From contig NZ_CP094534.1 of assembly GCF_022811645.1 (NCBI RefSeq), forward strand, positions 2,728,001 through 2,792,000: DNA of 64,000 nt, given 5' to 3'. Source of the DNA: Hymenobacter monticola (lineage in GTDB: Bacteria; Bacteroidota; Bacteroidia; Cytophagales; Hymenobacteraceae). The notes beneath the pieces were generated by a model. That model saw only the letters and a list, made by a program, of their open reading frames with translations. It was not told where the DNA came from and did no database searches. Below, piece after piece: positions 1 through 64,000 of the stretch; the first letter of the stretch is position 1; each line of letters opens with the position of its first letter. A program made the position numbers and the translations under genes.

Positions 1-131
1 GCGGTTTTTTTATGCCCGTGAAGTTTGGCTGACGCCCACAGCCAGGCGAGGCATGCGGTGTAAGCGCTTTAAGAACAGCTCAACTACCGTTCCTCTTTTT
101 TAATCCCACACTAATCTTCCTCCGCTTCGGT

Positions 132-1112
132 ATGGCACGTAAAGACCTCCTCGACATCGCCTCGCTGCACCGTGAGGAAATCGAGTTTTTGCTCGACCAA
201 TCCACGTCCTTTAAAAAGCTGTTCACCCGCTCGGTGAAAAAAATCCCGGCGCTGGAGGGCAAGTCGGTGCTCATGCTTTTCTACGAGGCCAGCACGCGCA
301 CGCACTCGTCGTTCGAGGTGGCGGCCAAGCGCCTCTCGGCAGAGGTCACGAACTTCAATGTCGACCACTCCTCCATCACCAAGGGCGAGTCGGTGCGCGA
401 GACCATTGAGACGCTCCAGGCCATGCGCACCGACTACATTGTGGTGCGCCACAGCCATTCGGGCCTGCCCGGCATGATTGCCCGCCAAACCACGGCGGCG
501 GTCATCAACGCCGGCGACGGGGCCCACGAGCACCCCACCCAGGCGTTGCTCGACGCTTTCACCATCAAGGAAAAATTTCCCGACCCCCGCGGCAAAAAGG
601 TCCTCATCATCGGCGACATTCTGCACTCCCGCGTGGCGCGCTCCACCAGCACGCTGCTGCAAAAGCTGGGCGTGGAGGTGGCCTACCTCGGGCCGGGCTC
701 GCTGGTGCCCAAGTACGTGCCGGCCACCATTCCGCGCTTCACCGACTACGAGGCGGCCATGGCCTGGGGGCCCGACGTGGTGTACCTGCTTCGCGTGCAG
801 CTGGAACGCCAGGACGTGCAGTTTTTCCCCAGCGTGCGCGAATACCACCGCGTCTACGGCATCACCAATACCCGGCTGGCCGAAATCAGCGACCGGGGCC
901 TCTACATCATGCACCCGGGCCCCGTGAACCGCGGGGTGGAACTGTGCGACGCCGTGATGGACTATGAGCGCAGCCTCATCACCAACCAGGTCGAAAACGG
1001 GATTTCCGTGCGCATGGCCGTGCTCGACTGGCTTACGCCGGGCGGGGATTTTCCGCGGCAGGAATCGTATGTCGCCCCGCAGCGCGCCAACTCGACGGTA
1101 ATTATGCCCTGA
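132..1112 (+). CDS. pyrB: Aspartate carbamoyltransferase catalytic subunit
   Basis: Catalyses carbamoyl phosphate plus L-aspartate to N-carbamoyl-aspartate, the committed step of cytosolic pyrimidine synthesis. The 326-residue protein shows the carbamoyl-phosphate loop ASTRTHSSFE (about residues 56-65; the STRTH form is also seen in Bacillus-type enzymes), the HEHPTQALLDAF motif near residue 135 and HPGPVNRGVEL near residue 262. Length is normal for a catalytic chain. No pyrI regulatory chain lies beside it. The ATG at 132 opens directly into the conserved N-terminus. pyrC follows 77 nt downstream on the same strand, so the two probably form an operon. The first 131 bases of the window hold no recognisable gene. 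Confidence 0.97.
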   Translation: MARKDLLDIASLHREEIEFLLDQSTSFKKLFTRSVKKIPALEGKSVLMLFYEASTRTHSSFEVAAKRLSAEVTNFNVDHSSITKGESVRETIETLQAMRTDYIVVRHSHSGLPGMIARQTTAAVINAGDGAHEHPTQALLDAFTIKEKFPDPRGKKVLIIGDILHSRVARSTSTLLQKLGVEVAYLGPGSLVPKYVPATIPRFTDYEAAMAWGPDVVYLLRVQLERQDVQFFPSVREYHRVYGITNTRLAEISDRGLYIMHPGPVNRGVELCDAVMDYERSLITNQVENGISVRMAVLDWLTPGGDFPRQESYVAPQRANSTVIMP

Positions 1113-1189
1113 ACGCCGCGCGGCGACTGACTTCCTTTCTTAACCTTTATTTCCCAGAACCCTAGCGGGTTTACAGCAATTAGCACTTC

Positions 1190-2467
1190 ATGATTCTCCT
1201 TCAAAACGCCCGCATCGCCTCCGAAAACTCACCCACTCTGCTCGAGAGCGATGTCCTGATTGCCGAAGGAAAAATTCAGGACATGGGCAGCAAACTGGCC
1301 ATTCCCGAGGGGGCCCGCGTCATCGACGCGCGCGGTCGCATCCTGATGCCGGGCATGTTCGATGCCCACGTCCACTTCCGCGCTCCCGGCTTTGAGAACA
1401 AGGAAACCATCACCACGGGCAGCGAAGCGGCCATCAACGGCGGCGTGACCGGCGTGGTGATGATGCCCAACACCCGCCCGGCCCTCGACTCGGCCTCGGC
1501 GGTGGATGCGGTGCTCGAAAACGCGCGCCACCGGGCCCGCATTCCGGTGTACACGTCGGGCTGCGTGACCAAGAACCGCGAGGGCAAGGAGCTGGCCGAA
1601 ATCGAGGGCATGCGGGAACTCGGGGTGAAAATGCTCACCGACGACGGCGACACCACGGCCGACCCGGCCGTGCTGCTGCGGGCCATGCAGTACGCCACCG
1701 AGTTCGGGATGTTTTTTGCCAGCCACTGCGAAGTGCCGGAGCTGGCCGGGCCGCGCGCCCTCAACGAAGGCGTGATGAGCTACCGGCTCGGCATCAAGGG
1801 CTCGCCGGCCTGCGCCGAGGAAATCATCATCGACCGCGACATTCGCCTGGCCCGGGCGGCGGGAGCGCACGTGCACATTCAGCACGTGTCGAGCAAACTG
1901 GGCATGGAAACCATCCGCTGGTGGAAGTCGCGCGGCGACGTGAAGGTGACGGCCGAAGTGGCCCCGCACCACCTGCTGTTCACCGACGAGCACATCGGCG
2001 ACTACGACACGAACTACAAGATGAACCCGCCGCTGCGCACGCAGGCCGATTGTGATGCGCTGCTCGAAGGCCTTAAAGAAGGCGTCTTCGACCTCATTGC
2101 CACCGACCACGCGCCGCACACGCCGTTCGAGAAAGCGCAGGATTTCGTCAGCGCGCCCAACGGCATTACCGGCCTCGACACGGCCCTGGTGTCGCTTTAT
2201 CACCATTTTGTCGAGCCCGGTAAATTCGACTGGGACTTGGTGGTGAAGCGCTATTCAGCGGAGTCCCGCCGCCTGATGGGCCTGCCGGTGGCCGCCATCG
2301 AAGTGGGCCAACCCGCCGACTGCCTCTTGTTCGATACCGAAGCGGAAACCACCTTCACGAAGGATTTCATGAAATCTAAATCCCAGAACACACCCTTCAT
2401 CGACCAGACACTGAAAGGCCGGGTAGATATGGTGATTCTGGGGACGGAGGTTCTGTTGGAGCGCTAA
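1190..2467 (+). CDS. pyrC: Dihydroorotase
   Basis: Cyclises N-carbamoyl-aspartate to dihydroorotate, the step after PyrB. The 425-residue protein is an amidohydrolase-fold enzyme: metal ligands in DAHVHFRAPG (about residue 58), histidines in ASHCE (about 183) and IQHVSS (about 227), and the ATDHAPH signature near residue 306. This is the long class of dihydroorotase, as in Bacillus and most Bacteroidota. It lies 77 nt behind pyrB on the same strand. The stop codon is followed within 4 nt by a large inverted repeat. Confidence 0.96.
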   Translation: MILLQNARIASENSPTLLESDVLIAEGKIQDMGSKLAIPEGARVIDARGRILMPGMFDAHVHFRAPGFENKETITTGSEAAINGGVTGVVMMPNTRPALDSASAVDAVLENARHRARIPVYTSGCVTKNREGKELAEIEGMRELGVKMLTDDGDTTADPAVLLRAMQYATEFGMFFASHCEVPELAGPRALNEGVMSYRLGIKGSPACAEEIIIDRDIRLARAAGAHVHIQHVSSKLGMETIRWWKSRGDVKVTAEVAPHHLLFTDEHIGDYDTNYKMNPPLRTQADCDALLEGLKEGVFDLIATDHAPHTPFEKAQDFVSAPNGITGLDTALVSLYHHFVEPGKFDWDLVVKRYSAESRRLMGLPVAAIEVGQPADCLLFDTEAETTFTKDFMKSKSQNTPFIDQTLKGRVDMVILGTEVLLER

Positions 2468-2470
2468 GGG

Positions 2471-2578
2471 TAACCTCACCCCCGGCCCCTCTCCAATAGA
2501 GAGGAGAGCCACGACTGCGCGGACGTCTGCACTCGTTCGGCTCCCCTCTCCGCGGGAGAGGGGCCGGGGGTGAAGTTG
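2471..2578. repeat. Intergenic inverted repeat, GGCCCCTCTCC type
   Basis: Left arm 2471-2510 (ACCTCACCCCCGGCCCCTCT onward) pairs with right arm 2539-2578 (its near reverse complement, with small internal differences). A 28-nt spacer separates them. The element fills most of the pyrC-purE gap and starts 4 nt after the pyrC stop. It lacks a T-tract. It looks like a dispersed REP-like element rather than a plain terminator. Confidence 0.75.
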
Positions 2579-2674
2579 AACGGAACCGGCTCCCGAACGA
2601 GGGTTCGTCGCCACGCCCGAAATCAAGTTTATCCGAATACCCGGGGATGCCCGGCCCCTTTTACAAGGAACACC

Positions 2675-3202
2675 ATGAGTACCTCCACTAATAACCCCAG
2701 TCCCAACGCCACCGCCGAAACGCCCTTAATCGGCGTGGTGATGGGCTCCAGCAGCGACTGGGACACCATGCAGCACGCCGTGCAGATACTCACGCAATTT
2801 GGCGTGGCCCACGAAGCGCGCGTGGTGTCGGCCCACCGCATGCCCGACGACTTGTTTGCCTACGCTGAGCAAGCCGGGCCGCGCGGCCTGCAGGCCATCA
2901 TTGCCGGCGCGGGTGGGGCTGCCCACCTGCCGGGCATGCTGGCCGCCAAAACCACGGTGCCCGTACTGGGGGTGCCCGTGGCCAGCCGCCATTTGCAGGG
3001 AGTCGACTCATTGCACAGCATCGTGCAGATGCCCAAGGGCGTGCCCGTGGCCACGTTTGCCATTGGCACGGCCGGGGCGGCCAATGCCGCGCTGTTCGCA
3101 GTCAGCCAGTTGGCCCTGCACGACCCGGGCCTGGCAACGAAGCTGCAGGCATTTCGCGCCGAACAAACCGAGGCCGCTCGCGCCATGACGCTGCCGGTAT
3201 GA
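2675..3202 (+). CDS. purE: N5-carboxyaminoimidazole ribonucleotide mutase
   Basis: Converts N5-CAIR, made by PurK, to CAIR in purine synthesis. The class I PurE signature is clear: [13 protein letters not shown] near the N-terminus, VVSAHRMPD, then [17 protein letters not shown] and the [14 protein letters not shown] region. The open frame extends upstream to 2570, but that part is the inverted repeat. The ATG at 2675 has AAGGA 6 nt upstream and leaves about 15 residues before the conserved core, giving 175 residues. Its stop overlaps the purK start (ATGA), so the two are translationally coupled. Confidence 0.95.
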
Positions 3203-4449
3203 ATGACGAAATGCACATTGCCGCGATGACCCCGGTTTTTCCGGGCAGTGTAGACGCTGCGGGCCGGCCGGCTACCCTAGGGGTGCTGGGGGGCGGCCAG
3301 TTAGGCCGCATGTTTGTGCACGCCGCCCAGCGCCTGGGCTACTTCACTGCCGTGCTGGAGCCTGACGCGCAAAGCCCGGCCGGGCTGGTGAGCCATCACC
3401 ACATCCAGACCGACTACGACGACCCGACCGGGCTGGCGCAGTTGGCCGAACTGTGCCAGGCCATCACCACTGAGTTTGAAAACGTGCCCGCCCAGGCCCT
3501 GCAAACACTGGCCAACACCCGCCCCGTGGCGCCGGGCGCGGCCGTGGTGGGCATAGCCCAAGACCGCATCGAAGAGAAAGCTCACTTTGTGGCCTGTGCC
3601 GATGCATCGGGAGTGACCTGTGCGCCCTATGCGGTGATTCAAACCCCAGCTCAGCTGCAGGCAGTCCTGGACGAGCGCACCGACTTGCTGCCCGGCATCC
3701 TGAAAACCGCGCGCCTGGGTTACGACGGCAAGGGCCAGGTGCGCGTTAGGACCGCCGAGGACCTTGCGGCCGCCTGGGTAGAGCTGGGCGGCGTGGCCTG
3801 TGTGCTGGAGAAGATGCTGCCGCTCACCGCCGAGTGTTCGGTGCTGGTGGGGCGGGGCTGGGACGGGCAGGTTGTGAGCTTTGCCCCGCAGCGTAATGTG
3901 CACGTCGAGGGCATTTTGGCCGTGACGCACGCCTACGAAGGCAACATGCCGCCTGCCCTGGCCACCAGAGCCCGCGACGCGGCCGTGGCCATCGCGCAGC
4001 AACTCGGCTATGTTGGGGTGCTGTGCGTGGAGTTTTTTGTGGTGGCCGATGGCAGTGCGCACGGTGGCCTGGTAGTGAATGAGATGGCCCCGCGACCGCA
4101 CAACAGCGGCCACTACACCCTGGACGCCTGCGACGCCTCGCAGTTTGACCTGCAGGTGCACGCCATGGCGGGCCTGCCCTTGCCGCAGCCGCGCCAGCAT
4201 TCGCCGGCTATCATGCTGAACCTGCTGGGCGAGGTGTGGTTTGACGCCAGCGGCCAGCGGCGTGAGCCGGACTGGTCAGCCGTGTTGCGCCTGCCGGGCA
4301 CGCACCTGCACCTGTATGGCAAGCTGGACGCGCGCGCCGGCCGCAAGATGGGCCACCTGACCATCACCGGCCCAGACGTCGCCGGTGTGAAAGCGGTGGC
4401 GCGGCAGGCCGCTGATTTGCTCGGCTTGCCAGGGCTGGACGTTGGCTAG
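3199..4449 (+). CDS. purK: N5-carboxyaminoimidazole ribonucleotide synthase
   Basis: ATP-grasp enzyme that carboxylates AIR to N5-CAIR for PurE. The N-terminal nucleotide-fold motif [22 protein letters not shown] starts at about residue 27. It is followed by TEFENVP, the ATP-grasp segment [14 protein letters not shown], and the metal/ATP residues in [15 protein letters not shown] (about residue 292). The 416 residues are slightly longer than usual because of about 25 extra N-terminal residues. A later start is possible, but the ATG at 3199 overlaps the purE stop, the usual arrangement for this pair. Confidence 0.96.
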
Positions 4450-4601
4450 GGGCTCTTGCTCACTGGCCAGCCGCGCTTTAGCGCCTCTTTTTCGCTGCCC
4501 TTGTTCATCAAATGAGCGAATTTGGAGTGGCCCGCAAGAGCTCATAAGACGAGTCAGGGAATTGACCGTTTCGGTGAACGGGATTTCCAAAGCTGGGGCG
4601 T

Positions 4602-4609
4602 TACCTTGG
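4602..4609 (+). promoter_or_regulatory. Possible -7 element
   Basis: TACCTTGG differs at one position from the Bacteroidota consensus TAnnTTTG and ends only 4 nt before the ATG at 4614. If used, the transcript would be nearly leaderless. No well-placed TTG element was found. Confidence 0.25.
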
Positions 4610-4613
4610 GCGC

Positions 4614-4961
4614 ATGAAAAAGCTTCTTATTCTGAGTGCGTGCCTGTTGGCCCTGTGGGCATCTCCCATGCCTGCGCTGGCCGGCGAGCCGAGCGTGGTG
4701 GTCGTGCGGATTGTGGACGGCGGCGGCCAGGTGTTTGTCACGCTGGCGGGCCCACATGGGCGCAAGGAGGAATTTACCTTCAAAAAAGAATCCGACAAAG
4801 CCGACGGCGCACTGTTTGGCGCTATGCACGCGGCCACGCAAGGGTATCAACGCGTGCTGGAAAAGCTTTACCGCGAGGGGTACGAATTGAAAAGCACTGT
4901 TCCCAGCAGCGCTACGGCGACAAACCCCTTCACCACATTGGTCTTTGTGAAGCCGGGGTAG
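4614..4961 (+). CDS. Small exported protein of unknown function
   Basis: I do not recognise a family. The 115-residue product has a typical signal peptide (MKK start, hydrophobic core LLILSACLLALWA, likely cleavage after PALAG near residue 24). The short mature domain contains a GGGQVFVTLAGP segment and ends in LVFVKPG, which suggests a small beta-rich periplasmic protein. A charged stretch KEEFTFKKESDKADG lies in the middle. It stands alone, 164 nt after purK and convergent with the glycan operon. A longer frame at 4442-5059 covers the same DNA but has no protein-like features. Confidence 0.75.
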   Translation: MKKLLILSACLLALWASPMPALAGEPSVVVVRIVDGGGQVFVTLAGPHGRKEEFTFKKESDKADGALFGAMHAATQGYQRVLEKLYREGYELKSTVPSSATATNPFTTLVFVKPG

Positions 4962-5131
4962 CCGGTTGGCGCGGCCTGTGGGCCACCGGGGTGGAAATGC
5001 ACCCGTGTGCTTCTCTTCGAAGTTTCCTTTTGCCCACAGGACTTTTCCGGCTGACGTAAAAATGCTTTCCTAAGTTTCTAAGCATAGGCAGCCGCTTCTG
5101 CAAAAGAAGCTCTGGCGGATGGTGTTGGTGA

Positions 5132-6301
5132 CTACCCCAGCGCCTCCGTCAGTGCCTCTTTCACGCGGCGCAACTCCCCGTCGCCCATAGCGGTGCCGCT
5201 GGGCAGGCACAGGCCTCTTTCAAATAAATCGGCGCACACGGCACCGCCGTACACGGGCGCGTCGGCGAAGAGGGGCTGCAGGTGCAGGGGTTTCCAGAGC
5301 GGCCGGCTCTCGATGTTGCGGGTTTCGAGGTGCAGGCGCAGGGTTTCGGGTGTGAGGGCGCGGCCTGGTGCGCCGTCGGCGGTTGGGTCGACGGGGTTTA
5401 TTAGAATGGTGGTGAGCCAGCGGTTGGAGCGGCTGTCAGCCGCCTCCGGCGCCGGGGCCACCGTGATGCCGGGTAGTGCCGCGAGGTGCTCGCGGTACCA
5501 AGCAAAGATTTCGCGGCGGCGCTTCACCCGGTCGGGCAGCAGCTCCATCTGGCCGCGGCCGATGCCGGCGAGGATGTTGCTCAGGCGGTAGTTGTAACCC
5601 AGCTGCGAGTGCTGGTAGTGGGGCGCGTCGTCCTTGGCCTGGGTGGCCAGGAAGCGGGCCCGCTCGGCCAGGGCGCGGTCGTAGGTGACGAGGGCGCCGC
5701 CGCCGCTGGTAGTCAGAATCTTGTTGCCATTGAACGAGAACACGCCCACCCGCCCGAAGCCGCCCAGCGGCTGCTGCTGCCACTCCGAACCCAGGGCTTC
5801 GGCGGCATCTTCGAGGATGGGAATGTCGAATTCCTTCGTCAAAGCCAGGATTTCGGGAAGCTTGGCGGGCATGCCGTACAGGTGCACCAGGATAAGGGCT
5901 TTGGGCTTTTTACCTTTCGCAATGCGGTCCATAATGGCTTCGCGCAGGCGCTCGGGGCACAGGTTCCAGGTGTCGGGCTCGCTGTCGATGAAAACGGGCG
6001 TGGCCCCCAGGTACACCACCGGATTGGCCGTGGCCACAAAGGTGAAGGAGGGGCACAGCACCTCATCGCCCGGCCCCACGCCCAGCAAAATCAGCCCCAG
6101 GTGAATAGCCGCTGTGCCTGAACTCAGCGCCACGCAATAGGGCACGCCCGTGGCCGCGCAGATGTCGGCCTCAAACCCCGCCAGGTTGGGCCCGGCCGGC
6201 GCCACCCAGTTGTCCTCAATGGCCTTGTGCACGTAGTTGAGTTCGTGCCGGCCGAGGTGGGGCGGGGAAAGGTAGAGACGGTCGTAATCCTGGCTGCGCA
6301 T
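5132..6301 (-). CDS. DegT/DnrJ/EryC1/StrS aminotransferase (PglE-like)
   Basis: PLP-dependent sugar aminotransferase of about normal length (389 residues). Near the N-terminus is LSPPHLGRHELNYVHKAIEDNWVAP, typical of the family. The cofactor region has SSGTAAIHLGL (about residue 79) and EDAAEALGS, and the Schiff-base lysine lies in FSFNGNKILTT (about residue 195). It is the last gene of an operon with a NeuD/PglD-type acetyltransferase and a sugar-phosphate transferase. That set matches the PglE-PglD-PglC enzymes for UDP-2,4-diacetamido-trideoxyhexose, so a UDP-4-keto sugar substrate is likely (inference). The 4,6-dehydratase (PglF) is not in this window. Confidence is high for the family and moderate for the substrate. 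Confidence 0.92.
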   Translation of the reverse strand: MRSQDYDRLYLSPPHLGRHELNYVHKAIEDNWVAPAGPNLAGFEADICAATGVPYCVALSSGTAAIHLGLILLGVGPGDEVLCPSFTFVATANPVVYLGATPVFIDSEPDTWNLCPERLREAIMDRIAKGKKPKALILVHLYGMPAKLPEILALTKEFDIPILEDAAEALGSEWQQQPLGGFGRVGVFSFNGNKILTTSGGGALVTYDRALAERARFLATQAKDDAPHYQHSQLGYNYRLSNILAGIGRGQMELLPDRVKRRREIFAWYREHLAALPGITVAPAPEAADSRSNRWLTTILINPVDPTADGAPGRALTPETLRLHLETRNIESRPLWKPLHLQPLFADAPVYGGAVCADLFERGLCLPSGTAMGDGELRRVKEALTEALG

Positions 6302-6309
6302 TTTAGGAA

Positions 6310-6454
6310 GTGTTGAATGTAGAGGGTTGAATGTTGAGTCGGAGAAGAAGCTGGTAGCTGGTTCACCCTTTATGATTCAACACTTAAATAAGAGAACGAG
6401 GGAGCAGAAAGGCGGCGGAATTAATTCAACACTCAACATTCAACCCTCAACACT
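6310..6454. repeat. Type A low-complexity inverted repeat, copy 1
   Basis: Left arm 6310-6340 and right arm 6425-6454 are reverse complements built from the core GAGGGTTGAATGTTGAG and variants, around an 84-nt spacer. The right arm overlaps the end of the acetyltransferase gene: the repeat supplies the last four codons and the TGA stop. The left arm lies 8 nt upstream of the aminotransferase start. Confidence 0.85.
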
Positions 6455-7141
6455 CCCGATTGCTTTGGCCGGCACGCCTACGGCCGTGACGCCGGCCGGC
6501 AGGTCGCGCACCACCACGGCGCCAGCGCCCACAATGCTGCCCGCACCTACGGCCACGCTCTGAATCACGGTGGCGTTGGCGCCCAGGTAGCAGCCAGTGC
6601 CCAACTGCACCGCGCCGCTCACGTTGGCGTGGGGCATCAGAGAACAGAAATCGGCCAGCACGGCATCGTGGCCCACAGTGCAGCCCAGGTTGAGCAGCAC
6701 GAAGCGGCCCAGCGAAATATCACAAGTCAACAGGCAGCCTTGCTGGATGATGCAACCTTCGCCCAGCGTGATGCGCTGGTAGGCAGTGGGTTCTACCTGA
6801 GGGTGCACCAGAGGCGGGAAAGTGAGCTTATCGGAGGTAAGGCGGCCCACCACGGCGGCCCGGCCAGCCGAGCTGCCCACGGCCACGGCCACGGCCAGCG
6901 GCTCGGCGGTAGCGTTGAGGTCGGCGGCGGTGCCGAGGTAGGGGAGGCCGGCCACGGTGGGCGTGGCCGGCGGCTGGTCGTCGTAGAAGCCGCGCACGTC
7001 CCAGGTGGGGTGGCGGGCGTTGAGCTGCCGCAGCAGCAGCAGCACTTCGCGGCCCAGCCCGCCTGCCCCGAAAATGACAAGCGGCGCGCCGGCTTCTTCG
7101 GCTTCGTATTCAGAAAAAAACAGAGAGGTCATGGGCATCAT
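6440..7141 (-). CDS. NeuD/PglD-family sugar O/N-acetyltransferase
   Basis: Left-handed beta-helix acetyltransferase of the PglD/NeuD type (233 residues). The N-terminal nucleotide-binding domain has VIFGAGGLGREVLLLL (about residue 22). The hexapeptide-repeat half contains the family histidine region TVGHDAVLADF (about residue 155), then SGAVQLGTGCYLGANATVIQ and AGAVVVRDLP. It probably transfers acetyl from acetyl-CoA to a UDP-amino-sugar made by the adjacent aminotransferase (inference). The start abuts the stop of the upstream sugar transferase, so the genes are coupled. The last residues (SVEG) and the stop codon lie in a type A repeat, which suggests the repeat replaced the original C-terminus. 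Confidence 0.92.
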   Translation of the reverse strand: MMPMTSLFFSEYEAEEAGAPLVIFGAGGLGREVLLLLRQLNARHPTWDVRGFYDDQPPATPTVAGLPYLGTAADLNATAEPLAVAVAVGSSAGRAAVVGRLTSDKLTFPPLVHPQVEPTAYQRITLGEGCIIQQGCLLTCDISLGRFVLLNLGCTVGHDAVLADFCSLMPHANVSGAVQLGTGCYLGANATVIQSVAVGAGSIVGAGAVVVRDLPAGVTAVGVPAKAIGSVEG

Positions 7142-7810
7142 CTACGGAGAAACGGATGGGGGCGGCGTGCCCCGGAAGGGTATGGTAGTGGCCTGCCCGG
7201 GCGCCGTGATGCCGCTGCCGCGCAGCACGCGCCCAGCGGTGCGCCACAAGATGGCCAGGTCCAGGCGCCAGCTCAGGTGGTCGACGTACCACACGTCGAA
7301 GGCAAATTTTTCTTCCCAGCCGATGGCGTTGCGGCCGTTCACTTGCGCCCAGCCGGTGAGGCCGGGCCGCACCTCGTGGCGGCGGGCCTGGGTAGGCGAG
7401 TACAGCGGCAGGTACTCGGGCAGCAGCGGGCGCGGGCCCACCAGGCTCAGGTCGCCGCGCACGATGTTCCAGAGCTGGGGCAGCTCATCGAGCGAGGTGG
7501 CGCGCAGCGAGCGGCCCAACCGCGTCAGGCGCTCGGCATCGGGCCGGAGCTGGCCGATGGCGTCGCGCGCGTCGGTCATGGTTTGGAGCTTGTAGAGCGT
7601 GAATAGCCGCCCGTGCCAGCCCGGCCGCACCTGCCGAAACAGCCAGCGCCCGCGGTTCTGGGCCGCGGCCAGGGCCGCCGCGCCCGCCAGCAGCGGCAGC
7701 GTGAGCAGCAGCAGCGGCCCGGCCAGCGCCAGGTCGAGCAGGCGCTTGCCGTGGCGGACGTAGAAGGAGTTTTGAATGTTGAGGGTTGAATGTTGAGTTG
7801 CCTCAGCCAT
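7142..7810 (-). CDS. Bacterial sugar transferase (PglC/WcaJ-like initiating enzyme)
   Basis: Membrane phosphoglycosyltransferase that loads a sugar phosphate onto undecaprenyl phosphate. It has one N-terminal hydrophobic segment (LALAGPLLLLTLPLLAGAAAL), then the catalytic part: the RQVRPGWHGRLFTLYKLQTM motif, LRATSLDELPQLWNIVRGDLSLVGPRPLLPEY and GLTGWAQVNGRN. It is first in the PglC-PglD-PglE-like operon. Family members usually start just before the FYVRHGKRLLDL equivalent, but no start codon exists there. The frame instead runs back through type A repeat DNA to an ATG at 7810 or a GTG at 7867. The N-terminus therefore includes repeat-encoded residues (TQHSTLNIQN), or the true start is non-canonical. 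Confidence 0.9.
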   Translation of the reverse strand: MAEATQHSTLNIQNSFYVRHGKRLLDLALAGPLLLLTLPLLAGAAALAAAQNRGRWLFRQVRPGWHGRLFTLYKLQTMTDARDAIGQLRPDAERLTRLGRSLRATSLDELPQLWNIVRGDLSLVGPRPLLPEYLPLYSPTQARRHEVRPGLTGWAQVNGRNAIGWEEKFAFDVWYVDHLSWRLDLAILWRTAGRVLRGSGITAPGQATTIPFRGTPPPSVSP

Positions 7811-7907
7811 AAACAAAGGTAGGACTCGGTACTTTGCTGGCTGAAAGTAGGGAGAGCGTTGAGCCACTCAAATTCAACTCAACATTCAACCCTCAAAACT
7901 CAACCCT
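7769..7907. repeat. Type A low-complexity inverted repeat, copy 2
   Basis: Left arm 7769-7800 and right arm 7866-7907 share the core GAGGGTTGAATGTTGAG in opposite orientation around a 65-nt spacer. This copy lies between divergent genes. The left arm is inside the sugar-transferase frame and the right arm ends 6 nt before the ispE start. The spacer holds promoter-like motifs on both strands. Confidence 0.85.
7814..7836. promoter_or_regulatory. Back-to-back divergent -7-like elements in repeat spacer
   Basis: On the minus strand, TACCTTTG (7821 down to 7814) matches TAnnTTTG and points at the sugar-transferase operon. On the plus strand, TACTTTG (7830-7836, one base short in the spacer) points at ispE. 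No clear TTG partner was seen for either. The minus motif ends only 3 nt before the ATG at 7810. Confidence 0.4.
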
Positions 7908-7913
7908 TCAAGG

Positions 7914-8735
7914 ATGCTCGTCTTTCCCAACGCCAAGCTCAACCTCGGCCTCTACGTCACCCAGCGCCGGCCCGACGGCTTCCACACCCTCGAGTCCGTC
8001 TTCGTGCCCCTGCCCTGGACCGATGCGCTGGAGATTTTGCCTGCCGCGCCTGGCCAGCCCACCAGCATCACGCTCACCGGCCGCCCCATCCCCGGCGACC
8101 CAGCCAGCAACCTTTGCGTGCGGGCCTACGAGCTGCTGCAGGCCGATTTGCCGCAGCTGCCGCCGGTGCAGCTGTATCTGCATAAGATTGTGCCCATCGG
8201 CGCCGGCCTGGGCGGCGGCTCGGCCGATGCCGCCTTTGCCCTGAAGGCAGCGAATGACCTGTTTGGCTTGAATTTAACAGCCGAAGCCCTCGAAAGCTAC
8301 GCCCGCCGACTGGGCTCCGACTGTGCTTTTTTCATTCGCAACAAGCCCGTGCTGGCCGTGGAAAAGGGCGACGTATTCGAGGAAATCGACCTGACGCTGA
8401 CCGGTACGAGCTGCGTGGTGGTATATCCCAATCTGCACATCAGCACGGCCGAGGCATACATTCGGATTGTGCCGCAGGCGCCTAAGTTTCCGCTGCGCGA
8501 AGCTCTGGCCCAACCCATGAGCACCTGGCGCGAAACCGTCAGCAACGATTTCGAAACGGCCCTGACGCCCGCGCACCCGGTGCTGGCGGAAATTAAAAAG
8601 CAGCTTTACGAAGCCGGGGCCACTTATGCGAGCTTGTCGGGTTCGGGCTCGGCGGTGTACGGGCTCTGGGAAGCTGGGGAGCCGGCGGCTACGGTGTGGC
8701 CGCCTGAATATGCAGTATGGCAAGGCGTGCTGTAG
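7914..8735 (+). CDS. ispE: 4-diphosphocytidyl-2-C-methyl-D-erythritol kinase
   Basis: Phosphorylates CDP-methylerythritol in the MEP isoprenoid pathway. GHMP-kinase features are present: FPNAKLNLGLYVTQRRPDGFH at the N-terminus, the ATP-binding motif PIGAGLGGGSADAAF (about residue 91), and the C-terminal SLSGSGSAVYGL. The 273 residues fit the family. The ATG at 7914 is the only start compatible with the conserved FPNAKLNLGL opening. Its stop codon lies inside a perfect 42-nt palindrome shared with the convergent EamA gene. Confidence 0.96.
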   Translation: MLVFPNAKLNLGLYVTQRRPDGFHTLESVFVPLPWTDALEILPAAPGQPTSITLTGRPIPGDPASNLCVRAYELLQADLPQLPPVQLYLHKIVPIGAGLGGGSADAAFALKAANDLFGLNLTAEALESYARRLGSDCAFFIRNKPVLAVEKGDVFEEIDLTLTGTSCVVVYPNLHISTAEAYIRIVPQAPKFPLREALAQPMSTWRETVSNDFETALTPAHPVLAEIKKQLYEAGATYASLSGSGSAVYGLWEAGEPAATVWPPEYAVWQGVL

Positions 8736-8775
8736 AACGAGTACCCCGAAGCTCCTGCTTCGGGGTACTCGTTCT
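8734..8775. terminator. Perfect 19-bp palindrome between convergent stops
   Basis: AGAACGAGTACCCCGAAGC pairs perfectly with its reverse complement around a TCCT loop. It overlaps the ispE stop (8733-8735) and ends 2 nt before the EamA stop. It may act as a bidirectional terminator, although there is no T-tract. The same GTACCCCGAAGCTCC core recurs at 14147-14240 and 28344-28431, so it is also a member of a dispersed family. Confidence 0.7.
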
Positions 8776-8777
8776 GC

Positions 8778-9725
8778 TTACACCGGCATTGCCGGCTCCA
8801 AATCCGGTTCCTTGTCCTTCATTAGCCGGGCCACCAGCGGGTGAATGAGCACGCTGAGAACAATGAGCAGCGTACCGATGTAAAACCCCGTGCTCATGCG
8901 CTCGCCGTTGAACTGCGGCGCGTGCAACAAGCCCTTGGTGTGTAGCCAATAGATGCCGGCCGCCATGCCGATGCCATACACCGGCTCCAGGTTGATGGTC
9001 AGGTTTACGGCGAAAGGGGAGATGCGCTTCATCAATTCTACCGAAGTGGAGAAGGCATACACTGTGCACACGCCGGCCAGCAAACCCAGCCACAGCCAGT
9101 CGTAGCCGTGCCAGGCCAGCTGCAGGCCCCGGCCCTGCGTGAAATAGCGGCTGTAGACGGGGAAGAACAGCGCGATGCTCAGGCAGGCACCCAGCATCTC
9201 ATAAAACGTGAGCCGCAGCGGCGGATGCTGCTTAACCAACTTGGAGTTTAGCACGCTAAACAGCGCTGACAAGCCGGCCGACAGCACTGCCACGCCCAAG
9301 CCCAATAGTTGGTCCAGTTCGGCCTGGCTCACCAAGTACAACCCCGCCATTGTAATCAACCCGAGGCCCACCTCGTAGCCGCGCACCCGGCGCCAGAGCA
9401 GCAGCGGCTCCAGCAGCGAGGTCCACAAGGCCAGCGTGGCTAGTCCGGCCAAACACACGCTTACCGACGACAGCCGCGCCGCCAGAAAAAAGGTAATCCA
9501 GTGCGTGGCCACCAGCGCGCCCACTGCCAGCAGCCGCAGCGCCTGGCCTGCCGGGATGCGCCAGGGCATGCGCCGGGCCACCAGCAGCACCGCCAGCCCC
9601 GTGGACGCCAGCAGCGTGCGCCAAAACACCAGCTCCACCGATGGCAAGCTCAGCAGCTTGCCTAAAATGGCCGTGAAGCCCCACAGGAGCACAATGAAAT
9701 GAAGCTTGAGGTAGTCTCTTAGCAA
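8778..9725 (-). CDS. EamA/DMT-family transporter
   Basis: Inner-membrane transporter of the drug/metabolite superfamily with about ten hydrophobic segments in two halves, starting at LKLHFIVLLWGFTAILGKLL. The substrate cannot be read from sequence. The frame continues upstream to 9791, but those codons translate a low-complexity inverted repeat (PPHPPTLIPL). I chose the TTG at 9725, directly before RDYLKLHF, which matches the usual N-terminus of this subgroup. The gene is convergent with ispE. Confidence 0.88.
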   Translation of the reverse strand: MLRDYLKLHFIVLLWGFTAILGKLLSLPSVELVFWRTLLASTGLAVLLVARRMPWRIPAGQALRLLAVGALVATHWITFFLAARLSSVSVCLAGLATLALWTSLLEPLLLWRRVRGYEVGLGLITMAGLYLVSQAELDQLLGLGVAVLSAGLSALFSVLNSKLVKQHPPLRLTFYEMLGACLSIALFFPVYSRYFTQGRGLQLAWHGYDWLWLGLLAGVCTVYAFSTSVELMKRISPFAVNLTINLEPVYGIGMAAGIYWLHTKGLLHAPQFNGERMSTGFYIGTLLIVLSVLIHPLVARLMKDKEPDLEPAMPV

Positions 9726-9823
9726 GGGTATAAGGGTAGGAGGGTGTGGGGGTATGAGGAATGAGATAGGTCGAAGGAAAAAGCAACTCATACCCTCCTA
9801 CCCCCACACCCTCATACCCTAAA
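9725..9823. repeat. Type B low-complexity inverted repeat
   Basis: Left arm 9725-9759 and right arm 9787-9823 are imperfect reverse complements made of units such as AGGGTGTGGGGGTATGAGG. The spacer is about 27 nt. The right arm ends 1 nt before the lptF/lptG-type stop codon and the left arm begins at the EamA start codon. Confidence 0.8.
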
Positions 9824-10903
9824 TTACTTCGGCACAAACCGGTACAGCGCCAGGCCGATGACGCTGAACACCGTGGTGGGTACCCAGGCCGCTATCAGTG
9901 GCGATAGGCTGCCCACCTGCGCCAGGTTGCGGCTGAGCATCACGAAAATGATGAAAATAAAGGCCAGCACGAAGCCCAGCGCAATCTGCCCGCCCACGCC
10001 GGCGCGCGACTTGCGCGCGCTCAGGATGACGCCAATCAGGGTGAGCACCACGATGGCGAAGGGGTAAGAATACCGCTCGTATTTGTCGCTGAGGTAAATC
10101 TGCGTGTCATCGGCCCCGCGCTCTATCTTGGTGCGGATGAAGGCGTTGAGCTCCGGCAGGGTGAGGGTTTCGGCAATCTTGTAGTTGCTGGCGAAGTCCT
10201 TGGGGAATAGGTTCAGCGTGGTGTCGCGGGCCGGTATAGTTTGCAGCGTCTCGTCCTGCGCGCCGCGGAAGGTGCGCACCAGCTGCGGCGACAAATGCCA
10301 CACGTGCTTCGTCGAATCCCAGTTGATGGCGTCGGCCGTCATGCGGCGGCGCAGGATGGTGCCGTCCACGGTTTCGAGCGCAAAACGAAAGCCCACGTTG
10401 CTCGTGTTGTCGTAGCTTTCCATGTACACGTAGCTTTTCGGGCCAATCTTGATGTGCACGTTGCGCCCCTGAAACCGGTACGGCAGCTTAATGTAGGCCC
10501 GCTCGAACGCCACGCGCGACTTGCTGCCCACCGGCAGCACCCAGCCAATCAGCCCAAATATCAGCAGCCCCACCACCGAGCCGCCCAGCGCATACGGCAG
10601 CATCAGCCGCTTAAAGCTCACCCCACTGGCCAGAATGGCCACAATCTCCGTGCGCGCCGCCAACTGCGCCGTCACAAATACCACCGCGATAAAGATGGTA
10701 ATCGGCGAGAGCAGGTTGGCGAAATACGGAAACAGGTAGATGTAATAGCCGAAAATAATTTGCCCCATCGACAAATTATGCTGGATAAAGTCGTCGTTTT
10801 TCTCCGTGAAATCAATCACGCAAATCACCGACACGAGAATCACCACCGAGAAGAAAAACGCGGCCAGAAACTTCTTGATGATGTATTTGTCGAGGATATT
10901 CAT
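9824..10903 (-). CDS. LptF/LptG-family lipopolysaccharide export permease
   Basis: Inner-membrane component of the Lpt machine that extracts lipopolysaccharide with the LptB ATPase. The N-terminal pattern MNILDKYIIKKFLAAFFFSVVILV, two further membrane segments, a central periplasmic domain (about residues 125-260) and three C-terminal membrane segments fit YjgP/YjgQ proteins at normal length (359 residues). I chose the ATG at 10903 because the upstream extension to 10972 only reads through a type A repeat. It lies downstream of tgt on the same strand. Whether it is LptF or LptG is unclear; the opening looks more like LptG. Confidence 0.9.
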   Translation of the reverse strand: MNILDKYIIKKFLAAFFFSVVILVSVICVIDFTEKNDDFIQHNLSMGQIIFGYYIYLFPYFANLLSPITIFIAVVFVTAQLAARTEIVAILASGVSFKRLMLPYALGGSVVGLLIFGLIGWVLPVGSKSRVAFERAYIKLPYRFQGRNVHIKIGPKSYVYMESYDNTSNVGFRFALETVDGTILRRRMTADAINWDSTKHVWHLSPQLVRTFRGAQDETLQTIPARDTTLNLFPKDFASNYKIAETLTLPELNAFIRTKIERGADDTQIYLSDKYERYSYPFAIVVLTLIGVILSARKSRAGVGGQIALGFVLAFIFIIFVMLSRNLAQVGSLSPLIAAWVPTTVFSVIGLALYRFVPK

Positions 10904-10912
10904 TCCAAAATA

Positions 10913-10994
10913 ATGTTGAGTTTTGAGGGTTGAGTTTTGAATGAGGTAATTGAGAAAAACAGCACTCAACATTTAAAACTCAACATTCAACACT
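10913..10994. repeat. Type A low-complexity inverted repeat, copy 3
   Basis: Left arm 10913-10943 (ATGTTGAGTTTTGAGGGTTG and on) pairs with right arm 10963-10994, with a 19-nt spacer. It fills the gap between tgt (stop at 10997) and the Lpt permease (start at 10903). A transcript across both genes would carry it as a stem-loop. Confidence 0.85.
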
Positions 10995-10996
10995 TT

Positions 10997-12127
10997 CTAC
11001 AAGCGCGTCATCACCTGCTTCACCATGCGCTCTTTCCAGGGGCCAAACGTGCCGGCCAGGATTTCCTTGCGGGCTTCCTTCACCAGCCACAGGTAAAAGG
11101 CCAGGTTGTGGGCCGAGGCAATTTGCGGGCCCAGCATCTCCTTGCTCTGGAACAGGTGGCGCACATAGGAGCGGCTGTAGAACGTGCTGGCGTGCCCGCC
11201 CAGTTCGGGGTCGAGGGGCGCGAAGTCCATTTCCCACTTCTTGTTGGTGATGTTCACGATGCCCTGCGTGGTGAACAGCATGCCGTTGCGGGCGTTGCGG
11301 GTCGGCATCACGCAGTCGAACATGTCCACGCCCAGCGCAATGTTTTCCAGGATATTGGCCGGCGTGCCCACGCCCATCAGGTAGCGCGGCTTGTCTTTGG
11401 GCAGGATGTCGCACACCAGTTCGGTCATCTCGTACATCAGCTCGGCCGGCTCGCCCACGCTCAGCCCGCCAATGGCGTTGCCCGCCCGGCCCTGCTCGGC
11501 AATAAACTCGGCCGACTTCACCCGCAAATCCTTAAAGGTGCTGCCCTGCACAATGGGGAAAAGGTTCTGCTCGTAGCCGTAGAGGCCCTCGGTGCTGTCG
11601 AAACGCTGGATGCAGCGCTTCAGCCAGCGGTGCGTCATGTCGAGCGAACGGGCGGCATAGTCGTACTCGCAGGGCCAGGGCGTGCACTCGTCAAACGCCA
11701 TAATAATGTCGGCCCCGATGACGCGCTGAATGTCCATCACGCCCTCGGGTGAGAACAAATGCTGGCTGCCGTCCACGTGCGAGCGGAATTTCACGCCCTC
11801 CTCCTTAATCTTCCGGGTGTTGCTCAGCGAGTACACCTGGTAGCCGCCTGAGTCGGTGAGAATGGGCCGGTCCCAGCCGTTGAACTGGTGCAGGCCACCG
11901 GCCGCCTTCAGCACATCCAGCCCCGGCCGCAGGTAAAGGTGGTAGGTGTTGCCAAGAATAATCTGGGCGTTGATGTCCGTTTTCAGAGTTTGCTGCGACA
12001 CTGCCTTCACGGTGCCGGCCGTGCCCACGGGCATGAAAATGGGCGTTTCAATGGTGCCGTGGGCCGTTTCGAGGCGGCCGGCGCGGGCTTTGGTGGCGGA
12101 ATCCTGGGCGAGAAGGTCGAAGGTCAT
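10997..12127 (-). CDS. tgt: tRNA-guanine transglycosylase
   Basis: Exchanges guanine-34 for preQ1 in GUN-anticodon tRNAs. Conserved elements: ETPIFMPVGTAGTVKAV, LGNTYHLYLRPG, DSGGYQVYSL with the nucleophile region, GGLSVGE, and RYLMGVGTP. The zinc ligands are likely at the C-terminus (DCVMPTRNARNG followed by the Cys/His region); I did not verify all four. The frame runs up to 12265, but that extension is translated REP-like DNA. The ATG at 12127 (MTFDLLAQ) matches the family start, and 12145 is the alternative. The product is 376 residues, with the Lpt permease downstream. Confidence 0.95.
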   Translation of the reverse strand: MTFDLLAQDSATKARAGRLETAHGTIETPIFMPVGTAGTVKAVSQQTLKTDINAQIILGNTYHLYLRPGLDVLKAAGGLHQFNGWDRPILTDSGGYQVYSLSNTRKIKEEGVKFRSHVDGSQHLFSPEGVMDIQRVIGADIIMAFDECTPWPCEYDYAARSLDMTHRWLKRCIQRFDSTEGLYGYEQNLFPIVQGSTFKDLRVKSAEFIAEQGRAGNAIGGLSVGEPAELMYEMTELVCDILPKDKPRYLMGVGTPANILENIALGVDMFDCVMPTRNARNGMLFTTQGIVNITNKKWEMDFAPLDPELGGHASTFYSRSYVRHLFQSKEMLGPQIASAHNLAFYLWLVKEARKEILAGTFGPWKERMVKQVMTRL

Positions 12128-12151
12128 GCTATGTTGAACGGTCATTGGTTG

Positions 12152-12256
12152 TCTGTCATCCTGAGCGCAGCGAAGGACCTTCTCACTGCCGAACGGCTTG
12201 CAGTAATCAACCGACACAAACGTGAGAAGGTCCTTCGCTGCGTTCAGGATGACAGA
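12152..12256. repeat. REP-like inverted repeat, GAGCGCAGCGAAGGACC type, copy 1
   Basis: Arms 12152-12186 and 12222-12256 are 35-nt reverse complements with one mismatch, around a 35-nt spacer. A related pair sits at 25358-25457. It lies just upstream of tgt and is misread as an N-terminal extension of that gene (ILNAAKDLL). Confidence 0.85.
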
Positions 12257-12302
12257 CGCACACAACTAAAGCGCAAAGATACCCCGGCCGCCCGGCGTCC
12301 CG

Positions 12303-12310
12303 TACTTTTG
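12303..12310 (+). promoter_or_regulatory. -7 promoter element for glycosyltransferase/sigma operon
   Basis: TACTTTTG matches the Bacteroidota consensus TAnnTTTG exactly and lies 25 nt before the TTG start at 12336. No convincing TTG element was found about 20 nt upstream. Confidence 0.5.
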
Positions 12311-12335
12311 CGGGTCCATTCACGCCGCCGTTCCC

Positions 12336-13481
12336 TTGCCGATACCCGTACCCACTTCCCCGTTTTTCTGGCTGCTGCTGGCATGCGTGGTAGTGCAGCT
12401 TTTTTACGCCGCTTATTATTTCTGGCCCTTCGCCCAGCGCCCCCTCGAAGCCCCCGCCGACGCGCCCGGGCCCGATGCGGAGCCCGTTTCCATCGTGGTC
12501 TGCGCCCACAACGAGCTCGACAACCTGCGCCGCCTCATGCCGCTGCTGCTGCAGCAAGACTACCCCGCCGGCTTCGAAATCGTCCTCATCGACGACCGCA
12601 GCGACGACGATACCTACCTCTACGCCCAGCAGCTCACCCAGTATTACCACGAAAAAGTGCGCCTCGTGAGCGTGGCCCGCACCCCGCGCGGCTTCGCTCC
12701 CAAGAAATACGCCCTCACGCTCGGCGTCAAAACCACCCGCTACGCTCGCCTGCTCTTCACCGACGCCGACTGTATTCCGGCTACTAACCAGTGGCTGCGC
12801 CTCATGCAGCGCGGCTTTGCGCAGGGCAGTGGGGCCGACGTGGTGCTGGGTTTTTCGGCCTACACCCAGGCGCCCGGCTTCCTCAACCAGCTCATTCGCT
12901 ACGAAACGCTGCTCACCGGCGCGCAGTACCTCAGCTTTGCCTGGCGCGGCCGGCCCTACATGGGCGTGGGCCGCAACCTGGCCTACACCCGCGCCTGCTT
13001 CAACGCCACCAAGGGCTACGCCTCGCACATGCGCCTGCTTTCCGGCGACGACGACCTGCTGGTGCAGGACGCCGTGCGCTACGGCCAGCGCGTGGCCGTG
13101 GTGGCCGACCCCAGCGCCCACACCCTGAGCGAACCCGCCGCCACTTGGCGCGCCTGGTGGCGCCAGAAACGCCGGCACCTCTCTGCCGGCCGGGCCTACC
13201 GGCTGCCCGACCGTCTGCGCATCGGCACGTTTATGCTGGCCAATATGTTGTTCTATTTGGCCACCGCCGCGCTAGCATTTTCCCCAAACAATTGGGTACC
13301 TTTGGCGGTGGTATGGGTTCTCCGGACTTTGTTCGTGAGCGCCGTGTATGCCCGTCTGAGCCGCCGGCTCGGGCAGCCCGTAATCGTCGGGCTCCTGCCG
13401 GTGCTCGACGTGGTTTATTTTTTTCAATACCTGGCCCTGGGAATCTCGCTGTTCCTCAACCGCACCCTTCGATGGAAGTAA
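12336..13481 (+). CDS. Membrane family 2 glycosyltransferase
   Basis: The 381 residues have an N-terminal membrane anchor (FFWLLLACVVVQLFYAAYYF), a GT-A domain and C-terminal membrane segments. GT2 landmarks are PVSIVVCAHNELDNL (about residue 50), DDRSDDDT, the metal-binding LLFTDADCIP (about 145), DDDLLVQDAV (about 245) and a QKRRHLSAG acceptor-region motif. Donor and acceptor are unknown. The start is TTG at 12336 (LPIPVP), 25 nt after a good -7 element. The last 10 nt overlap the following sigma-factor gene. Confidence 0.9.
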   Translation: MPIPVPTSPFFWLLLACVVVQLFYAAYYFWPFAQRPLEAPADAPGPDAEPVSIVVCAHNELDNLRRLMPLLLQQDYPAGFEIVLIDDRSDDDTYLYAQQLTQYYHEKVRLVSVARTPRGFAPKKYALTLGVKTTRYARLLFTDADCIPATNQWLRLMQRGFAQGSGADVVLGFSAYTQAPGFLNQLIRYETLLTGAQYLSFAWRGRPYMGVGRNLAYTRACFNATKGYASHMRLLSGDDDLLVQDAVRYGQRVAVVADPSAHTLSEPAATWRAWWRQKRRHLSAGRAYRLPDRLRIGTFMLANMLFYLATAALAFSPNNWVPLAVVWVLRTLFVSAVYARLSRRLGQPVIVGLLPVLDVVYFFQYLALGISLFLNRTLRWK

Positions 13482-14095
13482 ACAACCAAGACATTCAAAA
13501 GCAGTTCTCAGCCAAAGCCAAGCACGACTTCAAGCTGATTCGCGCCGCCGTGGACCACGGCGACGAGAAAGCTTACGCCGAGCTGATGCACATCTACAAG
13601 AAGCCCGTGTACCACGTGGTGCTCAAGATGGTGCGCAACCAGGACGACGCCGAGGACCTCACCATCGAAGCCTTCGCCAAGGCCTTCAAGAACCTGCACA
13701 AGTTCAACCCCGAGTATGCATTTAGTACTTGGTTGTTCCGCATTGCCACCAACAACTGCATCGACTTTATTCGCAAGAATAAAATCAAAACCATGTCGAT
13801 TGACTCGGCCATTAAGGTCGACAACGGCGATGAAATCACCATCGATTTCCGCGACAACGACCTGAACCCGGCCGAGCACGCCGTGCGCAACCAGAAAATC
13901 GAAATCATGCGCCACGTGGTGTCGCGCCTGCCCGATAAGTACCAGCGCCTCGTTTCGCTGCGCTATTTCGATGAGCTCAGCTACGAAGAAATCGCCACCG
14001 AGCTCAAAGCCCCCCTCGGCACCGTGAAAGCCCAGCTGCACCGCGCCCGCGAGCTGCTCTATGACATGGTGAAGCACACCAAGCAGATTATTTAA
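13472..14095 (+). CDS. ECF-type sigma-70 family RNA polymerase sigma factor
   Basis: Region 2 is clear: YAELMHIYKKPVYHVVLKMVRNQDDAEDLTIEAF and FSTWLFRIATNNCIDFIR. Region 4 has LPDKYQRLVSLRYFDELSYEEIATEL and GTVKAQLHRARELLYDM. The 207-residue product has about 30 residues before region 2. The same frame is open back to 12791 through the glycosyltransferase, but only the ATG at 13472 gives a family-like N-terminus (MEVNNQDIQ). It overlaps the glycosyltransferase by 10 nt. No anti-sigma gene is adjacent. A strong terminator follows 4 nt after the stop. Confidence 0.93.
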   Translation: MEVNNQDIQKQFSAKAKHDFKLIRAAVDHGDEKAYAELMHIYKKPVYHVVLKMVRNQDDAEDLTIEAFAKAFKNLHKFNPEYAFSTWLFRIATNNCIDFIRKNKIKTMSIDSAIKVDNGDEITIDFRDNDLNPAEHAVRNQKIEIMRHVVSRLPDKYQRLVSLRYFDELSYEEIATELKAPLGTVKAQLHRARELLYDMVKHTKQII

Positions 14096-14099
14096 TCAT

Positions 14100-14131
14100 A
14101 AAAAAGCCCCGCTGCGAGTCGGGGCTTTTTT
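14100..14131 (+). terminator. Rho-independent terminator
   Basis: The stem AAAGCCCCG/CGGGGCTTT with a short loop, followed by T residues, lies directly behind the sigma-factor stop. Confidence 0.9.
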
Positions 14132-14146
14132 GTTGGTGTTAGGAAT

Positions 14147-14240
14147 CGGATGGCGCGAGTACCCCGAAGCTCCTGCTTCGGCCCGTTGAACGATGCAGAC
14201 GCGAGCCGAAGCAGGAGCTTCGGGGTACTCGTGCCATCCG
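14147..14240. repeat. REP-like inverted repeat, GTACCCCGAAGCTCC type, copy 2
   Basis: Arms 14147-14182 and 14205-14240 are near-perfect 36-nt reverse complements around a 22-nt spacer. They share GTACCCCGAAGCTCC with the elements at 8734-8775 and 28344-28431. It lies just upstream of rsmG. Confidence 0.85.
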
Positions 14241-14265
14241 GCGCGCGCCGTGCACCTTTGCACCC

Positions 14266-14883
14266 ATGAATCTTTTGCAGCACCACTTCCCCGCGCTCAC
14301 GCCCCGGCAGCTCCAGCTTTTCCAGCAGCTCGAAACCGAATTCCGGGCCACCAACGAAGCCATCAACCTCGTGTCGCGTACCGACATGGACAATTTCGTG
14401 GAGCGCCACGTGCTGCACTCGCTGGGCATCGCCAAGGTCGTTCAATTCCCTAAAGGCAGCGCCGTACTGGATGTGGGTACCGGCGGCGGCCTGCCCGGCC
14501 TGCCGCTGGCCATCATGTTCCCCGAAGTTCATTTTCACTTGGTGGACAGCATCGGCAAGAAAATCCGCGCCGTGCAGTTCATGGCCGCTGCCTTGGGCCT
14601 CGACAACGTGACGGCCGAGCAAACCCGCGCCGAGCAGGTGCGCCAGAAGTTTGACTACGTGGTGAGCCGCGCCGTGGCCCGCCTCGCCACCTTCCACCCC
14701 TGGATTGCCCACCGCTTCAAGCCCCAGGGCGCAGCGGGCTCAGGCCTGTATTATCTCAAAGGCGGCGACCTGGCAGAAGAAATTGCCGAGTCAGGTTTAA
14801 AGGCGAAAGTGACGGATTTGAGCGATTTTTACCAGGAGGAATTTTTCGAAACGAAGAAGGTCGTTTTCGTGCCTGCCAAGTAG
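14266..14883 (+). CDS. rsmG: 16S rRNA (guanine-527-N7)-methyltransferase
   Basis: SAM-dependent methyltransferase acting on 16S rRNA. The 205 residues show INLVSRTDMDNFVERHVLHSLG, the SAM-binding motif VLDVGTGGGLPGLPLAI (about residue 68), VDSIGKKIRAVQ and VVSRAVARL, all typical of RsmG/GidB. The ATG at 14266 opens the normal N-terminus. A near-consensus -7 element (CACCTTTG) lies about 8 nt upstream. Confidence 0.96.
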   Translation: MNLLQHHFPALTPRQLQLFQQLETEFRATNEAINLVSRTDMDNFVERHVLHSLGIAKVVQFPKGSAVLDVGTGGGLPGLPLAIMFPEVHFHLVDSIGKKIRAVQFMAAALGLDNVTAEQTRAEQVRQKFDYVVSRAVARLATFHPWIAHRFKPQGAAGSGLYYLKGGDLAEEIAESGLKAKVTDLSDFYQEEFFETKKVVFVPAK

Positions 14884-14904
14884 GGGAGGGGCCTTGGTAG
14901 GCGG

Positions 14905-15063
14905 CTGTCATTGCGAGGCGGAGCCGAAGCAATCCGTCCTGTTCTCAGCGACTAGCCCCATAATGTGATAAAGCCCCGGTACTGCGCAGTGCCGGGGCTT
15001 TCTGGTAAAAGAATATGTCTGGGTTTGATAGGATAGATTGCTTCGCTCCGCTCGCAATGACAG
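14905..15063. repeat. REP-like inverted repeat, CATTGCGAGGCGGAGC type, nesting a terminator
   Basis: Left arm 14905-14940 (CTGTCATTGCGAGGCGGAGC and on) pairs imperfectly with right arm 15030-15063. Nested in the spacer, 14971-15000 is a perfect hairpin AAGCCCCGGTACTGC/GCAGTGCCGGGGCTT, which probably terminates one or both of the convergent genes rsmG and the YheT-like hydrolase. Confidence 0.8.
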
Positions 15064-15076
15064 ACGAAAACATTAA

Positions 15077-16057
15077 TTACCCCGGTACCTCGGCCGTAAG
15101 AAATTCTACCGCGCGGCGCTCTGAATAATATTCCCCGTTGCTCTCCGCAAAGCCCACGTGCCCACCTGCGGCCGGTGTTTCCAGAAACACATAAGGCGAC
15201 TGCGCCGCTACCTCCCGCGGAAAGCAAGAAGCCGGCAGAAACGGGTCGTTTTGCGCATTTACCAGCAGCGTGGGCACTCGGATGCCGCTCAGGTAGCGGC
15301 CCGAACTGGCATATTGGTAATAGGCATCGGCCGAGTCGAAGCCGTGCATGGGCGCGGTGTATTTGTCGTCGAACTGCGGAAAATTGCGGAGCGCCTCCAA
15401 CCCCTCTAAATCGACTTCGCCTGGGTTCTGGGCGGCTTTGTCTCTGATTTTCTGGCGCAGCGATTTCAGAAAGCGCCGCATGTATACCTGATTTTGGGGC
15501 CGGCCGATGTGCATAGAACTGGCCCGCAAATCTGTCGGTACCGAAAATACGGCTGCCCGCTCTACTTCGCCAGGCACGCGATTAGCATCTTCGCCCAGGT
15601 ACTTCAAGGTCACGTTGCCGCCCGCGCTGAAGCCCAGCAGGTAGGCCCGGTGGTAGCGGTCGGTGGCCAAGGCGTGGCGCAGCACCGTGTCGAGGTCCTC
15701 GGTGTCGCCGAGGTGGTAGGAGCGGAGCAGGCGGTTCATTTCGCCGCCGCAGCTGCGGTAGTTCCACGCCAGCGCATCGAAGCCGGCTTGGTTGAGGGCG
15801 CGCACCATGCCGCGCACGTAAGGCCGCGAAGCGTCGCCCTCCAAGCCGTGCGACACGATGGCGAGGCCGTCGGTGGGGCGCATCTCGGGCAGGCGGCTCC
15901 AGTCTAAGTCCAGGAAGTCGCCATCGGGTAGCTCCAAACGCTCGCGTTGGTAGGTCACGTCGGGCACGGTGCGCCATAGGCTAGGCACAATGGTTTGCAA
16001 ATGGCCGTTGAATTGATAGAACGGCGGCTGGTAGTGCGAATGCGCAACGAGGGGCAT
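15077..16057 (-). CDS. YheT-family alpha/beta hydrolase
   Basis: Predicted cytoplasmic esterase of the YheT/EMB8 family (326 residues). The N-terminal FNGHLQTIVPSL is diagnostic. The oxyanion region is IVSHGLEGDASRPYVRGM, the nucleophile serine lies in LLGFSAGGNVTLKYLGE (about residue 147), the acid is in LLVNAQNDPFLP and the histidine in GGHVGF near the C-terminus. The physiological substrate is unknown. The gene is convergent with rsmG, separated from it by a nested repeat/terminator. Confidence 0.92.
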   Translation of the reverse strand: MPLVAHSHYQPPFYQFNGHLQTIVPSLWRTVPDVTYQRERLELPDGDFLDLDWSRLPEMRPTDGLAIVSHGLEGDASRPYVRGMVRALNQAGFDALAWNYRSCGGEMNRLLRSYHLGDTEDLDTVLRHALATDRYHRAYLLGFSAGGNVTLKYLGEDANRVPGEVERAAVFSVPTDLRASSMHIGRPQNQVYMRRFLKSLRQKIRDKAAQNPGEVDLEGLEALRNFPQFDDKYTAPMHGFDSADAYYQYASSGRYLSGIRVPTLLVNAQNDPFLPASCFPREVAAQSPYVFLETPAAGGHVGFAESNGEYYSERRAVEFLTAEVPG

Positions 16058-16145
16058 GGCGCAAATAACATAAAAGCGTTGTGAGGACGCGATGGGTAAA
16101 AAAGGCCTTGCTAAAGAGGTACAGGGTAAGGCTGAGGTGGTCTAG

Positions 16146-17045
16146 TTACGCTGGACAGTTTAGGGCACTAAATTTAAGAAGCTGTTGATGAGTGTGATAC
16201 GGTGTCTGGTAGTCGATGCTGGAATGCAGGCGCTCGTGATTGTAGTAGTGAAAATAGGCAGCGGCGCTGGCTTGGGCGTCGGCTAGGTCGGCGAAAACGG
16301 GCCGCTCGCGGACTTCGAGCACCTCCGTTTTGAAGCGCGACCACAAACTCTCTGCCTGCGCATTATCGTAGCAGTCACCCCGGCGGCTCTGTGAGCGTAG
16401 CGCCTGGTGGTCGTGCAGCAGCTTGCGGTAGGCGTTGCCGCAGTACTGCCCGCCCCGGTCGGCGTGGACGACGAGGTCCGACGTGGGCGGCTGCGACCAA
16501 AAGGCTCACTGTAAGGCCCTGGTCACCAGTTCTTCGGGCATGGTAGCCCCGACCTGCCAGCCCACTACTTGCTTACTGGCCATGTCCTGAAAAGAGCACA
16601 GGTAGGCCCAGTCGCCGTTGGCCAACGGCAGGTAGGTGATATCGCTGACCCAGACCCGGTTGGCCTGGGTCGGCTTGAGCTGGTCGAGCAGGCGGTTCGG
16701 CGCGCAGCGCAGCCCGTGGGTCGAGTCCGTGGTGCGCGGGGTAAAGGCCTTGGGTTGCAGCGCATGCAGGCTCCGGCGGCGCATGGCGGTGCGTAGCCGC
16801 TGCCGCCCCACGCGGTAGCCCTTGCGGCGCAGTTTGACGCGCAGCCTGCGCGTCCCATAGCAGCGCTTATGCACTCCAAACGCCTTGACCAGGGCAGTTT
16901 CCCAAGCCGGCTCTCGCTGGGCTACCTTTTGGTGTTGCGCTTGTTGCCACGCGTAGTAACCGCTGGCCGGCACCGCCACCAACTGGCAGAGCAGGCGCAC
17001 GGGATAATGGTCGCGTTGCGCCTCGATGAAACGGTAGCGGCTCAT
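16146..17045 (-). pseudogene. IS3-family transposase OrfB, interrupted by a stop
   Basis: The N-terminal part (MSRYRFIEAQRDHYPVRLLC) and the rve integrase core are present. The first catalytic Asp lies in VWVSDITYLP, the second in VVHADRGGQY and the Glu in CYDNAQAESLWSRF. An in-frame TGA at 16508-16506, after ELVTRALQ, splits the core between the first and second Asp. The downstream part stays in the same frame to the normal C-terminus, so a single nonsense change inactivates it. Confidence 0.9.
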
Positions 17046-17116
17046 TGGTCCGGTGTCTGTGAGAGCCTGCGCGTAAAGCAGGCGCTGGCAATGGCTTTTT
17101 TTAAAATTTCCAGTTC

Positions 17117-17367
17117 CTAAGCCTGCCGCCGATTGGCGGCGCGCAGTTGGCGCAACTCAGCCGCCGTGGCCGGGTCCAACTCCGCCCCGCGGGCAGCCGC
17201 CACCGGCGTAAGCGCTTCCTTTTGCCACTTATAAATGCGTTTGGGGTCGATATTCAGGGCGCGCGCCGCGGCCTGTGTCGAGCGGCTTTCACTGGCCAAG
17301 CGCAGGGCCTCGGCCCGGAAGGCAGCATCATAGCGCCGACGTTTGGTAGGTGGGGGCTGTCTTTCAT
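17117..17367 (-). pseudogene. IS3-family OrfA helix-turn-helix protein, frameshifted
   Basis: The helix-turn-helix part RRRYDAAFRAEALRLASESRS followed by ALNIDPKRIYKWQKEAL is typical of OrfA. The natural ATG at 17367 is out of frame with it by one base at a run of five C (17352-17356). One more C would restore the frame. A TAG after RRQA precedes ELEILKKAIA, where the family usually continues without a break, so a Gln-to-stop change is likely. Confidence 0.8.
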
Positions 17368-17423
17368 GACGTTCGAAAGATAAGACCCTATTCTGTCCAC
17401 AATTACCCGACCACCTCAGCCTT

Positions 17424-17827
17424 GCTCTTTCGACTACCCCGTCCAGTTCTGAGATGTTTTAGCTAAGCAAAACATGGTCAAGAACTCATTTGAAGACAGG
17501 TTTTGAAGGGGGTGGGGCGAGGTAGCCCACGCCTGAGTGGCGTTGCTGCTATGCATCGGGCATAGGCGACATGGTGGCTGACTTAGGACAGTCTCTTGAA
17601 GCAACTCCAAAACGATTAAGCTAAGACGCTGCCTTAGCAATTGCCGAGCCAGCTTATGCTTTTGAGGTGGATAGCCGAAGGCGAACATAGATGCGTCACC
17701 CGGTGATGCATAGCAGTAAGTTCTATCAAAAAAAACGATAATCCCATCGAAAGTTGAAATTGTTATATAATTATTCTACGATTTTTTATTTATTATATGA
17801 TTATTATTATAATATTCACAATAAGTA
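17424..17827. other. Gene-poor, AT-rich stretch beside the IS element
   Basis: I see no convincing gene. An 84-codon open frame on the minus strand (17434-17688) has no family features. From about 17730 the DNA becomes strikingly AT-rich (long runs of A, T and TTAT), unlike the GC-rich chromosome, and leads into the promoter of the next gene. Confidence 0.6.
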
Positions 17828-17858
17828 TTGTAATATAACAAATAATTTAATACATTTG
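17828..17858 (+). promoter_or_regulatory. Bacteroidota-type promoter
   Basis: TTG (17828-17830) and TACATTTG (17851-17858, exact TAnnTTTG) are separated by 20 nt, the expected spacing for the primary sigma factor of Bacteroidota. The site drives the lipoprotein gene at 17908, with a leader of about 40 nt. Confidence 0.75.
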
Positions 17859-17907
17859 TTTCATCAAAAATCACAATCAATTCACCCCGCAGCACAATCA
17901 TAAAATT

Positions 17908-18333
17908 ATGAAGACGCTTAACACACTCACTTTGGTAGCTTTGGTTACCGGCTCTTTTCTTGCTTCTTCCTGCGAGAAAACCTCTGATTCAGTTGCTCCT
18001 CTGTCAGCAACCAGCGTGGCAAAAGATGCTCGTCCTGAAACTTTCTATCCCAATGGTGTAGTAGGTCAGTCATACGAACATGGGGCCATTGCAACGGGGC
18101 TCAACGGCTACCCGAATGCTTGGTTGGAACTGACCAAAGTTCAGGGCACTGGCAAAGGGTCAATGCATGTATATAAAGGTACTCTTGCCGCAGGAACCTT
18201 CCCTGTAGGTGGGTATGCTACGCCTTATACCAGCACATTCCCTTATGGTGCTCATGTATATGAAAGCGTTGCTACACTTGATGCCAGTGGCAAAATGGTA
18301 GTGAAACAGTACGTTAGCAAAGACCAATATTAG
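17908..18333 (+). CDS. Small predicted lipoprotein in an AT-rich island
   Basis: The 141-residue product starts MKTLNTLTLVALVTG and has a lipobox LASSC (Cys about residue 22), so it is probably an envelope lipoprotein. The mature part is rich in Gly, Thr and Tyr with short beta-like segments (GSMHVYKGTLAAGTF) and no recognised domain. Codon use is visibly less GC-rich than neighbouring genes, and it sits between an IS3 copy and an IS5 remnant. I infer horizontal acquisition. A strong terminator follows about 100 nt after the stop. Confidence 0.75.
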   Translation: MKTLNTLTLVALVTGSFLASSCEKTSDSVAPLSATSVAKDARPETFYPNGVVGQSYEHGAIATGLNGYPNAWLELTKVQGTGKGSMHVYKGTLAAGTFPVGGYATPYTSTFPYGAHVYESVATLDASGKMVVKQYVSKDQY

Positions 18334-18749
18334 TATCCTGGCGCTACTGTCCGGAAATAAAGGAGCTGCCTAAATCAGTTCAGGTTGCTAAAACTGCTCG
18401 TTCTATCTGACCCTTGACTGGCCGGAATGACGTAAGAACCCCGCTCAGATTTTCTGACGGGGTTTTTTTCTTGACTGCGAACTCGATTGGACCTTAGGCA
18501 GTCCAGCGCTAAATGCGGATATTCTTCGTTGTAAGGCGTCCGGTTTAAGGTGTGCCGGGCGGCCTTATTTGGTCTTCGGGTAGTATAAACAGGAATTGGT
18601 CTTTGAGCAGGCCGTTGGCCCAGATGCCCGGTTGGTGACATTGCCGACTCACAGTTACTATAAGCCGTCGGTAAGGACGAGTCTCTAAGCAAAAGCAGCC
18701 GCTAGGCCTATTGGGGCGTGCCCAAGCGGCGCAGAGGGCCACGTGGTCC
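18334..18749. other. Intergenic DNA without a recognised gene
   Basis: Apart from the terminator at 18436-18469 I see no gene. Open frames on the minus strand at 18375-18692 and 18545-18802 overlap the terminator or the transposase remnant and have no protein-like features. Confidence 0.5.
18436..18469 (+). terminator. Rho-independent terminator
   Basis: GAACCCCG pairs with CGGGGTTT around the inner TCAGA/TCTGA stem, followed by seven T residues. It lies downstream of the small lipoprotein gene. Confidence 0.88.
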
Positions 18750-19003
18750 TCTATACACTCAGCCGCCCACTGGCGGCCCCATTCACGCCCGCCAACGAAC
18801 AAGACCAGGTCCCCGTCAGCGCATTGGCCTAAGAAGTATCAACAGCTAGGCCTAGCTTAAGCCGTTCAGGGCTACACCGGCCAGGTACCCTCTCTGGCGG
18901 CTACCTTCCAAACATCAGCCTGCAAGTGGTCAAACTCGATTACGCTAACGACTGCTTCGTGCGGCTGCCTCGCCGCTTGTTTGCCGAGCGTAACCTACAG
19001 TAG
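18750..19003 (+). pseudogene. Shredded IS5-like transposase remnant
   Basis: Short stretches in different frames resemble the second half of IS5-family transposases. LSRPLAAPFTPANEQDQVPV begins near 18758, corresponding to the usual 'A..VTPANEQD' segment. VQGYTGQ lies near 18873, and ISLQVVKLDYANDCFVRLPR with FAERNLQ ends in a TAG at 19003. Stops and frameshifts separate them. I recognised this by pattern only; a translated search would settle it. From 19004 to 19231 I see nothing. Confidence 0.55.
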
Positions 19004-19231
19004 GAACGTTCGTCACAAAATCTTTGCTCGCGGCGACGAACGTCTGGCCATCAGTTCGCAATCCCCTCACTTCTCAATTTTTACTTAGATAGCTTTTTGC
19101 CAAAGATTGAGGCCTTATGTGGCCCTCTGGTAATTTGAGTTAGCAGCAATTGCTGCCACAAAGGGAAAACACTGCAGCTACCTTTCTGCAATTCATACCG
19201 GGTGGGGGTTTCAATATCTTTTTCTTAGGGG

Positions 19232-19262
19232 TTTGAATTTGTCAGACAGATTCGTACCTTTG
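19232..19262 (+). promoter_or_regulatory. rpsT promoter
   Basis: TTTG (19232-19235) and TACCTTTG (19255-19262, exact TAnnTTTG) are 19 nt apart. The predicted transcript would have a leader of roughly 45 nt before rpsT. Confidence 0.75.
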
Positions 19263-19312
19263 CCCTCCCAAACACAGAACTCAAGCATAAAGCTTTAATA
19301 TATCTCCTGCTC

Positions 19313-19564
19313 ATGGCAAACCATAAGTCGGCCCTCAAACGCATCCGCAGCAACGAAGCCAAGCGCGTGTTGAACCGTTACCAGCACAAATCCACCCGCA
19401 CCGCTATCAAGAAGCTGCGCACGACAACCGACAAAACGGCTGCTCAGGAGCTGCTGAAGAAGGTGACTTCGATGCTGGACCGTCTGGCCAAGAAGAACAT
19501 CATCCACAAGAACAAAGCTGCTAACAACAAAAGCAAGCTGACAAAACTCGTTAACGCGCTCTAG
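19313..19564 (+). CDS. rpsT: 30S ribosomal protein S20
   Basis: An 83-residue basic protein of the small ribosomal subunit that binds 16S rRNA. MANHKSALKRIRSNEAKRVLNR, TAIKKLR and the C-terminal KKNIIHKNKAANNKSKLTKL are diagnostic of S20. The ATG at 19313 is the family start. It is monocistronic: a good promoter lies upstream and two hairpins lie downstream. Confidence 0.97.
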   Translation: MANHKSALKRIRSNEAKRVLNRYQHKSTRTAIKKLRTTTDKTAAQELLKKVTSMLDRLAKKNIIHKNKAANNKSKLTKLVNAL

Positions 19565-19579
19565 TGCGACTACGAGTCT

Positions 19580-19664
19580 AGGAAGGCCAGACTGCGCCGC
19601 CCCAAGGTCTGGTCTTCCGCTCATCACAGAAGCCTCGCTCGGAAACGTGCGGGGCTTCTTGCGT
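19580..19664 (+). terminator. Tandem hairpins behind rpsT
   Basis: The first stem GGAAGGCCAGAC/GTCTGGTCTTCC (19580-19618) is followed by a second, AGAAGCC/GGGCTTCTT (about 19629-19664). Together they probably terminate rpsT. Confidence 0.75.
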
Positions 19665-19743
19665 TTCGCTGGGCGCAGTAGTTGGCAAGCCCATTGGAAT
19701 GTGTACCTTAAGGCACTTTTCCACCGCTAACTGCTCTGAAAGC

Positions 19744-21288
19744 ATGAAACACACCTACCGCTGGCTGCGGCCCCTGCTGACTGCCTCGTTATTAACCTTG
19801 GGTTTTGGCGCCCACGCTCAACAGTTTTGGCGGCCGTTTCGGCCGGGGCTGATTTATGCCTTTCGGGAAACCTCGGCTAGCAATGCCAACCTTGTCAATA
19901 CCCTGCGGGTCGATTCTGCTTTCGCTACAGCCAGTGGCGACTCGGTCTACGCATTCAATAGGTGCCTGAGGTACGCCACCGCCATGCCTGTTCTGGGGGG
20001 CTGGGTGAAAAGCCGGAATAATCTGTTAGGGGCCCAGATGCGTTGGCGGCCCGGGCAAGCCAGCTACACGCTGGAAGCTTTGGCCCAACCCAACGTGCAA
20101 GTGGCCGTCAGCCTCGAATTGTTTCCCCGAGCGGCCGTGGGCAGCACCTGGAACGCCAGCAGCCAGCCCTTGCGAACGGCCACCGTGGTCAGTCGTAGCT
20201 GGCAAACCATCCGCCCGGGCGTGCAGGACACAGTGGTGGTGATTAACGTGGTGGCTTCGGGCACCACGAGCACCATCCGGCTCAGCCGGCGCTACGGCCT
20301 GCTGACGGCGCCGCAGTGGCTGGGCGGTGCTACGGGTGTTCCCCTGGAGCAGGCGTATCTGCCGGCTCGGTTTGAGCAATCGATTTATAATCCGTTGCCG
20401 CTGTTCGATGTACAGCCAGGCGACGAGTTTGGGTATAACGAGGATTTTTTTATGAGTCTCATCCCGTGCGTCGACCACAAGATGCTGCGGCGCATCCTAA
20501 CACGGCGGCTGACCGCCGACAGCCTAATCATTACTTACCAGGAGCAGCACCGCAGCCAGAGTTTTGGGTACGCGGGTATTTGCTCCGGAGGGGCGTCAAT
20601 AAATTATTCCCCCATTACTATCAACCGATGGGCGGTGGCACTGGCGGGCAATCAATGGCAGCCGGGGGGCGCCAGAATGCAATTAGGGGCGTTGCGTTTG
20701 CTGACCAACGAATACGTTGCGGGTGGTTCGGGCAGTACTTACGGCTCCTATCTGTTGGTGGGAATGCCCATCAGCGGCGCGGGTGGTAGTACTTGTAGTG
20801 CCGAGCGTATCAGCTACACCCCTTACTATTGGCGCAACGCGTCAAATGCAAGCGCGGCCATTTATCAACCCGGAGTAGATTATGCCGCTTGGCAGTATAG
20901 CTTTTCGCCTGGTTTCACCACCACACAAGAAGAGCTGCTAGGACTAGTTTACTCGCGCCGCACGGTAAACGGGGGTGTTCGCGTATGCGGTACGCCGCAA
21001 GGTTTTGTCAACATGCTGCCCACCCGCGCCGCCCAAGCCGCCGCGCTGGCCACGCTGCACCCCAATCCCGCCACCGAAGCCGCCACGCTCACCCTGGCCC
21101 AGCCCGCCCGCGCCGGCCAAACCCTGCGCCTGACCGACGCGCTGGGCCGCACCGTATGGCAGTCCCCCGTGCCCGCCAGCCAAACCGCGCTGACCGTGCC
21201 ATTGGCCGGACAACCCGCCGGCCTCTACCTGCTACACCTGAGCGGCGGCGAAGGCAGCACCGCCACCTGGAAGCTCACCCACGAATAA
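19744..21288 (+). CDS. Secreted protein with T9SS type A sorting domain
   Basis: The 514-residue product has a signal peptide (MKHTYRWLRPLLTASLLTLG, cleavage near GAHAQ). A long region with no recognised domain follows (about residues 30-435) with a cysteine pair around LIPCVDHK and YAGICSGG. The C-terminal T9SS sorting domain starts at LHPNPATEAATLTL and ends PAGLYLLHLSGGEGSTATWK. It should be exported by Sec and then by the type IX system to the surface. I chose the ATG at 19744 over 19699 because it starts the signal peptide directly. A near-consensus TACCTTAA lies upstream, and a terminator follows. Confidence 0.88.
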   Translation: MKHTYRWLRPLLTASLLTLGFGAHAQQFWRPFRPGLIYAFRETSASNANLVNTLRVDSAFATASGDSVYAFNRCLRYATAMPVLGGWVKSRNNLLGAQMRWRPGQASYTLEALAQPNVQVAVSLELFPRAAVGSTWNASSQPLRTATVVSRSWQTIRPGVQDTVVVINVVASGTTSTIRLSRRYGLLTAPQWLGGATGVPLEQAYLPARFEQSIYNPLPLFDVQPGDEFGYNEDFFMSLIPCVDHKMLRRILTRRLTADSLIITYQEQHRSQSFGYAGICSGGASINYSPITINRWAVALAGNQWQPGGARMQLGALRLLTNEYVAGGSGSTYGSYLLVGMPISGAGGSTCSAERISYTPYYWRNASNASAAIYQPGVDYAAWQYSFSPGFTTTQEELLGLVYSRRTVNGGVRVCGTPQGFVNMLPTRAAQAAALATLHPNPATEAATLTLAQPARAGQTLRLTDALGRTVWQSPVPASQTALTVPLAGQPAGLYLLHLSGGEGSTATWKLTHE

Positions 21289-21299
21289 CTAGACAACAA

Positions 21300-21338
21300 G
21301 AAAAAGCCCCCGCAGCACTGGCTGCGGGGGCTTTTTTA
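21300..21338. terminator. Bidirectional terminator
   Basis: AAAAAGCCCCCGCAGC pairs with GCTGCGGGGGCTTTTTT. A-rich and T-rich flanks suit both the T9SS protein gene and the convergent pyk gene. Confidence 0.92.
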
Positions 21339-21356
21339 TTTATCACGTTGAGCAAT

Positions 21357-22796
21357 TTAAGCAATGCTCACTTTCACCATGTTGGCTTTGCCTTTGTCTT
21401 GCAAAGGCATCGAGCCGGTGGTGATGAACACGTCGCCAGCTTCGAGGTGGCCGGTGGTGGTCAGCACGTAGCGGATGTCGGTGATGGTGCTGTCGGTGCT
21501 GATGAGGCGGTCGTAGTAAAACGCGCGCACACCCCACACCAGGCTCAGCACCGTGAGCAACGGGCGGTTGTCGGTGAAGATGAAGATGTCGGCTTTGGGA
21601 CGGTACTTGGCCAACTGGAAGGCTGTGTAACCGTGGTGCGTCATGCCGGTGAGGGCCTTGGCGCCGGTGTTTTTGGCCAAGTGGCAAGAGGCTGACAGGA
21701 TGCTGTCGGCCATGAAGTTTGGCATGTCGGGCCGCACGGGCCACCATTTGTGGAAGAGCTGCGGGCTGCGGCTTTCCACGCTCAGGATGGTGCCCACCAT
21801 CGAGCGAATCACCTCGGCCGGGTAGGCACCCACGGCGGTTTCGGCCGAAAGCATCACGGCGTCGGCGCCGTCGAGCACAGCGTTGGCCACGTCGCTGGTT
21901 TCGGCGCGGGTGGGTCGGGGCGCCGTAATCATCGATTCCATCATCTGGGTGGCCACGATGACGGGCTTGCCAGCGGCATTGCACTTGGCAATAATCATCT
22001 TCTGGGCCATGGGCACCTCCTCCATCTTCACTTCCACGCCGAGGTCGCCGCGGGCCACCATCACGGCGTCGGTGAGGGCAATGATTTCGTCGATGTTGCG
22101 AAGGCCGTCGGGCGTCTCAATCTTGGCCACCACGCGGGTGTTTTTGCCCGCCTCGGCAATCAGGTTTTTGATGAAGCGAATGTCGTCGGCCTTGCGAGCG
22201 AAGCTCAGCGCCACCCAGTCCACGTCGTGCTCCAGGCCGAATTTCAGGTCCTCAATGTCCTTTTCGGTCATGCTCGGGGCCGACACCTCGGAATCGGGCA
22301 GATTGATGCCCTTGCGGGGCTTCACCAGGCCGCCGTACACCACCTCCACGTCCACTTCCTGGTCGCGGTCGGTGGCCAGCACTTTCAGCTCAATCTTGCC
22401 GTCGTCAATCAGAATCATGTCGCCGGCCTTCACGTCGCGGGCCAGGCCCAGATAAATGGTGCTCAGGCGCGTGGCCGTGCTGATTTCCTTCTCGCCGCAC
22501 ACCAGCTTCAGCTTGTCGCCGGCCTTGATTTCGACCCCGCCGCCTTCGACCTCGCCGAGGCGGATTTTGGGGCCCTGCAAGTCCTGCAGCAAACCCACCG
22601 ACGTTTTCATGTCCTTGTTTAGCCGCCGCACCGTGTTGATGACCGAGAGATGGTCCTCGTAGGAGCCGTGCGAAAAGTTGAGGCGAAACACATCTACGCC
22701 TTCGCGCATGAGCATGCCGAGGCGCTCGTAGGTGTTGGAAGCGGGGCCCACCGTGGCCACGATTTTGGTCTTGTTGAAAACGGGATGATTTTCCAT
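21357..22796 (-). CDS. pyk: Pyruvate kinase
   Basis: Final glycolytic enzyme, phosphoenolpyruvate plus ADP to pyruvate plus ATP. The 479 residues show KTKIVATVGPAS at the N-terminus, RLNFSHG, the active-site stretch GDLGVEVKMEEVPMAQKMII (about residue 240), and TQMMESMITAPRPTRAETSDVANAVLDGADAVMLSAETAVGAYP. A C-terminal regulatory domain follows. Length and order are normal. The ATG at 22796 gives MENHPVFNKTKIV, consistent with the family. Confidence 0.97.
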   Translation of the reverse strand: MENHPVFNKTKIVATVGPASNTYERLGMLMREGVDVFRLNFSHGSYEDHLSVINTVRRLNKDMKTSVGLLQDLQGPKIRLGEVEGGGVEIKAGDKLKLVCGEKEISTATRLSTIYLGLARDVKAGDMILIDDGKIELKVLATDRDQEVDVEVVYGGLVKPRKGINLPDSEVSAPSMTEKDIEDLKFGLEHDVDWVALSFARKADDIRFIKNLIAEAGKNTRVVAKIETPDGLRNIDEIIALTDAVMVARGDLGVEVKMEEVPMAQKMIIAKCNAAGKPVIVATQMMESMITAPRPTRAETSDVANAVLDGADAVMLSAETAVGAYPAEVIRSMVGTILSVESRSPQLFHKWWPVRPDMPNFMADSILSASCHLAKNTGAKALTGMTHHGYTAFQLAKYRPKADIFIFTDNRPLLTVLSLVWGVRAFYYDRLISTDSTITDIRYVLTTTGHLEAGDVFITTGSMPLQDKGKANMVKVSIA

Positions 22797-23074
22797 GCGG
22801 GAGTCGTCGGAAACTAGCTAGCAGAACAAAAAAACTCCCCTCCTTGAAATTGAGGAGAGGACATTTCGCCGAAGGCTAAATTGAATGAGAATACGCGTAA
22901 ATGAGGCCTGCAGGGGTAAACCGGAAGGCCCGCCAGCGCAAAAGTCGTTTAATTAAATGAAACTGCCTATTCGAAGTGGGCAGTTGATATGAAAACGTTT
23001 GCTCAATACGATGAAAGGTATTCCTGCTGCTGTTACCGCCAGGTAAAGTTTTGACCTGGAATATCATTCAGTCC

Positions 23075-23503
23075 TTACAGAATCAGATTCTCCTTGTATT
23101 TGAGCGAATTTGGGTCGAATTGGCAGACGTACTGCACGGCGTCGAGGGCGGCGAGGCGTTCGAGCAGGGCATCGTCGGCGAGGGCGCCGGTGCCGTTGCT
23201 CACGGCCAGCAGGTAGTCGTATTCCTTGATGTCGGGAGCCAGGAAGGGCTTTTTCAGGTTCGAGGGGTCTACCGAGCGGTTGCGCAGCAGCCGGAAGGTG
23301 AGGGCCTCGGTGGCGTGCAGGTAGTGCGTGAACACCAGCCGGCCGCGGCTGAGCAGGTTCAGCAGCAGCTCGGGCTGCCGCACGAGGCGCAGGCGCAGGG
23401 CGCGGTTCAGCGTCCAGGCCAGGGTGTAGTCGCGGGTGCTGCTCACCAGCCCAAACAGGGCAAAGTCGCACTCGTAGTCAACGTCGAGGGTGAAGGTCTT
23501 CAT
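23075..23503 (-). CDS. IPExxxVDY family protein
   Basis: A small Bacteroidota-specific protein of unknown function, recognised by its length (142 residues), its LDVDYECDFALFGLVSSTRDYTLAW opening and its position between pyk and acpP-fabF-rnc. The name-giving motif is degenerate: APDIKEYDYLLAV replaces the usual I-P-E-x-x-x-V-D-Y. I chose the ATG at 23503 (MKTFTLDVDY) over 23515. It is divergent from acpP. Confidence 0.82.
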   Translation of the reverse strand: MKTFTLDVDYECDFALFGLVSSTRDYTLAWTLNRALRLRLVRQPELLLNLLSRGRLVFTHYLHATEALTFRLLRNRSVDPSNLKKPFLAPDIKEYDYLLAVSNGTGALADDALLERLAALDAVQYVCQFDPNSLKYKENLIL

Positions 23504-23679
23504 AGGAGCCGCCAAAAGGGCACCCGCGGGGCGGGCAGGGGCAAAGCTACGGCCCGCCGGGGCCCCTTGCCAGCCGCGCGGCCATAATGTTGTACCCGCA
23601 AATGAAAAGCCCCGCCGTGGGTTAGATGAAAATTCTCTCGTTACTTTGTGCCATAGTTTTCCTTAAACCCCCCACGGAG

Positions 23680-23916
23680 ATGTCTGAAATCGCAGAAAAA
23701 GTAAAGGCCATTATTATTGACAAACTGGGCGTTGAAGCCTCGGAGGTAACTCCGGAAGCAAGCTTCACCAACGACCTGGGTGCTGACTCGCTGGATACCG
23801 TTGAGCTCATCATGGAGTTCGAAAAGGAGTTCAACGTGAGCATCCCCGACGACCAGGCCGAGAACATCGGCACCGTGGGCCAAGCCATCAGCTACCTCGA
23901 AGAGCACGCCAAGTAG
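23680..23916 (+). CDS. acpP: Acyl carrier protein
   Basis: Carries fatty-acyl intermediates on 4'-phosphopantetheine. The 78-residue acidic protein has the attachment serine in [16 protein letters not shown] (about residue 38). The frame is open from 23626, but the ATG at 23680 gives the standard opening [19 protein letters not shown] (23642-23648), one base shorter than the -7 consensus, lies upstream. fabF follows on the same strand after 166 nt. Confidence 0.97.
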
Positions 23917-24082
23917 TACCCATTTCATCCCGCGAAGCGAGAAATTTGAGTTGTAGCCTTTACGCTGATTTTTTGCTTTCGCGCGGCATGACCCTCGTTC
24001 TGCGCATACCGGCCGGCCCGCCGCCGGCCGGTTTTGCTGTTTTATCCCGCTTCATCTTTCGCGCCGCTGGCGCTAACTTAGT

Positions 24083-25333
24083 ATGACGTCCATCCGACGG
24101 GTTGTTGTCACCGGCCTCGGGGCCATCACGCCCCTGGGCAACACCGCCCCCGCTTATTGGGAAGGCCTGCGCGCGGGTACCAGCGGCGCGGCCACCATCA
24201 CCCGCTTCGACCCCACCAAATTCAAAACCCGTTTTGCCTGCGAGGTAAAGGATTACAATCCGGATACCTACTTCGACCGCAAGGAAGGCCGCAAAATGGA
24301 CTTGTTCACCCAGTTCGGCGTCATTGCCGCCGATGAGGCCATTGCCGACTCGGGCCTGCTGGAAAGTGGTGTGAACAAAGACCGGGTGGGCGTGATTTGG
24401 GGCTCCGGCATCGGTGGCCTGAAGTCGCTGCAGGAAGAATGCTTCCAGTTTGAGCGCGGCGACGGCACGCCCCGCTACTCGCCCTTCTTCATTCCGCGAA
24501 TGATTGCCGACTCCGCGTCGGGCAACATCAGCATCAAGAACGGCTTCCGCGGTCCGAACTTCGTGACGACCTCAGCCTGTGCCTCGTCGAACGACTCCAT
24601 CATCGCAGCCTTCAACAACATCCGCCTCGGCCTGGCCGACGTGATGGTGACCGGCGGCTCCGAAGCGGCCATCACCGAATCGGGCGTGGGCGGCTTCAAC
24701 GCCCTCAAGGCCATGAGCGAGCGCAACGACGACCCAGCCTCGGCCTCGCGACCCTACGACAAGGACCGCGACGGTTTCGTGCTGGGCGAAGGTGCCGGCG
24801 CGCTGGTGCTCGAAGAGTACGAGCACGCCAAGGCCCGCGGCGCCAAAATTTACGCCGAGCTGATTGGCGGCGGCATGTCGTCGGACGCTTACCACATCAC
24901 TGCGCCGGACCCCACTGGCAGCGGCGTGGTGCTGGTGATGCAGAACGCCCTGCGTGACGCCGGCATTCAGCCCGAAGACGTGGACTACATCAACACCCAC
25001 GGCACCAGCACCCCGCTGGGCGACGGCGCCGAAATCAAGGCCATTGAGCAGGTGTTTGGCGAGCACGCTCCGAAGCTGAACATCTCCTCGACCAAAAGCA
25101 TGACCGGCCACCTGCTGGGCGGTGCCGGCGGTGTGGAAGCCGTGGCTTGCCTGCTGGCCATGCAGCACGGCCTGGTGCCGCCCACCATCAACCTGCACAC
25201 GCCCGACCCGGAAATCAACCAGGCGCTCAACTTCACGCCGAACGTGGCGCAGGAGCGCGACGTGCGCGTGGCCATGAGCAACACCTTCGGCTTCGGCGGG
25301 CACAACACGTCGGTTATTTTCCGCAAGCTGTAG
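24083..25333 (+). CDS. fabF: 3-oxoacyl-[acyl-carrier-protein] synthase II
   Basis: Condensing enzyme that elongates acyl-ACP with malonyl-ACP. It is 416 residues of thiolase fold with the nucleophile cysteine in TTSACASSND (about residue 166), the histidines in NTHGTSTPLGD (about 306) and SMTGHLLGGAGG (about 343), and the C-terminal NTFGFGGHNTSVIF. The ATG at 24083 opens MTSIRRVVVTGLGAITPLG as expected. A perfect 35-bp inverted repeat follows the stop and separates it from rnc. Confidence 0.97.
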   Translation: MTSIRRVVVTGLGAITPLGNTAPAYWEGLRAGTSGAATITRFDPTKFKTRFACEVKDYNPDTYFDRKEGRKMDLFTQFGVIAADEAIADSGLLESGVNKDRVGVIWGSGIGGLKSLQEECFQFERGDGTPRYSPFFIPRMIADSASGNISIKNGFRGPNFVTTSACASSNDSIIAAFNNIRLGLADVMVTGGSEAAITESGVGGFNALKAMSERNDDPASASRPYDKDRDGFVLGEGAGALVLEEYEHAKARGAKIYAELIGGGMSSDAYHITAPDPTGSGVVLVMQNALRDAGIQPEDVDYINTHGTSTPLGDGAEIKAIEQVFGEHAPKLNISSTKSMTGHLLGGAGGVEAVACLLAMQHGLVPPTINLHTPDPEINQALNFTPNVAQERDVRVAMSNTFGFGGHNTSVIFRKL

Positions 25334-25357
25334 GCCTTGCATTCGAATTAAAAGGGG

Positions 25358-25457
25358 CGTCATGCTGAGCGCAGCCGAAGCATCTCTACCGCGCAAGTAA
25401 TTCTCTCAATTGAATTAGTATTGCGGTAGAGATGCTTCGGCTGCGCTCAGCATGACG
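25358..25457. repeat. REP-like inverted repeat, GAGCGCAGCCGAAGC type, copy 2
   Basis: Arms 25358-25392 and 25423-25457 are perfect 35-nt reverse complements with a 30-nt AT-rich spacer. They share the TGAGCGCAG..GAAG core with 12152-12256. Confidence 0.9.
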
Positions 25458-25517
25458 TTCTTTTTTGGCGTTACTTTTCTGCCAAATTTTTCTACCAAAA
25501 TCTAATTTTCCTTTCCC

Positions 25518-26243
25518 TTGCTCGGTTTCGTTTCCCGTTTTTTTGCTTCTGATAAGGCGTTTCGGCAGGCCGTGGCGACGGTGACGGGCCAGACGCCCAA
25601 GAACGCCAAGCTGTACCGGCTGGCGTTTACGCACTCCTCGGCGGTGCGTCAGCAACCGGCCATGGGGCGCCACCAAACCAATGAGCGGCTGGAGTTTCTC
25701 GGCGATGCGGTGCTGGGCACGGTGGTGGCCGAGTATCTGTTTAAGAAATACCCCTACGAGCAGGAGGGCTTTCTGACGGAGGTGCGCTCGCGCATCGTGA
25801 ACCGCGAAAGCCTGAACAACATCGCCCTTAAGCTAGGCCTTGATAAGCTGGTACAGCTGGACACGGGGCAGGGCCGCGCCGCCCGCTCGCGCTCCGTGAA
25901 CGGCAATGCGCTGGAGGCCTTGGTGGGCGCGGTGTACCTGGATTTGGGCTATAAATCGGCCCGGAAGTTTGTGCTCACGCGCCTGGTGAAAGGGTTTGTG
26001 GACGTGCACACGCTCACGACGACCACGGCCAACTTCAAGAGCAAGCTCGTGGAATGGGCGCAGCGCCAAGGCAAAGCCCTGCGCTACGACATCACCGGCG
26101 AGGCCCGGCCGGGCGGCGCGATGGAGTTTACGGCCACTGTGCTGTTGAACGAGGAGGTCATTGCCACGGGCATGGGCCTGAGCAAGAAGCAGGCAGAGCA
26201 GCTGGCCGCCGAGCGGGCGCTGGCGGAGCTGGGAGTAGCTTAG
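25518..26243 (+). CDS. rnc: Ribonuclease III
   Basis: Double-strand-specific endoribonuclease for rRNA and mRNA processing (241 residues). The catalytic signature is NERLEFLGDAVLGTVVAEYLF (about residue 54). The second acidic site is GNALEALVGAVYLDLGY, and a double-stranded-RNA-binding domain covers about residues 170-241. The likely start is the TTG at 25518 (LLGFVSRFF); no ATG precedes the conserved region in frame. It belongs to the acpP-fabF-rnc cluster. Confidence 0.95.
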   Translation: MLGFVSRFFASDKAFRQAVATVTGQTPKNAKLYRLAFTHSSAVRQQPAMGRHQTNERLEFLGDAVLGTVVAEYLFKKYPYEQEGFLTEVRSRIVNRESLNNIALKLGLDKLVQLDTGQGRAARSRSVNGNALEALVGAVYLDLGYKSARKFVLTRLVKGFVDVHTLTTTTANFKSKLVEWAQRQGKALRYDITGEARPGGAMEFTATVLLNEEVIATGMGLSKKQAEQLAAERALAELGVA

Positions 26244-26245
26244 AA

Positions 26246-26413
26246 CAGTGTTGAGTTTTGAGGGTTGAATGTTGAGTGAGCTTTTGGCGCGAAATAGCTG
26301 GTATGCGGAGAAAGTGCTGCTTCGATAAAAACCATGTGGCTTTGCTCCCGTTGCTACTATTGAAGTGTTTGATTGACCTCACTCAACCCTCAACATTTAA
26401 AACTCAACCCTCC
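26246..26413. repeat. Type A low-complexity inverted repeat, copy 4
   Basis: Left arm 26246-26280 and right arm 26379-26413 are imperfect reverse complements carrying the core GAGGGTTGAATGTTGAG or variants, around a spacer of about 98 nt. The left arm begins 3 nt after the rnc stop and the right arm ends 3 nt before the nadE start. Confidence 0.85.
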
Positions 26414-26415
26414 TG

Positions 26416-28329
26416 ATGCGCATTGCCGGAGCCGCCCTCAACCAGATTCCCATTGATTGGGAAAACAACCTTCGCAACATCAAAACGGCCATTGAGCAGG
26501 CCAAAGCGGCCGGCGTGCAACTGCTGTGCCTGCCCGAGCTGTGCCTGACGGGCTACGCCTGCGAAGACCTGTTTTTGAGTGACTGGATGCCGGAGTCGGC
26601 GCTGACGCACCTGCAGCAGGTGCGGGAATGGACGCAGGGCATCTGCGTGACGGTGGGGCTGCCGGTGCGCCTGAACCACCGCACCTATAACACGGCCGCG
26701 GTGCTGCGCGACGGGCAGATTCTGGGTTTTGCCGCCAAGCAGTTTCTGGCCAACGACGGGGTGCACTACGAGACGCGCTTCTTTGTGCCCTGGCTGGCCG
26801 GCGAGCAAACCACGGTGACCTGCGACGGCGAAACCTGGCCGCTGGGCGACCTCATTTTTGAGCACGAAGGCGTGCGCTTCGGCTTCGAGATATGTGAGGA
26901 TGCCTGGCGGGCTGATAACGTGCGGCCCGCCTGCCGGCTCATGGGCAAGGTCGATTTGATTGTGAACCCCTCGGCCAGCCACTTTGCCATGAGCAAAACC
27001 GACGTGCGCTACCAGTTAGTGATGAAGGCTTCGCGCACGTTCGACTGCACCTACCTCTACGCCAACCTGCTGGGCAACGAGGCCGGCCGCATCATTTTCG
27101 ACGGCGAAATTCTGGTGGCACGCAACGGGCACTTGCTGAAGCGCAACCAGCTGCTGAGCTTCAAGGAAGTGGATTTGGAGTGGGCGGACGTGGACTTTTC
27201 GGCCGAACTGCTACACGCCGAGGAAATTGTGCCGCTGCCGGCGCCCGACGAGTACAAGGAGTTGAACCAAGCCATGAGCCTGGGCTTGTTCGACTACCTG
27301 CGCAAGGCGCGCAGCCGCGGCTTCGTGCTGAGCCTGAGCGGCGGGGCCGACTCCTGCTTCTGTGCCGTGGGCGTGGCCGAAATGGTGCGCCTGGGTGTGG
27401 AAGAACTGGGGCTGGACGAGTTCAAGCGCCGCAGCGGCTGCTTCCCAGCCACGGCCGAAACCGTGAAGCAGGAGGGCGCCGGCGGCAAGGCTGAGCAAGT
27501 GGTGGAAAGCCCGGCGCCGGAAAGCACTCTGAGTTCTAACCAGCAACTGGTGCAACAGCTGCTCACCTGTGCCTATCAGGGCACCGTCAATTCTTCGGAC
27601 GATACTTTCAACTCGGCTAAAGAATTGGCCGACAGCATTGGGGCGCGGTTCTATAACTGGACCATCGACGAGGAGGTGACGGGCTACGTGGGCAAGATTC
27701 AGGGCGCGCTGGGCCGGGAACTGACCTGGAAAACCGACGACCTGGCCTTGCAAAACATCCAGGCGCGGGTGCGGGCCCCCGCTATCTGGCTGCTGGCCAA
27801 CGTGCAGAACTGCCTGCTCATCACCACTTCCAACCGCTCCGAAGCCAGCGTGGGCTACTGCACCATGGACGGCGACACGGCCGGTAGCATCTCGCCCATT
27901 GCGGGCGTCGACAAAGACTTTGTGAAAAAATGGCTGCGCTGGGCCGAGACCGAGCTGGGCTACACCGCTCTGCGCCACGTGAACGCCCTGCAGCCCACCG
28001 CCGAACTGCGCCCGCTGGAAGACAAGCAGACCGACGAGCGCGACCTCATGCCCTACACCCTGCTCAACCGCATTGAGCGCTTGGCCTTCTACGACCGCCT
28101 CAGCCCTCGGCAGGTGCTGGCCATGCTGGAAGGCGAGGGCACGGGCTTTGACGAGGAACAGCTGAAAACCTACGTGCGCCGCTTCTACAGCCTCTGGAGC
28201 CGCAACCAGTGGAAGCGCGAACGGTACGCGCCCAGCTTCCACCTCGATGACTACAACGTGGACCCGCGCTCCTGGCTGCGCTTCCCCATCCTCAGCGGCG
28301 GCTTCTCGGAAGAGTTGGCGGGGCTGTAG
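26416..28329 (+). CDS. nadE: Glutamine-dependent NAD+ synthetase
   Basis: Makes NAD+ from deamido-NAD+, ATP and glutamine-derived ammonia. It is a two-domain enzyme of 637 residues. The N-terminal nitrilase-type glutaminase (residues 1 to about 270) has LCLPELCLTGYACEDLF with the catalytic Glu and RFGFEICEDAWRADNVRP with the catalytic Cys. The C-terminal synthetase has the ATP loop LSLSGGADSCFCAVG (about residue 311), TTSNRSEASVGYCTMDGDTAG and LRPLEDKQTDERDLMPY. The ATG at 26416 begins MRIAGAALNQIPIDWENN, a normal start 3 nt after the repeat arm. Confidence 0.96.
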   Translation: MRIAGAALNQIPIDWENNLRNIKTAIEQAKAAGVQLLCLPELCLTGYACEDLFLSDWMPESALTHLQQVREWTQGICVTVGLPVRLNHRTYNTAAVLRDGQILGFAAKQFLANDGVHYETRFFVPWLAGEQTTVTCDGETWPLGDLIFEHEGVRFGFEICEDAWRADNVRPACRLMGKVDLIVNPSASHFAMSKTDVRYQLVMKASRTFDCTYLYANLLGNEAGRIIFDGEILVARNGHLLKRNQLLSFKEVDLEWADVDFSAELLHAEEIVPLPAPDEYKELNQAMSLGLFDYLRKARSRGFVLSLSGGADSCFCAVGVAEMVRLGVEELGLDEFKRRSGCFPATAETVKQEGAGGKAEQVVESPAPESTLSSNQQLVQQLLTCAYQGTVNSSDDTFNSAKELADSIGARFYNWTIDEEVTGYVGKIQGALGRELTWKTDDLALQNIQARVRAPAIWLLANVQNCLLITTSNRSEASVGYCTMDGDTAGSISPIAGVDKDFVKKWLRWAETELGYTALRHVNALQPTAELRPLEDKQTDERDLMPYTLLNRIERLAFYDRLSPRQVLAMLEGEGTGFDEEQLKTYVRRFYSLWSRNQWKRERYAPSFHLDDYNVDPRSWLRFPILSGGFSEELAGL

Positions 28330-28343
28330 CGCTTGCTGATGCC

Positions 28344-28431
28344 AGAACTTGTACCCCGAAGCTCCGCTTCGGTCCGCGTCGAACGATTGATGTTCGCCCG
28401 GGCCGAAGCGGAGCTTCGGGGTACAAGTTCT
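28344..28431. repeat. REP-like inverted repeat, GTACCCCGAAGCTCC type, copy 3
   Basis: Arms 28344-28374 and 28401-28431 are near-perfect 31-nt reverse complements around a 26-nt spacer. The core GTACCCCGAAGCTCC is shared with 8734-8775 and 14147-14240. It follows the nadE stop by 14 nt and may help end that transcript. Confidence 0.85.
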
Positions 28432-28562
28432 TTCAAAAGCCGAGTGATGAAAATAAAATAGCAAACCCGCGCAAGTTTGGTCGCTGAATGGGACCTATTG
28501 CCTTGTAGCTTCGGCCTGGTGAATGCTAGCTCTGCTTTACATCGCCCTTTTACTTTCTATTT

Positions 28563-29204
28563 GTGGCTTGCGCGCTCCCGCTGATTTTGGTCGATGACTC
28601 ACCAGTCAGTTCCTGTTTAATTGACCCAACTGCGGCGGCCGAAGCCGAGCTGGTAGCGCAGTTGCAGCAGGGAAGCGAAGCTGCTTTTCGCACGCTGGTT
28701 GAGCGGTATCAGGACCGTATTTACCAAATGGTTCTCTCCTTGTTGCGCAATCCGGAAGAGGCCGAGGACGTGGCGCAGGAGGTTTTTGTGGAGGTGCACC
28801 AAACCATTGGTAGGTTCCGGGGCGAAGCGACGTTGAGCACGTGGCTGTACCGGCTGGCCACGTCGCGGGCGCTGAAAAACCTGCGGCGGGCCCGGACCAA
28901 GAAGCGCTTTGCCTACTTCACCAGCCTGCTGGGTTTTGGCAACGACGTGCTGCACGAGGTGCCCACCCACGCGCACCCTTTGGCCCTGCTGGAAGGCCAG
29001 CAGCAGCTGGGCCTGCTGCTCGACCACATTGCCCGCCTGCCCGACCAGCAGCGGGTGGTCTTCACGCTGCGCCACGAGCAAGAGCTGAGCTACGAGCAGA
29101 TTGCGGCCGTGCTCCGCACCTCCGTACCCGCCGTCGAGTCGCTCCTGTTTCGGGCCCGCAAAACCCTTCGCACCCGCCTGCAACCCCATTTTCGCCATGA
29201 ATAA
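28563..29204 (+). CDS. ECF sigma factor
   Basis: Sigma-70 family protein with region 2 (AAFRTLVERYQDRIYQMVLSLL, EEAEDVAQEVFVEV, STWLYRLATSRALKNLRR) and region 4 (LPDQQRVVFTLRHEQELSYEQIAAVL, VESLLFRARKTLR). The 213 residues include about 25 before region 2. The GTG at 28563 is used here, but a start nearer AAAEAELVAQL is possible. Its stop overlaps the start of a small one-membrane-segment protein that is probably its anti-sigma partner. Confidence 0.92.
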   Translation: MACALPLILVDDSPVSSCLIDPTAAAEAELVAQLQQGSEAAFRTLVERYQDRIYQMVLSLLRNPEEAEDVAQEVFVEVHQTIGRFRGEATLSTWLYRLATSRALKNLRRARTKKRFAYFTSLLGFGNDVLHEVPTHAHPLALLEGQQQLGLLLDHIARLPDQQRVVFTLRHEQELSYEQIAAVLRTSVPAVESLLFRARKTLRTRLQPHFRHE

Positions 29205-29484
29205 GCCCGACTCTCGCCCCGAGGCCGATGCGGCCTGGGATGCCTTGCTGCGGCAACTCCCCAGCCAGTCCCGGGCCCAGCCCCGGCCCTTTTTCTATGG
29301 CCGGGTGCAGGCCCGCCTCGCCGCCGAAACATCGACAGAAAAGCTGCGGGTGCCCGGCTGGCTGCGGCGGCCGGCCTTTGCGGCCCTGCTGGCAGCGTTG
29401 GTGCTGAGCCTTTCCGGCGATGGTGCCACGACAGGCGCTGCCAGCCGCACGGGCATGCAAGCCCCGCGTTTGCTGCCGCGCTGA
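29197..29484 (+). CDS. Probable anti-sigma factor (small membrane protein)
   Basis: A 95-residue protein whose ATG at 29197 overlaps the sigma-factor stop by 8 nt. The N-terminal half is polar (MNKPDSRPEADAAWDALLRQ) and could bind the sigma factor in the cytoplasm. One hydrophobic segment, RRPAFAALLAALVLSLSG (about residues 58-75), is followed by a short tail. No zinc-binding anti-sigma motif (HxxxCxxC) is visible. The role is inferred from position and topology only. Confidence 0.65.
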   Translation: MNKPDSRPEADAAWDALLRQLPSQSRAQPRPFFYGRVQARLAAETSTEKLRVPGWLRRPAFAALLAALVLSLSGDGATTGAASRTGMQAPRLLPR

Positions 29485-29569
29485 AAATGCCCGATTTCCA
29501 GGCTTGGTGCGACGAAACGCCTGAGCTGTGCTTCCCTTCATTCGCCGGGCAAGGAGCCCGGGGGCTGAG

Positions 29570-29577
29570 TACCTTTG
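29570..29577 (+). promoter_or_regulatory. -7 promoter element for lgt
   Basis: TACCTTTG matches TAnnTTTG exactly and ends 25 nt before the ATG at 29603. No obvious TTG partner was seen at the right distance. Confidence 0.5.
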
Positions 29578-29602
29578 AACCCATCATTCATTTTTGCCCC
29601 GC

Positions 29603-30607
29603 ATGCCGCCCTTTCTCGCCGCCATTTTCTGGAACGTCAACCCCATCATTGCCCACCTGGGGCCGGTCACGCTGCGCTGGTACGGGCTGTTTTTCATGCT
29701 GCCCTTCGTGGTGGGCACGTTCATCCTCACGCACATCTACCGCTCCGAGCGGGTGTCGCCGCAGTGGGTCGATGTGATTACCATTTACATGCTCATCGGC
29801 ACCATTGTGGGCGCCCGGCTGGGCCACATGCTGTTTTATGATTTCGAGGCGCTGATGGCCGACCCCATGGTGGTGTTCAAAATCTGGCAGGGCGGGCTGG
29901 CCAGCCACGGCGCCACCATCGGCATCTTGTTCGCCTGCTGGCTGTTTGCCCGCAACAATAAGTTCGACTACCTGTGGGTGCTCGACCGCATTGTGATTGT
30001 GGTGGCGCTGGGCGGCGCCTGCATCCGCACCGGCAACCTGATGAACTCTGAAATCGTGGGCAAGCCGACGGACGTGGCCTGGGCCTTCGTGTTTCCGCGC
30101 GATGTGGAGCACTGGAAGCAGTTCGCGCCCAACCAGCCCGTGCCCGCCGGCTCTTATGCCGTGCAGCGCATTGCCAGCCCCGAAAAAGGCCGCGAGGCCG
30201 AAGTGGTGAGCCGGCCCATCACCGGCGCCGTCACGGCCGATACAAACGTGGCCGTGCCGCGCCACCCCACCCAGATTTACGAGGCGCTGTTCTGCATCTT
30301 CCTGCTCGTGCTGCTCTACTCAATGTGGAACCGCACCAAAGACCGCACACCGCGCGGGCAGCTGTTCGGGTTGTTTGTGGTGCTGTTGTTCACACAGCGC
30401 TTTTTGGGTGAGTTTTTGAAGGAGAATCAGGTGGAATTCGAAAACGGCCACCTCTTCAACCAGGGCCAGTTGCTGAGCATTCCGCTGATTCTCATTGGCA
30501 TCTGGGTGCTGTGGCGGGCTGGCAAAGACCCGAAGAACCCCTACGGCTACGCCCCGCGCGACCTGGAGGAAAAAGAGGCGGCCGCCCTGCCGCCCACAGC
30601 GCGCTAA
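29603..30607 (+). CDS. lgt: Phosphatidylglycerol-prolipoprotein diacylglyceryl transferase
   Basis: Inner-membrane enzyme that transfers diacylglycerol to the lipobox cysteine of prolipoproteins, the first step of lipoprotein maturation. Multiple membrane segments are present. Signature pieces are RWYGLFFMLPFVVG, GARLGHMLFYD, GGLASHGATIGI, ACIRTGNLMNSEIVG and HPTQIYEALFC. A polar insert (about residues 175-225) precedes the HPTQIYE motif. The frame can start at a TTG at 29594, but the ATG at 29603 gives MPPFLAAIFWNVNP, typical for Bacteroidota. Confidence 0.95.
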   Translation: MPPFLAAIFWNVNPIIAHLGPVTLRWYGLFFMLPFVVGTFILTHIYRSERVSPQWVDVITIYMLIGTIVGARLGHMLFYDFEALMADPMVVFKIWQGGLASHGATIGILFACWLFARNNKFDYLWVLDRIVIVVALGGACIRTGNLMNSEIVGKPTDVAWAFVFPRDVEHWKQFAPNQPVPAGSYAVQRIASPEKGREAEVVSRPITGAVTADTNVAVPRHPTQIYEALFCIFLLVLLYSMWNRTKDRTPRGQLFGLFVVLLFTQRFLGEFLKENQVEFENGHLFNQGQLLSIPLILIGIWVLWRAGKDPKNPYGYAPRDLEEKEAAALPPTAR

Positions 30608-30906
30608 ATCGCGCCGCGGAGCTTGCATAAAGCGAAGTTAATTTATTGACAAACAAATAGGTGGATGCGGGCCAGGGCTTGGGCCGTGCTTCGGGCTGTT
30701 TGATTCGGCGCGGGCAGAAGATGGTTCAACGTCCGCGCCGCTGGGTTAAACGAATAGGGGAAATGCAGGCGGCAGAGCGGGTATAGCTTGCCGTCAGTCG
30801 GCGGCGGGTACAAGGGCCCCAAAGCTTGGGGAGCGGCCCGGCCGCCGACGTTCACCCGGGCAGTGGCGCTTGCTGATGGCGCTGCTTTGCCCCAAAGCCC
30901 CCGCCG

Positions 30907-31641
30907 ATGCAGCCCACCGCTCCGCTCACCTGCCTGGTTGTCGACGACAACGAGATGAACCGTCTTCTCCTGGAGCACCTCATCGAGCTCACGCCGCAGC
31001 TGGAGCTGCGGGCCTCGTTTGCCAATGGCGTTGATTGCCTGAACTTTTTCACGCAGGGCGGGCAGGTCGACGTGTTGTTTCTCGACATCGAAATGCCTCA
31101 GCTCACGGGCCTGGAGCTGGTGCGCATTCTGCCCGAGCCCCCGCCCGACATCGTGCTCGTGACCTCGCACCGCGACTACGCCGTCGATGCCTTCGACCTG
31201 CACGTGACGGACTACGTGGTGAAGCCCGTGGAACTGCCCCGCTTCCTGCAGGCCGTGCAGCGGGTGGTGCAGCGCCGCCAGGCCGCACCCGTTCAGCCCC
31301 GGCCCAGCCTTGCCGCCGCGGCCGCCGAAAGCGAGTTTATCTTCGTGAAGGTGAACAAAAAGCTGCTTCAGGTGCGGCTCGACGACATTCTCTACGTCGA
31401 AGCCCTGTCGGACTACTGCGTGCTGGTGCTCGACAAGCAGAAACTCATCGTATACAGCTCGCTCCGGCGCTTGGAAGAGCGGCTGCCGGTTCCGCGCTTC
31501 GTGCGGGTGCACCGTTCCTACATCATCAACATGCGCCGCATCGAATCGGTGGAAGACCACATGGTGCGGTTTGCGCAGGTGGAAGTGCCGGTGGGCAAAT
31601 CCTACCAAGAAGCGTTTCAGCGCCAGCTGCGGGAGTTTTAA
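30907..31641 (+). CDS. LytTR-family response regulator
   Basis: 244 residues with an N-terminal receiver domain: acidic pair in LVVDDNEMNRLLLEHL, phosphoacceptor Asp in DVLFLDIEMPQLTGLEL (about residue 61) and Lys in DYVVKPVELP. The C-terminal LytTR DNA-binding domain spans about residues 135-244 (FIFVKVNKKLLQVRLDDILYVEALSDY, FVRVHRSYIINMRRIESVE). The TAA stop overlaps, tail to tail, the stop of the hybrid kinase on the other strand. A separate partner kinase is not adjacent. The 299 nt before it hold no gene I can see. Confidence 0.95.
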   Translation: MQPTAPLTCLVVDDNEMNRLLLEHLIELTPQLELRASFANGVDCLNFFTQGGQVDVLFLDIEMPQLTGLELVRILPEPPPDIVLVTSHRDYAVDAFDLHVTDYVVKPVELPRFLQAVQRVVQRRQAAPVQPRPSLAAAAAESEFIFVKVNKKLLQVRLDDILYVEALSDYCVLVLDKQKLIVYSSLRRLEERLPVPRFVRVHRSYIINMRRIESVEDHMVRFAQVEVPVGKSYQEAFQRQLREF

Positions 31642-33275
31642 GCCTGCGTCTCCGCAGGCAACTCGGTCGGCACGGCGGCCAGTGCCCGCTCCACCAGGGC
31701 CACCAATTGCGCGGTCAAGGCGGGGCGCTCGGCGGTGGGCTGGCCCGGGCGGGGGGCTTTTTCGAGCACCGCTACCAGGGGCGCTACGTCGGCCACGCCC
31801 ATCATTTCCAGGCTGGGTTTGATGTGGTGCGTGATTTCGGCCGCCCGGTCCCACTGGCTGGTGGCGGCGGCTTCGCGTAGCTGCCCGAGGCTGGCGGGCA
31901 TGTTGGCGAGAAACGAGCGGATAATGCGCGTCACGAAAGCCGCGCGCCCGTGGGCCATGGTGCGCAGCTTGGTCAGGTTGTAGGGCGCGGGGCCGCGCGG
32001 GGCGGCATGCAGGGCCTCCAGCTTAGCATACAGTTCGGCTTCGTCGAAGGGCTTGGCCAGGGTGTCGTTCATGCCGGCGGCGCGGTAGCGCTCGTTGTCT
32101 TCGCGGAAGGCATTGGCCGTGAGGGCCAAAATGGGCACCTGGGCCCGCCTGGGGTCGGGCAGCCGGCGCACGGCCTGGGTCACTTCCACGCCGTTCAGGC
32201 GGGGCATCTGTATGTCCATCAGCACCACGTCGTAGTCGTGGTGGCTGAGCAGTTGCAGGCCCTGCTCGCCGTCCACGGCCTCTTCCGGCAGCACGCCCCA
32301 TTCTTCCAGCATGAAGCGGGCCACCTCGCGGTTGATTTCGTTGTCGTCGACCAGCAGCACCCGCAGCCCGGCCAGCGCACCCGTGTTGAAGTTGGCCCGT
32401 CCGGCGGCCGCCGCGGGCGGCTCGGCAGTCGGGAGCGTGAGCGTAAAGGCAAAGGTGCTGCCTAGGCCCGGCGTGCTGTTCACGCGAAGCGTGCCGCCCA
32501 GTTGCTCCACCAGCGCCCGGCTGATGCCCAGCCGCAGGCCCGTGCCACTAAACCGCCGCGTGAGGCTGGCACAGGACCGGGCGGGGCTCTCCGGCGCCGG
32601 GACCGGCCGGGGCGTTGGAATGCCAACGCCGGTGTCGGCAACCTGAAATTCGAGCGTAAGGTGGGTGGCAGTCTGAGTTACCGGGCGTGCCGTCACGCTG
32701 ATGCTGCCCTGCTCGGTGAACTTAATGGCGTTGCTCACCAGGTTGAGCAGGATTTGGTTGAGGCGGTAGGGGTCGCCCACCACCCAGGCCGAAGGCAAAG
32801 AGCTGGCCGTGAGGTTTTCGTAAAAAGCCAAGCCTTTGGCCTTCGCCTGCTCCTGGCCAGGCTGCAGCGCCTGGCTTATCGAGTCAAACAGGTTGAACGC
32901 TACCTGCTCAAAATCGAGCGGGCCGGCCGAAATCCGGGCCATGTCCAGCACGTCGTCGATAACTCCCAGCAGGTGCTGGCCCGAGGCATTGATGACGCGC
33001 AGCAACTCTTGCTGATGGGCGTCGAGGTTGGTTTTGGACAGCTGGCGGGCCATGCCCAACACGCCGTTCAGGGGCGTGCGGATTTCGTGGCTCATGCCAT
33101 CCAGGAAATCCTGCGAGGCAGCAGATAAAGAAGGAATCAACGGACAGGGATAAATAGCGCAGCTCTTAAAGCCGCAAGTTGGGCGCAATGGTGCCCAGCC
33201 GGCGCGGCAATCAGGGCCAAAGGGCTTTTTTACTGGCCCAAGAGCAACCCTGGCTGGCCGGAGTTCCGCCGCCAA
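31638..33275 (-). CDS. Hybrid histidine kinase without a sensor domain
   Basis: The order is HisKA (phosphoacceptor His in GMSHEIRTPLNGVLGMARQL, about residue 63), HATPase with N-box NLVSNAIKF, DTGVGIP and GTGLRLGISRALVEQLGG, a receiver domain (LLVDDNEINREVARFML, Asp in VVLMDIQMPRLNG), and a C-terminal Hpt domain whose His lies in AAEITHHIKPSLEMMG. About 55 low-quality residues precede the H-box, so the usual PAS or membrane sensor is absent. The true start is uncertain. It may be a truncated survivor of a longer kinase. It is convergent with the LytTR regulator and the stops overlap. Confidence 0.88.
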   Translation of the reverse strand: MAAELRPARVALGPVKKPFGPDCRAGWAPLRPTCGFKSCAIYPCPLIPSLSAASQDFLDGMSHEIRTPLNGVLGMARQLSKTNLDAHQQELLRVINASGQHLLGVIDDVLDMARISAGPLDFEQVAFNLFDSISQALQPGQEQAKAKGLAFYENLTASSLPSAWVVGDPYRLNQILLNLVSNAIKFTEQGSISVTARPVTQTATHLTLEFQVADTGVGIPTPRPVPAPESPARSCASLTRRFSGTGLRLGISRALVEQLGGTLRVNSTPGLGSTFAFTLTLPTAEPPAAAAGRANFNTGALAGLRVLLVDDNEINREVARFMLEEWGVLPEEAVDGEQGLQLLSHHDYDVVLMDIQMPRLNGVEVTQAVRRLPDPRRAQVPILALTANAFREDNERYRAAGMNDTLAKPFDEAELYAKLEALHAAPRGPAPYNLTKLRTMAHGRAAFVTRIIRSFLANMPASLGQLREAAATSQWDRAAEITHHIKPSLEMMGVADVAPLVAVLEKAPRPGQPTAERPALTAQLVALVERALAAVPTELPAETQA

Positions 33276-33341
33276 ATCTTAAATCAGGCGCAAGTTCCAT
33301 TCGACCAAGCCCGTAGCTGCCCCAACTCTACTGCTCCAACC

Positions 33342-34244
33342 CTACGGCAGCGTGTACTCGAACAGCCCGCCCTGCTCGGTGCTGATGAGCAAGGTCTTAT
33401 CGTCTTTGAAGACGGCGCCTTCGGTTTGGCCGGCGCCGGTGAGGGCCACTTGCCGGGGCGTGGCTTTCAGGATGTCGGCCCAGGAGTTGCCGTCGAGGAT
33501 GAACAGCTCGCCGCGGCCCAGCAGCACGAGGCGGCGGCCGTCGGGGCGCAGAGCGGCGTCGGTCACCTGGCCGGGAATGGCGATGGCGCCCACTTTTTTG
33601 GCCGTGTAGTCGCCGGGCTGGTCGGGCACACTATACACGTTGCTGGTGCTGCTCTGGCCCCGGTCTTTGGTGAACAGCCACACCCGGCCGTCGTGCCAGA
33701 GGCTGGCTTCGCAGTCGAAGTTGCGCTGCTTTTTCTTGGGAGGAAACTCGTTTTGGTCGGGGTATTGGAAGGCGATGATGCCCGCTTTGGCCGGAGTATC
33801 GGGCCGGAATTTGATGATGCGCAGGTCGTGGCGCGTGCTTTCGTTGTTGCCGCAGTCGCCGATGTAGTAGTTGCCCTGGCCGTCGCGGCTCAGGCTTTCC
33901 CAGTCGGTGTTGTCGGCGGGCACGTCCAGCTTGCCCGCTCCCTCGCCGGTGCCCGTGATTTCGTATAGAATGGGCCGGTTGCCGTCGTCGCCGAAGCTGT
34001 AGTAGTGGCCGGCCTTGGGGGCCTGGGCCAGGCCGGAGCTTTCGGGCACCACGCCCTTGAGCGAACCCACCTTGACGAGTCCCTGGACTTCGGAGGCGGC
34101 GGTTTTGTCTTTGCGGCGGTCGCCGCCCTTGGCGTTTTTGGCTTTTTTGTCGCCTTTCTCGGAGGTGTCGGATTGGGCCTGCGAGCAGGAAGCGGTGGTG
34201 AGCAGCAAGGCCAGCGCGGCCGGAAGGAGGGAAGGAAAGCGCAT
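33342..34244 (-). CDS. Predicted lipoprotein, propeller-like
   Basis: The product is 300 residues from the ATG at 34244: MRFPSLLPAALALLLTTASCS, a signal peptide with a lipobox (TTASC). A lysine-rich linker (EKGDKKAKNAKGGDRRKDK) leads to a domain with repeated short beta segments: GHYYSFGDDGNRPILYEI, DWESLSRDGQGNYYIGDCGNN and DAALRPDGRRLVLLGRGEL. I infer a beta-propeller, but name no family. The frame upstream to 34403 overlaps the yidD gene on the same strand and lacks signal features. Confidence 0.78.
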   Translation of the reverse strand: MRFPSLLPAALALLLTTASCSQAQSDTSEKGDKKAKNAKGGDRRKDKTAASEVQGLVKVGSLKGVVPESSGLAQAPKAGHYYSFGDDGNRPILYEITGTGEGAGKLDVPADNTDWESLSRDGQGNYYIGDCGNNESTRHDLRIIKFRPDTPAKAGIIAFQYPDQNEFPPKKKQRNFDCEASLWHDGRVWLFTKDRGQSSTSNVYSVPDQPGDYTAKKVGAIAIPGQVTDAALRPDGRRLVLLGRGELFILDGNSWADILKATPRQVALTGAGQTEGAVFKDDKTLLISTEQGGLFEYTLP

Positions 34245-34290
34245 CGAAAGGAGTTCAGACGGTGAACTCCTCCTATACGCAGGCTTCCGC

Positions 34291-34512
34291 CTAAGGTACG
34301 GGGTCGTAGCCGTGGCCGCCCCAAGGGTGGCAGCTGGCAATGCGCCGCAGCGCCAGGCGCCCGCCCCGCCAGGGCCCGTGCTTGCGGATGGCCTCCGCGG
34401 CATACACCGAGCAGGTGGGCACGTAGCGGCAACTCGGCGCCGTGAGCGGCGAAATGAAGCGCTGGTAGAACCAGACGAGGCCGAGAAACAAGGCGCGGAA
34501 TAGGCGGGACAT
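34291..34512 (-). CDS. yidD: Membrane protein insertion efficiency factor
   Basis: A 73-residue protein of the YidD family, which assists YidC-dependent membrane insertion. The amphipathic opening [20 protein letters not shown] is followed by the cysteine-containing [23 protein letters not shown] and [17 protein letters not shown], all diagnostic. It usually neighbours rnpA, but here it sits between a lipoprotein gene and a YgjP-type protease gene. Confidence 0.95.
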
Positions 34513-34519
34513 GGGGACT

Positions 34520-34601
34520 AGTAGTAAGACGTGAGTAGCAAGAAGTAAGACGAAGTGAGCAACAGTATCTTGTTACTTGCTACTCACTTCTTACTACTTA
34601 A
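34520..34601. repeat. Type C low-complexity inverted repeat
   Basis: Left arm 34520-34560 and right arm 34569-34601 pair imperfectly. The arms are made of short direct units (AGTAAGACG, GTGAGTAGCAAGAAGTAAG). The right arm ends 3 nt before the stop of the YgjP-like gene and the left arm begins 8 nt before the yidD start. Confidence 0.75.
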
Positions 34602-34603
34602 GG

Positions 34604-35338
34604 CTACTTCGGCAGCGCGTTCAAATCCGATTTCCAGCGCTCCCAGTCGGGCAGCAGGCGGGTTTGCAGGTCGTAAAAAGCCTTGGAATGGTCGCCCACC
34701 AGCAGGTGGCAGCATTCGTGTAGCAGCACGTAGTCGAGGCACTCGGGACGGGTGCGCACCAACTCGGGCGAGAGGCGAATGCGGGCCGTGCGCGGCGTGC
34801 AGCTGCCCCAGCGCGTGCGCATCTGGCGCACCGAGAGGGTAGGGCGGGTGAGGTTAAACTCCGCGAAGCGCGGCCACACCCGGGCCAGCGACTCGGCAAA
34901 CAACGGCCCTGCTTGCCGGGCATACCAAGCGTGCAGAAGGGCTTCGGTTTCGGCTTCAGTAAGCGGCGCGGGGCTACTGATAACGAGTGTTTCTTCCTCC
35001 AGAGCCACGCCAGGCCGAGAGGCTTCGGCAAAACGCAGCGGGTAGGCCTGGCCCTGATAAAGGTGCAGGCTGCCGGCCTCGTAGCGGCGGCTGGGTGCGG
35101 GCGCCGGGCGGCGGGCAAAGCTTTCCCGGTGTTTGAGAATCCAATCGGCTTTGCGCAGCACCTGCTGGGCCACCCACTCGGGCGAGGTGCCGGCGGGGGC
35201 GCTGATGTGCACGCTTCCGTCGGGCCGCACAGCGAAGCCGATGGTGCGGCGCGAACGGAAAACCAGGGTGTAGTGAAGCGGTTGGTTGCGGTAAAGAAGG
35301 GTTTCGCGGCGGGGCGCGGCGGAGAAGGAGCGGGGCAT
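34604..35338 (-). CDS. YgjP/SprT-like zinc metalloprotease domain protein
   Basis: 244 residues. The N-terminal part (FRSRRTIGFAVRPDGSVHISAP) is the typical start of the YgjP-type fold. The zinc motif is HECCH in YVLLHECCHLLVGDHSKAFYD (about residue 205), followed by the conserved PDWERWKSDLN. The middle has LSVRQMRTRWGSCTPRTARIRLSPELVRTRPECLDYV, characteristic of DUF45. It is probably cytoplasmic; the biological substrate is not known. Confidence 0.9.
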   Translation of the reverse strand: MPRSFSAAPRRETLLYRNQPLHYTLVFRSRRTIGFAVRPDGSVHISAPAGTSPEWVAQQVLRKADWILKHRESFARRPAPAPSRRYEAGSLHLYQGQAYPLRFAEASRPGVALEEETLVISSPAPLTEAETEALLHAWYARQAGPLFAESLARVWPRFAEFNLTRPTLSVRQMRTRWGSCTPRTARIRLSPELVRTRPECLDYVLLHECCHLLVGDHSKAFYDLQTRLLPDWERWKSDLNALPK

Positions 35339-35445
35339 ACGGCAGCAAGTTCGGCAAGGGCGCCGGGATGGATAACCGCCGAGTCCACCAAAATAATTTC
35401 GAAACCAAGCTCAAGCAATTGCCGGCCGCGTGGTACCTTCCCGTC

Positions 35446-36375
35446 ATGCAACACTGTTTACCCCGGTATCTTTCAATAATTGGTTTCTTTTGGGCTTGTT
35501 CGGGTGGGCTGACGGCCGCCGCGCAGGGCAACGGCCCGGGTGTGCGGGGCGCCCGCGCGGCCGGCCTCAGCAACGCCTCGGTGGCGCTGGCCGGCGAGGT
35601 GTGGAGCATGGGCAACAACGTGGCCGGCATCGGCGAGATTAAGCAGCCCAGTGTGGGGTTTTACGGCGAAAACCGCTACTTCAGCTCGGCCCTGAACGTG
35701 GGCGCGCTCACCGTAGCGCTGCCGCTGGGCCGCCAGCCCAACACCGGCACGCCCACCGACGGCATGGCCGCTCCCCAGGTAGTGGCGCCGGCCGCCCGCA
35801 CCTGGGCCCGCCACGGCGTGGTGGCGTTTGAAGCGCAGCGCTTCGGCGGCGTGCTCTACAACGAAACCCGCGTGGGCGCCGGCTACGGATACCGCTTCGG
35901 CCAAATCAGCCTCGGCGCCCGCGTCGACATGCTGCAAGTGAGCATCGAGGGGCTGGGCAGCCGGCGCGTGCTGCTGGGCACGCTGGGCGGGCAGATTGAG
36001 GTGCTGCCCAACCGCCTGACCTTCGGCGCCTCGCTCTACAACCTGAGCCAAACCCGCCTGGCCAGCTACCAGGACGAGCGGGTGCCCACCGTCCTCAAGG
36101 CTGGCCTGGCCTACCGGCCCGGCTCGCAGGTGCTGCTGGTGGTCGAAACCGAAAAAGACGTGGAGCGTGCCGCCAATTTCAAAGCGGGCCTGGAATACCG
36201 GCCAGTGCCAGTGCTGGCCGCGCGCCTGGGCCTGGCTTCGCTCACCGAGCAGGCCAGCGCGGGCATCGGGCTAGCGACTGGGAGCTTTCAGCTAGACTAC
36301 GCGGCGGCGTTTCAGCAGGCGCTGGGTTTCAGCCATCACCTGAGCATCAGTAAGTCGTGGGGCGGGAAGCAATGA
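35446..36375 (+). CDS. PorV/PorQ-like outer-membrane beta-barrel protein
   Basis: From the ATG at 35446 the 309-residue product has a signal peptide (RYLSIIGFFWACSGGLTAAAQ). The PorV/PorQ-type opening GARAAGLSNASVALAGEVWSMGNNVAG follows, then alternating beta strands to an aromatic-rich C-terminus. PorV and PorQ proteins serve type IX secretion, and this may be a relative; a general outer-membrane protein is also possible. The frame upstream to 35368 has no signal features. It overlaps the next gene by ATGA. Confidence 0.78.
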   Translation: MQHCLPRYLSIIGFFWACSGGLTAAAQGNGPGVRGARAAGLSNASVALAGEVWSMGNNVAGIGEIKQPSVGFYGENRYFSSALNVGALTVALPLGRQPNTGTPTDGMAAPQVVAPAARTWARHGVVAFEAQRFGGVLYNETRVGAGYGYRFGQISLGARVDMLQVSIEGLGSRRVLLGTLGGQIEVLPNRLTFGASLYNLSQTRLASYQDERVPTVLKAGLAYRPGSQVLLVVETEKDVERAANFKAGLEYRPVPVLAARLGLASLTEQASAGIGLATGSFQLDYAAAFQQALGFSHHLSISKSWGGKQ

Positions 36376-38540
36376 AGAGAACTTTACGCTTAGCTACTTC
36401 GGGGAAGATGCGAAACGGCCTGGCTGGGCTGGTAGCTGGCAGCGCCTTGCTGCTAAGTCATTCGCTGAAAGCGCAGGACTACGTGCGGCGCGCGCCCGAC
36501 CTCGACCGATTGACGCAGGAGCTGTTTGCCGAAATCCAGTCGGACCAGGTACCCTACGAGGACCTGTACGAGACGCTGCTGCAGTACTACCAAACGCCCA
36601 TCAACCTCAACACCGCCACCCGCGAGGAGCTGCGCGGGTTGCTGCTGCTCAACGAAAACCAGATAACCACGCTGCTCAAGCACCGCCAGGAAAACGGCGA
36701 CCTGCTGAGCGTGTATGAGCTGCAAAGCATTGAGGGCTACGACCTGCGCACCATCAACCGCATTCTGCCCTTCGTGACAGTGCAAAGCAGCAACGCCAAC
36801 CGCAGCCGCGGCACGCTGTGGCAGCGCATTGCCCGCGAAGACAACAACGCCCTGTTTCTGCGCTACGAGCGGGTGCTGCAGCAGCGCCAGGGCTACACGC
36901 CGCCCACCATCTACCAGGGCCAGCCCACTACGCGCTACCTCGGCTCGCCCGACAAGATGCTCATTCGCTACCGCGTGAGCCACACCAAGGACTTTAGCCT
37001 GGGCTTTTCTCTGGAAAAGGACGCCGGTGAGCAATTCATTTGGAACCCGAAGAACGGGCAGTTCGGAGCCGACTATGTGTCGGCGCACTTCGTGCTGCAG
37101 GAGCGGGGGCGGCTCAAAACCCTGGCGCTGGGCGACTACCAGCTGCAGTTCGGGCAGGGGCTGCTGCTGTCGTCGGGCCTGGGCGTGGGCAAGGGGGCCG
37201 AAACCATTACCACGCTGCGGCGCTCGTCGCTGGGCGTGCGAGCGTACTCGTCGCTGCTCGAAAACACGTTTTTCCGGGGCGGGGCGGCCACGGTGCAGGT
37301 GGCGCCCACGGTGCAGGCCACGGCGTTTGTGTCGCACAAGAACGTGGACGCCAACCTGCAGCAAAGCCAGGATTCGCTGGCGCAGTTCGACGAGTTTACT
37401 TCGGGCCTGCTCTACACCGGCTTCCACCGCACGGCCTCGGAGCTGGCCAACCGCCACCAGCTGCAGGAAACCATCGGGGGCGGCAACGCCACTTACACCA
37501 GCCGCGACGGCAACCTGGCCATCGGGGCCACGGGCGTGTTCACGCACTACGGCACGGCCTTGCTCAAGCGCCCTGAGCCCTACAACCGCTTCGAGTTCAG
37601 CGGCAAGGAAAACCTGGCCCTCAGCCTCAACTACAGCTACGTGTACCGCAACTTCCTGCTTTTTGGCGAGACGGCGCGCAGCAGCGGGGGCGGCCTGGGC
37701 ACCGTGAACGGCCTGCTGGCCAGCCTGGGCCCGCAAGTGGACGCGGCCCTGCTGGTGCGCCACTACGACGCCGACTTCCACACGCTCTACGGCAACGCCT
37801 TCAGCGAAAACACCCGCAACATCAACGAAACCGGCGTGTACCTCGGCCTGAAGGTGCGGCCCATTGCGCAGTGGGAAATATCGGCCTACTACGACCAGTT
37901 CCGCTTTCCGTGGTTGCGCTACCGGGCCAGTTCGCCCACCGACGGCCACGACGCCCTGGTGCGCGTGGCCTATTCGCCCACCAAAACCAGCTTGCTCTAC
38001 GTGCAGGCCCGCCAGCGCCTCAAGCCCCGCGACCTGGCCACCGCTGACCTTGTCAACATCGCCGCCAACCGCGTGCTACCCCTGCCCGGCGAGCAGCTGC
38101 GCCAAAGCCTGCTGGTGTACTACAACACCGACGTGAGCACGGCGCTCAGCCTGCGCACCCGCATGCAAACCTCGCGCCTGCGCGACGACACCAATCTGGC
38201 CTGGCGCAGCGGCTACGCCCTGGCCCAGGACGTGAGCTACCAGCTCAACCGCAGCCTCAAGCTCACCGCCCGCTACTCGCTCTTCGACGCCGACGACTAC
38301 GACACCCGCCAGTACGTGTATGAGCAGGACGTGCTGCTGGCCGTGTCCATCCCCGCCCTCTACGGCCAGGGCACCCGCGTCTACGGCATCGCCGAAATCC
38401 GCCTCAACCGCTCCATGACGCTGTGGCTGCGCTACGCCGAAACCCGCTACCGCCACCAGGGCACAATTGGGAGCGGCCTCGAAACCATTCAGGGCTCGCT
38501 GCGCAACGAGGTGAAGGCGCAATTGCGGGTGAAGTTTTAG
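36372..38540 (+). CDS. Helix-hairpin-helix / outer-membrane barrel protein
   Basis: About 722 residues from the ATG at 36372, which overlaps the previous stop by ATGA. A signal sequence (about residues 15-35, ending SLKAQ) is followed by two ComEA-like helix-hairpin-helix units: PINLNTATREELRGLLLLNENQI and LLSVYELQSIEGYDLRTINRILP. The remaining 550 residues are rich in alternating polar/aromatic strands (NLALSLNYSYVYRNFLLFGE) and end in VKAQLRVKF, typical of an outer-membrane barrel. Similar fusions are common in Bacteroidota; their role is not established. The TAG stop lies in the left arm of the type D repeat. Confidence 0.85.
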   Translation: MKRTLRLATSGKMRNGLAGLVAGSALLLSHSLKAQDYVRRAPDLDRLTQELFAEIQSDQVPYEDLYETLLQYYQTPINLNTATREELRGLLLLNENQITTLLKHRQENGDLLSVYELQSIEGYDLRTINRILPFVTVQSSNANRSRGTLWQRIAREDNNALFLRYERVLQQRQGYTPPTIYQGQPTTRYLGSPDKMLIRYRVSHTKDFSLGFSLEKDAGEQFIWNPKNGQFGADYVSAHFVLQERGRLKTLALGDYQLQFGQGLLLSSGLGVGKGAETITTLRRSSLGVRAYSSLLENTFFRGGAATVQVAPTVQATAFVSHKNVDANLQQSQDSLAQFDEFTSGLLYTGFHRTASELANRHQLQETIGGGNATYTSRDGNLAIGATGVFTHYGTALLKRPEPYNRFEFSGKENLALSLNYSYVYRNFLLFGETARSSGGGLGTVNGLLASLGPQVDAALLVRHYDADFHTLYGNAFSENTRNINETGVYLGLKVRPIAQWEISAYYDQFRFPWLRYRASSPTDGHDALVRVAYSPTKTSLLYVQARQRLKPRDLATADLVNIAANRVLPLPGEQLRQSLLVYYNTDVSTALSLRTRMQTSRLRDDTNLAWRSGYALAQDVSYQLNRSLKLTARYSLFDADDYDTRQYVYEQDVLLAVSIPALYGQGTRVYGIAEIRLNRSMTLWLRYAETRYRHQGTIGSGLETIQGSLRNEVKAQLRVKF

Positions 38541-39021
38541 GTATTCGGTTTTTGGTGTTGGGTTTTAGGTTTTTGGTGTTGGGGTGTTACGGCGGTAGGT
38601 TATTAGGTTATTGAGCATTCGCATTCCATCTGCTAATAGCTGGAGAAGTGCTTCGGCCTCATGGGTGGAAACCAGACGACGTTCCTGCGCGCGTTTCACC
38701 CACAGGCAGGTTTCACGGGCTGACCCACGGGCAATGACGAAAAAGTGAAGCGCGTCAGCCTTGCTGTAGCGTCCATCGCCTTCTACTAAATTGGCCCCGA
38801 TGCTATCGGCAGAGCGAATAATCTGTTTACCAATAGTATCCTGGGCCAACAACTTCCACTGTTGCACCATATCCCAAATGCGTCCCGTGGCTTCCTCAAA
38901 GCGCGCGAAGACCATCAGTTCCTCCATTGGTTGATGCATAAAGAAGAGCAGATTATTGAATCAATACCGAACACCCAAAACCTAAAACCTAACACTTAAA
39001 ACCGAACACCCAATACCTACC
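38535..39021. mobile_element. Type D inverted-repeat element carrying a four-helix-bundle gene
   Basis: Left arm 38535-38588 and right arm 38964-39021 are long imperfect inverted repeats. The left arm contains the direct repeat GGTTTTTGGTGTTGGG twice (38547-38562 and 38568-38583). The 487-bp unit lies exactly between two convergent genes whose stops (38540 and 39023) touch the arms. It encloses one gene on the minus strand. The architecture resembles the type A-C elements elsewhere in the window plus an ORF. Mobility is inferred; no target duplication was established. Confidence 0.6.
38565..38939 (-). CDS. Four-helix-bundle protein (23S rRNA intervening-sequence protein family)
   Basis: A 124-residue all-helical protein with the family signature IIRSADSIGANLVEGDGRYSK (about residue 40). 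It is followed by ALHFFVIARGSARETCLWV and a final helix EAEALLQLLADGMRMLNNLI. The family includes ORFs inside 23S rRNA intervening sequences (Leptospira, Coxiella) and relatives of the Avd accessory protein of diversity-generating retroelements. No reverse transcriptase or variable repeat is present here. The last eight residues and the stop are encoded by the inverted-repeat arm. Codon use is less GC-rich than in the neighbours. Confidence 0.9.
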   Translation of the reverse strand: MHQPMEELMVFARFEEATGRIWDMVQQWKLLAQDTIGKQIIRSADSIGANLVEGDGRYSKADALHFFVIARGSARETCLWVKRAQERRLVSTHEAEALLQLLADGMRMLNNLITYRRNTPTPKT

Positions 39022-39022
39022 C

Positions 39023-40969
39023 CTAGCTCTCCGTCTTCAGCAGCACCACTTGGGCCTTGTCGGCGGCGCTGATTTTACGGCGGAAATCCAGGTAGCCGGC
39101 GTAGGCGGTGGCGGGCAGCTGGCCGCGCTTCATTTCGAGGCGGCGGATGTACTGAATGCTGCCATCAGGCAAGGCAGCATACTGGCTGGAATAGATGCCA
39201 TAAGCGGTGCTGAGCTGCACGGGCGCGGGCAGGTTTTCGGGCTTGAAGCCGGCGGGCAGGTGCAGGCGCACGGTGTCGGCGTGCAGGCAGGCGTCGGACA
39301 GCCACACGGGCGTCTGGCGCTCGCCCACCTGGGCGGGCAGGGCGGGCAGGCGGCTCAATAGGTTGGGCGCAATGAACACGCGCTTGCCGCTGGGCGCCGC
39401 GAAGCCCGGCAGCGCCAGGCCCAGGGTTTCGACGATACCGGGCGCGCCCTTGCTGGGTGTGGCAGCCAGGTTGAATTTGGTGAGCGTAAAGGTGGGCAGC
39501 CGGAGGTGGTCGGTGACGTACTTCTTCTGGTCGGTAGGGCCCAGCTCGTGCAGCAGCTGGGCATACAGGTCCTGCTCCTGGCCGGTGCGCAGGGTGCGCG
39601 CCGTGGCCGTGGCCCCGCCTTTTTCGTCGATGAACAGGTCGAGGCGGCGCTCCTGACGGTTTTCGGCCACGCCGTAGCGGGGCGTGGCCACCAGTTGTCC
39701 GCCCTTGGGCGTCACCAGCAGGGCGTGGCGGTTGCCGGTGAAGCTGCCCATGTAGCCAAACGGCGCGGTCTGGCTGGTGCATTCCAGCCACAGGGTGTCG
39801 GGCTTGCCGGCCTGGGCCAGGGGCACGCACACAATGGCGTGGTTGAACTGCGAGCTGGGGAAGTCGGCGCGCAGGTCGGGGCGGTCGGCGCCGGCGCCCA
39901 CCAGGGCCACGTAGGCGGGCACGCCGGCGGCGGCCAGCAGGGCCGTGGTGTAGTTGCTCAGGGCCTTGCAGTCGCCGTAGCCGTTGCTGGCCACCGAGCT
40001 GGCCGGGAAGGTTTGCCAGCCGCCCAGGCCCAGCTGCACCGAGATGTAGCGGGTGCTGCCCTGCAGCATTTCGTACACGCGCCGGGCCTTGGTGCGGGCA
40101 TCGGGCGCATCCTTCACCAGGGCCTGCACCTTGGCCACGGTGGCGGGCGGCAACACGTCGCGGCCGGCGTTCAGCTCGTAGCTCCACTGGCCCAGGCCCT
40201 GCCAGGTGGCAGCTGTGCCCTTGTAGCCTTGCACTTCAAAATTGCCGGGCGCCAGCACCACCGCGGGCGTGGTGTAGGCCAGCGGCGGGGCGGCTTCTTC
40301 CTCTTCCACAGCAGGCAGGTTAGCTAGCCGCCATTCGTACACTTCCTGGCCGGACGCGCTGCCACGCGTCACGGCCACGCCCTTGGGCAGCTGCCGCTCC
40401 TGGTAGCGCAGGGGCAGGGCGGACGGCGTCGTCACCTTGAAGGTGGCGCTTTGCACGGCCAGGCCTTCCTCGTCCTGGGGCTGAAAGCTGGGGTAAAACA
40501 AGGCATTATCCACCGCCAGCTCGTAGTCAAATTCCACGGTGTAGGGCGTTTGGGGCTGGCGCAAATCGGCGTAGCGCACGCGCACGTCGGTCATGAAATT
40601 GCCGCCCGCGTCGCCCACGCCCTGGTCGTGGATTTCGGCAGCGCGCAGCTGGTGCAGCAGGCGGCCGTCGGCGTCGTACACGGCGCCGCGCAGGTAGTTA
40701 AGAGCGTGCAGCGCGTCGTAGCTCACCGAGTGGCGGCCCTGGTCGTCGCCGGCCGCATCCAGCACTGTAACCACGCGGTGCACGGCGTATACCAGCCGCC
40801 CGGCCGACTTCACGGTTACCACTTCGTCGTTGGCGCGGAGCACGGCGTGGGCGCCCTCGCGCAAGGCCGTTGGAATGTCGGCCACCGCGTACTTGGGCGC
40901 CGGCGCGGCCGGGGGCAGCAAAAGGCCACTCAGGGGCAAGGCGGCCAGAAGGGAAAGTAATGCTTTCAT
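39023..40969 (-). CDS. DUF3857 transglutaminase-like protein, catalytic triad plausible
   Basis: About 648 residues from the ATG at 40969, with a signal peptide (MKALLSLLAALPLSGLLLPP). The N-terminal DUF3857 domain includes AGRLVYAVHRVVTVLDAAGDD. The transglutaminase-like core has a Cys in GYGDCKALSNYTTALLAAAG (about residue 317), a His in SQFNHAIVCVPL and an acidic position in DTLWLECTSQTAPFG. A C-terminal beta domain (DUF3858-like) follows. It is probably periplasmic; function unknown. It is the most divergent of three tandem relatives and the only one keeping the Cys and His. I chose the start at the signal peptide rather than 41014. Confidence 0.88.
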   Translation of the reverse strand: MKALLSLLAALPLSGLLLPPAAPAPKYAVADIPTALREGAHAVLRANDEVVTVKSAGRLVYAVHRVVTVLDAAGDDQGRHSVSYDALHALNYLRGAVYDADGRLLHQLRAAEIHDQGVGDAGGNFMTDVRVRYADLRQPQTPYTVEFDYELAVDNALFYPSFQPQDEEGLAVQSATFKVTTPSALPLRYQERQLPKGVAVTRGSASGQEVYEWRLANLPAVEEEEAAPPLAYTTPAVVLAPGNFEVQGYKGTAATWQGLGQWSYELNAGRDVLPPATVAKVQALVKDAPDARTKARRVYEMLQGSTRYISVQLGLGGWQTFPASSVASNGYGDCKALSNYTTALLAAAGVPAYVALVGAGADRPDLRADFPSSQFNHAIVCVPLAQAGKPDTLWLECTSQTAPFGYMGSFTGNRHALLVTPKGGQLVATPRYGVAENRQERRLDLFIDEKGGATATARTLRTGQEQDLYAQLLHELGPTDQKKYVTDHLRLPTFTLTKFNLAATPSKGAPGIVETLGLALPGFAAPSGKRVFIAPNLLSRLPALPAQVGERQTPVWLSDACLHADTVRLHLPAGFKPENLPAPVQLSTAYGIYSSQYAALPDGSIQYIRRLEMKRGQLPATAYAGYLDFRRKISAADKAQVVLLKTES

Positions 40970-41062
40970 CGTTCGTGAGGAATCAAGCAGGAAAAAAGGC
41001 GTCCTGTCGAGCACAGCCGAGACAGAGCGCCTTTTCCCTTGCTTTTTCTTTCTGTTAAAAAA

Positions 41063-43114
41063 CTACGCCTTCTTCTTAATAACCAGTTTCTCGCCCTGCT
41101 TTTCCAGCATGAGGCGGTAGAATTCGCGGAGGTTGCCGTATTCGGCGGCGGCGTAGGCGGGCTTGCGCAGGTTGAGGCGGCTGGTGAGCTGCACCACGCC
41201 CGGGCTCGGGGAGGCCACGCTGTAGAGGAAGCGGCCGCCGCCGTCGGGCAGGTCCATCACGGTGGGCTTGGGCAGCTCGGCCAACTCGTAGCCGGCGGGC
41301 AAAGTCAGGGTTATCATGCGGGTTTCGTCCTTAGGCGCCCCAAAATCGACCGGAAACAGGCGGTCGTCGTGCCGGAAGGGGTTCTGCTCGCCCACAAATT
41401 CGCGCAGCGGGCTCAGGTAAAACGTGCCAACAGAGGCGTCGGCGTCAGACGCCTGGGTAAACTCATAGTCCAGGGCCAGGGGCTTGTCCACGGCGTCGCG
41501 CTGGGCCACGGCAAACTTGGGCACGGTCCAGCCGCTGTGGGGGCGGGCCAGCTCGCTGGCGTATTTCTTCTCGCCCAGGCTGGCCAGCTCGCGGCGCACG
41601 TCGGCGCCGGCGTAGCCGCCGTGCTCCTCGTGCACCTTGCCGCTGAGGCCGCCCTGGGCGTCGAGGGTCAGGGCCACTTGCTGGTAATACACGTAGCGCT
41701 GGCTGGGGGCCAGGTCAATCCAGCGGCCGTCGTTCGAATTCTTCATGATGAGGCGGCCGGCGCCGTTGAGGCAGCGCGCGGGCAGCACGCCGCAGGGCAG
41801 CAGCGGCTCGGTTGCGTCGAGCAGCAGGTCTTTGCCGTCGGGCAGGGCCACATGGCCGGCCACGTAGTTGAAGCGCTCCAGCAGGGGCTGCGTCTGGTTC
41901 ACGCGGCCGTGGCTGCGGGTGCTCAGCAGCAGCGGGTTGGCCGGAATCTCGGCCTCGCGCAGGGCGGCAATGAGCAGCAGGTTCACGTCGGCCACGTTGC
42001 CGTGGTGGGCGTCGTAGGCCTTGCGCAATGGGCCGTTGCTGTAGAGGCTGTTGGCGCCGTCGTAGCGCACAGCACTCATCACCAGCTGGCGCACGGCGGC
42101 GGCGCGGGCGGTCTGGTCGGGGTGTTGGGCCACCAGGGCTTTCAGTTGGTCTTTCAGGAAACCGGTGCGGCCGAGCTGCCCGCCGAAGTTGTCGCTGGTC
42201 AGCAGCTCCATGTCGATTTTGGCCCAGGTGCCGGCCACGTTCTGGTAGCCCTGCCCCGGGAACTGCATGCCCGCCAGCTGAAAACTGATGCGGTCCAGGT
42301 AGTCGTTGGCGGTGGTCATGTAGGGCTCGTCGCGGAAGGCGGGCACGTCCTTCATCGCCCAGCGGTAGTTGGTCATGCGGCTGGTCGCCATATCGGTGCT
42401 GGGGCCTTCGCGGTTGGTGCCCATGCCCCCGCCCGTGTTTCGGCCCGCTGTGTAAATGGTGTACTGAGCGGTGCCCTCGGTCTGGGCTTGCTCGGCCAGG
42501 GCGTGGTAGCCCTGCATCAGCATCTGGTATTTGAAGTACTCGGGGATGCTGGCCCGGAACTCGCTCCAGCGCACCGGGATGTCGCGCTGAAACGTCCAGT
42601 CCTGAAAATTGAAGAAGAAATCCGACGTGACGGCGTAGGTGAACTCAATGACGGAACCCTCGCGCACGTCGGGCAGCGTGAACTTGCGCACCCGCACGTT
42701 GGGCGTCAGCTCTTCCACAAACATGTTGGCGCCGTCGAGCTTGGTGGCCACCACCTTGCCGCCCACCAGGTTGTAGGTGGTGCCGCGCAGGCCGGTAATC
42801 TTCTCCGTGCGCGTGTCGTGGTGGTAGAGCGGCACTTCCACCGTGGCGTGCTCAAAACCGGCTTTTTTCAGGATTTTGATGCGCGTCACGCGTTCCGACG
42901 TCAGCTGGAAGTCGTTGTTGACGTAATTAAAGCCGGTGCGGCCGAAGTCGCAGAGCACCACGGCCGCGGCGGCGCTGTCGGCCACAAACGGCGCCGCCGT
43001 GAGGTCTTTGGGGTCAATCTTTCCGAATTTGATGGGCTCAGTCTGGGCGTGGGCCGCCGCGGCGCTGAGCAACACCGCAGCTACGGCCACCGGGAGGTGT
43101 AGAATTTGTTTCAT
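41063..43114 (-). CDS. DUF3857 transglutaminase-like protein, active site lost
   Basis: 683 residues with a signal peptide (MKQILHLPVAVAAVLLSAAAAHAQ), a DUF3857 domain (LLSAAAAHAQTEPIKFGKID to ERVTRIKILKKAGFEHATVE and REGSVIEFTYAVTSDFFFNF) and a transglutaminase-like domain. The catalytic Cys position reads HHGNVADVNLLLIAALREAE, with no Cys, and the His position reads LERFNYVAG; the Asp remains in LLLDATEPLLPCG. It is therefore probably a binding or structural protein. It is closely related to the next gene upstream (43213-45285), from which it is separated by 98 nt on the same strand. Confidence 0.9.
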   Translation of the reverse strand: MKQILHLPVAVAAVLLSAAAAHAQTEPIKFGKIDPKDLTAAPFVADSAAAAVVLCDFGRTGFNYVNNDFQLTSERVTRIKILKKAGFEHATVEVPLYHHDTRTEKITGLRGTTYNLVGGKVVATKLDGANMFVEELTPNVRVRKFTLPDVREGSVIEFTYAVTSDFFFNFQDWTFQRDIPVRWSEFRASIPEYFKYQMLMQGYHALAEQAQTEGTAQYTIYTAGRNTGGGMGTNREGPSTDMATSRMTNYRWAMKDVPAFRDEPYMTTANDYLDRISFQLAGMQFPGQGYQNVAGTWAKIDMELLTSDNFGGQLGRTGFLKDQLKALVAQHPDQTARAAAVRQLVMSAVRYDGANSLYSNGPLRKAYDAHHGNVADVNLLLIAALREAEIPANPLLLSTRSHGRVNQTQPLLERFNYVAGHVALPDGKDLLLDATEPLLPCGVLPARCLNGAGRLIMKNSNDGRWIDLAPSQRYVYYQQVALTLDAQGGLSGKVHEEHGGYAGADVRRELASLGEKKYASELARPHSGWTVPKFAVAQRDAVDKPLALDYEFTQASDADASVGTFYLSPLREFVGEQNPFRHDDRLFPVDFGAPKDETRMITLTLPAGYELAELPKPTVMDLPDGGGRFLYSVASPSPGVVQLTSRLNLRKPAYAAAEYGNLREFYRLMLEKQGEKLVIKKKA

Positions 43115-43212
43115 TCGAAGCAGAAATAATTAATAATTAGAGTTTTAAGTTAAATGAATGCTTGGGCAAAAGCTTGCGTAAAATCCGCCTGCAGGCAAGG
43201 GCGGAGGCGAGC

Positions 43213-45285
43213 CTAGCCGCCGGCTTTTTTTTGAATGACCAGCTTTTCGGCCTGGTGCGCCATCAGCTGGGCGTAGAGCTCGCGCAGGCCAGCGTACTCG
43301 GCGGCGGTGTACACGGGCTTGCGCAGGTTGAGGCGGCTGGTGAGCTGCACCACGCCCGGACTCGGGGCGGCCACGCTGTAGAGGAAGCGGCCGCCGCCGC
43401 CGGGTAGGTCCACCACGGTGGGCTTGGGCAGGCTGGCCAGCTCGTAGCCGGCGGGCAAGGTCAGGGTCACCAGCACGGTTTCTTCCTGCTGCATGCCAAA
43501 ATCCACGGCAAAGCTGCGGTCTTCGTGCCGAAACGGGTTCTGCCCGGGGCCAAACTCGCTCAGCGGGTTCAGGTAGAGCGTGCCGGCGGCGGCATTGTCG
43601 GCGGCCGGCTGCTGGAACTCGTAGTCCAGGGTCAGGGGCTTGTCCACGGCGTCGGCCTGGCCCACGGTCAGCTTAGGCACGGCCCAGCCCTCGTGGCGCT
43701 GCAGCAGCCCGGCCAGGTATTTTTTCTCGCCTAGGTTGGCCAGCTCGGCGCGGGCGTTGGCGCCGGCGTAGCCGCCGCGCTCGTCGTGCACCTTGCCGCT
43801 AAGCCCGCCTTGGGCGTCCAGCGTGAGGTTGATTTGCTGGAAGCGCACCTGCCGGTGGCTGGGCGTGAGGTCAACCCAGCGGCCGTTGGCGTCTTCTTTC
43901 GTCACCAGGCGGCCCACGCGGCTAAGGCAGCGGGTGGGCAGCACGCCGCAGGGCAGCAGCGGCTCGGTGGCGTCGAGCAGCAGGTCTTTGCCGTCGGCCA
44001 GGGGCACGGCGGCCACCACGTAGTTGAAGCGCTCCAGCAAGGGAAACTCCTGGCTCACGCGGCCGTGGTCGCGGGTGCTGAGAATGAGCGGGTGGGCCTC
44101 GATGCCGGCGTCGCGCAGGGCGGCAATGAGCAGCAGGTTCACGTCGGCTGCGCTGCCGCGGTGGGCGTCGTAGGCCTTGCGCAGGGGCTCCTGGGCAAAG
44201 CACCGGTCGCGGCCGTCGTAGCGCACGGCGGCCATCACCAGCCGGCGCACGGCGGCGGCGCGGTCGGTCACGGCGGGGTACTGGGTGGCAAGGGGCAGCA
44301 CCTGGTCTTTGAGCGGGCCCGAGCGACTGAGCCGGCCGCCAAAGTCGTCGTCCTTGAGCAGACGGGCGTTGATTTTGTCCCAGGAGCCCGTCAGGTCGTG
44401 GTAGTCGGTTTCCGACCACTGCTCGGCCGTGAGCTCAAAATCAAGGCGGGCCACGTAGTCGCGGGCCGTGGTCATGTAGGGCTCTTCCCGCAAGGCGGGC
44501 ACGTTTTTCAGCACCCACTGGTGCTCCTCGGTAGAGGCCGTGACGGTCATGGAGCCGGTGGACACGCCGGCCGTTACGCCGCCGCCCGTGGGTACTTTTT
44601 GGTCGAGCGTGTAGCTCGTCACGCCGGCCTTAAGCACATTTACGTCGAAGGGCCGGCTGCCCTGGTAAATTATCTTGTATTTGTAAAACTGCGGAATCAC
44701 CACCCGGTACTCGCTCCAGCGCACCGGCACGTCGCGCTGAAACGTCCAGTCCTGGAAGTTGAACAGAAAGTCCGACCGCAGGGTGTAAGCGTATTCAATC
44801 ACGGAGCCTTCGCGCACGTTGGGCAGTGTGAATCGCTGGATGTTCAGGGTCGGCGTCCGGTTTTCGAGGAAGGCACCGGCGGCTTCGAGCTTGGTTTTCT
44901 CCACCGTGCCGTTCACCAGGTTGTAGGTGAAGCCGCGCAGGTTCGACACTTTTTCCTGGTCGCCCTCGCGGCGGTAGAGCGGAATCTCGACGGTGGCGTT
45001 TTCGAAGCCCGCCTTCTTGAGAATCTTGATGCGCGTGACGCGCTCAAACACCACCTGCAGGCCGTCGCCTTTGCCTTCCATGCGCGAGCGGCCGAAGTCG
45101 CAGAGCACCACGGCCGCGGCGGCGCTGTCGCCCACAAACGGCGCCGCCGTGAGGTCGGCCTTGTCAATCTGCCCAAGCTTGACGGGTTCGGGCTGGGCCT
45201 GGGCCGTGATGGCTCCCAGCAAAGCAGCGAGCAGAAGGGGAAGCACCTGCCGCCCGCGGCGCAACAGTAAAGATGCTGGCATCAA
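43213..45285 (-). CDS. DUF3857 transglutaminase-like protein, tandem paralogue
   Basis: 690 residues. The signal peptide covers about residues 10-30 (LPLLLAALLGAITAQAQ). Domain order and many segments match the neighbouring 41063-43114 protein: TAAPFVGDSAAAAVVLCDFGRS, ERVTRIKILKKAGFENATVE, FNFQDWTFQRDVPVRWSEYR and LLLDATEPLLPCGVLPTRCL. The Cys position is again replaced (HRGSAADVNLLLIAAL) and the His position is Tyr (LERFNYVVA). The pair arose by duplication. The start is MM at 45285 or the next codon. Confidence 0.9.
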   Translation of the reverse strand: MMPASLLLRRGRQVLPLLLAALLGAITAQAQPEPVKLGQIDKADLTAAPFVGDSAAAAVVLCDFGRSRMEGKGDGLQVVFERVTRIKILKKAGFENATVEIPLYRREGDQEKVSNLRGFTYNLVNGTVEKTKLEAAGAFLENRTPTLNIQRFTLPNVREGSVIEYAYTLRSDFLFNFQDWTFQRDVPVRWSEYRVVIPQFYKYKIIYQGSRPFDVNVLKAGVTSYTLDQKVPTGGGVTAGVSTGSMTVTASTEEHQWVLKNVPALREEPYMTTARDYVARLDFELTAEQWSETDYHDLTGSWDKINARLLKDDDFGGRLSRSGPLKDQVLPLATQYPAVTDRAAAVRRLVMAAVRYDGRDRCFAQEPLRKAYDAHRGSAADVNLLLIAALRDAGIEAHPLILSTRDHGRVSQEFPLLERFNYVVAAVPLADGKDLLLDATEPLLPCGVLPTRCLSRVGRLVTKEDANGRWVDLTPSHRQVRFQQINLTLDAQGGLSGKVHDERGGYAGANARAELANLGEKKYLAGLLQRHEGWAVPKLTVGQADAVDKPLTLDYEFQQPAADNAAAGTLYLNPLSEFGPGQNPFRHEDRSFAVDFGMQQEETVLVTLTLPAGYELASLPKPTVVDLPGGGGRFLYSVAAPSPGVVQLTSRLNLRKPVYTAAEYAGLRELYAQLMAHQAEKLVIQKKAGG

Positions 45286-45389
45286 TAAAAAAGAATGGAG
45301 TAGACAGTCTTTGAAATCCTAAAAATAGAAGAATCTATTTGAACTTCACCAACTATTCACCTTTTCTTTTTCGCCGTTGCGTTTCGGTT

Positions 45390-46619
45390 TTATACCACCT
45401 CTTCGGCCATCGGCTCGGGCGCTGAGGGCGAGGGCGTTGCGGGTGCTACGGGCCCGGTGTCTTTAATGCTCAGCAAATAGCCGATGGCCGCCAGCACGCA
45501 CAGCAGGCTGAGGCCGTGCACGTAGGGCAGGCGGCCGGGCTGGTTGGCGAATATCCAGCCGGCCAGCAGAGCGCCCAGGCCAATGCCGATTTCGAGGGCG
45601 ATGTACATGGTGGCTACGCCGCGCCCGCGCCGCTCGGCCGGGCTCAGGTCGATGGTCCAGGCGTAGAGCGTGGGCGAGTTCAGGCCAGTGCCCAGCCCAA
45701 ACACCACCGCCCCGGCCAGAAACACCGGCACCGACTGGCACCACACCAGCAGCGCCAGCCCCAGGGCCAGCATGCCCGCCGACCAGCGCAGCACCGGCAC
45801 CCGCCCGTAGGTGTCCGACGACTTGCCCGCCACCAGCCGCACCACCAGCGAGGCCGCCGTGTAGCAGATGTAGAACAGGCCCTTGGTGGAGCCGGCCAGC
45901 CCCAGCAGCCGGCTTTGGTCGGGTATCACGGTGAGCACCGCGCCGTAGGGGAACAAGCACAGGGCCGTGACCAGCGAGGGCGCCCACACGCGCGGCTCAA
46001 ACACCTCGTCCGATTTCAGCCGGAGCAGGCCCAGGCTGAAGCGCCGCCGCTGGGCCCGGGGCAGGGTTTCGGTGAGGGTGCCCTGCACCAGCACCGAGAG
46101 CAGCGCCGCCCCGCTGGAGCAGTAAAACATAGCGTTGAGCGAGAACGTCTCGGCCACCCACGAGCCAAAGGCCGGCCCGAAAGCCATGCCCAGCGCCCCG
46201 GTCACGCCCAGCAGGCCCATGGCCTCGCCGCGCCGTTCCACGGGCACAATGTCGGCCACGTAGGCGGCCGTGCCGGTGGGCTTGAAGCCGGTGCTGAACC
46301 CGTGCAGCAGCCGCAGCGTGAGAAACCCCGACACGGTGAGCGCCCAGGGGTAGAAAAACCCGCACACAAAGCACACCAGCGAGCCAAACACCATCACCGG
46401 GATGCGCCCTACGGTATCGGCCAGCTTGCCCGAAAACGGCCGCGAAATAGCAGCCGTGAGCGTAAACAGCGAAATAATAAAGCCCTTGTACTCGCCCCCG
46501 CCCAGCCGCGAGAGGTGCTCGGGCAGCTCGGGCAGCAGCAGGTTGAAGCTGGCAAAAAACAGAAAGGACGAGAGGCACATGAGCCAGAAGCCCATGCTGT
46601 AGGTTTTGGAAGCGGCCAT
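45390..46619 (-). CDS. MFS transporter
   Basis: Twelve-segment major facilitator protein of about 409 residues. The A-motif region is SRPFSGKLADTVGRIPVMVFG (loop 2-3). Another landmark is RRGEAMGLLGVTGALGMAFGPAFG, and the second-half equivalent is GKSSDTYGRVPVLRWSAG. The substrate is not predictable; the pattern suits drug or metabolite export. I prefer the ATG at 46619 (MAASKTYSMGFWLMC) over 46631. Confidence 0.9.
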   Translation of the reverse strand: MAASKTYSMGFWLMCLSSFLFFASFNLLLPELPEHLSRLGGGEYKGFIISLFTLTAAISRPFSGKLADTVGRIPVMVFGSLVCFVCGFFYPWALTVSGFLTLRLLHGFSTGFKPTGTAAYVADIVPVERRGEAMGLLGVTGALGMAFGPAFGSWVAETFSLNAMFYCSSGAALLSVLVQGTLTETLPRAQRRRFSLGLLRLKSDEVFEPRVWAPSLVTALCLFPYGAVLTVIPDQSRLLGLAGSTKGLFYICYTAASLVVRLVAGKSSDTYGRVPVLRWSAGMLALGLALLVWCQSVPVFLAGAVVFGLGTGLNSPTLYAWTIDLSPAERRGRGVATMYIALEIGIGLGALLAGWIFANQPGRLPYVHGLSLLCVLAAIGYLLSIKDTGPVAPATPSPSAPEPMAEEVV

Positions 46620-46631
46620 AAGAAGCCGCAA

Positions 46632-46994
46632 AGGACGGGAGGAAGTGGGGGATGGGGCGGGATGCTTTAGTGGTAGTTGCCTCTAATGGTCGAGCATGGT
46701 GTCAACACAGTATGTTGCGGGATTGGCCAGTTGGTGTTTGGCGTCCCGGTCATTTAGGTCTGACCTTCTGGGCGCTGCGCAGGCGCTGGCCGGCCCAGCA
46801 GAAGGTGAGCTGGGTGAGGGTCAGGCCTTTTTTAGAGGCCCGCTCGGCGAGGAGCTGGCGGGTGACTTCCGTATGCAACAAAATAAAAGAGGAAGTATTG
46901 GAAGTATGTATTTACGATGAACACTCTATATTGCTAATTAATATGATTTGAACTATTCATTCTGCTACTGCTTAGAGCGTTTCTATCCGACCTG
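46632..46994. other. Left edge of the defence island: no intact gene
   Basis: No convincing gene. On the minus strand, a frame ending at 46750 reads TEVTRQLLAERASKKGLTLT and on to SAQKVRPK; it looks like a gene tail without a head and may be a remnant. After about 46880 the DNA turns AT-rich, marking the boundary with the ABC-3C operon. A TTTG at 46948-46951 might belong to a degenerate promoter. Confidence 0.5.
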
Positions 46995-48209
46995 ATGAAG
47001 CCAAAGAAGCCCAAAAAACCAGATTTTTCTGCCGGGCCCCAACTTTTGGGGTATCTATACCAAGCCCACTTTGCGCTGTACGTCCTGCTAAAGGAGACAG
47101 AAGAAGAAGCCGGTATTATCATAGAAGGGCTCGATGACATTGAATTAGGTATTGCAAAGCTTAAAGACCTCAAACAGCTTAAGCACCATATCAAAAAGAA
47201 GGCATCTCTTTCCAGTCTGAGCGTGGACTTATGGAAAACTATCCGGGTTTGGAGTGCTGGATTAAAAGCAAAGGAGTGGAAGCCTTTGGAGACAAAGCTG
47301 ACACTTATCACTACTGCGACTGCACCTGATAACTCGATAGCTTTCTTCCTTCGAGATGATGCCAAGCGCGACCCGGATGCTGCGCTAAAAAAAATGTTGC
47401 AAATCTCGACAGGTACTTATAAAAGCACTCGCCTAAAGGATGAGTTTGATGCCTTCAATGCCCTTAGTAAAATTCAGCAGAAGCTCTTGGTCCAATCCAT
47501 TGTCATTGCTGACGCATCGCCTAACATCATCAACATCGAGAAGCACATCGAGGATAGGCTAAAGTTTAGCGTCACAAAGGATAAGCTGCAGCCTTTTTGC
47601 AACAGTATTCTTGGCTGGTGGTATAAAAAAGTTGCACAACAGTTGCTAATTAAAGCTAATGAGCCGAGTAAAGCTCAGCCAATCAAGTGGATTGATTTGA
47701 GTAATATCATTGATGAGATGCGCCCTCAATTTCAGCGTGATAGTTTGCCGATAACATTCCCCAGGGCAGAGCCAGAAGAAGACTTTTACACAGACCAGGA
47801 AGGGCGAATGTTCGTGCGCCAGATACGGTGTTTGGATGTGGGGACAGACCAAATCCGGCTCTCCATCAAGAAGTATTATCGGGCAGTTAAGCAGCGGACC
47901 GAATGGGCCGGCGAGTTGCTGCTCTACAATGGAGAAATGGATGGTTACGACCAGCAGCTTCGGGAACGATGGTCAGAATATGTCATAAAACTCAAGCGAA
48001 AAGAGAAGTTCTTCGGCAAGCTTGACAAGGCTTCCGTGTGTGCTGAATTTGGGCGGCGCGTGTTGAATTGGGTGGAAGAAGTTAATATTCCCATCCGGAA
48101 TTCGATGCCAGTGAATAGCGAATACGTGACCCACGGGAGTTACCACTTACTCGCTGATGCAGACAAGCCGACTGTGCATTGGCATCCTAATTTCCTAGAC
48201 CAGTTGTAA
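46995..48209 (+). CDS. ABC-three-component system effector, REase-like nuclease domain
   Basis: 404 residues. The N-terminal domain (to about residue 180) resembles the DUF4297-type dsDNA nuclease fold: GYLYQAHFALYVLL (about 19), IIIEGLDDIEL (41-51, acidic residues), then LKQLKHHIKKK with the Q-x-K pair (Q61, K63) and VDLWKTIRVWSAG. The C-terminal part ends THGSYHLLADADKPTVHWHP, the type of tail seen in ABC-3C effectors. In published classifications this family acts with a middle component and an ABC ATPase in anti-phage or anti-plasmid conflict systems; DNA cleavage here is inferred. GC content is clearly below the chromosome. The next gene starts within 40 nt. Confidence 0.85.
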   Translation: MKPKKPKKPDFSAGPQLLGYLYQAHFALYVLLKETEEEAGIIIEGLDDIELGIAKLKDLKQLKHHIKKKASLSSLSVDLWKTIRVWSAGLKAKEWKPLETKLTLITTATAPDNSIAFFLRDDAKRDPDAALKKMLQISTGTYKSTRLKDEFDAFNALSKIQQKLLVQSIVIADASPNIINIEKHIEDRLKFSVTKDKLQPFCNSILGWWYKKVAQQLLIKANEPSKAQPIKWIDLSNIIDEMRPQFQRDSLPITFPRAEPEEDFYTDQEGRMFVRQIRCLDVGTDQIRLSIKKYYRAVKQRTEWAGELLLYNGEMDGYDQQLRERWSEYVIKLKRKEKFFGKLDKASVCAEFGRRVLNWVEEVNIPIRNSMPVNSEYVTHGSYHLLADADKPTVHWHPNFLDQL

Positions 48210-48247
48210 GCTTGTTGCCACATTCTGACGCACAATTCTACTCATCC

Positions 48248-48739
48248 ATGCTACCCTGGAGCGAACGCCCGATTGAGGCGAACCTATTTAATCCGGCCTT
48301 TTGCGCGCTCGTCTTGCGGCATGCCATCGACACTTACCAAAAGTCAACTTTGCGGGGAATGGACTACTCAATGGCTTTTGTTGTACTGCCAGCAGTGCTG
48401 CACAAGGCTACGCGGGAAATGATACCTGGCATTATTACCACGAAGCTGCACGTGTGGGCACAACGTCACCACGAGGTCCGGATTGGATTTGCGAACCGTA
48501 TGCAGAACATGGTGCCCATCACAAAGGAGGCCGTGCTTTTTGGCGTGCAACATGGAGCCCTCCGATTCAACGAAGATGGCGCGTTGGTACTGGGCCAAGG
48601 GCGTTTGAATGAGTACGACATCGAGCCAGACTCAGAGGCTGCTTTCTGCCTGAAGAAGGCAACGTTTGTCGGCCGTTGGTTCGCCGATGCCGGCACTACG
48701 GCCACATTGCTAGCCGCTTGGGGCGTTAAAATCAACTAA
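48248..48739 (+). CDS. ABC-three-component system middle component
   Basis: 163 residues from the ATG at 48248 (MLPWSERPIEANLFNPAFCA), the typical middle-component opening 'RP.E.ANL.NPAFC'. A TTG at 48212 would add 12 residues. Other features are STLRGMDYSMAFVVLPAVLHKATREMIP and a C-terminal FCLKKATFVGRWFADAG. Middle components are thought to link the effector to the ABC ATPase. The stop overlaps the ATPase start (TAATG), so translation is coupled. Confidence 0.85.
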   Translation: MLPWSERPIEANLFNPAFCALVLRHAIDTYQKSTLRGMDYSMAFVVLPAVLHKATREMIPGIITTKLHVWAQRHHEVRIGFANRMQNMVPITKEAVLFGVQHGALRFNEDGALVLGQGRLNEYDIEPDSEAAFCLKKATFVGRWFADAGTTATLLAAWGVKIN

Positions 48740-50763
48740 TGTACTACTACTATATGCGACCGAAAACCATGCAGGTACATTCGATTGTCCTGTATAATCA
48801 TGCTGGCGAAACCCGCATCTTGCCTTTCAAGTTGGGGCAGGTTAACATCATCACCGGAGAGTCGGAGACCGGTAAATCGTCTATTATTAACATTCTGGAT
48901 TACTGCACAGGGCGCTCTAAGTTCACGATGTTCGAGGCCGAGGGTGTGAACATCGGAGTAGTGGCGTGGTACGCCGTGATTCTGCAGATGGGCGATACCC
49001 AGGTGTTCATTGCAAAGCCACCACCCCGGGGCAATATGGACTCTCAGCGGCAGGCACACTTCGAGAAAGGCACAGTTATCACGTTGCCTACCATTGAGCA
49101 ATTGAAGCTGACGACGAATGATGAAGCCATTGATGCAGAATTGTCGAATTTGTTGGGTATTGCGCCGAATAAAGCGCTGAGCCCGAGCGGTAAGGGGCAA
49201 GATCCTGCCCAGGCTTCTATGCAGCACACCAAGTTCTTTCTGTTTCAGAATCAGAACTTGGTCTCAAATCTGGAGCAGTTGTTCTGGCGGCAGAACGATG
49301 GCGCTGTTAGCCGGCACATTCGGGATGCGCTGTTCTTTTTTCTCGGAGCGGACCAGGACGAGCGGTGGGCCAAGGAGAAGACGATTGAGCACTACAAGAA
49401 GGGACTGCTCAAGCTGGAAAACCGCAATCGAATATTGGAGCTGCGACAAAGCGGACAAAACCAGGGAATGCGCACGTTGCTGTTACAAGCGCAGCAAGCC
49501 GGGCTGGTAGCCGGGGAGGTGCCCGATGAGCAACTGCTCTCGACCCTAAGAGGCCTGCTGGCGTGGCAGCCAGTGGCCGGTGAGGGCAATAGTGTAGCGT
49601 TGAACAATAGCCCACTGGAGCAAATACGGTTGCAGGCCCAAAACTTAAACCGAGACTTTCGGGACAAGCTCCGCGAAATAGAGGAAGCCGAAGAATACCG
49701 TCGCCAAGCAGAAGGCTTCTCCTCAGCAGTAGGACAACACGTCGACCGGCTTCAGGCAGTGCACGTCTTCGACCAAGAAGCAGCGCACGCAGAGCAGTGC
49801 CCGCTATGCGATTCCCGGCTGGAAACGCCAACCCCTTCCGTGGCTGCCCTAACCACTTCACTCACCCGCATGCAGGCCAACATGACGGGGGTGCAGCGCG
49901 AACGGCCGCAGTTGGAGCAGTACATAACCCAATTGCGCAATCAACTGGAGGATATCCGGGAGGCCCGGCGCACGAGCGAAGACCAACTGAGCTTGTTGCG
50001 GCGGGAGCAGGCAGATGGGGCGCGGCTGCACGACCTAGAACTGCGGGCTGCCCGCGCCGTGGGCCGGATTGAAGCCTACTTGGACAGCCTGGAACTGGTT
50101 GATGACAACTCGGAACTGAAGCAGCGGATTGAAAAAGGCCGTAAGCTCATAGAGGACTTGGAAGCGGACCTCGGGACGGAAGATGTAATCGATGTTGTGG
50201 AATCGAGCCTCAGCATCATTACCGGCTACATGAGTGCGTGGGCCGATGACCTAAAAATGCGCTACGCTGGCTTGCCCCACCGGCTCGACTATCGCCGTCT
50301 GACGGTGGTGGCCTCGCAAGGCCGGGGCATTGCCATGGATAAGATGGGGGGCGGGTCAAATGCTTTGGGTTGCCACTTGCTCAGTCTGGTGGCGCTGCAC
50401 CGCTTCTTTATCAAGTATAACCGACCCGTGCCGGGACTGATTGTGTTTGACCAGCCCTCGCAGGTTTACTTTCCGTCAGAAGACTCTTACAAGGCCTATC
50501 GGACCGGGCTGGACGGTACCATTAAGGACGTGCGGACGGCTGGCGGCGACGAGGCCGCTGTGCAGCGGCTGTTTGCTTACCTCTTTCTTCGCGTGCGGGA
50601 ACTGTCCCCCAATTTGCAAATCATCGTGACGGAGCACGCGAACCTGAACACGCCCGAGTACCAACAGGCACTGGTAGAAGAGCCCTGGGTGGGAGGGAGA
50701 GGATTGATTCCGGCTGAATGGCTGAATGCTTGGCGTCAGAAAGCAGCCGAGGAAGCGGAGTGA
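48739..50763 (+). CDS. ABC-three-component system ATPase (DUF3732, SMC/Rad50-like)
   Basis: 674 residues with Walker A in IITGESETGKSSIINILDY (about 38-56). Long coiled-coil arms on both sides of a single CxxC turn, HAEQCPLCDSRLETP (about residue 355), recall a Rad50 zinc hook. An ABC signature-like MGGGSNALGCHLLSLVALHR comes next, then Walker B LIVFDQPSQVYFP (about 570) and a switch histidine in IVTEHANL (about 630). The DQPSQ motif is typical of DUF3732. The likely role is nucleic-acid sensing and gating of the effector. Alternative starts exist at M6 and M11; the first ATG overlaps the upstream stop. Confidence 0.92.
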   Translation: MYYYYMRPKTMQVHSIVLYNHAGETRILPFKLGQVNIITGESETGKSSIINILDYCTGRSKFTMFEAEGVNIGVVAWYAVILQMGDTQVFIAKPPPRGNMDSQRQAHFEKGTVITLPTIEQLKLTTNDEAIDAELSNLLGIAPNKALSPSGKGQDPAQASMQHTKFFLFQNQNLVSNLEQLFWRQNDGAVSRHIRDALFFFLGADQDERWAKEKTIEHYKKGLLKLENRNRILELRQSGQNQGMRTLLLQAQQAGLVAGEVPDEQLLSTLRGLLAWQPVAGEGNSVALNNSPLEQIRLQAQNLNRDFRDKLREIEEAEEYRRQAEGFSSAVGQHVDRLQAVHVFDQEAAHAEQCPLCDSRLETPTPSVAALTTSLTRMQANMTGVQRERPQLEQYITQLRNQLEDIREARRTSEDQLSLLRREQADGARLHDLELRAARAVGRIEAYLDSLELVDDNSELKQRIEKGRKLIEDLEADLGTEDVIDVVESSLSIITGYMSAWADDLKMRYAGLPHRLDYRRLTVVASQGRGIAMDKMGGGSNALGCHLLSLVALHRFFIKYNRPVPGLIVFDQPSQVYFPSEDSYKAYRTGLDGTIKDVRTAGGDEAAVQRLFAYLFLRVRELSPNLQIIVTEHANLNTPEYQQALVEEPWVGGRGLIPAEWLNAWRQKAAEEAE

Positions 50764-50769
50764 AATAAA

Positions 50770-50799
50770 AAGGTCCCTACTGACACCAGTAGGGACCTT
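50770..50799. terminator. Bidirectional terminator behind the ABC-3C operon
   Basis: AAGGTCCCTACTG pairs perfectly with CAGTAGGGACCTT around ACAC. It separates the ABC-3C operon from the convergent small genes. Confidence 0.9.
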
Positions 50800-50823
50800 C
50801 TTAATAGCAGAAAGACCACTCGA

Positions 50824-51282
50824 CTAAGCAAATTCTAGTTCATCCTCAAACGATTTTCGGAAATAGGTGAAATCGTGGTGCGACGGAACGATGTCGTAAT
50901 CGGGCAAGTCCAGGTACTTGGCGTAGAGCTGGTAGCGTTGGTCCACGGAGTGGTCCTGCTTGATATGATGCGTAACAATGGCAGGCTCTACCTCGTCAAA
51001 AAACTTGCGCTTGACGGCAAAAATGATTTTCCAAAGTTCGATTTTTGCGGCTTTAGGGTAGTCCGCAAAGATGCAAGCAACACTTTCCCCACGCTTATAA
51101 AGCGTGAATTCACTTTCGTAAATCAGTTGCCCGTCATAATTCTGGCTAGCTACCCGGTACGTCTGAATGAGCACCCCCCAATCGGGGTGTAGGTGGCTTA
51201 TGTCGTATTCTAATTCACCGCCAGCCTCGGTCCAGTCACAATATTGAATACGGGACTGTTCTAATGTTACCTGATGGGGCAT
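50824..51282 (-). CDS. Unknown protein at the defence-island edge
   Basis: I do not recognise a family with confidence. The 152-residue product is acidic and soluble, without signal peptide or membrane segment. It has beta-like segments in the first half (GELEYDISHLHPDWGVLIQT, LIYESEFTLYKRG) and a helical second half with AIVTHHIKQDHSVDQRYQLY. This half faintly resembles uncharacterised Bacteroidota DUF6169-type proteins. Its ATG overlaps the stop of a 61-residue gene, so the two form a pair. Base composition matches the ABC-3C genes. Confidence 0.7.
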   Translation of the reverse strand: MPHQVTLEQSRIQYCDWTEAGGELEYDISHLHPDWGVLIQTYRVASQNYDGQLIYESEFTLYKRGESVACIFADYPKAAKIELWKIIFAVKRKFFDEVEPAIVTHHIKQDHSVDQRYQLYAKYLDLPDYDIVPSHHDFTYFRKSFEDELEFA

Positions 51283-51452
51283 TGGTGATTGGTTCTCTTC
51301 CGGGCTGCGGAAGCGACTCGCTCAGCTGTGCTCATACCGGTTACTTTTTCGGCCAGTTCATAGCGCCAGGCGATGCTAGCTGCTGCTGCCTGACGCCGGG
51401 CTTCGCGCAGCTCAGCGGAGTGCTCGTAATGGGTGTTAAGGTGCTGAGACAT
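51267..51452 (-). CDS. Small unknown protein, partner of the preceding gene
   Basis: 61 residues, helical and charged: SAELREARRQAAAASIAWRYE, ELAEKVTGMSTAERVASAARKR. No family is recognised. It overlaps the 152-residue gene by 16 nt. A two-gene unit of small overlapping cytosolic proteins beside a defence operon could be a toxin-antitoxin or accessory module, but no toxin fold is visible. It could also be a chance frame. Confidence 0.5.
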   Translation of the reverse strand: MSQHLNTHYEHSAELREARRQAAAASIAWRYELAEKVTGMSTAERVASAARKRTNHQCPIR

Positions 51453-51653
51453 GGCTGTGAGGCGTTATATGTTGCTTAAAGGAGAGTTTCCTTAAGCTGG
51501 ATAGGTATTCGTACGAACTAAAGTACGATGTTGTTGGCAGTTAACCAAAAGCAGGAGAGGGAGGTTCAGAGGCCAATGGTTTGGTGTCAAACGAATGCTT
51601 CATCGGTTCAATTAATTACACCTCTACCCCGGAGGCCGAAGTTTCTCAAGTCG

Positions 51654-52469
51654 CTACAGCTTGTGCCCGCAGTGGGGGCAGAACGTGAACTTGGCCTCCG
51701 CCGCGTGCTGCTCCTGCAGCTGCTCGCTGAAGCCCGACGCTAAGATACCCGTGGGGATGGCGAAAAGCCCCAGGCCCAGCACGGCAATCAGGCTGCTGAG
51801 CAGCTTGCCGGCCGGCGTGATGGGAAACACGTCGCCGTAGCCCACGGTGGTGAGCGTGGCCACGCCCCACCACATGGTATCGGGGATGCTGCCGAACTTG
51901 TCGGGCTGGGCCTCGCTCTCGATGATGTACATCAGGCTCGACACCAACAGCAGCATCAAACCCAGCACGCCCAACGTGACGAGCAGTTCGGCCCGCTTGC
52001 GCCGGATAACGTGCCCGATGACGTGCAGCGCTCGCACGTAGCGCGCCACCTTGAGCACCCGCAGCAGCCGCACCACCCGCAGGATGCGCAAATCGACCAG
52101 CCCCACGCTGAGGAAGAACGGCAGAATGGCCAGCAGGTCAATCAGGGCCAGGGGGCTGAGCACGAACGCCAGGCGCCCGCGCCACGGCCGCTGGTAGCGC
52201 CGGTCTTCCACGCACGACCACACCCGCAGCGCGTACTCCAGCGTGAACACGTACATCGACACCAGCTCGAAGCCGACGAAAAAGGGGTGGTAGCGGGCAT
52301 CCACGCTCTTCACCGACTGCATAACCACCGTGGCGGCGTTGAGCAGCACCAGCAGAATCAGAAACCAGTCGGTGACGCGCTCGATGGTGGTTTGGCCCCC
52401 GTCGTCGGCGTTGAGGATGTGGTAGACGCGGGTGCGGAACGGGTAAAGCAAGCTCATGCGGCGCAGCAT
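51654..52469 (-). CDS. Voltage-gated-type potassium channel
   Basis: A 271-residue six-segment ion channel. S1 is in WFLILLVLLNAATVVM. An arginine-rich S4 is visible (LRILRVVRLLRVLKVARYVRA), as in Kv channels. The pore helix and filter are MWWGVATLTTVGYGDVFPITP (TVGYGD) and S6 is LLSSLIAVLGLGLFAIPTGI. The C-terminus ends in a short CPHCGHKL motif after a polar linker, an unusual tail that might bind metal. The gene is preceded (on + coordinates followed) by a perfect palindrome at 52497-52550. Confidence 0.93.
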   Translation of the reverse strand: MLRRMSLLYPFRTRVYHILNADDGGQTTIERVTDWFLILLVLLNAATVVMQSVKSVDARYHPFFVGFELVSMYVFTLEYALRVWSCVEDRRYQRPWRGRLAFVLSPLALIDLLAILPFFLSVGLVDLRILRVVRLLRVLKVARYVRALHVIGHVIRRKRAELLVTLGVLGLMLLLVSSLMYIIESEAQPDKFGSIPDTMWWGVATLTTVGYGDVFPITPAGKLLSSLIAVLGLGLFAIPTGILASGFSEQLQEQHAAEAKFTFCPHCGHKL

Positions 52470-52496
52470 TAGGGGGCGGTTACATTCCTCGCACAG

Positions 52497-52550
52497 CCGG
52501 CCCGCGGAGGCCGGGGCGCATCAGGGAGCACCCCGGCCTCCGCGGGCCGG
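52497..52550. repeat. Perfect GC-rich palindrome, GCGGAGGCCGGGG type
   Basis: The 20-nt arms CCGGCCCGCGGAGGCCGGGG (52497-52516) and the exact reverse complement (52531-52550) flank a 14-nt loop. It lies between the channel start and the next gene's stop, 14 nt before the latter. It could end transcription of the upstream secreted-protein gene or be a single member of a REP-like family. Confidence 0.8.
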
Positions 52551-52564
52551 CCGATGCAGCTGTT

Positions 52565-53629
52565 TTAGGCTTTCCCGTTCTTCGCCAGGTAGCCGGAAGT
52601 CGCTTTCAGCATGGACTTTTGCAGGTCGTAGAGCTTGCGCGAAGAACCCATTTCCGCGTAGTAGCGCTGTAGCTCCTGGTTCACTTTACGCAGGCCGGCT
52701 TTCACTTCGTCGCGCCGCTTTCTGGCGTCGGACTGGGCCTCTGCGCTAGGGGTAGCAGCCAGCTGGTTGAACGCGAGGACGGCTTTGGCCAGCTGGACGC
52801 CGGCGGCAATTTTCTCGGCCTGCGCCGTTTCGCGGATGAGCTGGGTAGCCGCCGCCTGGTCGAAGCTGGGCTTGGCCAGCAGGTCGTCGATGGTATTGGC
52901 CGAGGGCGGGGCCGGCGCGGGGGGCGTGGCCAGGTCGAAGCCCAGCAGGTCGGCGGTGAGCGAGGTCAGGGTTTTGCCGTAGTCGGCCACTTGCTGGTTG
53001 AGCTGGGCGGGCTCCTGCTTTTTCCACCACCCGTTGCGCGACAGGTTTTTGTTGATGGCTTGCAGGTCCTGCTGGCCTTTGGCCGACAGGCCGCGGGCCT
53101 GCAGCGCCTTGCCCACCTGCCACGGCAGAAACACCTCGCGGTAGTTTTTTACCGCCAGAGCGTTGAGCTTCTGGGCGTCGGCCTGCTGCTGGACGGTGGC
53201 TTGCTGGGCATCGGCGGTGGGGTGTTCCTGGCGCTGGCGCTGCTGCTCGGCGGCCAGCTGCGCCAGCTGGTCGTTGGCTTTCTGCTCGGCCTTGTCTTGC
53301 AGGGCCTGGGCTTCTTCCAGCTGCTGCGGGGTGGGCTGGGGGCGCAGAATGAGCTGCTGTTGCCGCGTCATGGCCATTTGCTGGCTGCGGAACAGCTGTT
53401 GCTGCTGCATCAGCTGCATTTGCTGGGCCTGCTGCAGCTGTTGGGTTCGCATCTGCTCCCGGTGCTGGTAGGCTTGCTGCTGCTGCACCTGCGACTGCTG
53501 GTGGGGCGTGGGCGTGAAGGTGCGGATGGGCGCGCTGTAGGTGGGGCGCGCCGTCGGGCTGTAGATGGGGCGGTACTGGGCAAAGGCCGACAGCGGAAGC
53601 AGCAGGAAGAGAGGTAGCGGTTTTTTCAT
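52565..53629 (-). CDS. Secreted Gln-rich protein, paralogue of 59779-60771
   Basis: 354 residues with a signal peptide (MKKPLPLFLLLPLSAFAQ). A glutamine-rich low-complexity and coiled region (about 45-155) follows, then a conserved domain. That domain shares with the 59779-60771 protein the stretch KNYREVFLPWQV, the later GLSAKGQQDLQAINKNLS..GWWKKQ, TLTSLTADLLGFD, and the lysine-rich VKAGLRKVNQELQRYYAEMGSS. No family name is known to me; function unknown, likely periplasmic or surface. Confidence 0.85.
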   Translation of the reverse strand: MKKPLPLFLLLPLSAFAQYRPIYSPTARPTYSAPIRTFTPTPHQQSQVQQQQAYQHREQMRTQQLQQAQQMQLMQQQQLFRSQQMAMTRQQQLILRPQPTPQQLEEAQALQDKAEQKANDQLAQLAAEQQRQRQEHPTADAQQATVQQQADAQKLNALAVKNYREVFLPWQVGKALQARGLSAKGQQDLQAINKNLSRNGWWKKQEPAQLNQQVADYGKTLTSLTADLLGFDLATPPAPAPPSANTIDDLLAKPSFDQAAATQLIRETAQAEKIAAGVQLAKAVLAFNQLAATPSAEAQSDARKRRDEVKAGLRKVNQELQRYYAEMGSSRKLYDLQKSMLKATSGYLAKNGKA

Positions 53630-54128
53630 CGGGAAGGGAAAAGTAGAAATGGAGAATGAGGGTTTGCGAGGTGGGTGTTTGAGCGAAGAATGAACGGCTA
53701 GCGGGCCGAATGGCGGCAGTAAAAAGCCATAGCCGCCCGTTCAATCCCGAAAGATAATGCCCCGGCGCCGTGCAGCCTTCGCCCCAAAGAAAAACCCCAC
53801 AGTCAGGGCAGCTGCGGGGTTTTGTCTAATCAGCTAATCTGTCTCAAATACGGACCAGCCGGAAAGCGGCAGCGGGTTGGTAGTTTATCTGTGGTTAAGA
53901 AATTAGGGTTTTGCCATAAGTGCAGGGATGGGAAAAGTCGATGCGACGAATCTACACGCCGTTTTTCTCCATGTCCTCCTGCCTGTTCTGGCCTCACCAA
54001 AACAAAAGTATTTTTTATCACATAGACTGATTTTATAAGGAATTAAGCCCTGCTGTCGCGGGCGCAGGCTAGCCTGCTCTATGCTGCTCGCGTAACCCTT
54101 GCAATTCACCCGCTCTGCTGCAAACAAC
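53630..54128. other. Intergenic region without a recognised gene
   Basis: Contains one terminator-like hairpin (53793-53823, AACCCC..GGGGTT). Overlapping short frames on both strands at 53822-54127 have no protein-like features. I see no RNA gene. Confidence 0.5.
53793..53823. terminator. Terminator-like hairpin
   Basis: AACCCCACAG pairs with CTGCGGGGTT, A-rich before and T-rich after. It is not close behind any called gene. Confidence 0.6.
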
Positions 54129-54449
54129 TCAGGTTAGCACCGGGCCCAGGGCCTCGTGCAAGGGCACGGCCCGGCGCAGCGAGCGGCGGCAGCAGTCTTC
54201 GCGCAGCAGGCAGGCCACCAGGCACTCGGTGAGCTCAATGGCGCGGGCCGCCGACACCCGGCAGCGGCATTGCACCGAGTGCTGCACCCGGTCCCAGAGC
54301 TGCTCCAGGCGCTGCTTCACCTGGGGGTGCTGGTCGGCCAGCAGCTCGTCGGTGTCGTCGTGGGTGAGCAGCAGGCGCACCAGGTAATAGAGTTGCGTGG
54401 GCAGCGGCTGGCTTAGCCGCTGGTGGCAGCACGAGAGGGGAGGGCACAT
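54129..54449 (-). CDS. Possible small cysteine-rich protein
   Basis: 106 codons with no family recognised. The frame contains a plausible helical segment (QVKQRLEQLWDRVQHSVQ), several Cys and a hydrophobic stretch YYLVRLLLTH. Competing frames exist on the other strand (54156-54416). I list it because its composition looks more protein-like than the alternatives, but it may be spurious. Confidence 0.4.
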   Translation of the reverse strand: MCPPLSCCHQRLSQPLPTQLYYLVRLLLTHDDTDELLADQHPQVKQRLEQLWDRVQHSVQCRCRVSAARAIELTECLVACLLREDCCRRSLRRAVPLHEALGPVLT

Positions 54450-54947
54450 GGCATAAAAGCTGGGAATGAAGCGTGAAATGAAGCGCCCTGCGTGGCAGGA
54501 TGCCGGCCCCTCTCACATAATTATACCAAGCTGCCTGGCACGGCCGAGCTTATAAAAAAATATTTTTCGTTCCATCAGCCGGTGGTTTTTTTGGCCCCGA
54601 CCGGCCGGCCCCCAAGCCGATTGCGCCGCTGGTTGCGCCGCTGCTGGCACCTGCTGGACCCTGGGCTCCAGGCGCTAGGTTACCGGAGCCGGGCCTGGCG
54701 GCTGCCCGCCGGGGCCCCCGCCGCTGGGGCCCCTTGACCCGTTGCACCGCGGCGAGTAGCTTTAGCTTTGTATGCGGCACGGCCGGGTTGCCGCCTCGCA
54801 GAAGCGGTGCTTACCGGCGGGGCAACGGCCACCGGCTTTCCGCTTCTGATGCCGCGACAAGATGCCTGTGAAACCCGGGTTTGCTCCGGTTCGGCGCCGG
54901 CAAACCAGCATTTTCCTACTGCCTAATCACCTTCCTCTACTGAGTCT
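54450..54947. other. Long leader and promoter region before the large surface protein
   Basis: No gene is supported; the 81-codon frame at 54492-54737 is Arg/Pro-rich and looks like noise. The region contains the promoter below and, in the predicted leader, a hairpin with perfect 9-bp arms CAGAAGCGG (about 54798-54806) and CCGCTTCTG (54839-54847). Confidence 0.5.
54742..54770 (+). promoter_or_regulatory. Promoter of the large T9SS surface protein
   Basis: TTG (54742-54744) and TAGCTTTG (54763-54770, exact TAnnTTTG) are 18 nt apart, slightly short of the usual spacing. The transcript would have a leader of roughly 170 nt. Confidence 0.55.
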
Positions 54948-57900
54948 ATGAAAAAACACTTACTGCTGATTTTTTTATTGTGGGGCAGTGTGCTGGCCAC
55001 GCGCGCCCAGGCCCCGCCGGTTTTCAACCTGGGCAAAGTCATTGGCACCCCGGTCGGCTTTCCCAACGATGTGGCCGTGGACCAGGCGGGGTTCATGTAC
55101 CTGCTCGATGGGGCGGCCATCACGAAGCTGACGCCGGCCGGCGTGTACGTGAACCGGTTTGTGCTGACGAGCAATGTGGCCGGCTACTACGGGCTCGACG
55201 TGGATGGGGCGGGCAACCTGTACGTGTGCAACTACACGCTGAGCCGCATTGAGAAATACAGCCCCACGGGCACACTGCTGCTGCAGTTTGGGCTGCAGGG
55301 CACCGCGCCGGGCCAGTTCCAGAACCCCAACAGCCTGAAGGTGGACGCAGCCGGCAACATCTACGTGGTCGACACGGTGAACAACCGCCTGGAAAAGTTC
55401 GACACCAACGGCAACCTGCTCTACGTGTACACCGGCACGGCCCCCAATGCCCTGTTTCACCCAATGGACGTGACGCTGGACGCCAACGGCACGGTGTACG
55501 TCTTCAATGAAAACTTCTACGTCACGAAGCTGACCCCCTCCGGCACGCGGCTGCAAACCTTCCTGCTGCCGGCTTCGCAGGTGTCGTACGACGAAGCAAC
55601 GTCCATTGCCGTCGACCCGGCGGGCAACATCTACGCCACCAGCTTCCGCGGCTATGCTATCCTGAAGTTTACGGCGGCCGGCACCTACGTCAGCACCATC
55701 GGCACCAATGATTTTGGGGGCACGCACACGCCCATTGCCATCGACGCGGCCGGCAACATTTTCGCCTCCAACCGCGACCACAGCGGCAACAGCAAGCTGT
55801 ACAAGTACAACAACGCCGGCACGCGCCTGAACCGCTGGGGCAACCTGAGCACCTACAGCGGGCTCGTGCTCGATGCCGTGGGCAACTACTACTTTCACGA
55901 CCCGCAGGCCGGCGCTATCAAGAAGTACAGCGCCTCCCACCAGCTGCTGACCACGTACGGCAGCTCGCTCATCAACGTGTACGCCATGGCCGTGGACGTG
56001 CTGGGCAATGTGTATGCGCTGCAGACCAGCCCCGCGGGAGCCGGCATCATGAAATTTGCGCCCGACGGCCGCCAGCTCAACACCTTCACCAATCTGGGGG
56101 GCAACATTAATTACAATTCGTCGGGCAACGGGCTGGCCGTGGACGCGGCCGGCAACATGTACGTGACCGACTACTACGCCGGCTGCGTGCGCAAAATCGG
56201 GCCGCAGGGCCAGCTGCTGCCGGCCATTGGCACCTCGGGCTACGGCCTGGGCCAGTTGCGCCTGCCGCAGGCCGTGGCCGTGGACGTCCGGGGCTACGTG
56301 TACGTGGCCGACAACGTGGGCCGGCGGGTGCAGCGCTTCACGCCCAACGGCCAGGTGGTGCGCGAGTATGGCGTGCGCGCCAGCCAGGGGGCCTCGGTGC
56401 CGCAATGCACCGTGAGCCTGGCCGTGGACGGCGCGGGCAATGCCTACGTGAGCACCAGCATCACGGCCGGCCTGCAGCGCTTCGACTCCCGCACGGGCAG
56501 CGTGACGGCCATGCCGAGCATCAACCGGGGCGAGGTGGCTGTGGACCGGCGGGCCAGCCGCCTGGTGACGATGGTTGGCGACCTGATTCGCTTCTACGAA
56601 TCCGACACCGTGGAACCCGAAAACCTGATAACGGGCACCGTGTACGAAGACCTGAACGGCAACTGCGTGCGCGATGCCAACGAGCCGGCCCTGCCCAACA
56701 TTGCGGTGGTGGCCGAGCCGGGCAGCTACTACGGCCTGAGCAACGCCAACGGCCAATACGCCATTGCCGTCGATACGGGCGCCTACACCGTGCACCAGGA
56801 ACTGCCCACCCACGAAGTGGGGCGCACTATTGCGCAGGGCTGCGCGTCGCCCTACACGCTACGCTTTGTGGGCCACGGCAATAGCCTGAGCGGGCCCGAT
56901 TTTGCCGACCAGGTGAGCACCGCGCCCTACCTGCGCGTGAGCGTGGGCTCGACGCGGCGGCGGCGCTGCTTCCGCAACACCACCACCGTGAGCTACGCCA
57001 ACACGGGCTTCGCCCCGGCCCCCAACGCCGTGGTGACCGTGACCCTGCCACAGTACGTGGTGTTTATTTCAGCCAATGCGCCGCACACCCGCGATGCGCA
57101 GGGTAACTACCTTTTTCAGGTGGGCACGCTGGCGCCTCAAACGTCGGGCACCCTCGTCATTCAGGACTCGGTGGCCTGCGGCAACCCCGCCATTCGGGGC
57201 CTCACGGTGTGCACCCGGGCCAGCATCACGCCCCCGAACACCTACCCCGCGCCGCCCACCTGGAACCGCGCCTCCGTGACGGTGCAGGGCCGCGTGCAGC
57301 CCGGCAACCAGGTGCGGTTTGTGCTGCGCAACACGGCCACCACGGCCATGACCGACAGCCTGCCCTTCCGCCTCTACCAGAACACCGACCTGGCCCTGCT
57401 GCATCATTACCAGCTGGGGGCCGGCGACAGCCTGGTGCTGCGCGTGCCCGCCACCCGCCCCGTGGTGCGCCTCGAGGCCGACCAGCCCACCGGCCACCCC
57501 ACCCAGCGCGTGGCCAGCAGCACCGTGGAAGTGGCTGCCCTGGGCAGCGCCGGCCAGCCAAACCCCGCCATGACGGCCTCGCCCCCCAACCAGCCCGGCC
57601 CGGAAACCGCCGAGGACTGCCTGCCCATCATCGACTCCTTCGACCCCAACGACAAGCAGGTGACGCCCACCGGCACCACCGCCCAGCACTACACGCCCAC
57701 CGGCGTGCCGCTGAGCTACCAGATTCGCTTCCAGAACACGGGCACCGACGACGCCTACCGCGTGGAAGTGACCGATACGCTGGCCGCCGACCTCGACCTG
57801 CGCACCCTGCGCGTGGGCGCCGCCTCGCACCCCTACCGGCTGGCCGTGGCCGGTCACGGCCGCCCCGTGCTCACCTTCACCTTCGACAACATCAACCTGC

Positions 57901-59372
57901 CGCCCAGCACCCGCGACGCGGCCGGCAGCAACGGCTTCGTGCAGTTCAGCATTCAGCCCAAAGCCGGCCTGCCCGCCCGCGCGCTGGTGCAGAACAACGC
58001 CGACATCTTCTTCGACTACAACCCGCCCATTCGCACTAACACCACCACCAACCGCATCTACGACGTGCCCGCCGTGGTAGAGCCCGCTGTGGCCCAGCCC
58101 TACGCCAATGTGCTGGCCTCGCCCGTGCTCACGCAGCTCAGCCCGGCGCAGGGGCGGGCGGGCACGCTCGTCACCCTGAGCGGGCAGCGCTTTGCCGCCA
58201 CCGCCGCGGCCAATACCGTGCGCTTCAACGGCGTGGCCGCGCCGGTGCTGAGCGCCACGGCCACCACCCTCACCGTGCGGGTGCCGGCCGGGGCCAGCAC
58301 CGGTCCGGTGCAGGTCGTCACGGGCGAGGGGGCCGGGCGTAGTGCCCAGGCGTTCACCGTGTACCAGGCGCCCACGCTGGCCCCGCTGGCGCCCGCCGAG
58401 GGCGTGCCCGGCGCCGTGGTAACCATCACGGGCACGGCGTTTTCAGCCGTGGCGGCGCAGGACACCGTGCGCTTCAACGGCCTGCTGGCCACGGTGCAGC
58501 AGGCCACGGCCACGACTTTGCGCGTGGTGGTGCCGATGAGCGCCACGACCGGTAAAATCCAGGTGAACACCCTGGGCGGACAGGTGCAGAGCACGCAGGA
58601 CTTTGTGGTGTGGTACCCGCCCACGCTGCTCAGCTTCAGCCCCAGCCGGGGCAAGGCCGGCGACCTGGTGACCCTGACGGGCACCAACTTTGCGCCCGCC
58701 GCCCGCAACGCCGTGGCCTTTGGTGCGGGCGCGGGCGCGGTGGTGCAGGCCACCGGCAGCAGCCTGCAGGTGCGGGTGCCCGCCGATGCCCAATCGGGCC
58801 CGCTGCGGGTGGGCACGCCGGGCGGCTCGGCCGTGTCGGCCGCGGGCTTCACGTTCTTGCCGGCGCCGCACATCAGCACCTTCGCCCCGGCGCAGGCCAG
58901 CGTGGGCGACGTGGTGACGCTGACCGGCCTGAACTTCCTGGTGGACAACCAGCCCGACACCGTTTATTTCAACCAGACCAAAGCGGTGGTGCTGTCGGCC
59001 ACGGCCACCTCGGCCACGGTGCGTGTGCCCAAAGGCGCTGCCTCGGGCCCGCTGACGATGGCCGGCGTGGGCGGCCGCCACGCCAGCAGCACGCCCTTCA
59101 CCCTGCTCGACCTGAGCGCGGCCGAGGCCATCACCACCTACCCCAACCCCACGCGCGGCGCCGTCACCCTCGACTGGACGCGGGCCGACTTTGAGGTGGA
59201 GCAAGTGCGGGTGTACAACGCCGTGGGCAGCCTCGTGGCCAGCCAGGACCTGCGCCACGCGCCTTCGCCTACTCTCGTGCTGCCGTTTGCCCCCGGGCAA
59301 GCCGGCCTCTACCTGCTGGTGGTGCAAACCTCGCGCGGGGCGGTGCTGAAGCGCGTCACCGTCATCAACTAA
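54948..59372 (+). CDS. Giant modular surface protein: NHL propeller, SdrD-B-like, IPT/TIG repeats, T9SS domain
   Basis: 1,474 residues with a signal peptide (MKKHLLLIFLLWGSVLATRAQ). Residues about 25-545 are NHL/SBBP-like propeller repeats with recurring units of the type 'VDAAGNIYV.D..N.R..KF...G'. About 562-625 is an SdrD-B-like fold (GTVYEDLNGNCVRDANEPALP, Ca-binding style). About 640-1035 is a DUF11/DUF7619-like region with SFDPNDKQVTPTG and ADIFFDYNPPIRTN. Four IPT/TIG domains start near 1057, 1141, 1223 and 1305, and a type A sorting domain begins at TTYPNPTRGAV (about 1396). It is exported by Sec and the type IX system to the surface. The role is probably adhesion or matrix (inference). 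Confidence 0.93.
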   Translation: MKKHLLLIFLLWGSVLATRAQAPPVFNLGKVIGTPVGFPNDVAVDQAGFMYLLDGAAITKLTPAGVYVNRFVLTSNVAGYYGLDVDGAGNLYVCNYTLSRIEKYSPTGTLLLQFGLQGTAPGQFQNPNSLKVDAAGNIYVVDTVNNRLEKFDTNGNLLYVYTGTAPNALFHPMDVTLDANGTVYVFNENFYVTKLTPSGTRLQTFLLPASQVSYDEATSIAVDPAGNIYATSFRGYAILKFTAAGTYVSTIGTNDFGGTHTPIAIDAAGNIFASNRDHSGNSKLYKYNNAGTRLNRWGNLSTYSGLVLDAVGNYYFHDPQAGAIKKYSASHQLLTTYGSSLINVYAMAVDVLGNVYALQTSPAGAGIMKFAPDGRQLNTFTNLGGNINYNSSGNGLAVDAAGNMYVTDYYAGCVRKIGPQGQLLPAIGTSGYGLGQLRLPQAVAVDVRGYVYVADNVGRRVQRFTPNGQVVREYGVRASQGASVPQCTVSLAVDGAGNAYVSTSITAGLQRFDSRTGSVTAMPSINRGEVAVDRRASRLVTMVGDLIRFYESDTVEPENLITGTVYEDLNGNCVRDANEPALPNIAVVAEPGSYYGLSNANGQYAIAVDTGAYTVHQELPTHEVGRTIAQGCASPYTLRFVGHGNSLSGPDFADQVSTAPYLRVSVGSTRRRRCFRNTTTVSYANTGFAPAPNAVVTVTLPQYVVFISANAPHTRDAQGNYLFQVGTLAPQTSGTLVIQDSVACGNPAIRGLTVCTRASITPPNTYPAPPTWNRASVTVQGRVQPGNQVRFVLRNTATTAMTDSLPFRLYQNTDLALLHHYQLGAGDSLVLRVPATRPVVRLEADQPTGHPTQRVASSTVEVAALGSAGQPNPAMTASPPNQPGPETAEDCLPIIDSFDPNDKQVTPTGTTAQHYTPTGVPLSYQIRFQNTGTDDAYRVEVTDTLAADLDLRTLRVGAASHPYRLAVAGHGRPVLTFTFDNINLPPSTRDAAGSNGFVQFSIQPKAGLPARALVQNNADIFFDYNPPIRTNTTTNRIYDVPAVVEPAVAQPYANVLASPVLTQLSPAQGRAGTLVTLSGQRFAATAAANTVRFNGVAAPVLSATATTLTVRVPAGASTGPVQVVTGEGAGRSAQAFTVYQAPTLAPLAPAEGVPGAVVTITGTAFSAVAAQDTVRFNGLLATVQQATATTLRVVVPMSATTGKIQVNTLGGQVQSTQDFVVWYPPTLLSFSPSRGKAGDLVTLTGTNFAPAARNAVAFGAGAGAVVQATGSSLQVRVPADAQSGPLRVGTPGGSAVSAAGFTFLPAPHISTFAPAQASVGDVVTLTGLNFLVDNQPDTVYFNQTKAVVLSATATSATVRVPKGAASGPLTMAGVGGRHASSTPFTLLDLSAAEAITTYPNPTRGAVTLDWTRADFEVEQVRVYNAVGSLVASQDLRHAPSPTLVLPFAPGQAGLYLLVVQTSRGAVLKRVTVIN

Positions 59373-59395
59373 GCCCAGCGACCCACCAGCAAGTC

Positions 59396-59448
59396 AAAGC
59401 CCCAGTGGGATGACACGCGTTTTGCGCATGTTGTCCTACTGGGGCTTT
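59396..59448 (+). terminator. Terminator of the large surface-protein gene
   Basis: Arms AAAGCCCCAGTGGGATGAC and a near-complement ending ACTGGGGCTTT, 24 nt after the stop, followed by TCTT. Confidence 0.75.
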
Positions 59449-59552
59449 CTTGGGTAGTGCAGGCTGCTGCAGGGAGTGTAGTCAGGAGTGGGGCGATTTA
59501 GCTTTCGAAGCGCCCCGGCTTTCGGCTCGTAATAAAACCAGGTCCTGACAGG

Positions 59553-59588
59553 CAGAAGCCCCAGCTACTGGTGAGGCTGGGGCTTCTG
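59553..59588. terminator. Hairpin of the AAGCCCCAGC family
   Basis: CAGAAGCCCCAGC pairs with GCTGGGGCTTCTG. It resembles the pairs at 62358-62391 and 63119-63157. Confidence 0.65.
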
Positions 59589-59778
59589 GGTTGTGCTCCT
59601 CGGGGCACCTTGCACAGGAGCAGCTTGCAAAAGGCAGTGGGCCGAAGTGGCTGCCGGGGCACCCGCTTCAATTGGTGAGCGTCCTGGCCCACGGCATCGT
59701 CAATAGCCGCGGCGGTATCGACATCGGGGCCAGTGGCGCAGCAAGCATCCGCCTTCGCAAAGGCATTGCTTCGGTGGA

Positions 59779-60771
59779 TTAGCTGGCGCGCTTCTTGGCG
59801 TTTTTGTCGGCTTTCGGCAGGAACGTAGACGCGCACTTTTCGATGCTGCCTTGCGCATAGCTGAGCGCCTGCGACCCGCCTATTGCCATCTCATAATAGT
59901 CCATGGCTTTGTTGAGGTCCTTGAGGCCGGATTTAACGGTGTTGCGCAGCTTCTGCGGGTTTTGCTGCATCTCGGGGCGGGCGGCGGCCTCGGCCACGTC
60001 GTGGTTGAAGTCGTTGAGGGCGCTGACCAGCTTCGTGCTGGCCCCCAGTTTCTCTACCCGGGCGGCGTCTTGCAGGAACTTCGTGGCCACCTGCGGGTCG
60101 AAGGTGCCCTTGGCGCGCATGGCATCCAGAGCGGCCGTCGAGGGCAGGCGCTCGGGTTTCGGGGCCGTGGCCGGGTCGAAGCCCAGCAGGGCGGTGGTGA
60201 GCGAGGTGAGCGTGGCGCGGTAGGCCGAGACCTTGGCCAGCAGCTGCGCGGGGTCCTGCTTGGCCCACCAGTCGTTGTCGGATAGCTCTTTATTGATGGT
60301 TGTCCAGTCCTGCATCCCCTTTCCCGGGAGCGAGCGGGCCTCCTCGGCCGCCATCACCTGGCCGGGCAGAAACACGTCCCGGTAGTTTTTGATGGACAGC
60401 TGGGCCAGGGCCTGCTCGTCGGCCTTCTTGCGGGCGGCCGTTTGGATGGCGTTGGGGGCCGGACGCGCCAACCGCAGGCTGTCCTGGCGACGGCCAAGGC
60501 GGGTAAGCTCGGCGGTGGCTTTCAGCTCGGCTTCCTGCTGCTTGGCCACGCGTTTCTCCCGTTGCTCCTGCCACTGCACCAGCTGCGCGCGCGAGGCCGA
60601 AGAGGAGTTCATGCGCGACATCGATTTCTCCATCACGTGGCGCTGGAAGTTGTTGGACATCTGGGCCTGCTGCCGCGCCATCTGGTAGTTGGCATTGCCG
60701 AAGCTGGAGCCATTCATTTGGGCCGCGGCCGACAGCGGCAGGGCCAGAAGTAGAAGTAGGGGTAATTTCAT
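59779..60771 (-). CDS. Secreted protein, paralogue of 52565-53629
   Basis: 330 residues with a signal peptide (MKLPLLLLLALPLSAAAQ). A coiled, Gln/Arg-rich region follows (about 60-110). The conserved domain has KNYRDVFLPGQV, then GMQDWTTINKELSDNDWWAKQDPAQLL, TLTSLTTALLGFDP and VKSGLKDLNKAMDYYEMAIGGS, all matching the other paralogue in order. The C-terminus is lysine-rich (KADKNAKKRAS). Function unknown. The two paralogues flank the large T9SS protein on either side. Confidence 0.87.
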   Translation of the reverse strand: MKLPLLLLLALPLSAAAQMNGSSFGNANYQMARQQAQMSNNFQRHVMEKSMSRMNSSSASRAQLVQWQEQREKRVAKQQEAELKATAELTRLGRRQDSLRLARPAPNAIQTAARKKADEQALAQLSIKNYRDVFLPGQVMAAEEARSLPGKGMQDWTTINKELSDNDWWAKQDPAQLLAKVSAYRATLTSLTTALLGFDPATAPKPERLPSTAALDAMRAKGTFDPQVATKFLQDAARVEKLGASTKLVSALNDFNHDVAEAAARPEMQQNPQKLRNTVKSGLKDLNKAMDYYEMAIGGSQALSYAQGSIEKCASTFLPKADKNAKKRAS

Positions 60772-61137
60772 AAGTTGAAAAAAGGGTTGGGGTAGGAATT
60801 GATGGTGTTTTGTGAGGTGCTCACAGCAGGCAAGTTAAGCCACAACCAGCCAGTAGCCTAGCGGAGCGCGCCGACGGCTATCCGTTTTTAAAGCGGCTCC
60901 CCGGCGGGCCTTAACACAGTAGAGTCCCCGGCCACGGGTGGGGCCCGGGCTTCTGGAATACACTCCACCGTTCGCTTCGCCGCAGCGCCATAACTTGCGG
61001 CCCCGCTGGTGCGCTCTTCGCCACTCATGCCGCTGGCATCCTGACTTCCGCGCCTTTTGAACCCGGCCCGCCGGTTCAGACCCGCGCCACAATCATCCCA
61101 GCCGAAACCCCGAACGGCCATCAGTCAGGCCCGCCCC
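60772..61137. other. Divergent intergenic region
   Basis: Lies between divergent genes. Short frames at 60835-61121 (minus) and the 5' extension of the next gene (from 61057) are arginine/proline-rich and not protein-like. No exact TAnnTTTG promoter was found. Confidence 0.4.
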
Positions 61138-61416
61138 ATGACCATCCTTCTGAGCTGCTTACTGTTTCTCAATCTCCTGTGCTTCCTGCTATTTGCCCTG
61201 GATAAGCGCAAAGCCCAACGGGGCCAGCGGCGCATTGCTGAAAAAACGCTGCACCTCGCCACGCTGCCGGGCGCGGCCCCCGGTGCGTGGGCCGCAATTT
61301 GGCTGCTGCATCACAAAAACCGCAAAGCCGCTTTCTGGAGCATTACCCTGGCGCTGACGCTGCTGCAAGGGGCGGTGCTCTATTTCGCGTGGCCCTATTT
61401 TCAGGCGTCGTTTTAA
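61138..61416 (+). CDS. DUF1294 family membrane protein
   Basis: 92 residues. The ATG at 61138 begins the typical opening TILLSCLLFLNLLCFLLFALDKRKAQRGQRRI. EKTLHLATLPGAAPGAWAA, HHKNRKAAFW and a final membrane segment follow. The pattern 'DK..A....RR..E..L......GG..G' is the DUF1294 signature. Function unknown; inner membrane. The frame upstream to 61057 is not family-like. Confidence 0.9.
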   Translation: MTILLSCLLFLNLLCFLLFALDKRKAQRGQRRIAEKTLHLATLPGAAPGAWAAIWLLHHKNRKAAFWSITLALTLLQGAVLYFAWPYFQASF

Positions 61417-61544
61417 GCGGGCCAACCGGCGGCCGTGGCCGAGGTGGCAGGTGATACGTTGGGCCCCTGTGAAGGGGCGCCTGGGATAAAACGCCGAGGC
61501 CGCATGGCCCGTTATACCCCGAAACTCCCATCTAACTCTTTCCC

Positions 61545-62303
61545 ATGCCGGCCCACCTTGGCACCCTGCGCACTGGCACCAGCGGCATCGTCGTGCCCGG
61601 CCCCAAGGCCACCTTCCCGGAGACCTACCAGGCCACGAGCCGCCTCACCTACTACGCCACCCTGTTTAACTCGGTGGAGATTAACAGCACCTTCTACCGC
61701 ATCCCCCAGCCCAAAACGTTTGCCGCCTGGGCCGCGGAAACCGGCCCTGCGTTTGACTTTACCATCAAGCTGTGGCGCGATATCACGCACACCAAGGCGC
61801 TGGCCGAGGACCTCTCCGGCATTGCCCGCTTTCTGGATGCCGCCCGGGAGTTGGGCCCCAAAAAGGGCTGCCTGCTCATTCAATTCCCGCCCAGCAACAC
61901 CATTCGCCAGCTAAAGGCCGTCAATGTCCTATTGGCTGCCCTTGCCGCGGCCGACCCCGCCCACGAGTGGCGCAAAGCGGTGGAGTTTCGCCACCCCAGC
62001 TGGTATGTCGATGATGCGTTGGAGATGCTGGACCACCACGGCGCCAGCCTCGTGCTGCACGACAAAGGCCCCGCCCGAAACGCCCAACTCAACGAAGGGG
62101 CCGACTTTGTGTATATGCGCTTCCACGGCCCCAAGGGAAACTACCGCGAGTCCTACGAGCGCGACTTTCTGCACGACCAGGCCGAGCAGATACACGACTA
62201 CCTCCGGGAGGGGAAAGACGTGTATGCCTACTTCAACAACACCATGGGCGCCGCGTTTGAAAATGCCCAGGACCTGTACCGGCTGGTAGCGGAGCGGGCG
62301 TGA
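61545..62303 (+). CDS. DUF72 (YecE-like) family protein
   Basis: 252-residue TIM-barrel-like protein of unknown activity. Landmarks are TGTSGIVVPG, FNSVEINSTFYRIPQPKTFAAW, FDFTIKLWRDITHTK, GCLLIQFPPS, VEFRHPSWY (about residue 148) and VYMRFHGPKGNYRESY with VYAYFNNTMGAAFENAQDL. The ATG at 61545 gives the standard N-terminus. Two hairpins follow the stop directly. Confidence 0.93.
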   Translation: MPAHLGTLRTGTSGIVVPGPKATFPETYQATSRLTYYATLFNSVEINSTFYRIPQPKTFAAWAAETGPAFDFTIKLWRDITHTKALAEDLSGIARFLDAARELGPKKGCLLIQFPPSNTIRQLKAVNVLLAALAAADPAHEWRKAVEFRHPSWYVDDALEMLDHHGASLVLHDKGPARNAQLNEGADFVYMRFHGPKGNYRESYERDFLHDQAEQIHDYLREGKDVYAYFNNTMGAAFENAQDLYRLVAERA

Positions 62304-62313
62304 GCCGTACCAC

Positions 62314-62357
62314 TCGTGGCACCGCCCGGCCGAGGTTTCCGCTGGGCGGTGCCACGA
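62314..62357. terminator. Perfect 14-bp hairpin after DUF72 gene
   Basis: TCGTGGCACCGCCC pairs exactly with GGGCGGTGCCACGA around a 16-nt loop, 10 nt after the stop. No T-tract; another hairpin follows at once. Confidence 0.65.
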
Positions 62358-62391
62358 AGAAGCCCCAGCCGCTGGCGGGGCGGGGGCTTCT
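62358..62391. terminator. Hairpin of the AAGCCCCAGC family, copy flanking Uma2 gene
   Basis: AGAAGCCCC pairs with GGGGCTTCT. The 28 nt at 62361-62388 recur exactly, in the same orientation, at 63123-63150 on the other side of the Uma2 gene. Confidence 0.7.
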
Positions 62392-62417
62392 GTCGTTAAT
62401 CCTGCGGGCCGAGCTTT

Positions 62418-63020
62418 CTACACCGCCGCGTCAAACACTTCGCTCCACTCCACGGCCAGCCCGGGCAGCACCGTGACGGGCATGGGGCCGGGCGCGGCGT
62501 ACTCGCCGGCCACCTCGTAGCGGCCGTGCGCGTCCAGCACGTAGGCCAGTACCGTCTGCTCGCCGGGAAACACCACCCAGTATTCGCGCACCCCGTTTTC
62601 CTCGTAGAGGTCGAACTTCGTTTTGGTGTCGTGCTTGAGGTTGCCGGGCGACACGATTTCGATAATCCAGTCCGGGGCCCCCACGCAGCCGCGTTCGTCC
62701 AGCTTGGCGGGGTCGCACACTACTAGGATGTCGGGCTGCACCACGGTTTGCACCTGCGCATCGCCCGCGCCCACGTTGCGCGTGAGGCGCACATCGAACG
62801 GGGCGTGGTACATCTCGCACGGGCTGCGCCGCAAATGGCCTTCAATAACGTATTCCAAGCGCCGCGATAATTGCTGGTGTCGGCGGCTAGCCCCGGCCAT
62901 TGGCCGCAGCACCTTGCCCTTTATCAGCTCCACAAACTCATCAAACCGCCACGTTAGGTAATCGGCGTAGGTGTACACGCCGTTTGGGTCGAGCTGCGAG
63001 AGGGAGGTGATAGGGGCCAT
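62418..63020 (-). CDS. Uma2-family PD-(D/E)XK nuclease-like protein
   Basis: 200 residues from the ATG at 63020 (MAPITSLSQLDPNGVYTYAD). The fold has ELIKGKV near the N-terminus, an Asp in VVQPDILVVCDP, a Glu in PDWIIEIVSPGNLKHDTKTK with the following Lys, then FDLYEENGVREYWVVFP. These are the Uma2 (DUF820) hallmarks. Uma2 proteins are numerous in some lineages and their biological role is unclear. A 13-residue longer start at 63059 is less typical. The gene is bracketed by identical 28-nt hairpin sequences. Confidence 0.92.
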   Translation of the reverse strand: MAPITSLSQLDPNGVYTYADYLTWRFDEFVELIKGKVLRPMAGASRRHQQLSRRLEYVIEGHLRRSPCEMYHAPFDVRLTRNVGAGDAQVQTVVQPDILVVCDPAKLDERGCVGAPDWIIEIVSPGNLKHDTKTKFDLYEENGVREYWVVFPGEQTVLAYVLDAHGRYEVAGEYAAPGPMPVTVLPGLAVEWSEVFDAAV

Positions 63021-63118
63021 GACACGGGGCAGTTGAAGGGGTTTGCGGGGCTCAAACAAAGATACAGCGGCTGACGAAGGTCGCCGGTAGTGTATTGATT
63101 CCCGCCAGCCGGCCCCGC

Positions 63119-63157
63119 CAGCAGCCCCAGCCGCTGGCGGGGCGGGGGCTGCTGGGG
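63119..63157. terminator. Hairpin of the AAGCCCCAGC family, second flank of Uma2 gene
   Basis: CAGCAGCCCC pairs with GGGGCTGCTG around a GC-rich core. It contains the same 28-nt sequence as 62361-62388. Confidence 0.65.
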
Positions 63158-63262
63158 AAACGTTAGGGCGTAGCTGGGTTCCTTAGGCGCTGCCGGGGCT
63201 GGGGCGGCCGGTTGGGTGCCTATTGCCGAGGGATTAATGTTATACATTGGTCAAACCAACAC

Positions 63263-63793
63263 CTACTTAATAACTCGTTTGTCTTGGATTAAGGAGGTTA
63301 AGAAAAATCGACCGGTTTGCGGGAACCTAATCTCGCAATAAATCCGGTCCTTTCGCTGCTTCAACCATCTTTTGGCCGTGGGATGTTCGAAGGGATAAGT
63401 GTCGATGACGATGGTGGCTGGCTGGTTTGGGAAGTACAAGAACTGATACTCGCCTTTGAGTGTGGCACCTTGAATTGGGCCATACCAGTCCTTGAAATAG
63501 AGCACGACCTGGGTCAGCGAATCCGTCAGCTTGGGAAAGCTTAGTTCATCGGCAGTGGGCCGAACTAAGAACGTGTCCTTCTCAGTCATCAACTCCATGT
63601 AAAACGGATTAGGCGTCTTGCGCGAGTCGATAGGCAGCGAATCGACCACCACGGTGATATTTGAGGTGCCTATTACCTGCATAGAGCTATAGTGTACGCC
63701 CTTGTGTTTGGTGTTGCAGGAAGTGCCCGTTCCTAGAAAAAGCAGTATGGCTGCACCTATAAAATGGGAAAAGCGAAGAGCGTTGCTAGGCAT
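63263..63793 (-). CDS. Predicted lipoprotein of unknown function
   Basis: 176 residues. The signal region is FIGAAILLFLGTGTSCN, with the lipobox Cys about residue 26. The mature part contains NITVVVDSLPIDSRKTPNPF, DTFLVRPTADELSFPKLTDS and a basic patch KRWLKQRKDRIY. No domain is recognised. The product should sit in the envelope. Confidence 0.78.
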   Translation of the reverse strand: MPSNALRFSHFIGAAILLFLGTGTSCNTKHKGVHYSSMQVIGTSNITVVVDSLPIDSRKTPNPFYMELMTEKDTFLVRPTADELSFPKLTDSLTQVVLYFKDWYGPIQGATLKGEYQFLYFPNQPATIVIDTYPFEHPTAKRWLKQRKDRIYCEIRFPQTGRFFLTSLIQDKRVIK

Positions 63794-63953
63794 GAGTGTT
63801 TAGGAAAACGGTGATTCAAGCCGCTAGTTAGGGTTTAATTCCGAAGAGTTTCCTCACGCCCGCTCGTCAACCCGCCACCAAAACCAGAACCCAGAGCAGC
63901 ACCAGTTACCCGCGCCCCAACGCCCCAAAACAGACCCAGACCTGGAACCCACG

Positions 63954-63987
63954 AAAAAGGCCCTCACCGCAAGGTGAGAGCCTTTTT
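63954..63987. terminator. Rho-independent terminator at window end
   Basis: AAAAAGGCCCTCACC pairs with GGTGAGAGCCTTTTT. It may serve a gene beyond the window. Between 63794 and 63953 I see no gene. Confidence 0.8.
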
Positions 63988-64000
63988 CGTTATCGTGCAA

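Follow-up and report, generated by a model that had tools for sequence, protein, structure and literature searches.

The window analysed here is a stretch of 64,000 nt from the Hymenobacter monticola contig NZ_CP094534.1, and all coordinates are positions within it. Two ORFs converge in its interior: a 727-aa ORF on the plus strand (36357–38540), which we take to resemble a helix-hairpin-helix protein, and a 663-aa ORF on the minus strand (39023–41014), presumably similar to a DUF3857/transglutaminase-like protein. The element that lies between the two convergent stop codons (38534–39023) consists of a gene for a 124-aa four-helix-bundle (4HB) protein on the minus strand (38565–38939) enclosed by two arms. 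The left arm (38534–38583, plus strand) is made up of about seven tandem GGTDTTN units, GGT first, and contains the stop codon of the left neighbour as well as the last codons and the stop (38565–38567) of the 4HB gene. The right arm (38963–39019, minus strand) comprises about eight tandem units of the same heptad in inverted orientation and is touched by the end of the right ORF at 39023. A repeat search returns the arms as an inverted pair (38527–38583 and 38967–39023) of 57 nt each that are 81 % complementary. A first-pass annotation of this DNA had described a 124-residue protein of the 23S rRNA intervening sequence (IVS) family between long inverted arms that take in the end of its gene and reach the stop codons of both neighbours, and each of these features is borne out. 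The 16-nt direct sub-repeat that it had reported (GGTTTTTGGTGTTGGG, at 38547–38562 and 38568–38583) exists as well; however, the basic unit of the arms is 7 nt, the repeat spacings found being 14 and 21.

The arm-pairing score of the element amounts to 34–35, whereas among 300 random stretches of the window the 99th percentile was 14 and the highest score 24, and in the predicted fold of the element RNA the arms are paired (z of −6.4 against 100 shuffles). A known RNA family is ruled out, since nothing in Rfam matches positions 38400–39150 up to an E value of 1. The 4HB ORF is the only one of at least 60 aa wholly within the element; no strand-cutting enzyme is recognisable there, and the full-length copy lacks the transposase gene by which a DDE insertion sequence or a MITE family is defined.

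The 4HB ORF matches PF05635 (23S_rRNA_IVP; 76.5 bits, cut-off 33.8) and TIGR02436 (80.1 bits, cut-off 24), its other profile matches being two hypothetical-protein models, both below cut-off. It carries Q39, R42, N50 and E76, invariant in a 16-sequence alignment, together with the near-invariant S46 and E53. A four-helix fold is predicted by its AlphaFold2 model (mean pLDDT 94.3), with helices at residues 4–25, 30–55, 60–86 and 92–118. The family profile A1 finds the structures 2GSC and 2RLD, with five chains in each, and XCC0516 has been described as a homopentamer (PMC4990558). A phage origin is ruled out for lack of relatives of the 4HB protein of locus L001 among 50,697 phage records (E value 1e-5).

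Genomes of the genus hold between zero and nine 4HB genes (235 matches in 83 of 101 genomes), of which the best-scoring 150 plus L003 were examined (151 loci). Inverted flanks reaching a pairing score of 16, a threshold passed by chance in 3 % of cases (10 of 293 shifted flanks), were found at 147 of the 151 loci versus a single one of 30 OsmC control-gene loci, although at a few of them, for example L338 and L342, the best pairing falls in coding sequence. At L001 the repeat search returned no inverted pair and a gapped local alignment scored 24. The best tandem period is 7 at 129 and 8 at nine of the 151 loci (together 138), and of the 211 arms that score as clearly periodic (104 and 107 of 147), 167 have four to five units. 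Elements span a median of 482 nt (n = 145), and stop distances were measured at 145 of the 147 loci. Chance or low-complexity pairing is ruled out by the flank controls and by the periods other than 7 and 8. The order of units is hardly mirrored between the arms (two of the 57 loci taken into this test, out of 147, at p ≤ 0.05; median p 0.54, though Wilcoxon p 0.006), which speaks against selection for a precise stem and leaves little support for exact copying of one arm from the other. A fixed 5-nt core with a 2-nt spacer is likewise unsupported, the two most variable phases being adjacent in 30 of 104 cases.

Heptad units vary from locus to locus. Among sites without flank homology (the comparison excludes four loci scoring below 16), the unit is common to 81 % of pairs with a protein similarity of at least 0.8 and to 1.2 % of those below 0.35; protein similarity and unit are correlated (Mantel r 0.41, 0 of 1000 permutations). 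Conversely, where sites share their flanks and the proteins are dissimilar, arms are common to none of 235 pairs. Since at unrelated sites the unit goes with the protein rather than with the location, gene and arms behave like a single cassette some 480 nt long. Comparison of the loci thus shows, at the level of sequence, that each protein lineage has its own unit and that gene and arms are co-inherited.

Arm pairs also occur alone. Type A gene-less copies occupy 17 sites in the H. monticola genome, the studied site included in the count, and all gene-less sites with two arms (14 of 14 and 7 of 7) keep the GGT-first polarity. The largest burst (434 matches) is that of genome G071, whose fetched sequence proved to hold a 4HB gene with the unit of the burst; three of eight fetched gene-less copies from this genome match the inner flank of the gene-bearing copy, with scores of 11–13 (99.9th percentile of shuffles, 9). 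By the same kind of comparison, gene-less arm pairs with the unit and polarity of gene-bearing copies are dispersed in the genome. A strict rule by which each repeat family in a genome has a single gene holds for types A, B and C of H. monticola but fails for GTGCTT arrays, which lack a gene of matching unit among the loci examined in G036 (131 matches), G013 (48) and G002 (32) and are found in genomes devoid of any 4HB match (G080, 27; G021, 19). It fails as well for heptad types in the window that have no matching gene. The association between gene and copy number is weakened because the arms that flank a gene are themselves counted: one or two matches are all that four of the seven type A carriers have, at least one in each being the gene's own arm, and in G038 the gene's own arm makes up 6 of the 13 matches.

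That gene-less heptad arrays far exceed gene-bearing ones, and that some units have no matching 4HB gene in the genome among the loci examined, would be expected if the hairpins were an independent dispersed repeat in which 4HB genes land because gene ends tolerate insertion. Such hitch-hiking is already disfavoured, and we consider it very unlikely, given the inverted flanks at nearly all genus loci, a unit that goes with the protein at unrelated sites, and the inner flank retained in part of the G071 copies.

Insertion at gene ends, which the first-pass annotation had proposed together with a search for empty sites, is supported by relatives. Among 30 loci fetched for the studied junction, its own included, gene and arms are present in H. 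monticola and at L175 only. The other 28 hold no 4HB gene by tblastn and no heptad arms in the inspected stretches (300–600 nt; 59 nt at L177), and the right-hand neighbour is still present in 16 of them; gaps without the element measure 15 nt (L186), 46 nt (L179) and 53 nt (L173). Family members devoid of arms, together with relatives carrying the gene here without them, would have told against the annotation by its own account, and neither is the case. Genome G024 lacks the element though it is nearer to H. monticola than G038 (identity of the neighbour 97 % versus 92 %), so that loss or repeated gain is needed.

On cyanobacterial plasmids the sites are insertions of 419–518 nt at gene ends, and empty counterparts exist for four of them. 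In seven comparisons covering these four sites, with flank pieces 85–97 % identical, no target duplication was seen, although very short ones would escape; the homologous flanks never overlap, and 10–36 nt of the empty site are replaced. Cassettes hence occupy gene ends and leave empty sites in relatives, without visible target duplication, as far as sequence comparison shows.

These sites bear on whether the 4HB protein could instead be a regulator of the host that binds RNA or DNA, with the gene-end hairpins as its immobile terminator or stability sites. The position at stop codons, the hairpin in the predicted element RNA and the strong purifying selection on 4HB genes (median dN/dS 0.05 in the 10 of 18 pairs for which it was computable, dS being saturated and the ratio undefined in the other eight) would all suit a regulator, as would the proposal that the 7-bp STRR hairpins of cyanobacteria serve transcript stability, translation coupling or termination (PMC2670836). 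However, empty sites in relatives, different protein/unit pairs at flank-sharing sites and the uneven number of genes per genome make this reading quite unlikely.

The arms are not confined to Bacteroidota, a restriction ruled out by their presence beside 4HB genes of other phyla (the cross-phylum flank test omitted L317 and L321, whose flanks are short) and on cyanobacterial plasmids, where heptad arms accompany all ten 4HB genes examined (10 of 24 plasmid records). No rRNA match was found in 17 non-Bacteroidota 4HB loci. Where the cyanobacterial locus L391 carries the gene, L400 has at the same site an arm pair without it. On two cyanobacterial plasmids a 4HB gene with heptad arms sits between cas6 and cas4, and one of the two has a relative whose flanking stretches are 98–99 % identical but which has no 4HB gene there; the mobile-element reading, if true, may also account for the occurrence of 4HB genes in cas loci.

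We regard the studied element as probably a copy of a class of mobile cassettes of about 480 nt, each with one PF05635 gene, two inverted heptad arms and no transposase, in which a pentameric 4HB protein would recognise its own unit. An arm of this class usually has four to five tandem units (seven to eight here) of 7, sometimes 8 nt. Mobility is suggested by the comparison of sites. In the mechanism that we envisage, the 4HB protein, whose solved relative is a pentameric ring, would bind the array of its own units on element RNA or DNA in single-stranded form, with roughly one unit per subunit. The complex might then promote copying into new gene junctions via host replication or repair and could act on gene-less copies too, while the arms would bring stop codons and a stem and so render an insertion tolerable.

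Other machinery could be borrowed in trans. A Y1 (HUH) transposase that mobilises the hairpins in the manner of REP elements, with the 4HB protein as an accessory, is compatible with fixed-polarity hairpins at gene ends, with the target duplication not seen and with Y1_Tnp matches in 73 of the 101 genus genomes; but G035, G038, G049 and G052 have 4HB genes and no detected Y1_Tnp, and we hold this arrangement to be unlikely. Alternatively, the 4HB protein might work with a reverse transcriptase (RT) that copies the element RNA, as Avd does in diversity-generating retroelements (DGRs). Avd (4DWL) is homologous to PF05635 (2GSC) (PMC10053308), the element RNA would form a stable hairpin, and the plasmid sites show no target duplication. 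Yet no more than 18 of the 101 genus genomes have an RVT_1 match, and of the 83 that carry 4HB genes 68 have none, G071 among them, an RT outside the profile being possible; the only match in H. monticola (C1:4639301) is about 1.9 Mb from the element. This rarity disfavours an RT in trans as general machinery and makes the retroelement reading most improbable.

Returning to a cassette read by its own protein, a broader proposal is made tentatively, our confidence in it falling a little short of half. The 4HB protein may be the factor for recognition and mobility in a transposase-free and RT-free element class spread across bacterial phyla and one archaeal MAG, with a changing 7-nt unit as the code that the pentameric ring reads and that links each protein with its own arms and gene-less copies. 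The 23S IVS, STRR, trnL P6b heptads, TAACTGA arrays and the 4HB genes of cas operons would be members or relics. If so, the PF05635 family (23S rRNA-intervening sequence protein or S23, of no known function) would be the partner that a mobile element encodes, and a single explanation would cover two old puzzles, why some rRNA IVS contain this ORF and what the cyanobacterial heptanucleotide hairpins are. The correspondence of heptad and protein clade lends itself to direct tests in vitro. The first-pass annotation had noticed neither the 7-nt code and its correspondence with the protein nor the scattered gene-less copies.

Among known systems, REP/BIME repeats with RAYT combine many non-coding palindromic copies with one repeat-flanked protein gene, protein and repeat being matched. 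RAYT differs in being a Y1 HUH enzyme; in the studied class the gene flanked by the repeat encodes a PF05635 4HB protein, not a Y1 transposase, and the repeat consists of heptads in tandem whose unit changes. The TRAP ring, which binds spaced triplets and has a fold unrelated to 4HB, serves as a model only: by analogy, repeated subunits could each hold one tandem-repeat unit. The DGR accessory protein Avd is a pentamer. Like the studied protein it is a homologous four-helix bundle (PMC10053308), but DGRs have an RT beside the Avd-like gene, and none is present in the element.

TAACTGA heptamers, described by MacGregor from Beggiatoaceae, cyanobacteria and Bacteroidetes, lie near gene ends and, like the studied class, are intergenic and missing from short intergenic regions of some relatives (PMC4679880). 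They differ in having one unit, mostly as direct repeats, and in their interpretation as regulatory; four helix, S23 and IVS are not mentioned in the available text of PMC4679880. STRR are described as intergenic 7-nt repeats of cyanobacteria that form hairpins, also in an intron stem, with no function assigned, and in P6b of the Nostoc trnL intron the unit classes TDNGATT and NNTGAGT replace one another (PMC2670836, PMC4476775). The studied element shares tandem intergenic 7-nt repeats able to form a hairpin, but its host is not cyanobacterial and its unit is GGTDTTN, though the cyanobacterial 4HB elements have the same architecture; the searched passages of both papers draw no link to a 4HB gene, and no paper linking PF05635 proteins with heptad arms was found in open-licence PMC text.

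A close likeness is to the 23S rRNA IVS with an S23p ORF known from Coxiella and Leptospira. The 428-nt IVS of Coxiella 23S rRNA has an S23p-family ORF inside terminal inverted repeats that form a 28-bp stem, with tandem heptamers (GACAGAT) directly 5′ of the ORF; IVS distribution is sporadic and horizontal movement is thought likely (PMC4990558). PF05635 ORFs have been reported in 16S and 23S rRNA insertions of CPR bacteria as well (PMC11270868). The available text of PMC4990558 does not tie the heptamers to intergenic relatives and contains no occurrence of Bacteroid*. The IVS-like character proposed by the first-pass annotation is supported: a PF05635-family ORF inside terminal inverted repeats and tandem heptamers are common to both, the Coxiella heptamers strengthening the link, but 23S IVS reside in rRNA genes, from whose transcripts RNase III excises them, whereas the studied element has a predicted stem and, strictly defined, is not an rRNA IVS, being located between two protein ORFs. 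Nevertheless, the class to which it seems to belong may explain both 23S rRNA IVS and the heptanucleotide repeats of cyanobacteria.

Within the window, which spans C1:2728001-2792000 of a 6.1-Mb genome, the element at 38534-39023 holds a 124-aa ORF on the minus strand (38565-38939) whose product matches the PF05635/TIGR02436 profile of four-helix-bundle (4HB) proteins, contains the invariant family residues Q, R, N and E and is modelled as a clean four-helix bundle. Two inverted arms of 57 nt each, 81 % complementary, bracket this ORF and consist of a tandem 7-nt unit, GGTDTTN (type A), repeated about 7 times on the left and about 8 times on the right. The first-pass annotation had placed a 4HB gene inside inverted arms that include its own stop and touch those of its neighbours, and this description holds, as the stop codons of the 4HB gene and of both convergent neighbours lie in or against the arms. 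Four more inverted micro-repeats with 7-nt or 8-nt units, none of them carrying a gene, occur in the window (6315-6455, 9724-9820, 26247-26411 and 34520-34600). The unit at 26247-26411 is similar to the arms of L364, a 4HB locus from a different genome, and matches 0/3 of the 4HB genes of H. monticola itself.

Inverted arms at 4HB genes are the rule and no accident. Local alignment finds inverted flanks at all three PF05635 genes of the genome, and each gene has its own unit, the scores being 24 for TGAGANN (7 nt), 35 for GGTDTTN (7 nt) and 26 for the 8-nt unit GGGTANGN. At the TGAGANN locus, where the alignment score is 24, a gap-free repeat finder returned no inverted pair. A 4HB gene is present in 83 of the 101 genus genomes, and the search for comparable arms in relatives that the annotation had proposed finds them at 147 of 151 loci (the best 150 of 235 matches plus L003; arm-pairing score at least 16), with L348, L352, L353 and L365 below the threshold. 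Only 1/30 control loci (OsmC) and 10/293 shifted flanks of 4HB loci pass. The best tandem period is 7 at 129 of the 151 loci, 8 at 9, 6 at 7, 9 at 5 and 5 at 1, and among arms with a clear periodic score 167/211 comprise 4-5 units. Three loci (L386, L379 and L383) seem to have arms of a period other than 7 or 8 (9 nt in L386); the unit length may thus vary too. Beyond the genus, inverted flanks are found at 21/30 loci of a phylum-wide sample and, among named loci (78 usable of 80, assigned by record title), at 41/61 from Bacteroidota and near relatives and 14/17 from other groups, many of the latter being MAGs; shifted flanks of named loci pair in 2/125 cases. The other groups include Acidobacteria, Chloroflexi, Deltaproteobacteria, CPR and one archaeal MAG. 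Of 24 cyanobacterial plasmid records with a 4HB gene, ten were examined, and all ten genes have arms.

The identity of the unit follows the protein. When all pairs of the 147 armed genus loci are compared and split by homology of a flanking ORF, the 10,051 pairs without a homologous flank have matching arms in 1.2 %, 1.2 %, 3.2 %, 18 %, 54 % and 81 % of cases with rising protein similarity (correlation 0.41, reached by 0/1000 permutations). Pairs with a homologous flank and dissimilar proteins (similarity <0.5) share arms in 0/235 cases. Arm match thus tracks the protein and not the flank, which indicates that gene and arms are one unit that changes address, some addresses having been used by different units. 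One genome (G082; 600 contigs, 6 % contamination) has two related 4HB loci, L333 and L337, between which no flank homology was detected, both fetched stretches ending at contig ends. The element class is real and widespread, and its membership rule, that the unit goes with the protein clade, is new with respect to the literature that was searched.

Empty sites, which the annotation had suggested looking for, do exist. At the junction of the H. monticola element, 30 loci including its own were fetched; the element is present there and in G038 (L175), while tblastn finds no 4HB gene in the remaining 28, 16 of which still show the right-hand neighbour. This neighbour is 97 % identical in G024, next to a 713-nt gap with other content, and 94 % identical in G081, where the gap is 53 nt; in L186 it is 15 nt. 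Cyanobacterial plasmids allow a sharper comparison through sites with empty counterparts, in which 518 nt replace 11 (L394 vs L402), 494 nt replace 13 (L387 vs L398), 477 nt replace 36 (L391 vs L399) and 419 nt replace 16 (L396 vs L404). Since the homologous flanks do not overlap in these four pairs, nor in L394/L401, L394/L403 and L396/L405, target duplication is not seen. The pair L390/L397 is less clean, with differing intergenic stretches in both (849 vs 273 nt). The site occupied by the gene in L391 carries, in L400, a pair of arms with no gene between them. Insertion at gene ends, also anticipated, agrees with the arms at the neighbours' stops in H. monticola and with L396, where by comparison the insertion lies just within the 3' end of an ORF that now stops at the arm. 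A rough ORF test puts 162/239 neighbour stops no more than 20 nt from an arm edge, a figure that is approximate because of spurious ORFs in GC-rich DNA. In six relatives (L170, L181, L183, L187-L189) the same stop-to-stop junction is occupied by other REP-like palindromes, such as GTCATGCTGAGC...GCTCAGCATGAC, as if gene ends were landing places common to several kinds of element. From these sequence comparisons we infer that the element class is mobile.

Arms also occur without the gene. Type A is found at 17 sites of the H. monticola genome, one of which has a 4HB gene, and across the genus it gives 434 hits in G071, 86 in G000, 17 in G036 and 13 in G038, being rare elsewhere. A 4HB gene with this unit is present in G071 (L231) and G038 (L377); none was found in G036 (82 % complete). 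In G071, which was chosen for its type A burst before its 4HB flanks were inspected, near-perfect and apparently recent gene-less GGTGTTA copies stand beside a gene-bearing copy of the same unit (L231-L239). The inner flank of this copy matches 3/8 fetched gene-less copies (scores 11-13); among the other five, a score of 7, equal to the 99th percentile, is reached by three, and two show no match. Two-armed gene-less copies are GGT-first in 14/14 and 7/7 cases, and the 5' arm of gene-bearing loci (n=147) is G>C in 133 and C>G in 12. A matching gene goes with higher copy counts per genome (p 5e-6 for type A, GGTTTTT carriers included; p 6e-5 for GTGCTT, another unit), a partly circular test because the counts include the genes' own arms. 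For type A, four carriers give no more than 1-2 hits, of which one or more in each comes from the gene's own arm, and own arms make up 6/13 in G038; the GTGCTT carriers G009 (70), G091 (64) and G067 (58) far exceed this contribution. Several genomes are high in GTGCTT with no matching gene among the loci examined (G036 131, G013 48, G002 32, G080 27 and others), and G080 and G021, both high, have zero 4HB matches. We read such genomes as holding relics or copies left after gene loss. At L048 (C1:5288600-5292600 of H. monticola), a type A hairpin surrounds an imperfect palindrome of another sequence (GGGAGAACGGTCATCCTGAGCG...), an arrangement resembling nested repeats.

As to mechanism, we offer a hypothesis. 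The median dN/dS of the 4HB gene is 0.05 (10/18 pairs computable), hence the protein is kept by selection. Its relative XCC0516 is described as a homopentameric toroid (PMC4990558), and a 4HB ring might read one unit per subunit, which would explain both the narrow arm length of 4-5 units and the match between protein and unit. RNA fold prediction indicates that the arms can form a stem; since unit order is hardly mirrored between arms beyond composition, unit recognition seems to matter more than the exact stem. A reverse transcriptase as general machinery is disfavoured, because RVT_1 profiles match in only 18/101 genus genomes and not in G071. Y1_Tnp is found in 73/101 and was not detected in G038, G035, G049 and G052.

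Similar repeats and genes have been described separately. The STRRs of cyanobacteria, in most cases repeats of 7 bp, form intergenic hairpins and are described as of unknown function (PMC2670836), and the P6b stem of Nostoc trnL is built on TDNGATT or NNTGAGT heptads, with repeated replacement of NNTGAGT by TDNGATT (PMC4476775). PF05635 genes have been reported in cas loci (PMC3936711), and we find the order cas6-4HB-cas4 with heptad arms on two plasmids, of Pseudanabaena (L389) and Anabaena (L390); in L397, a relative of L390, the flanking stretches are 98-99 % identical and have no 4HB gene between them. No paper joining these three with the intervening sequences (IVS) of rRNA was found in open-licence PMC text. 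Insertions with PF05635 ORFs also occur in the rRNA of CPR bacteria (PMC11270868). The 23S IVS of Coxiella encodes a PF05635-family protein within a 28-bp terminal inverted repeat and has tandem GACAGAT heptamers just 5' of the ORF, whose number differs among strains; the same source cites an older idea that the IVS was once mobile with help from its ORF (PMC4990558). The H. monticola element shares with it the protein family, the terminal inverted repeats and the tandem heptamers. Whereas rRNA IVS lie in rRNA genes, this element lies between protein genes and is therefore not itself an rRNA IVS, but it may work like one.
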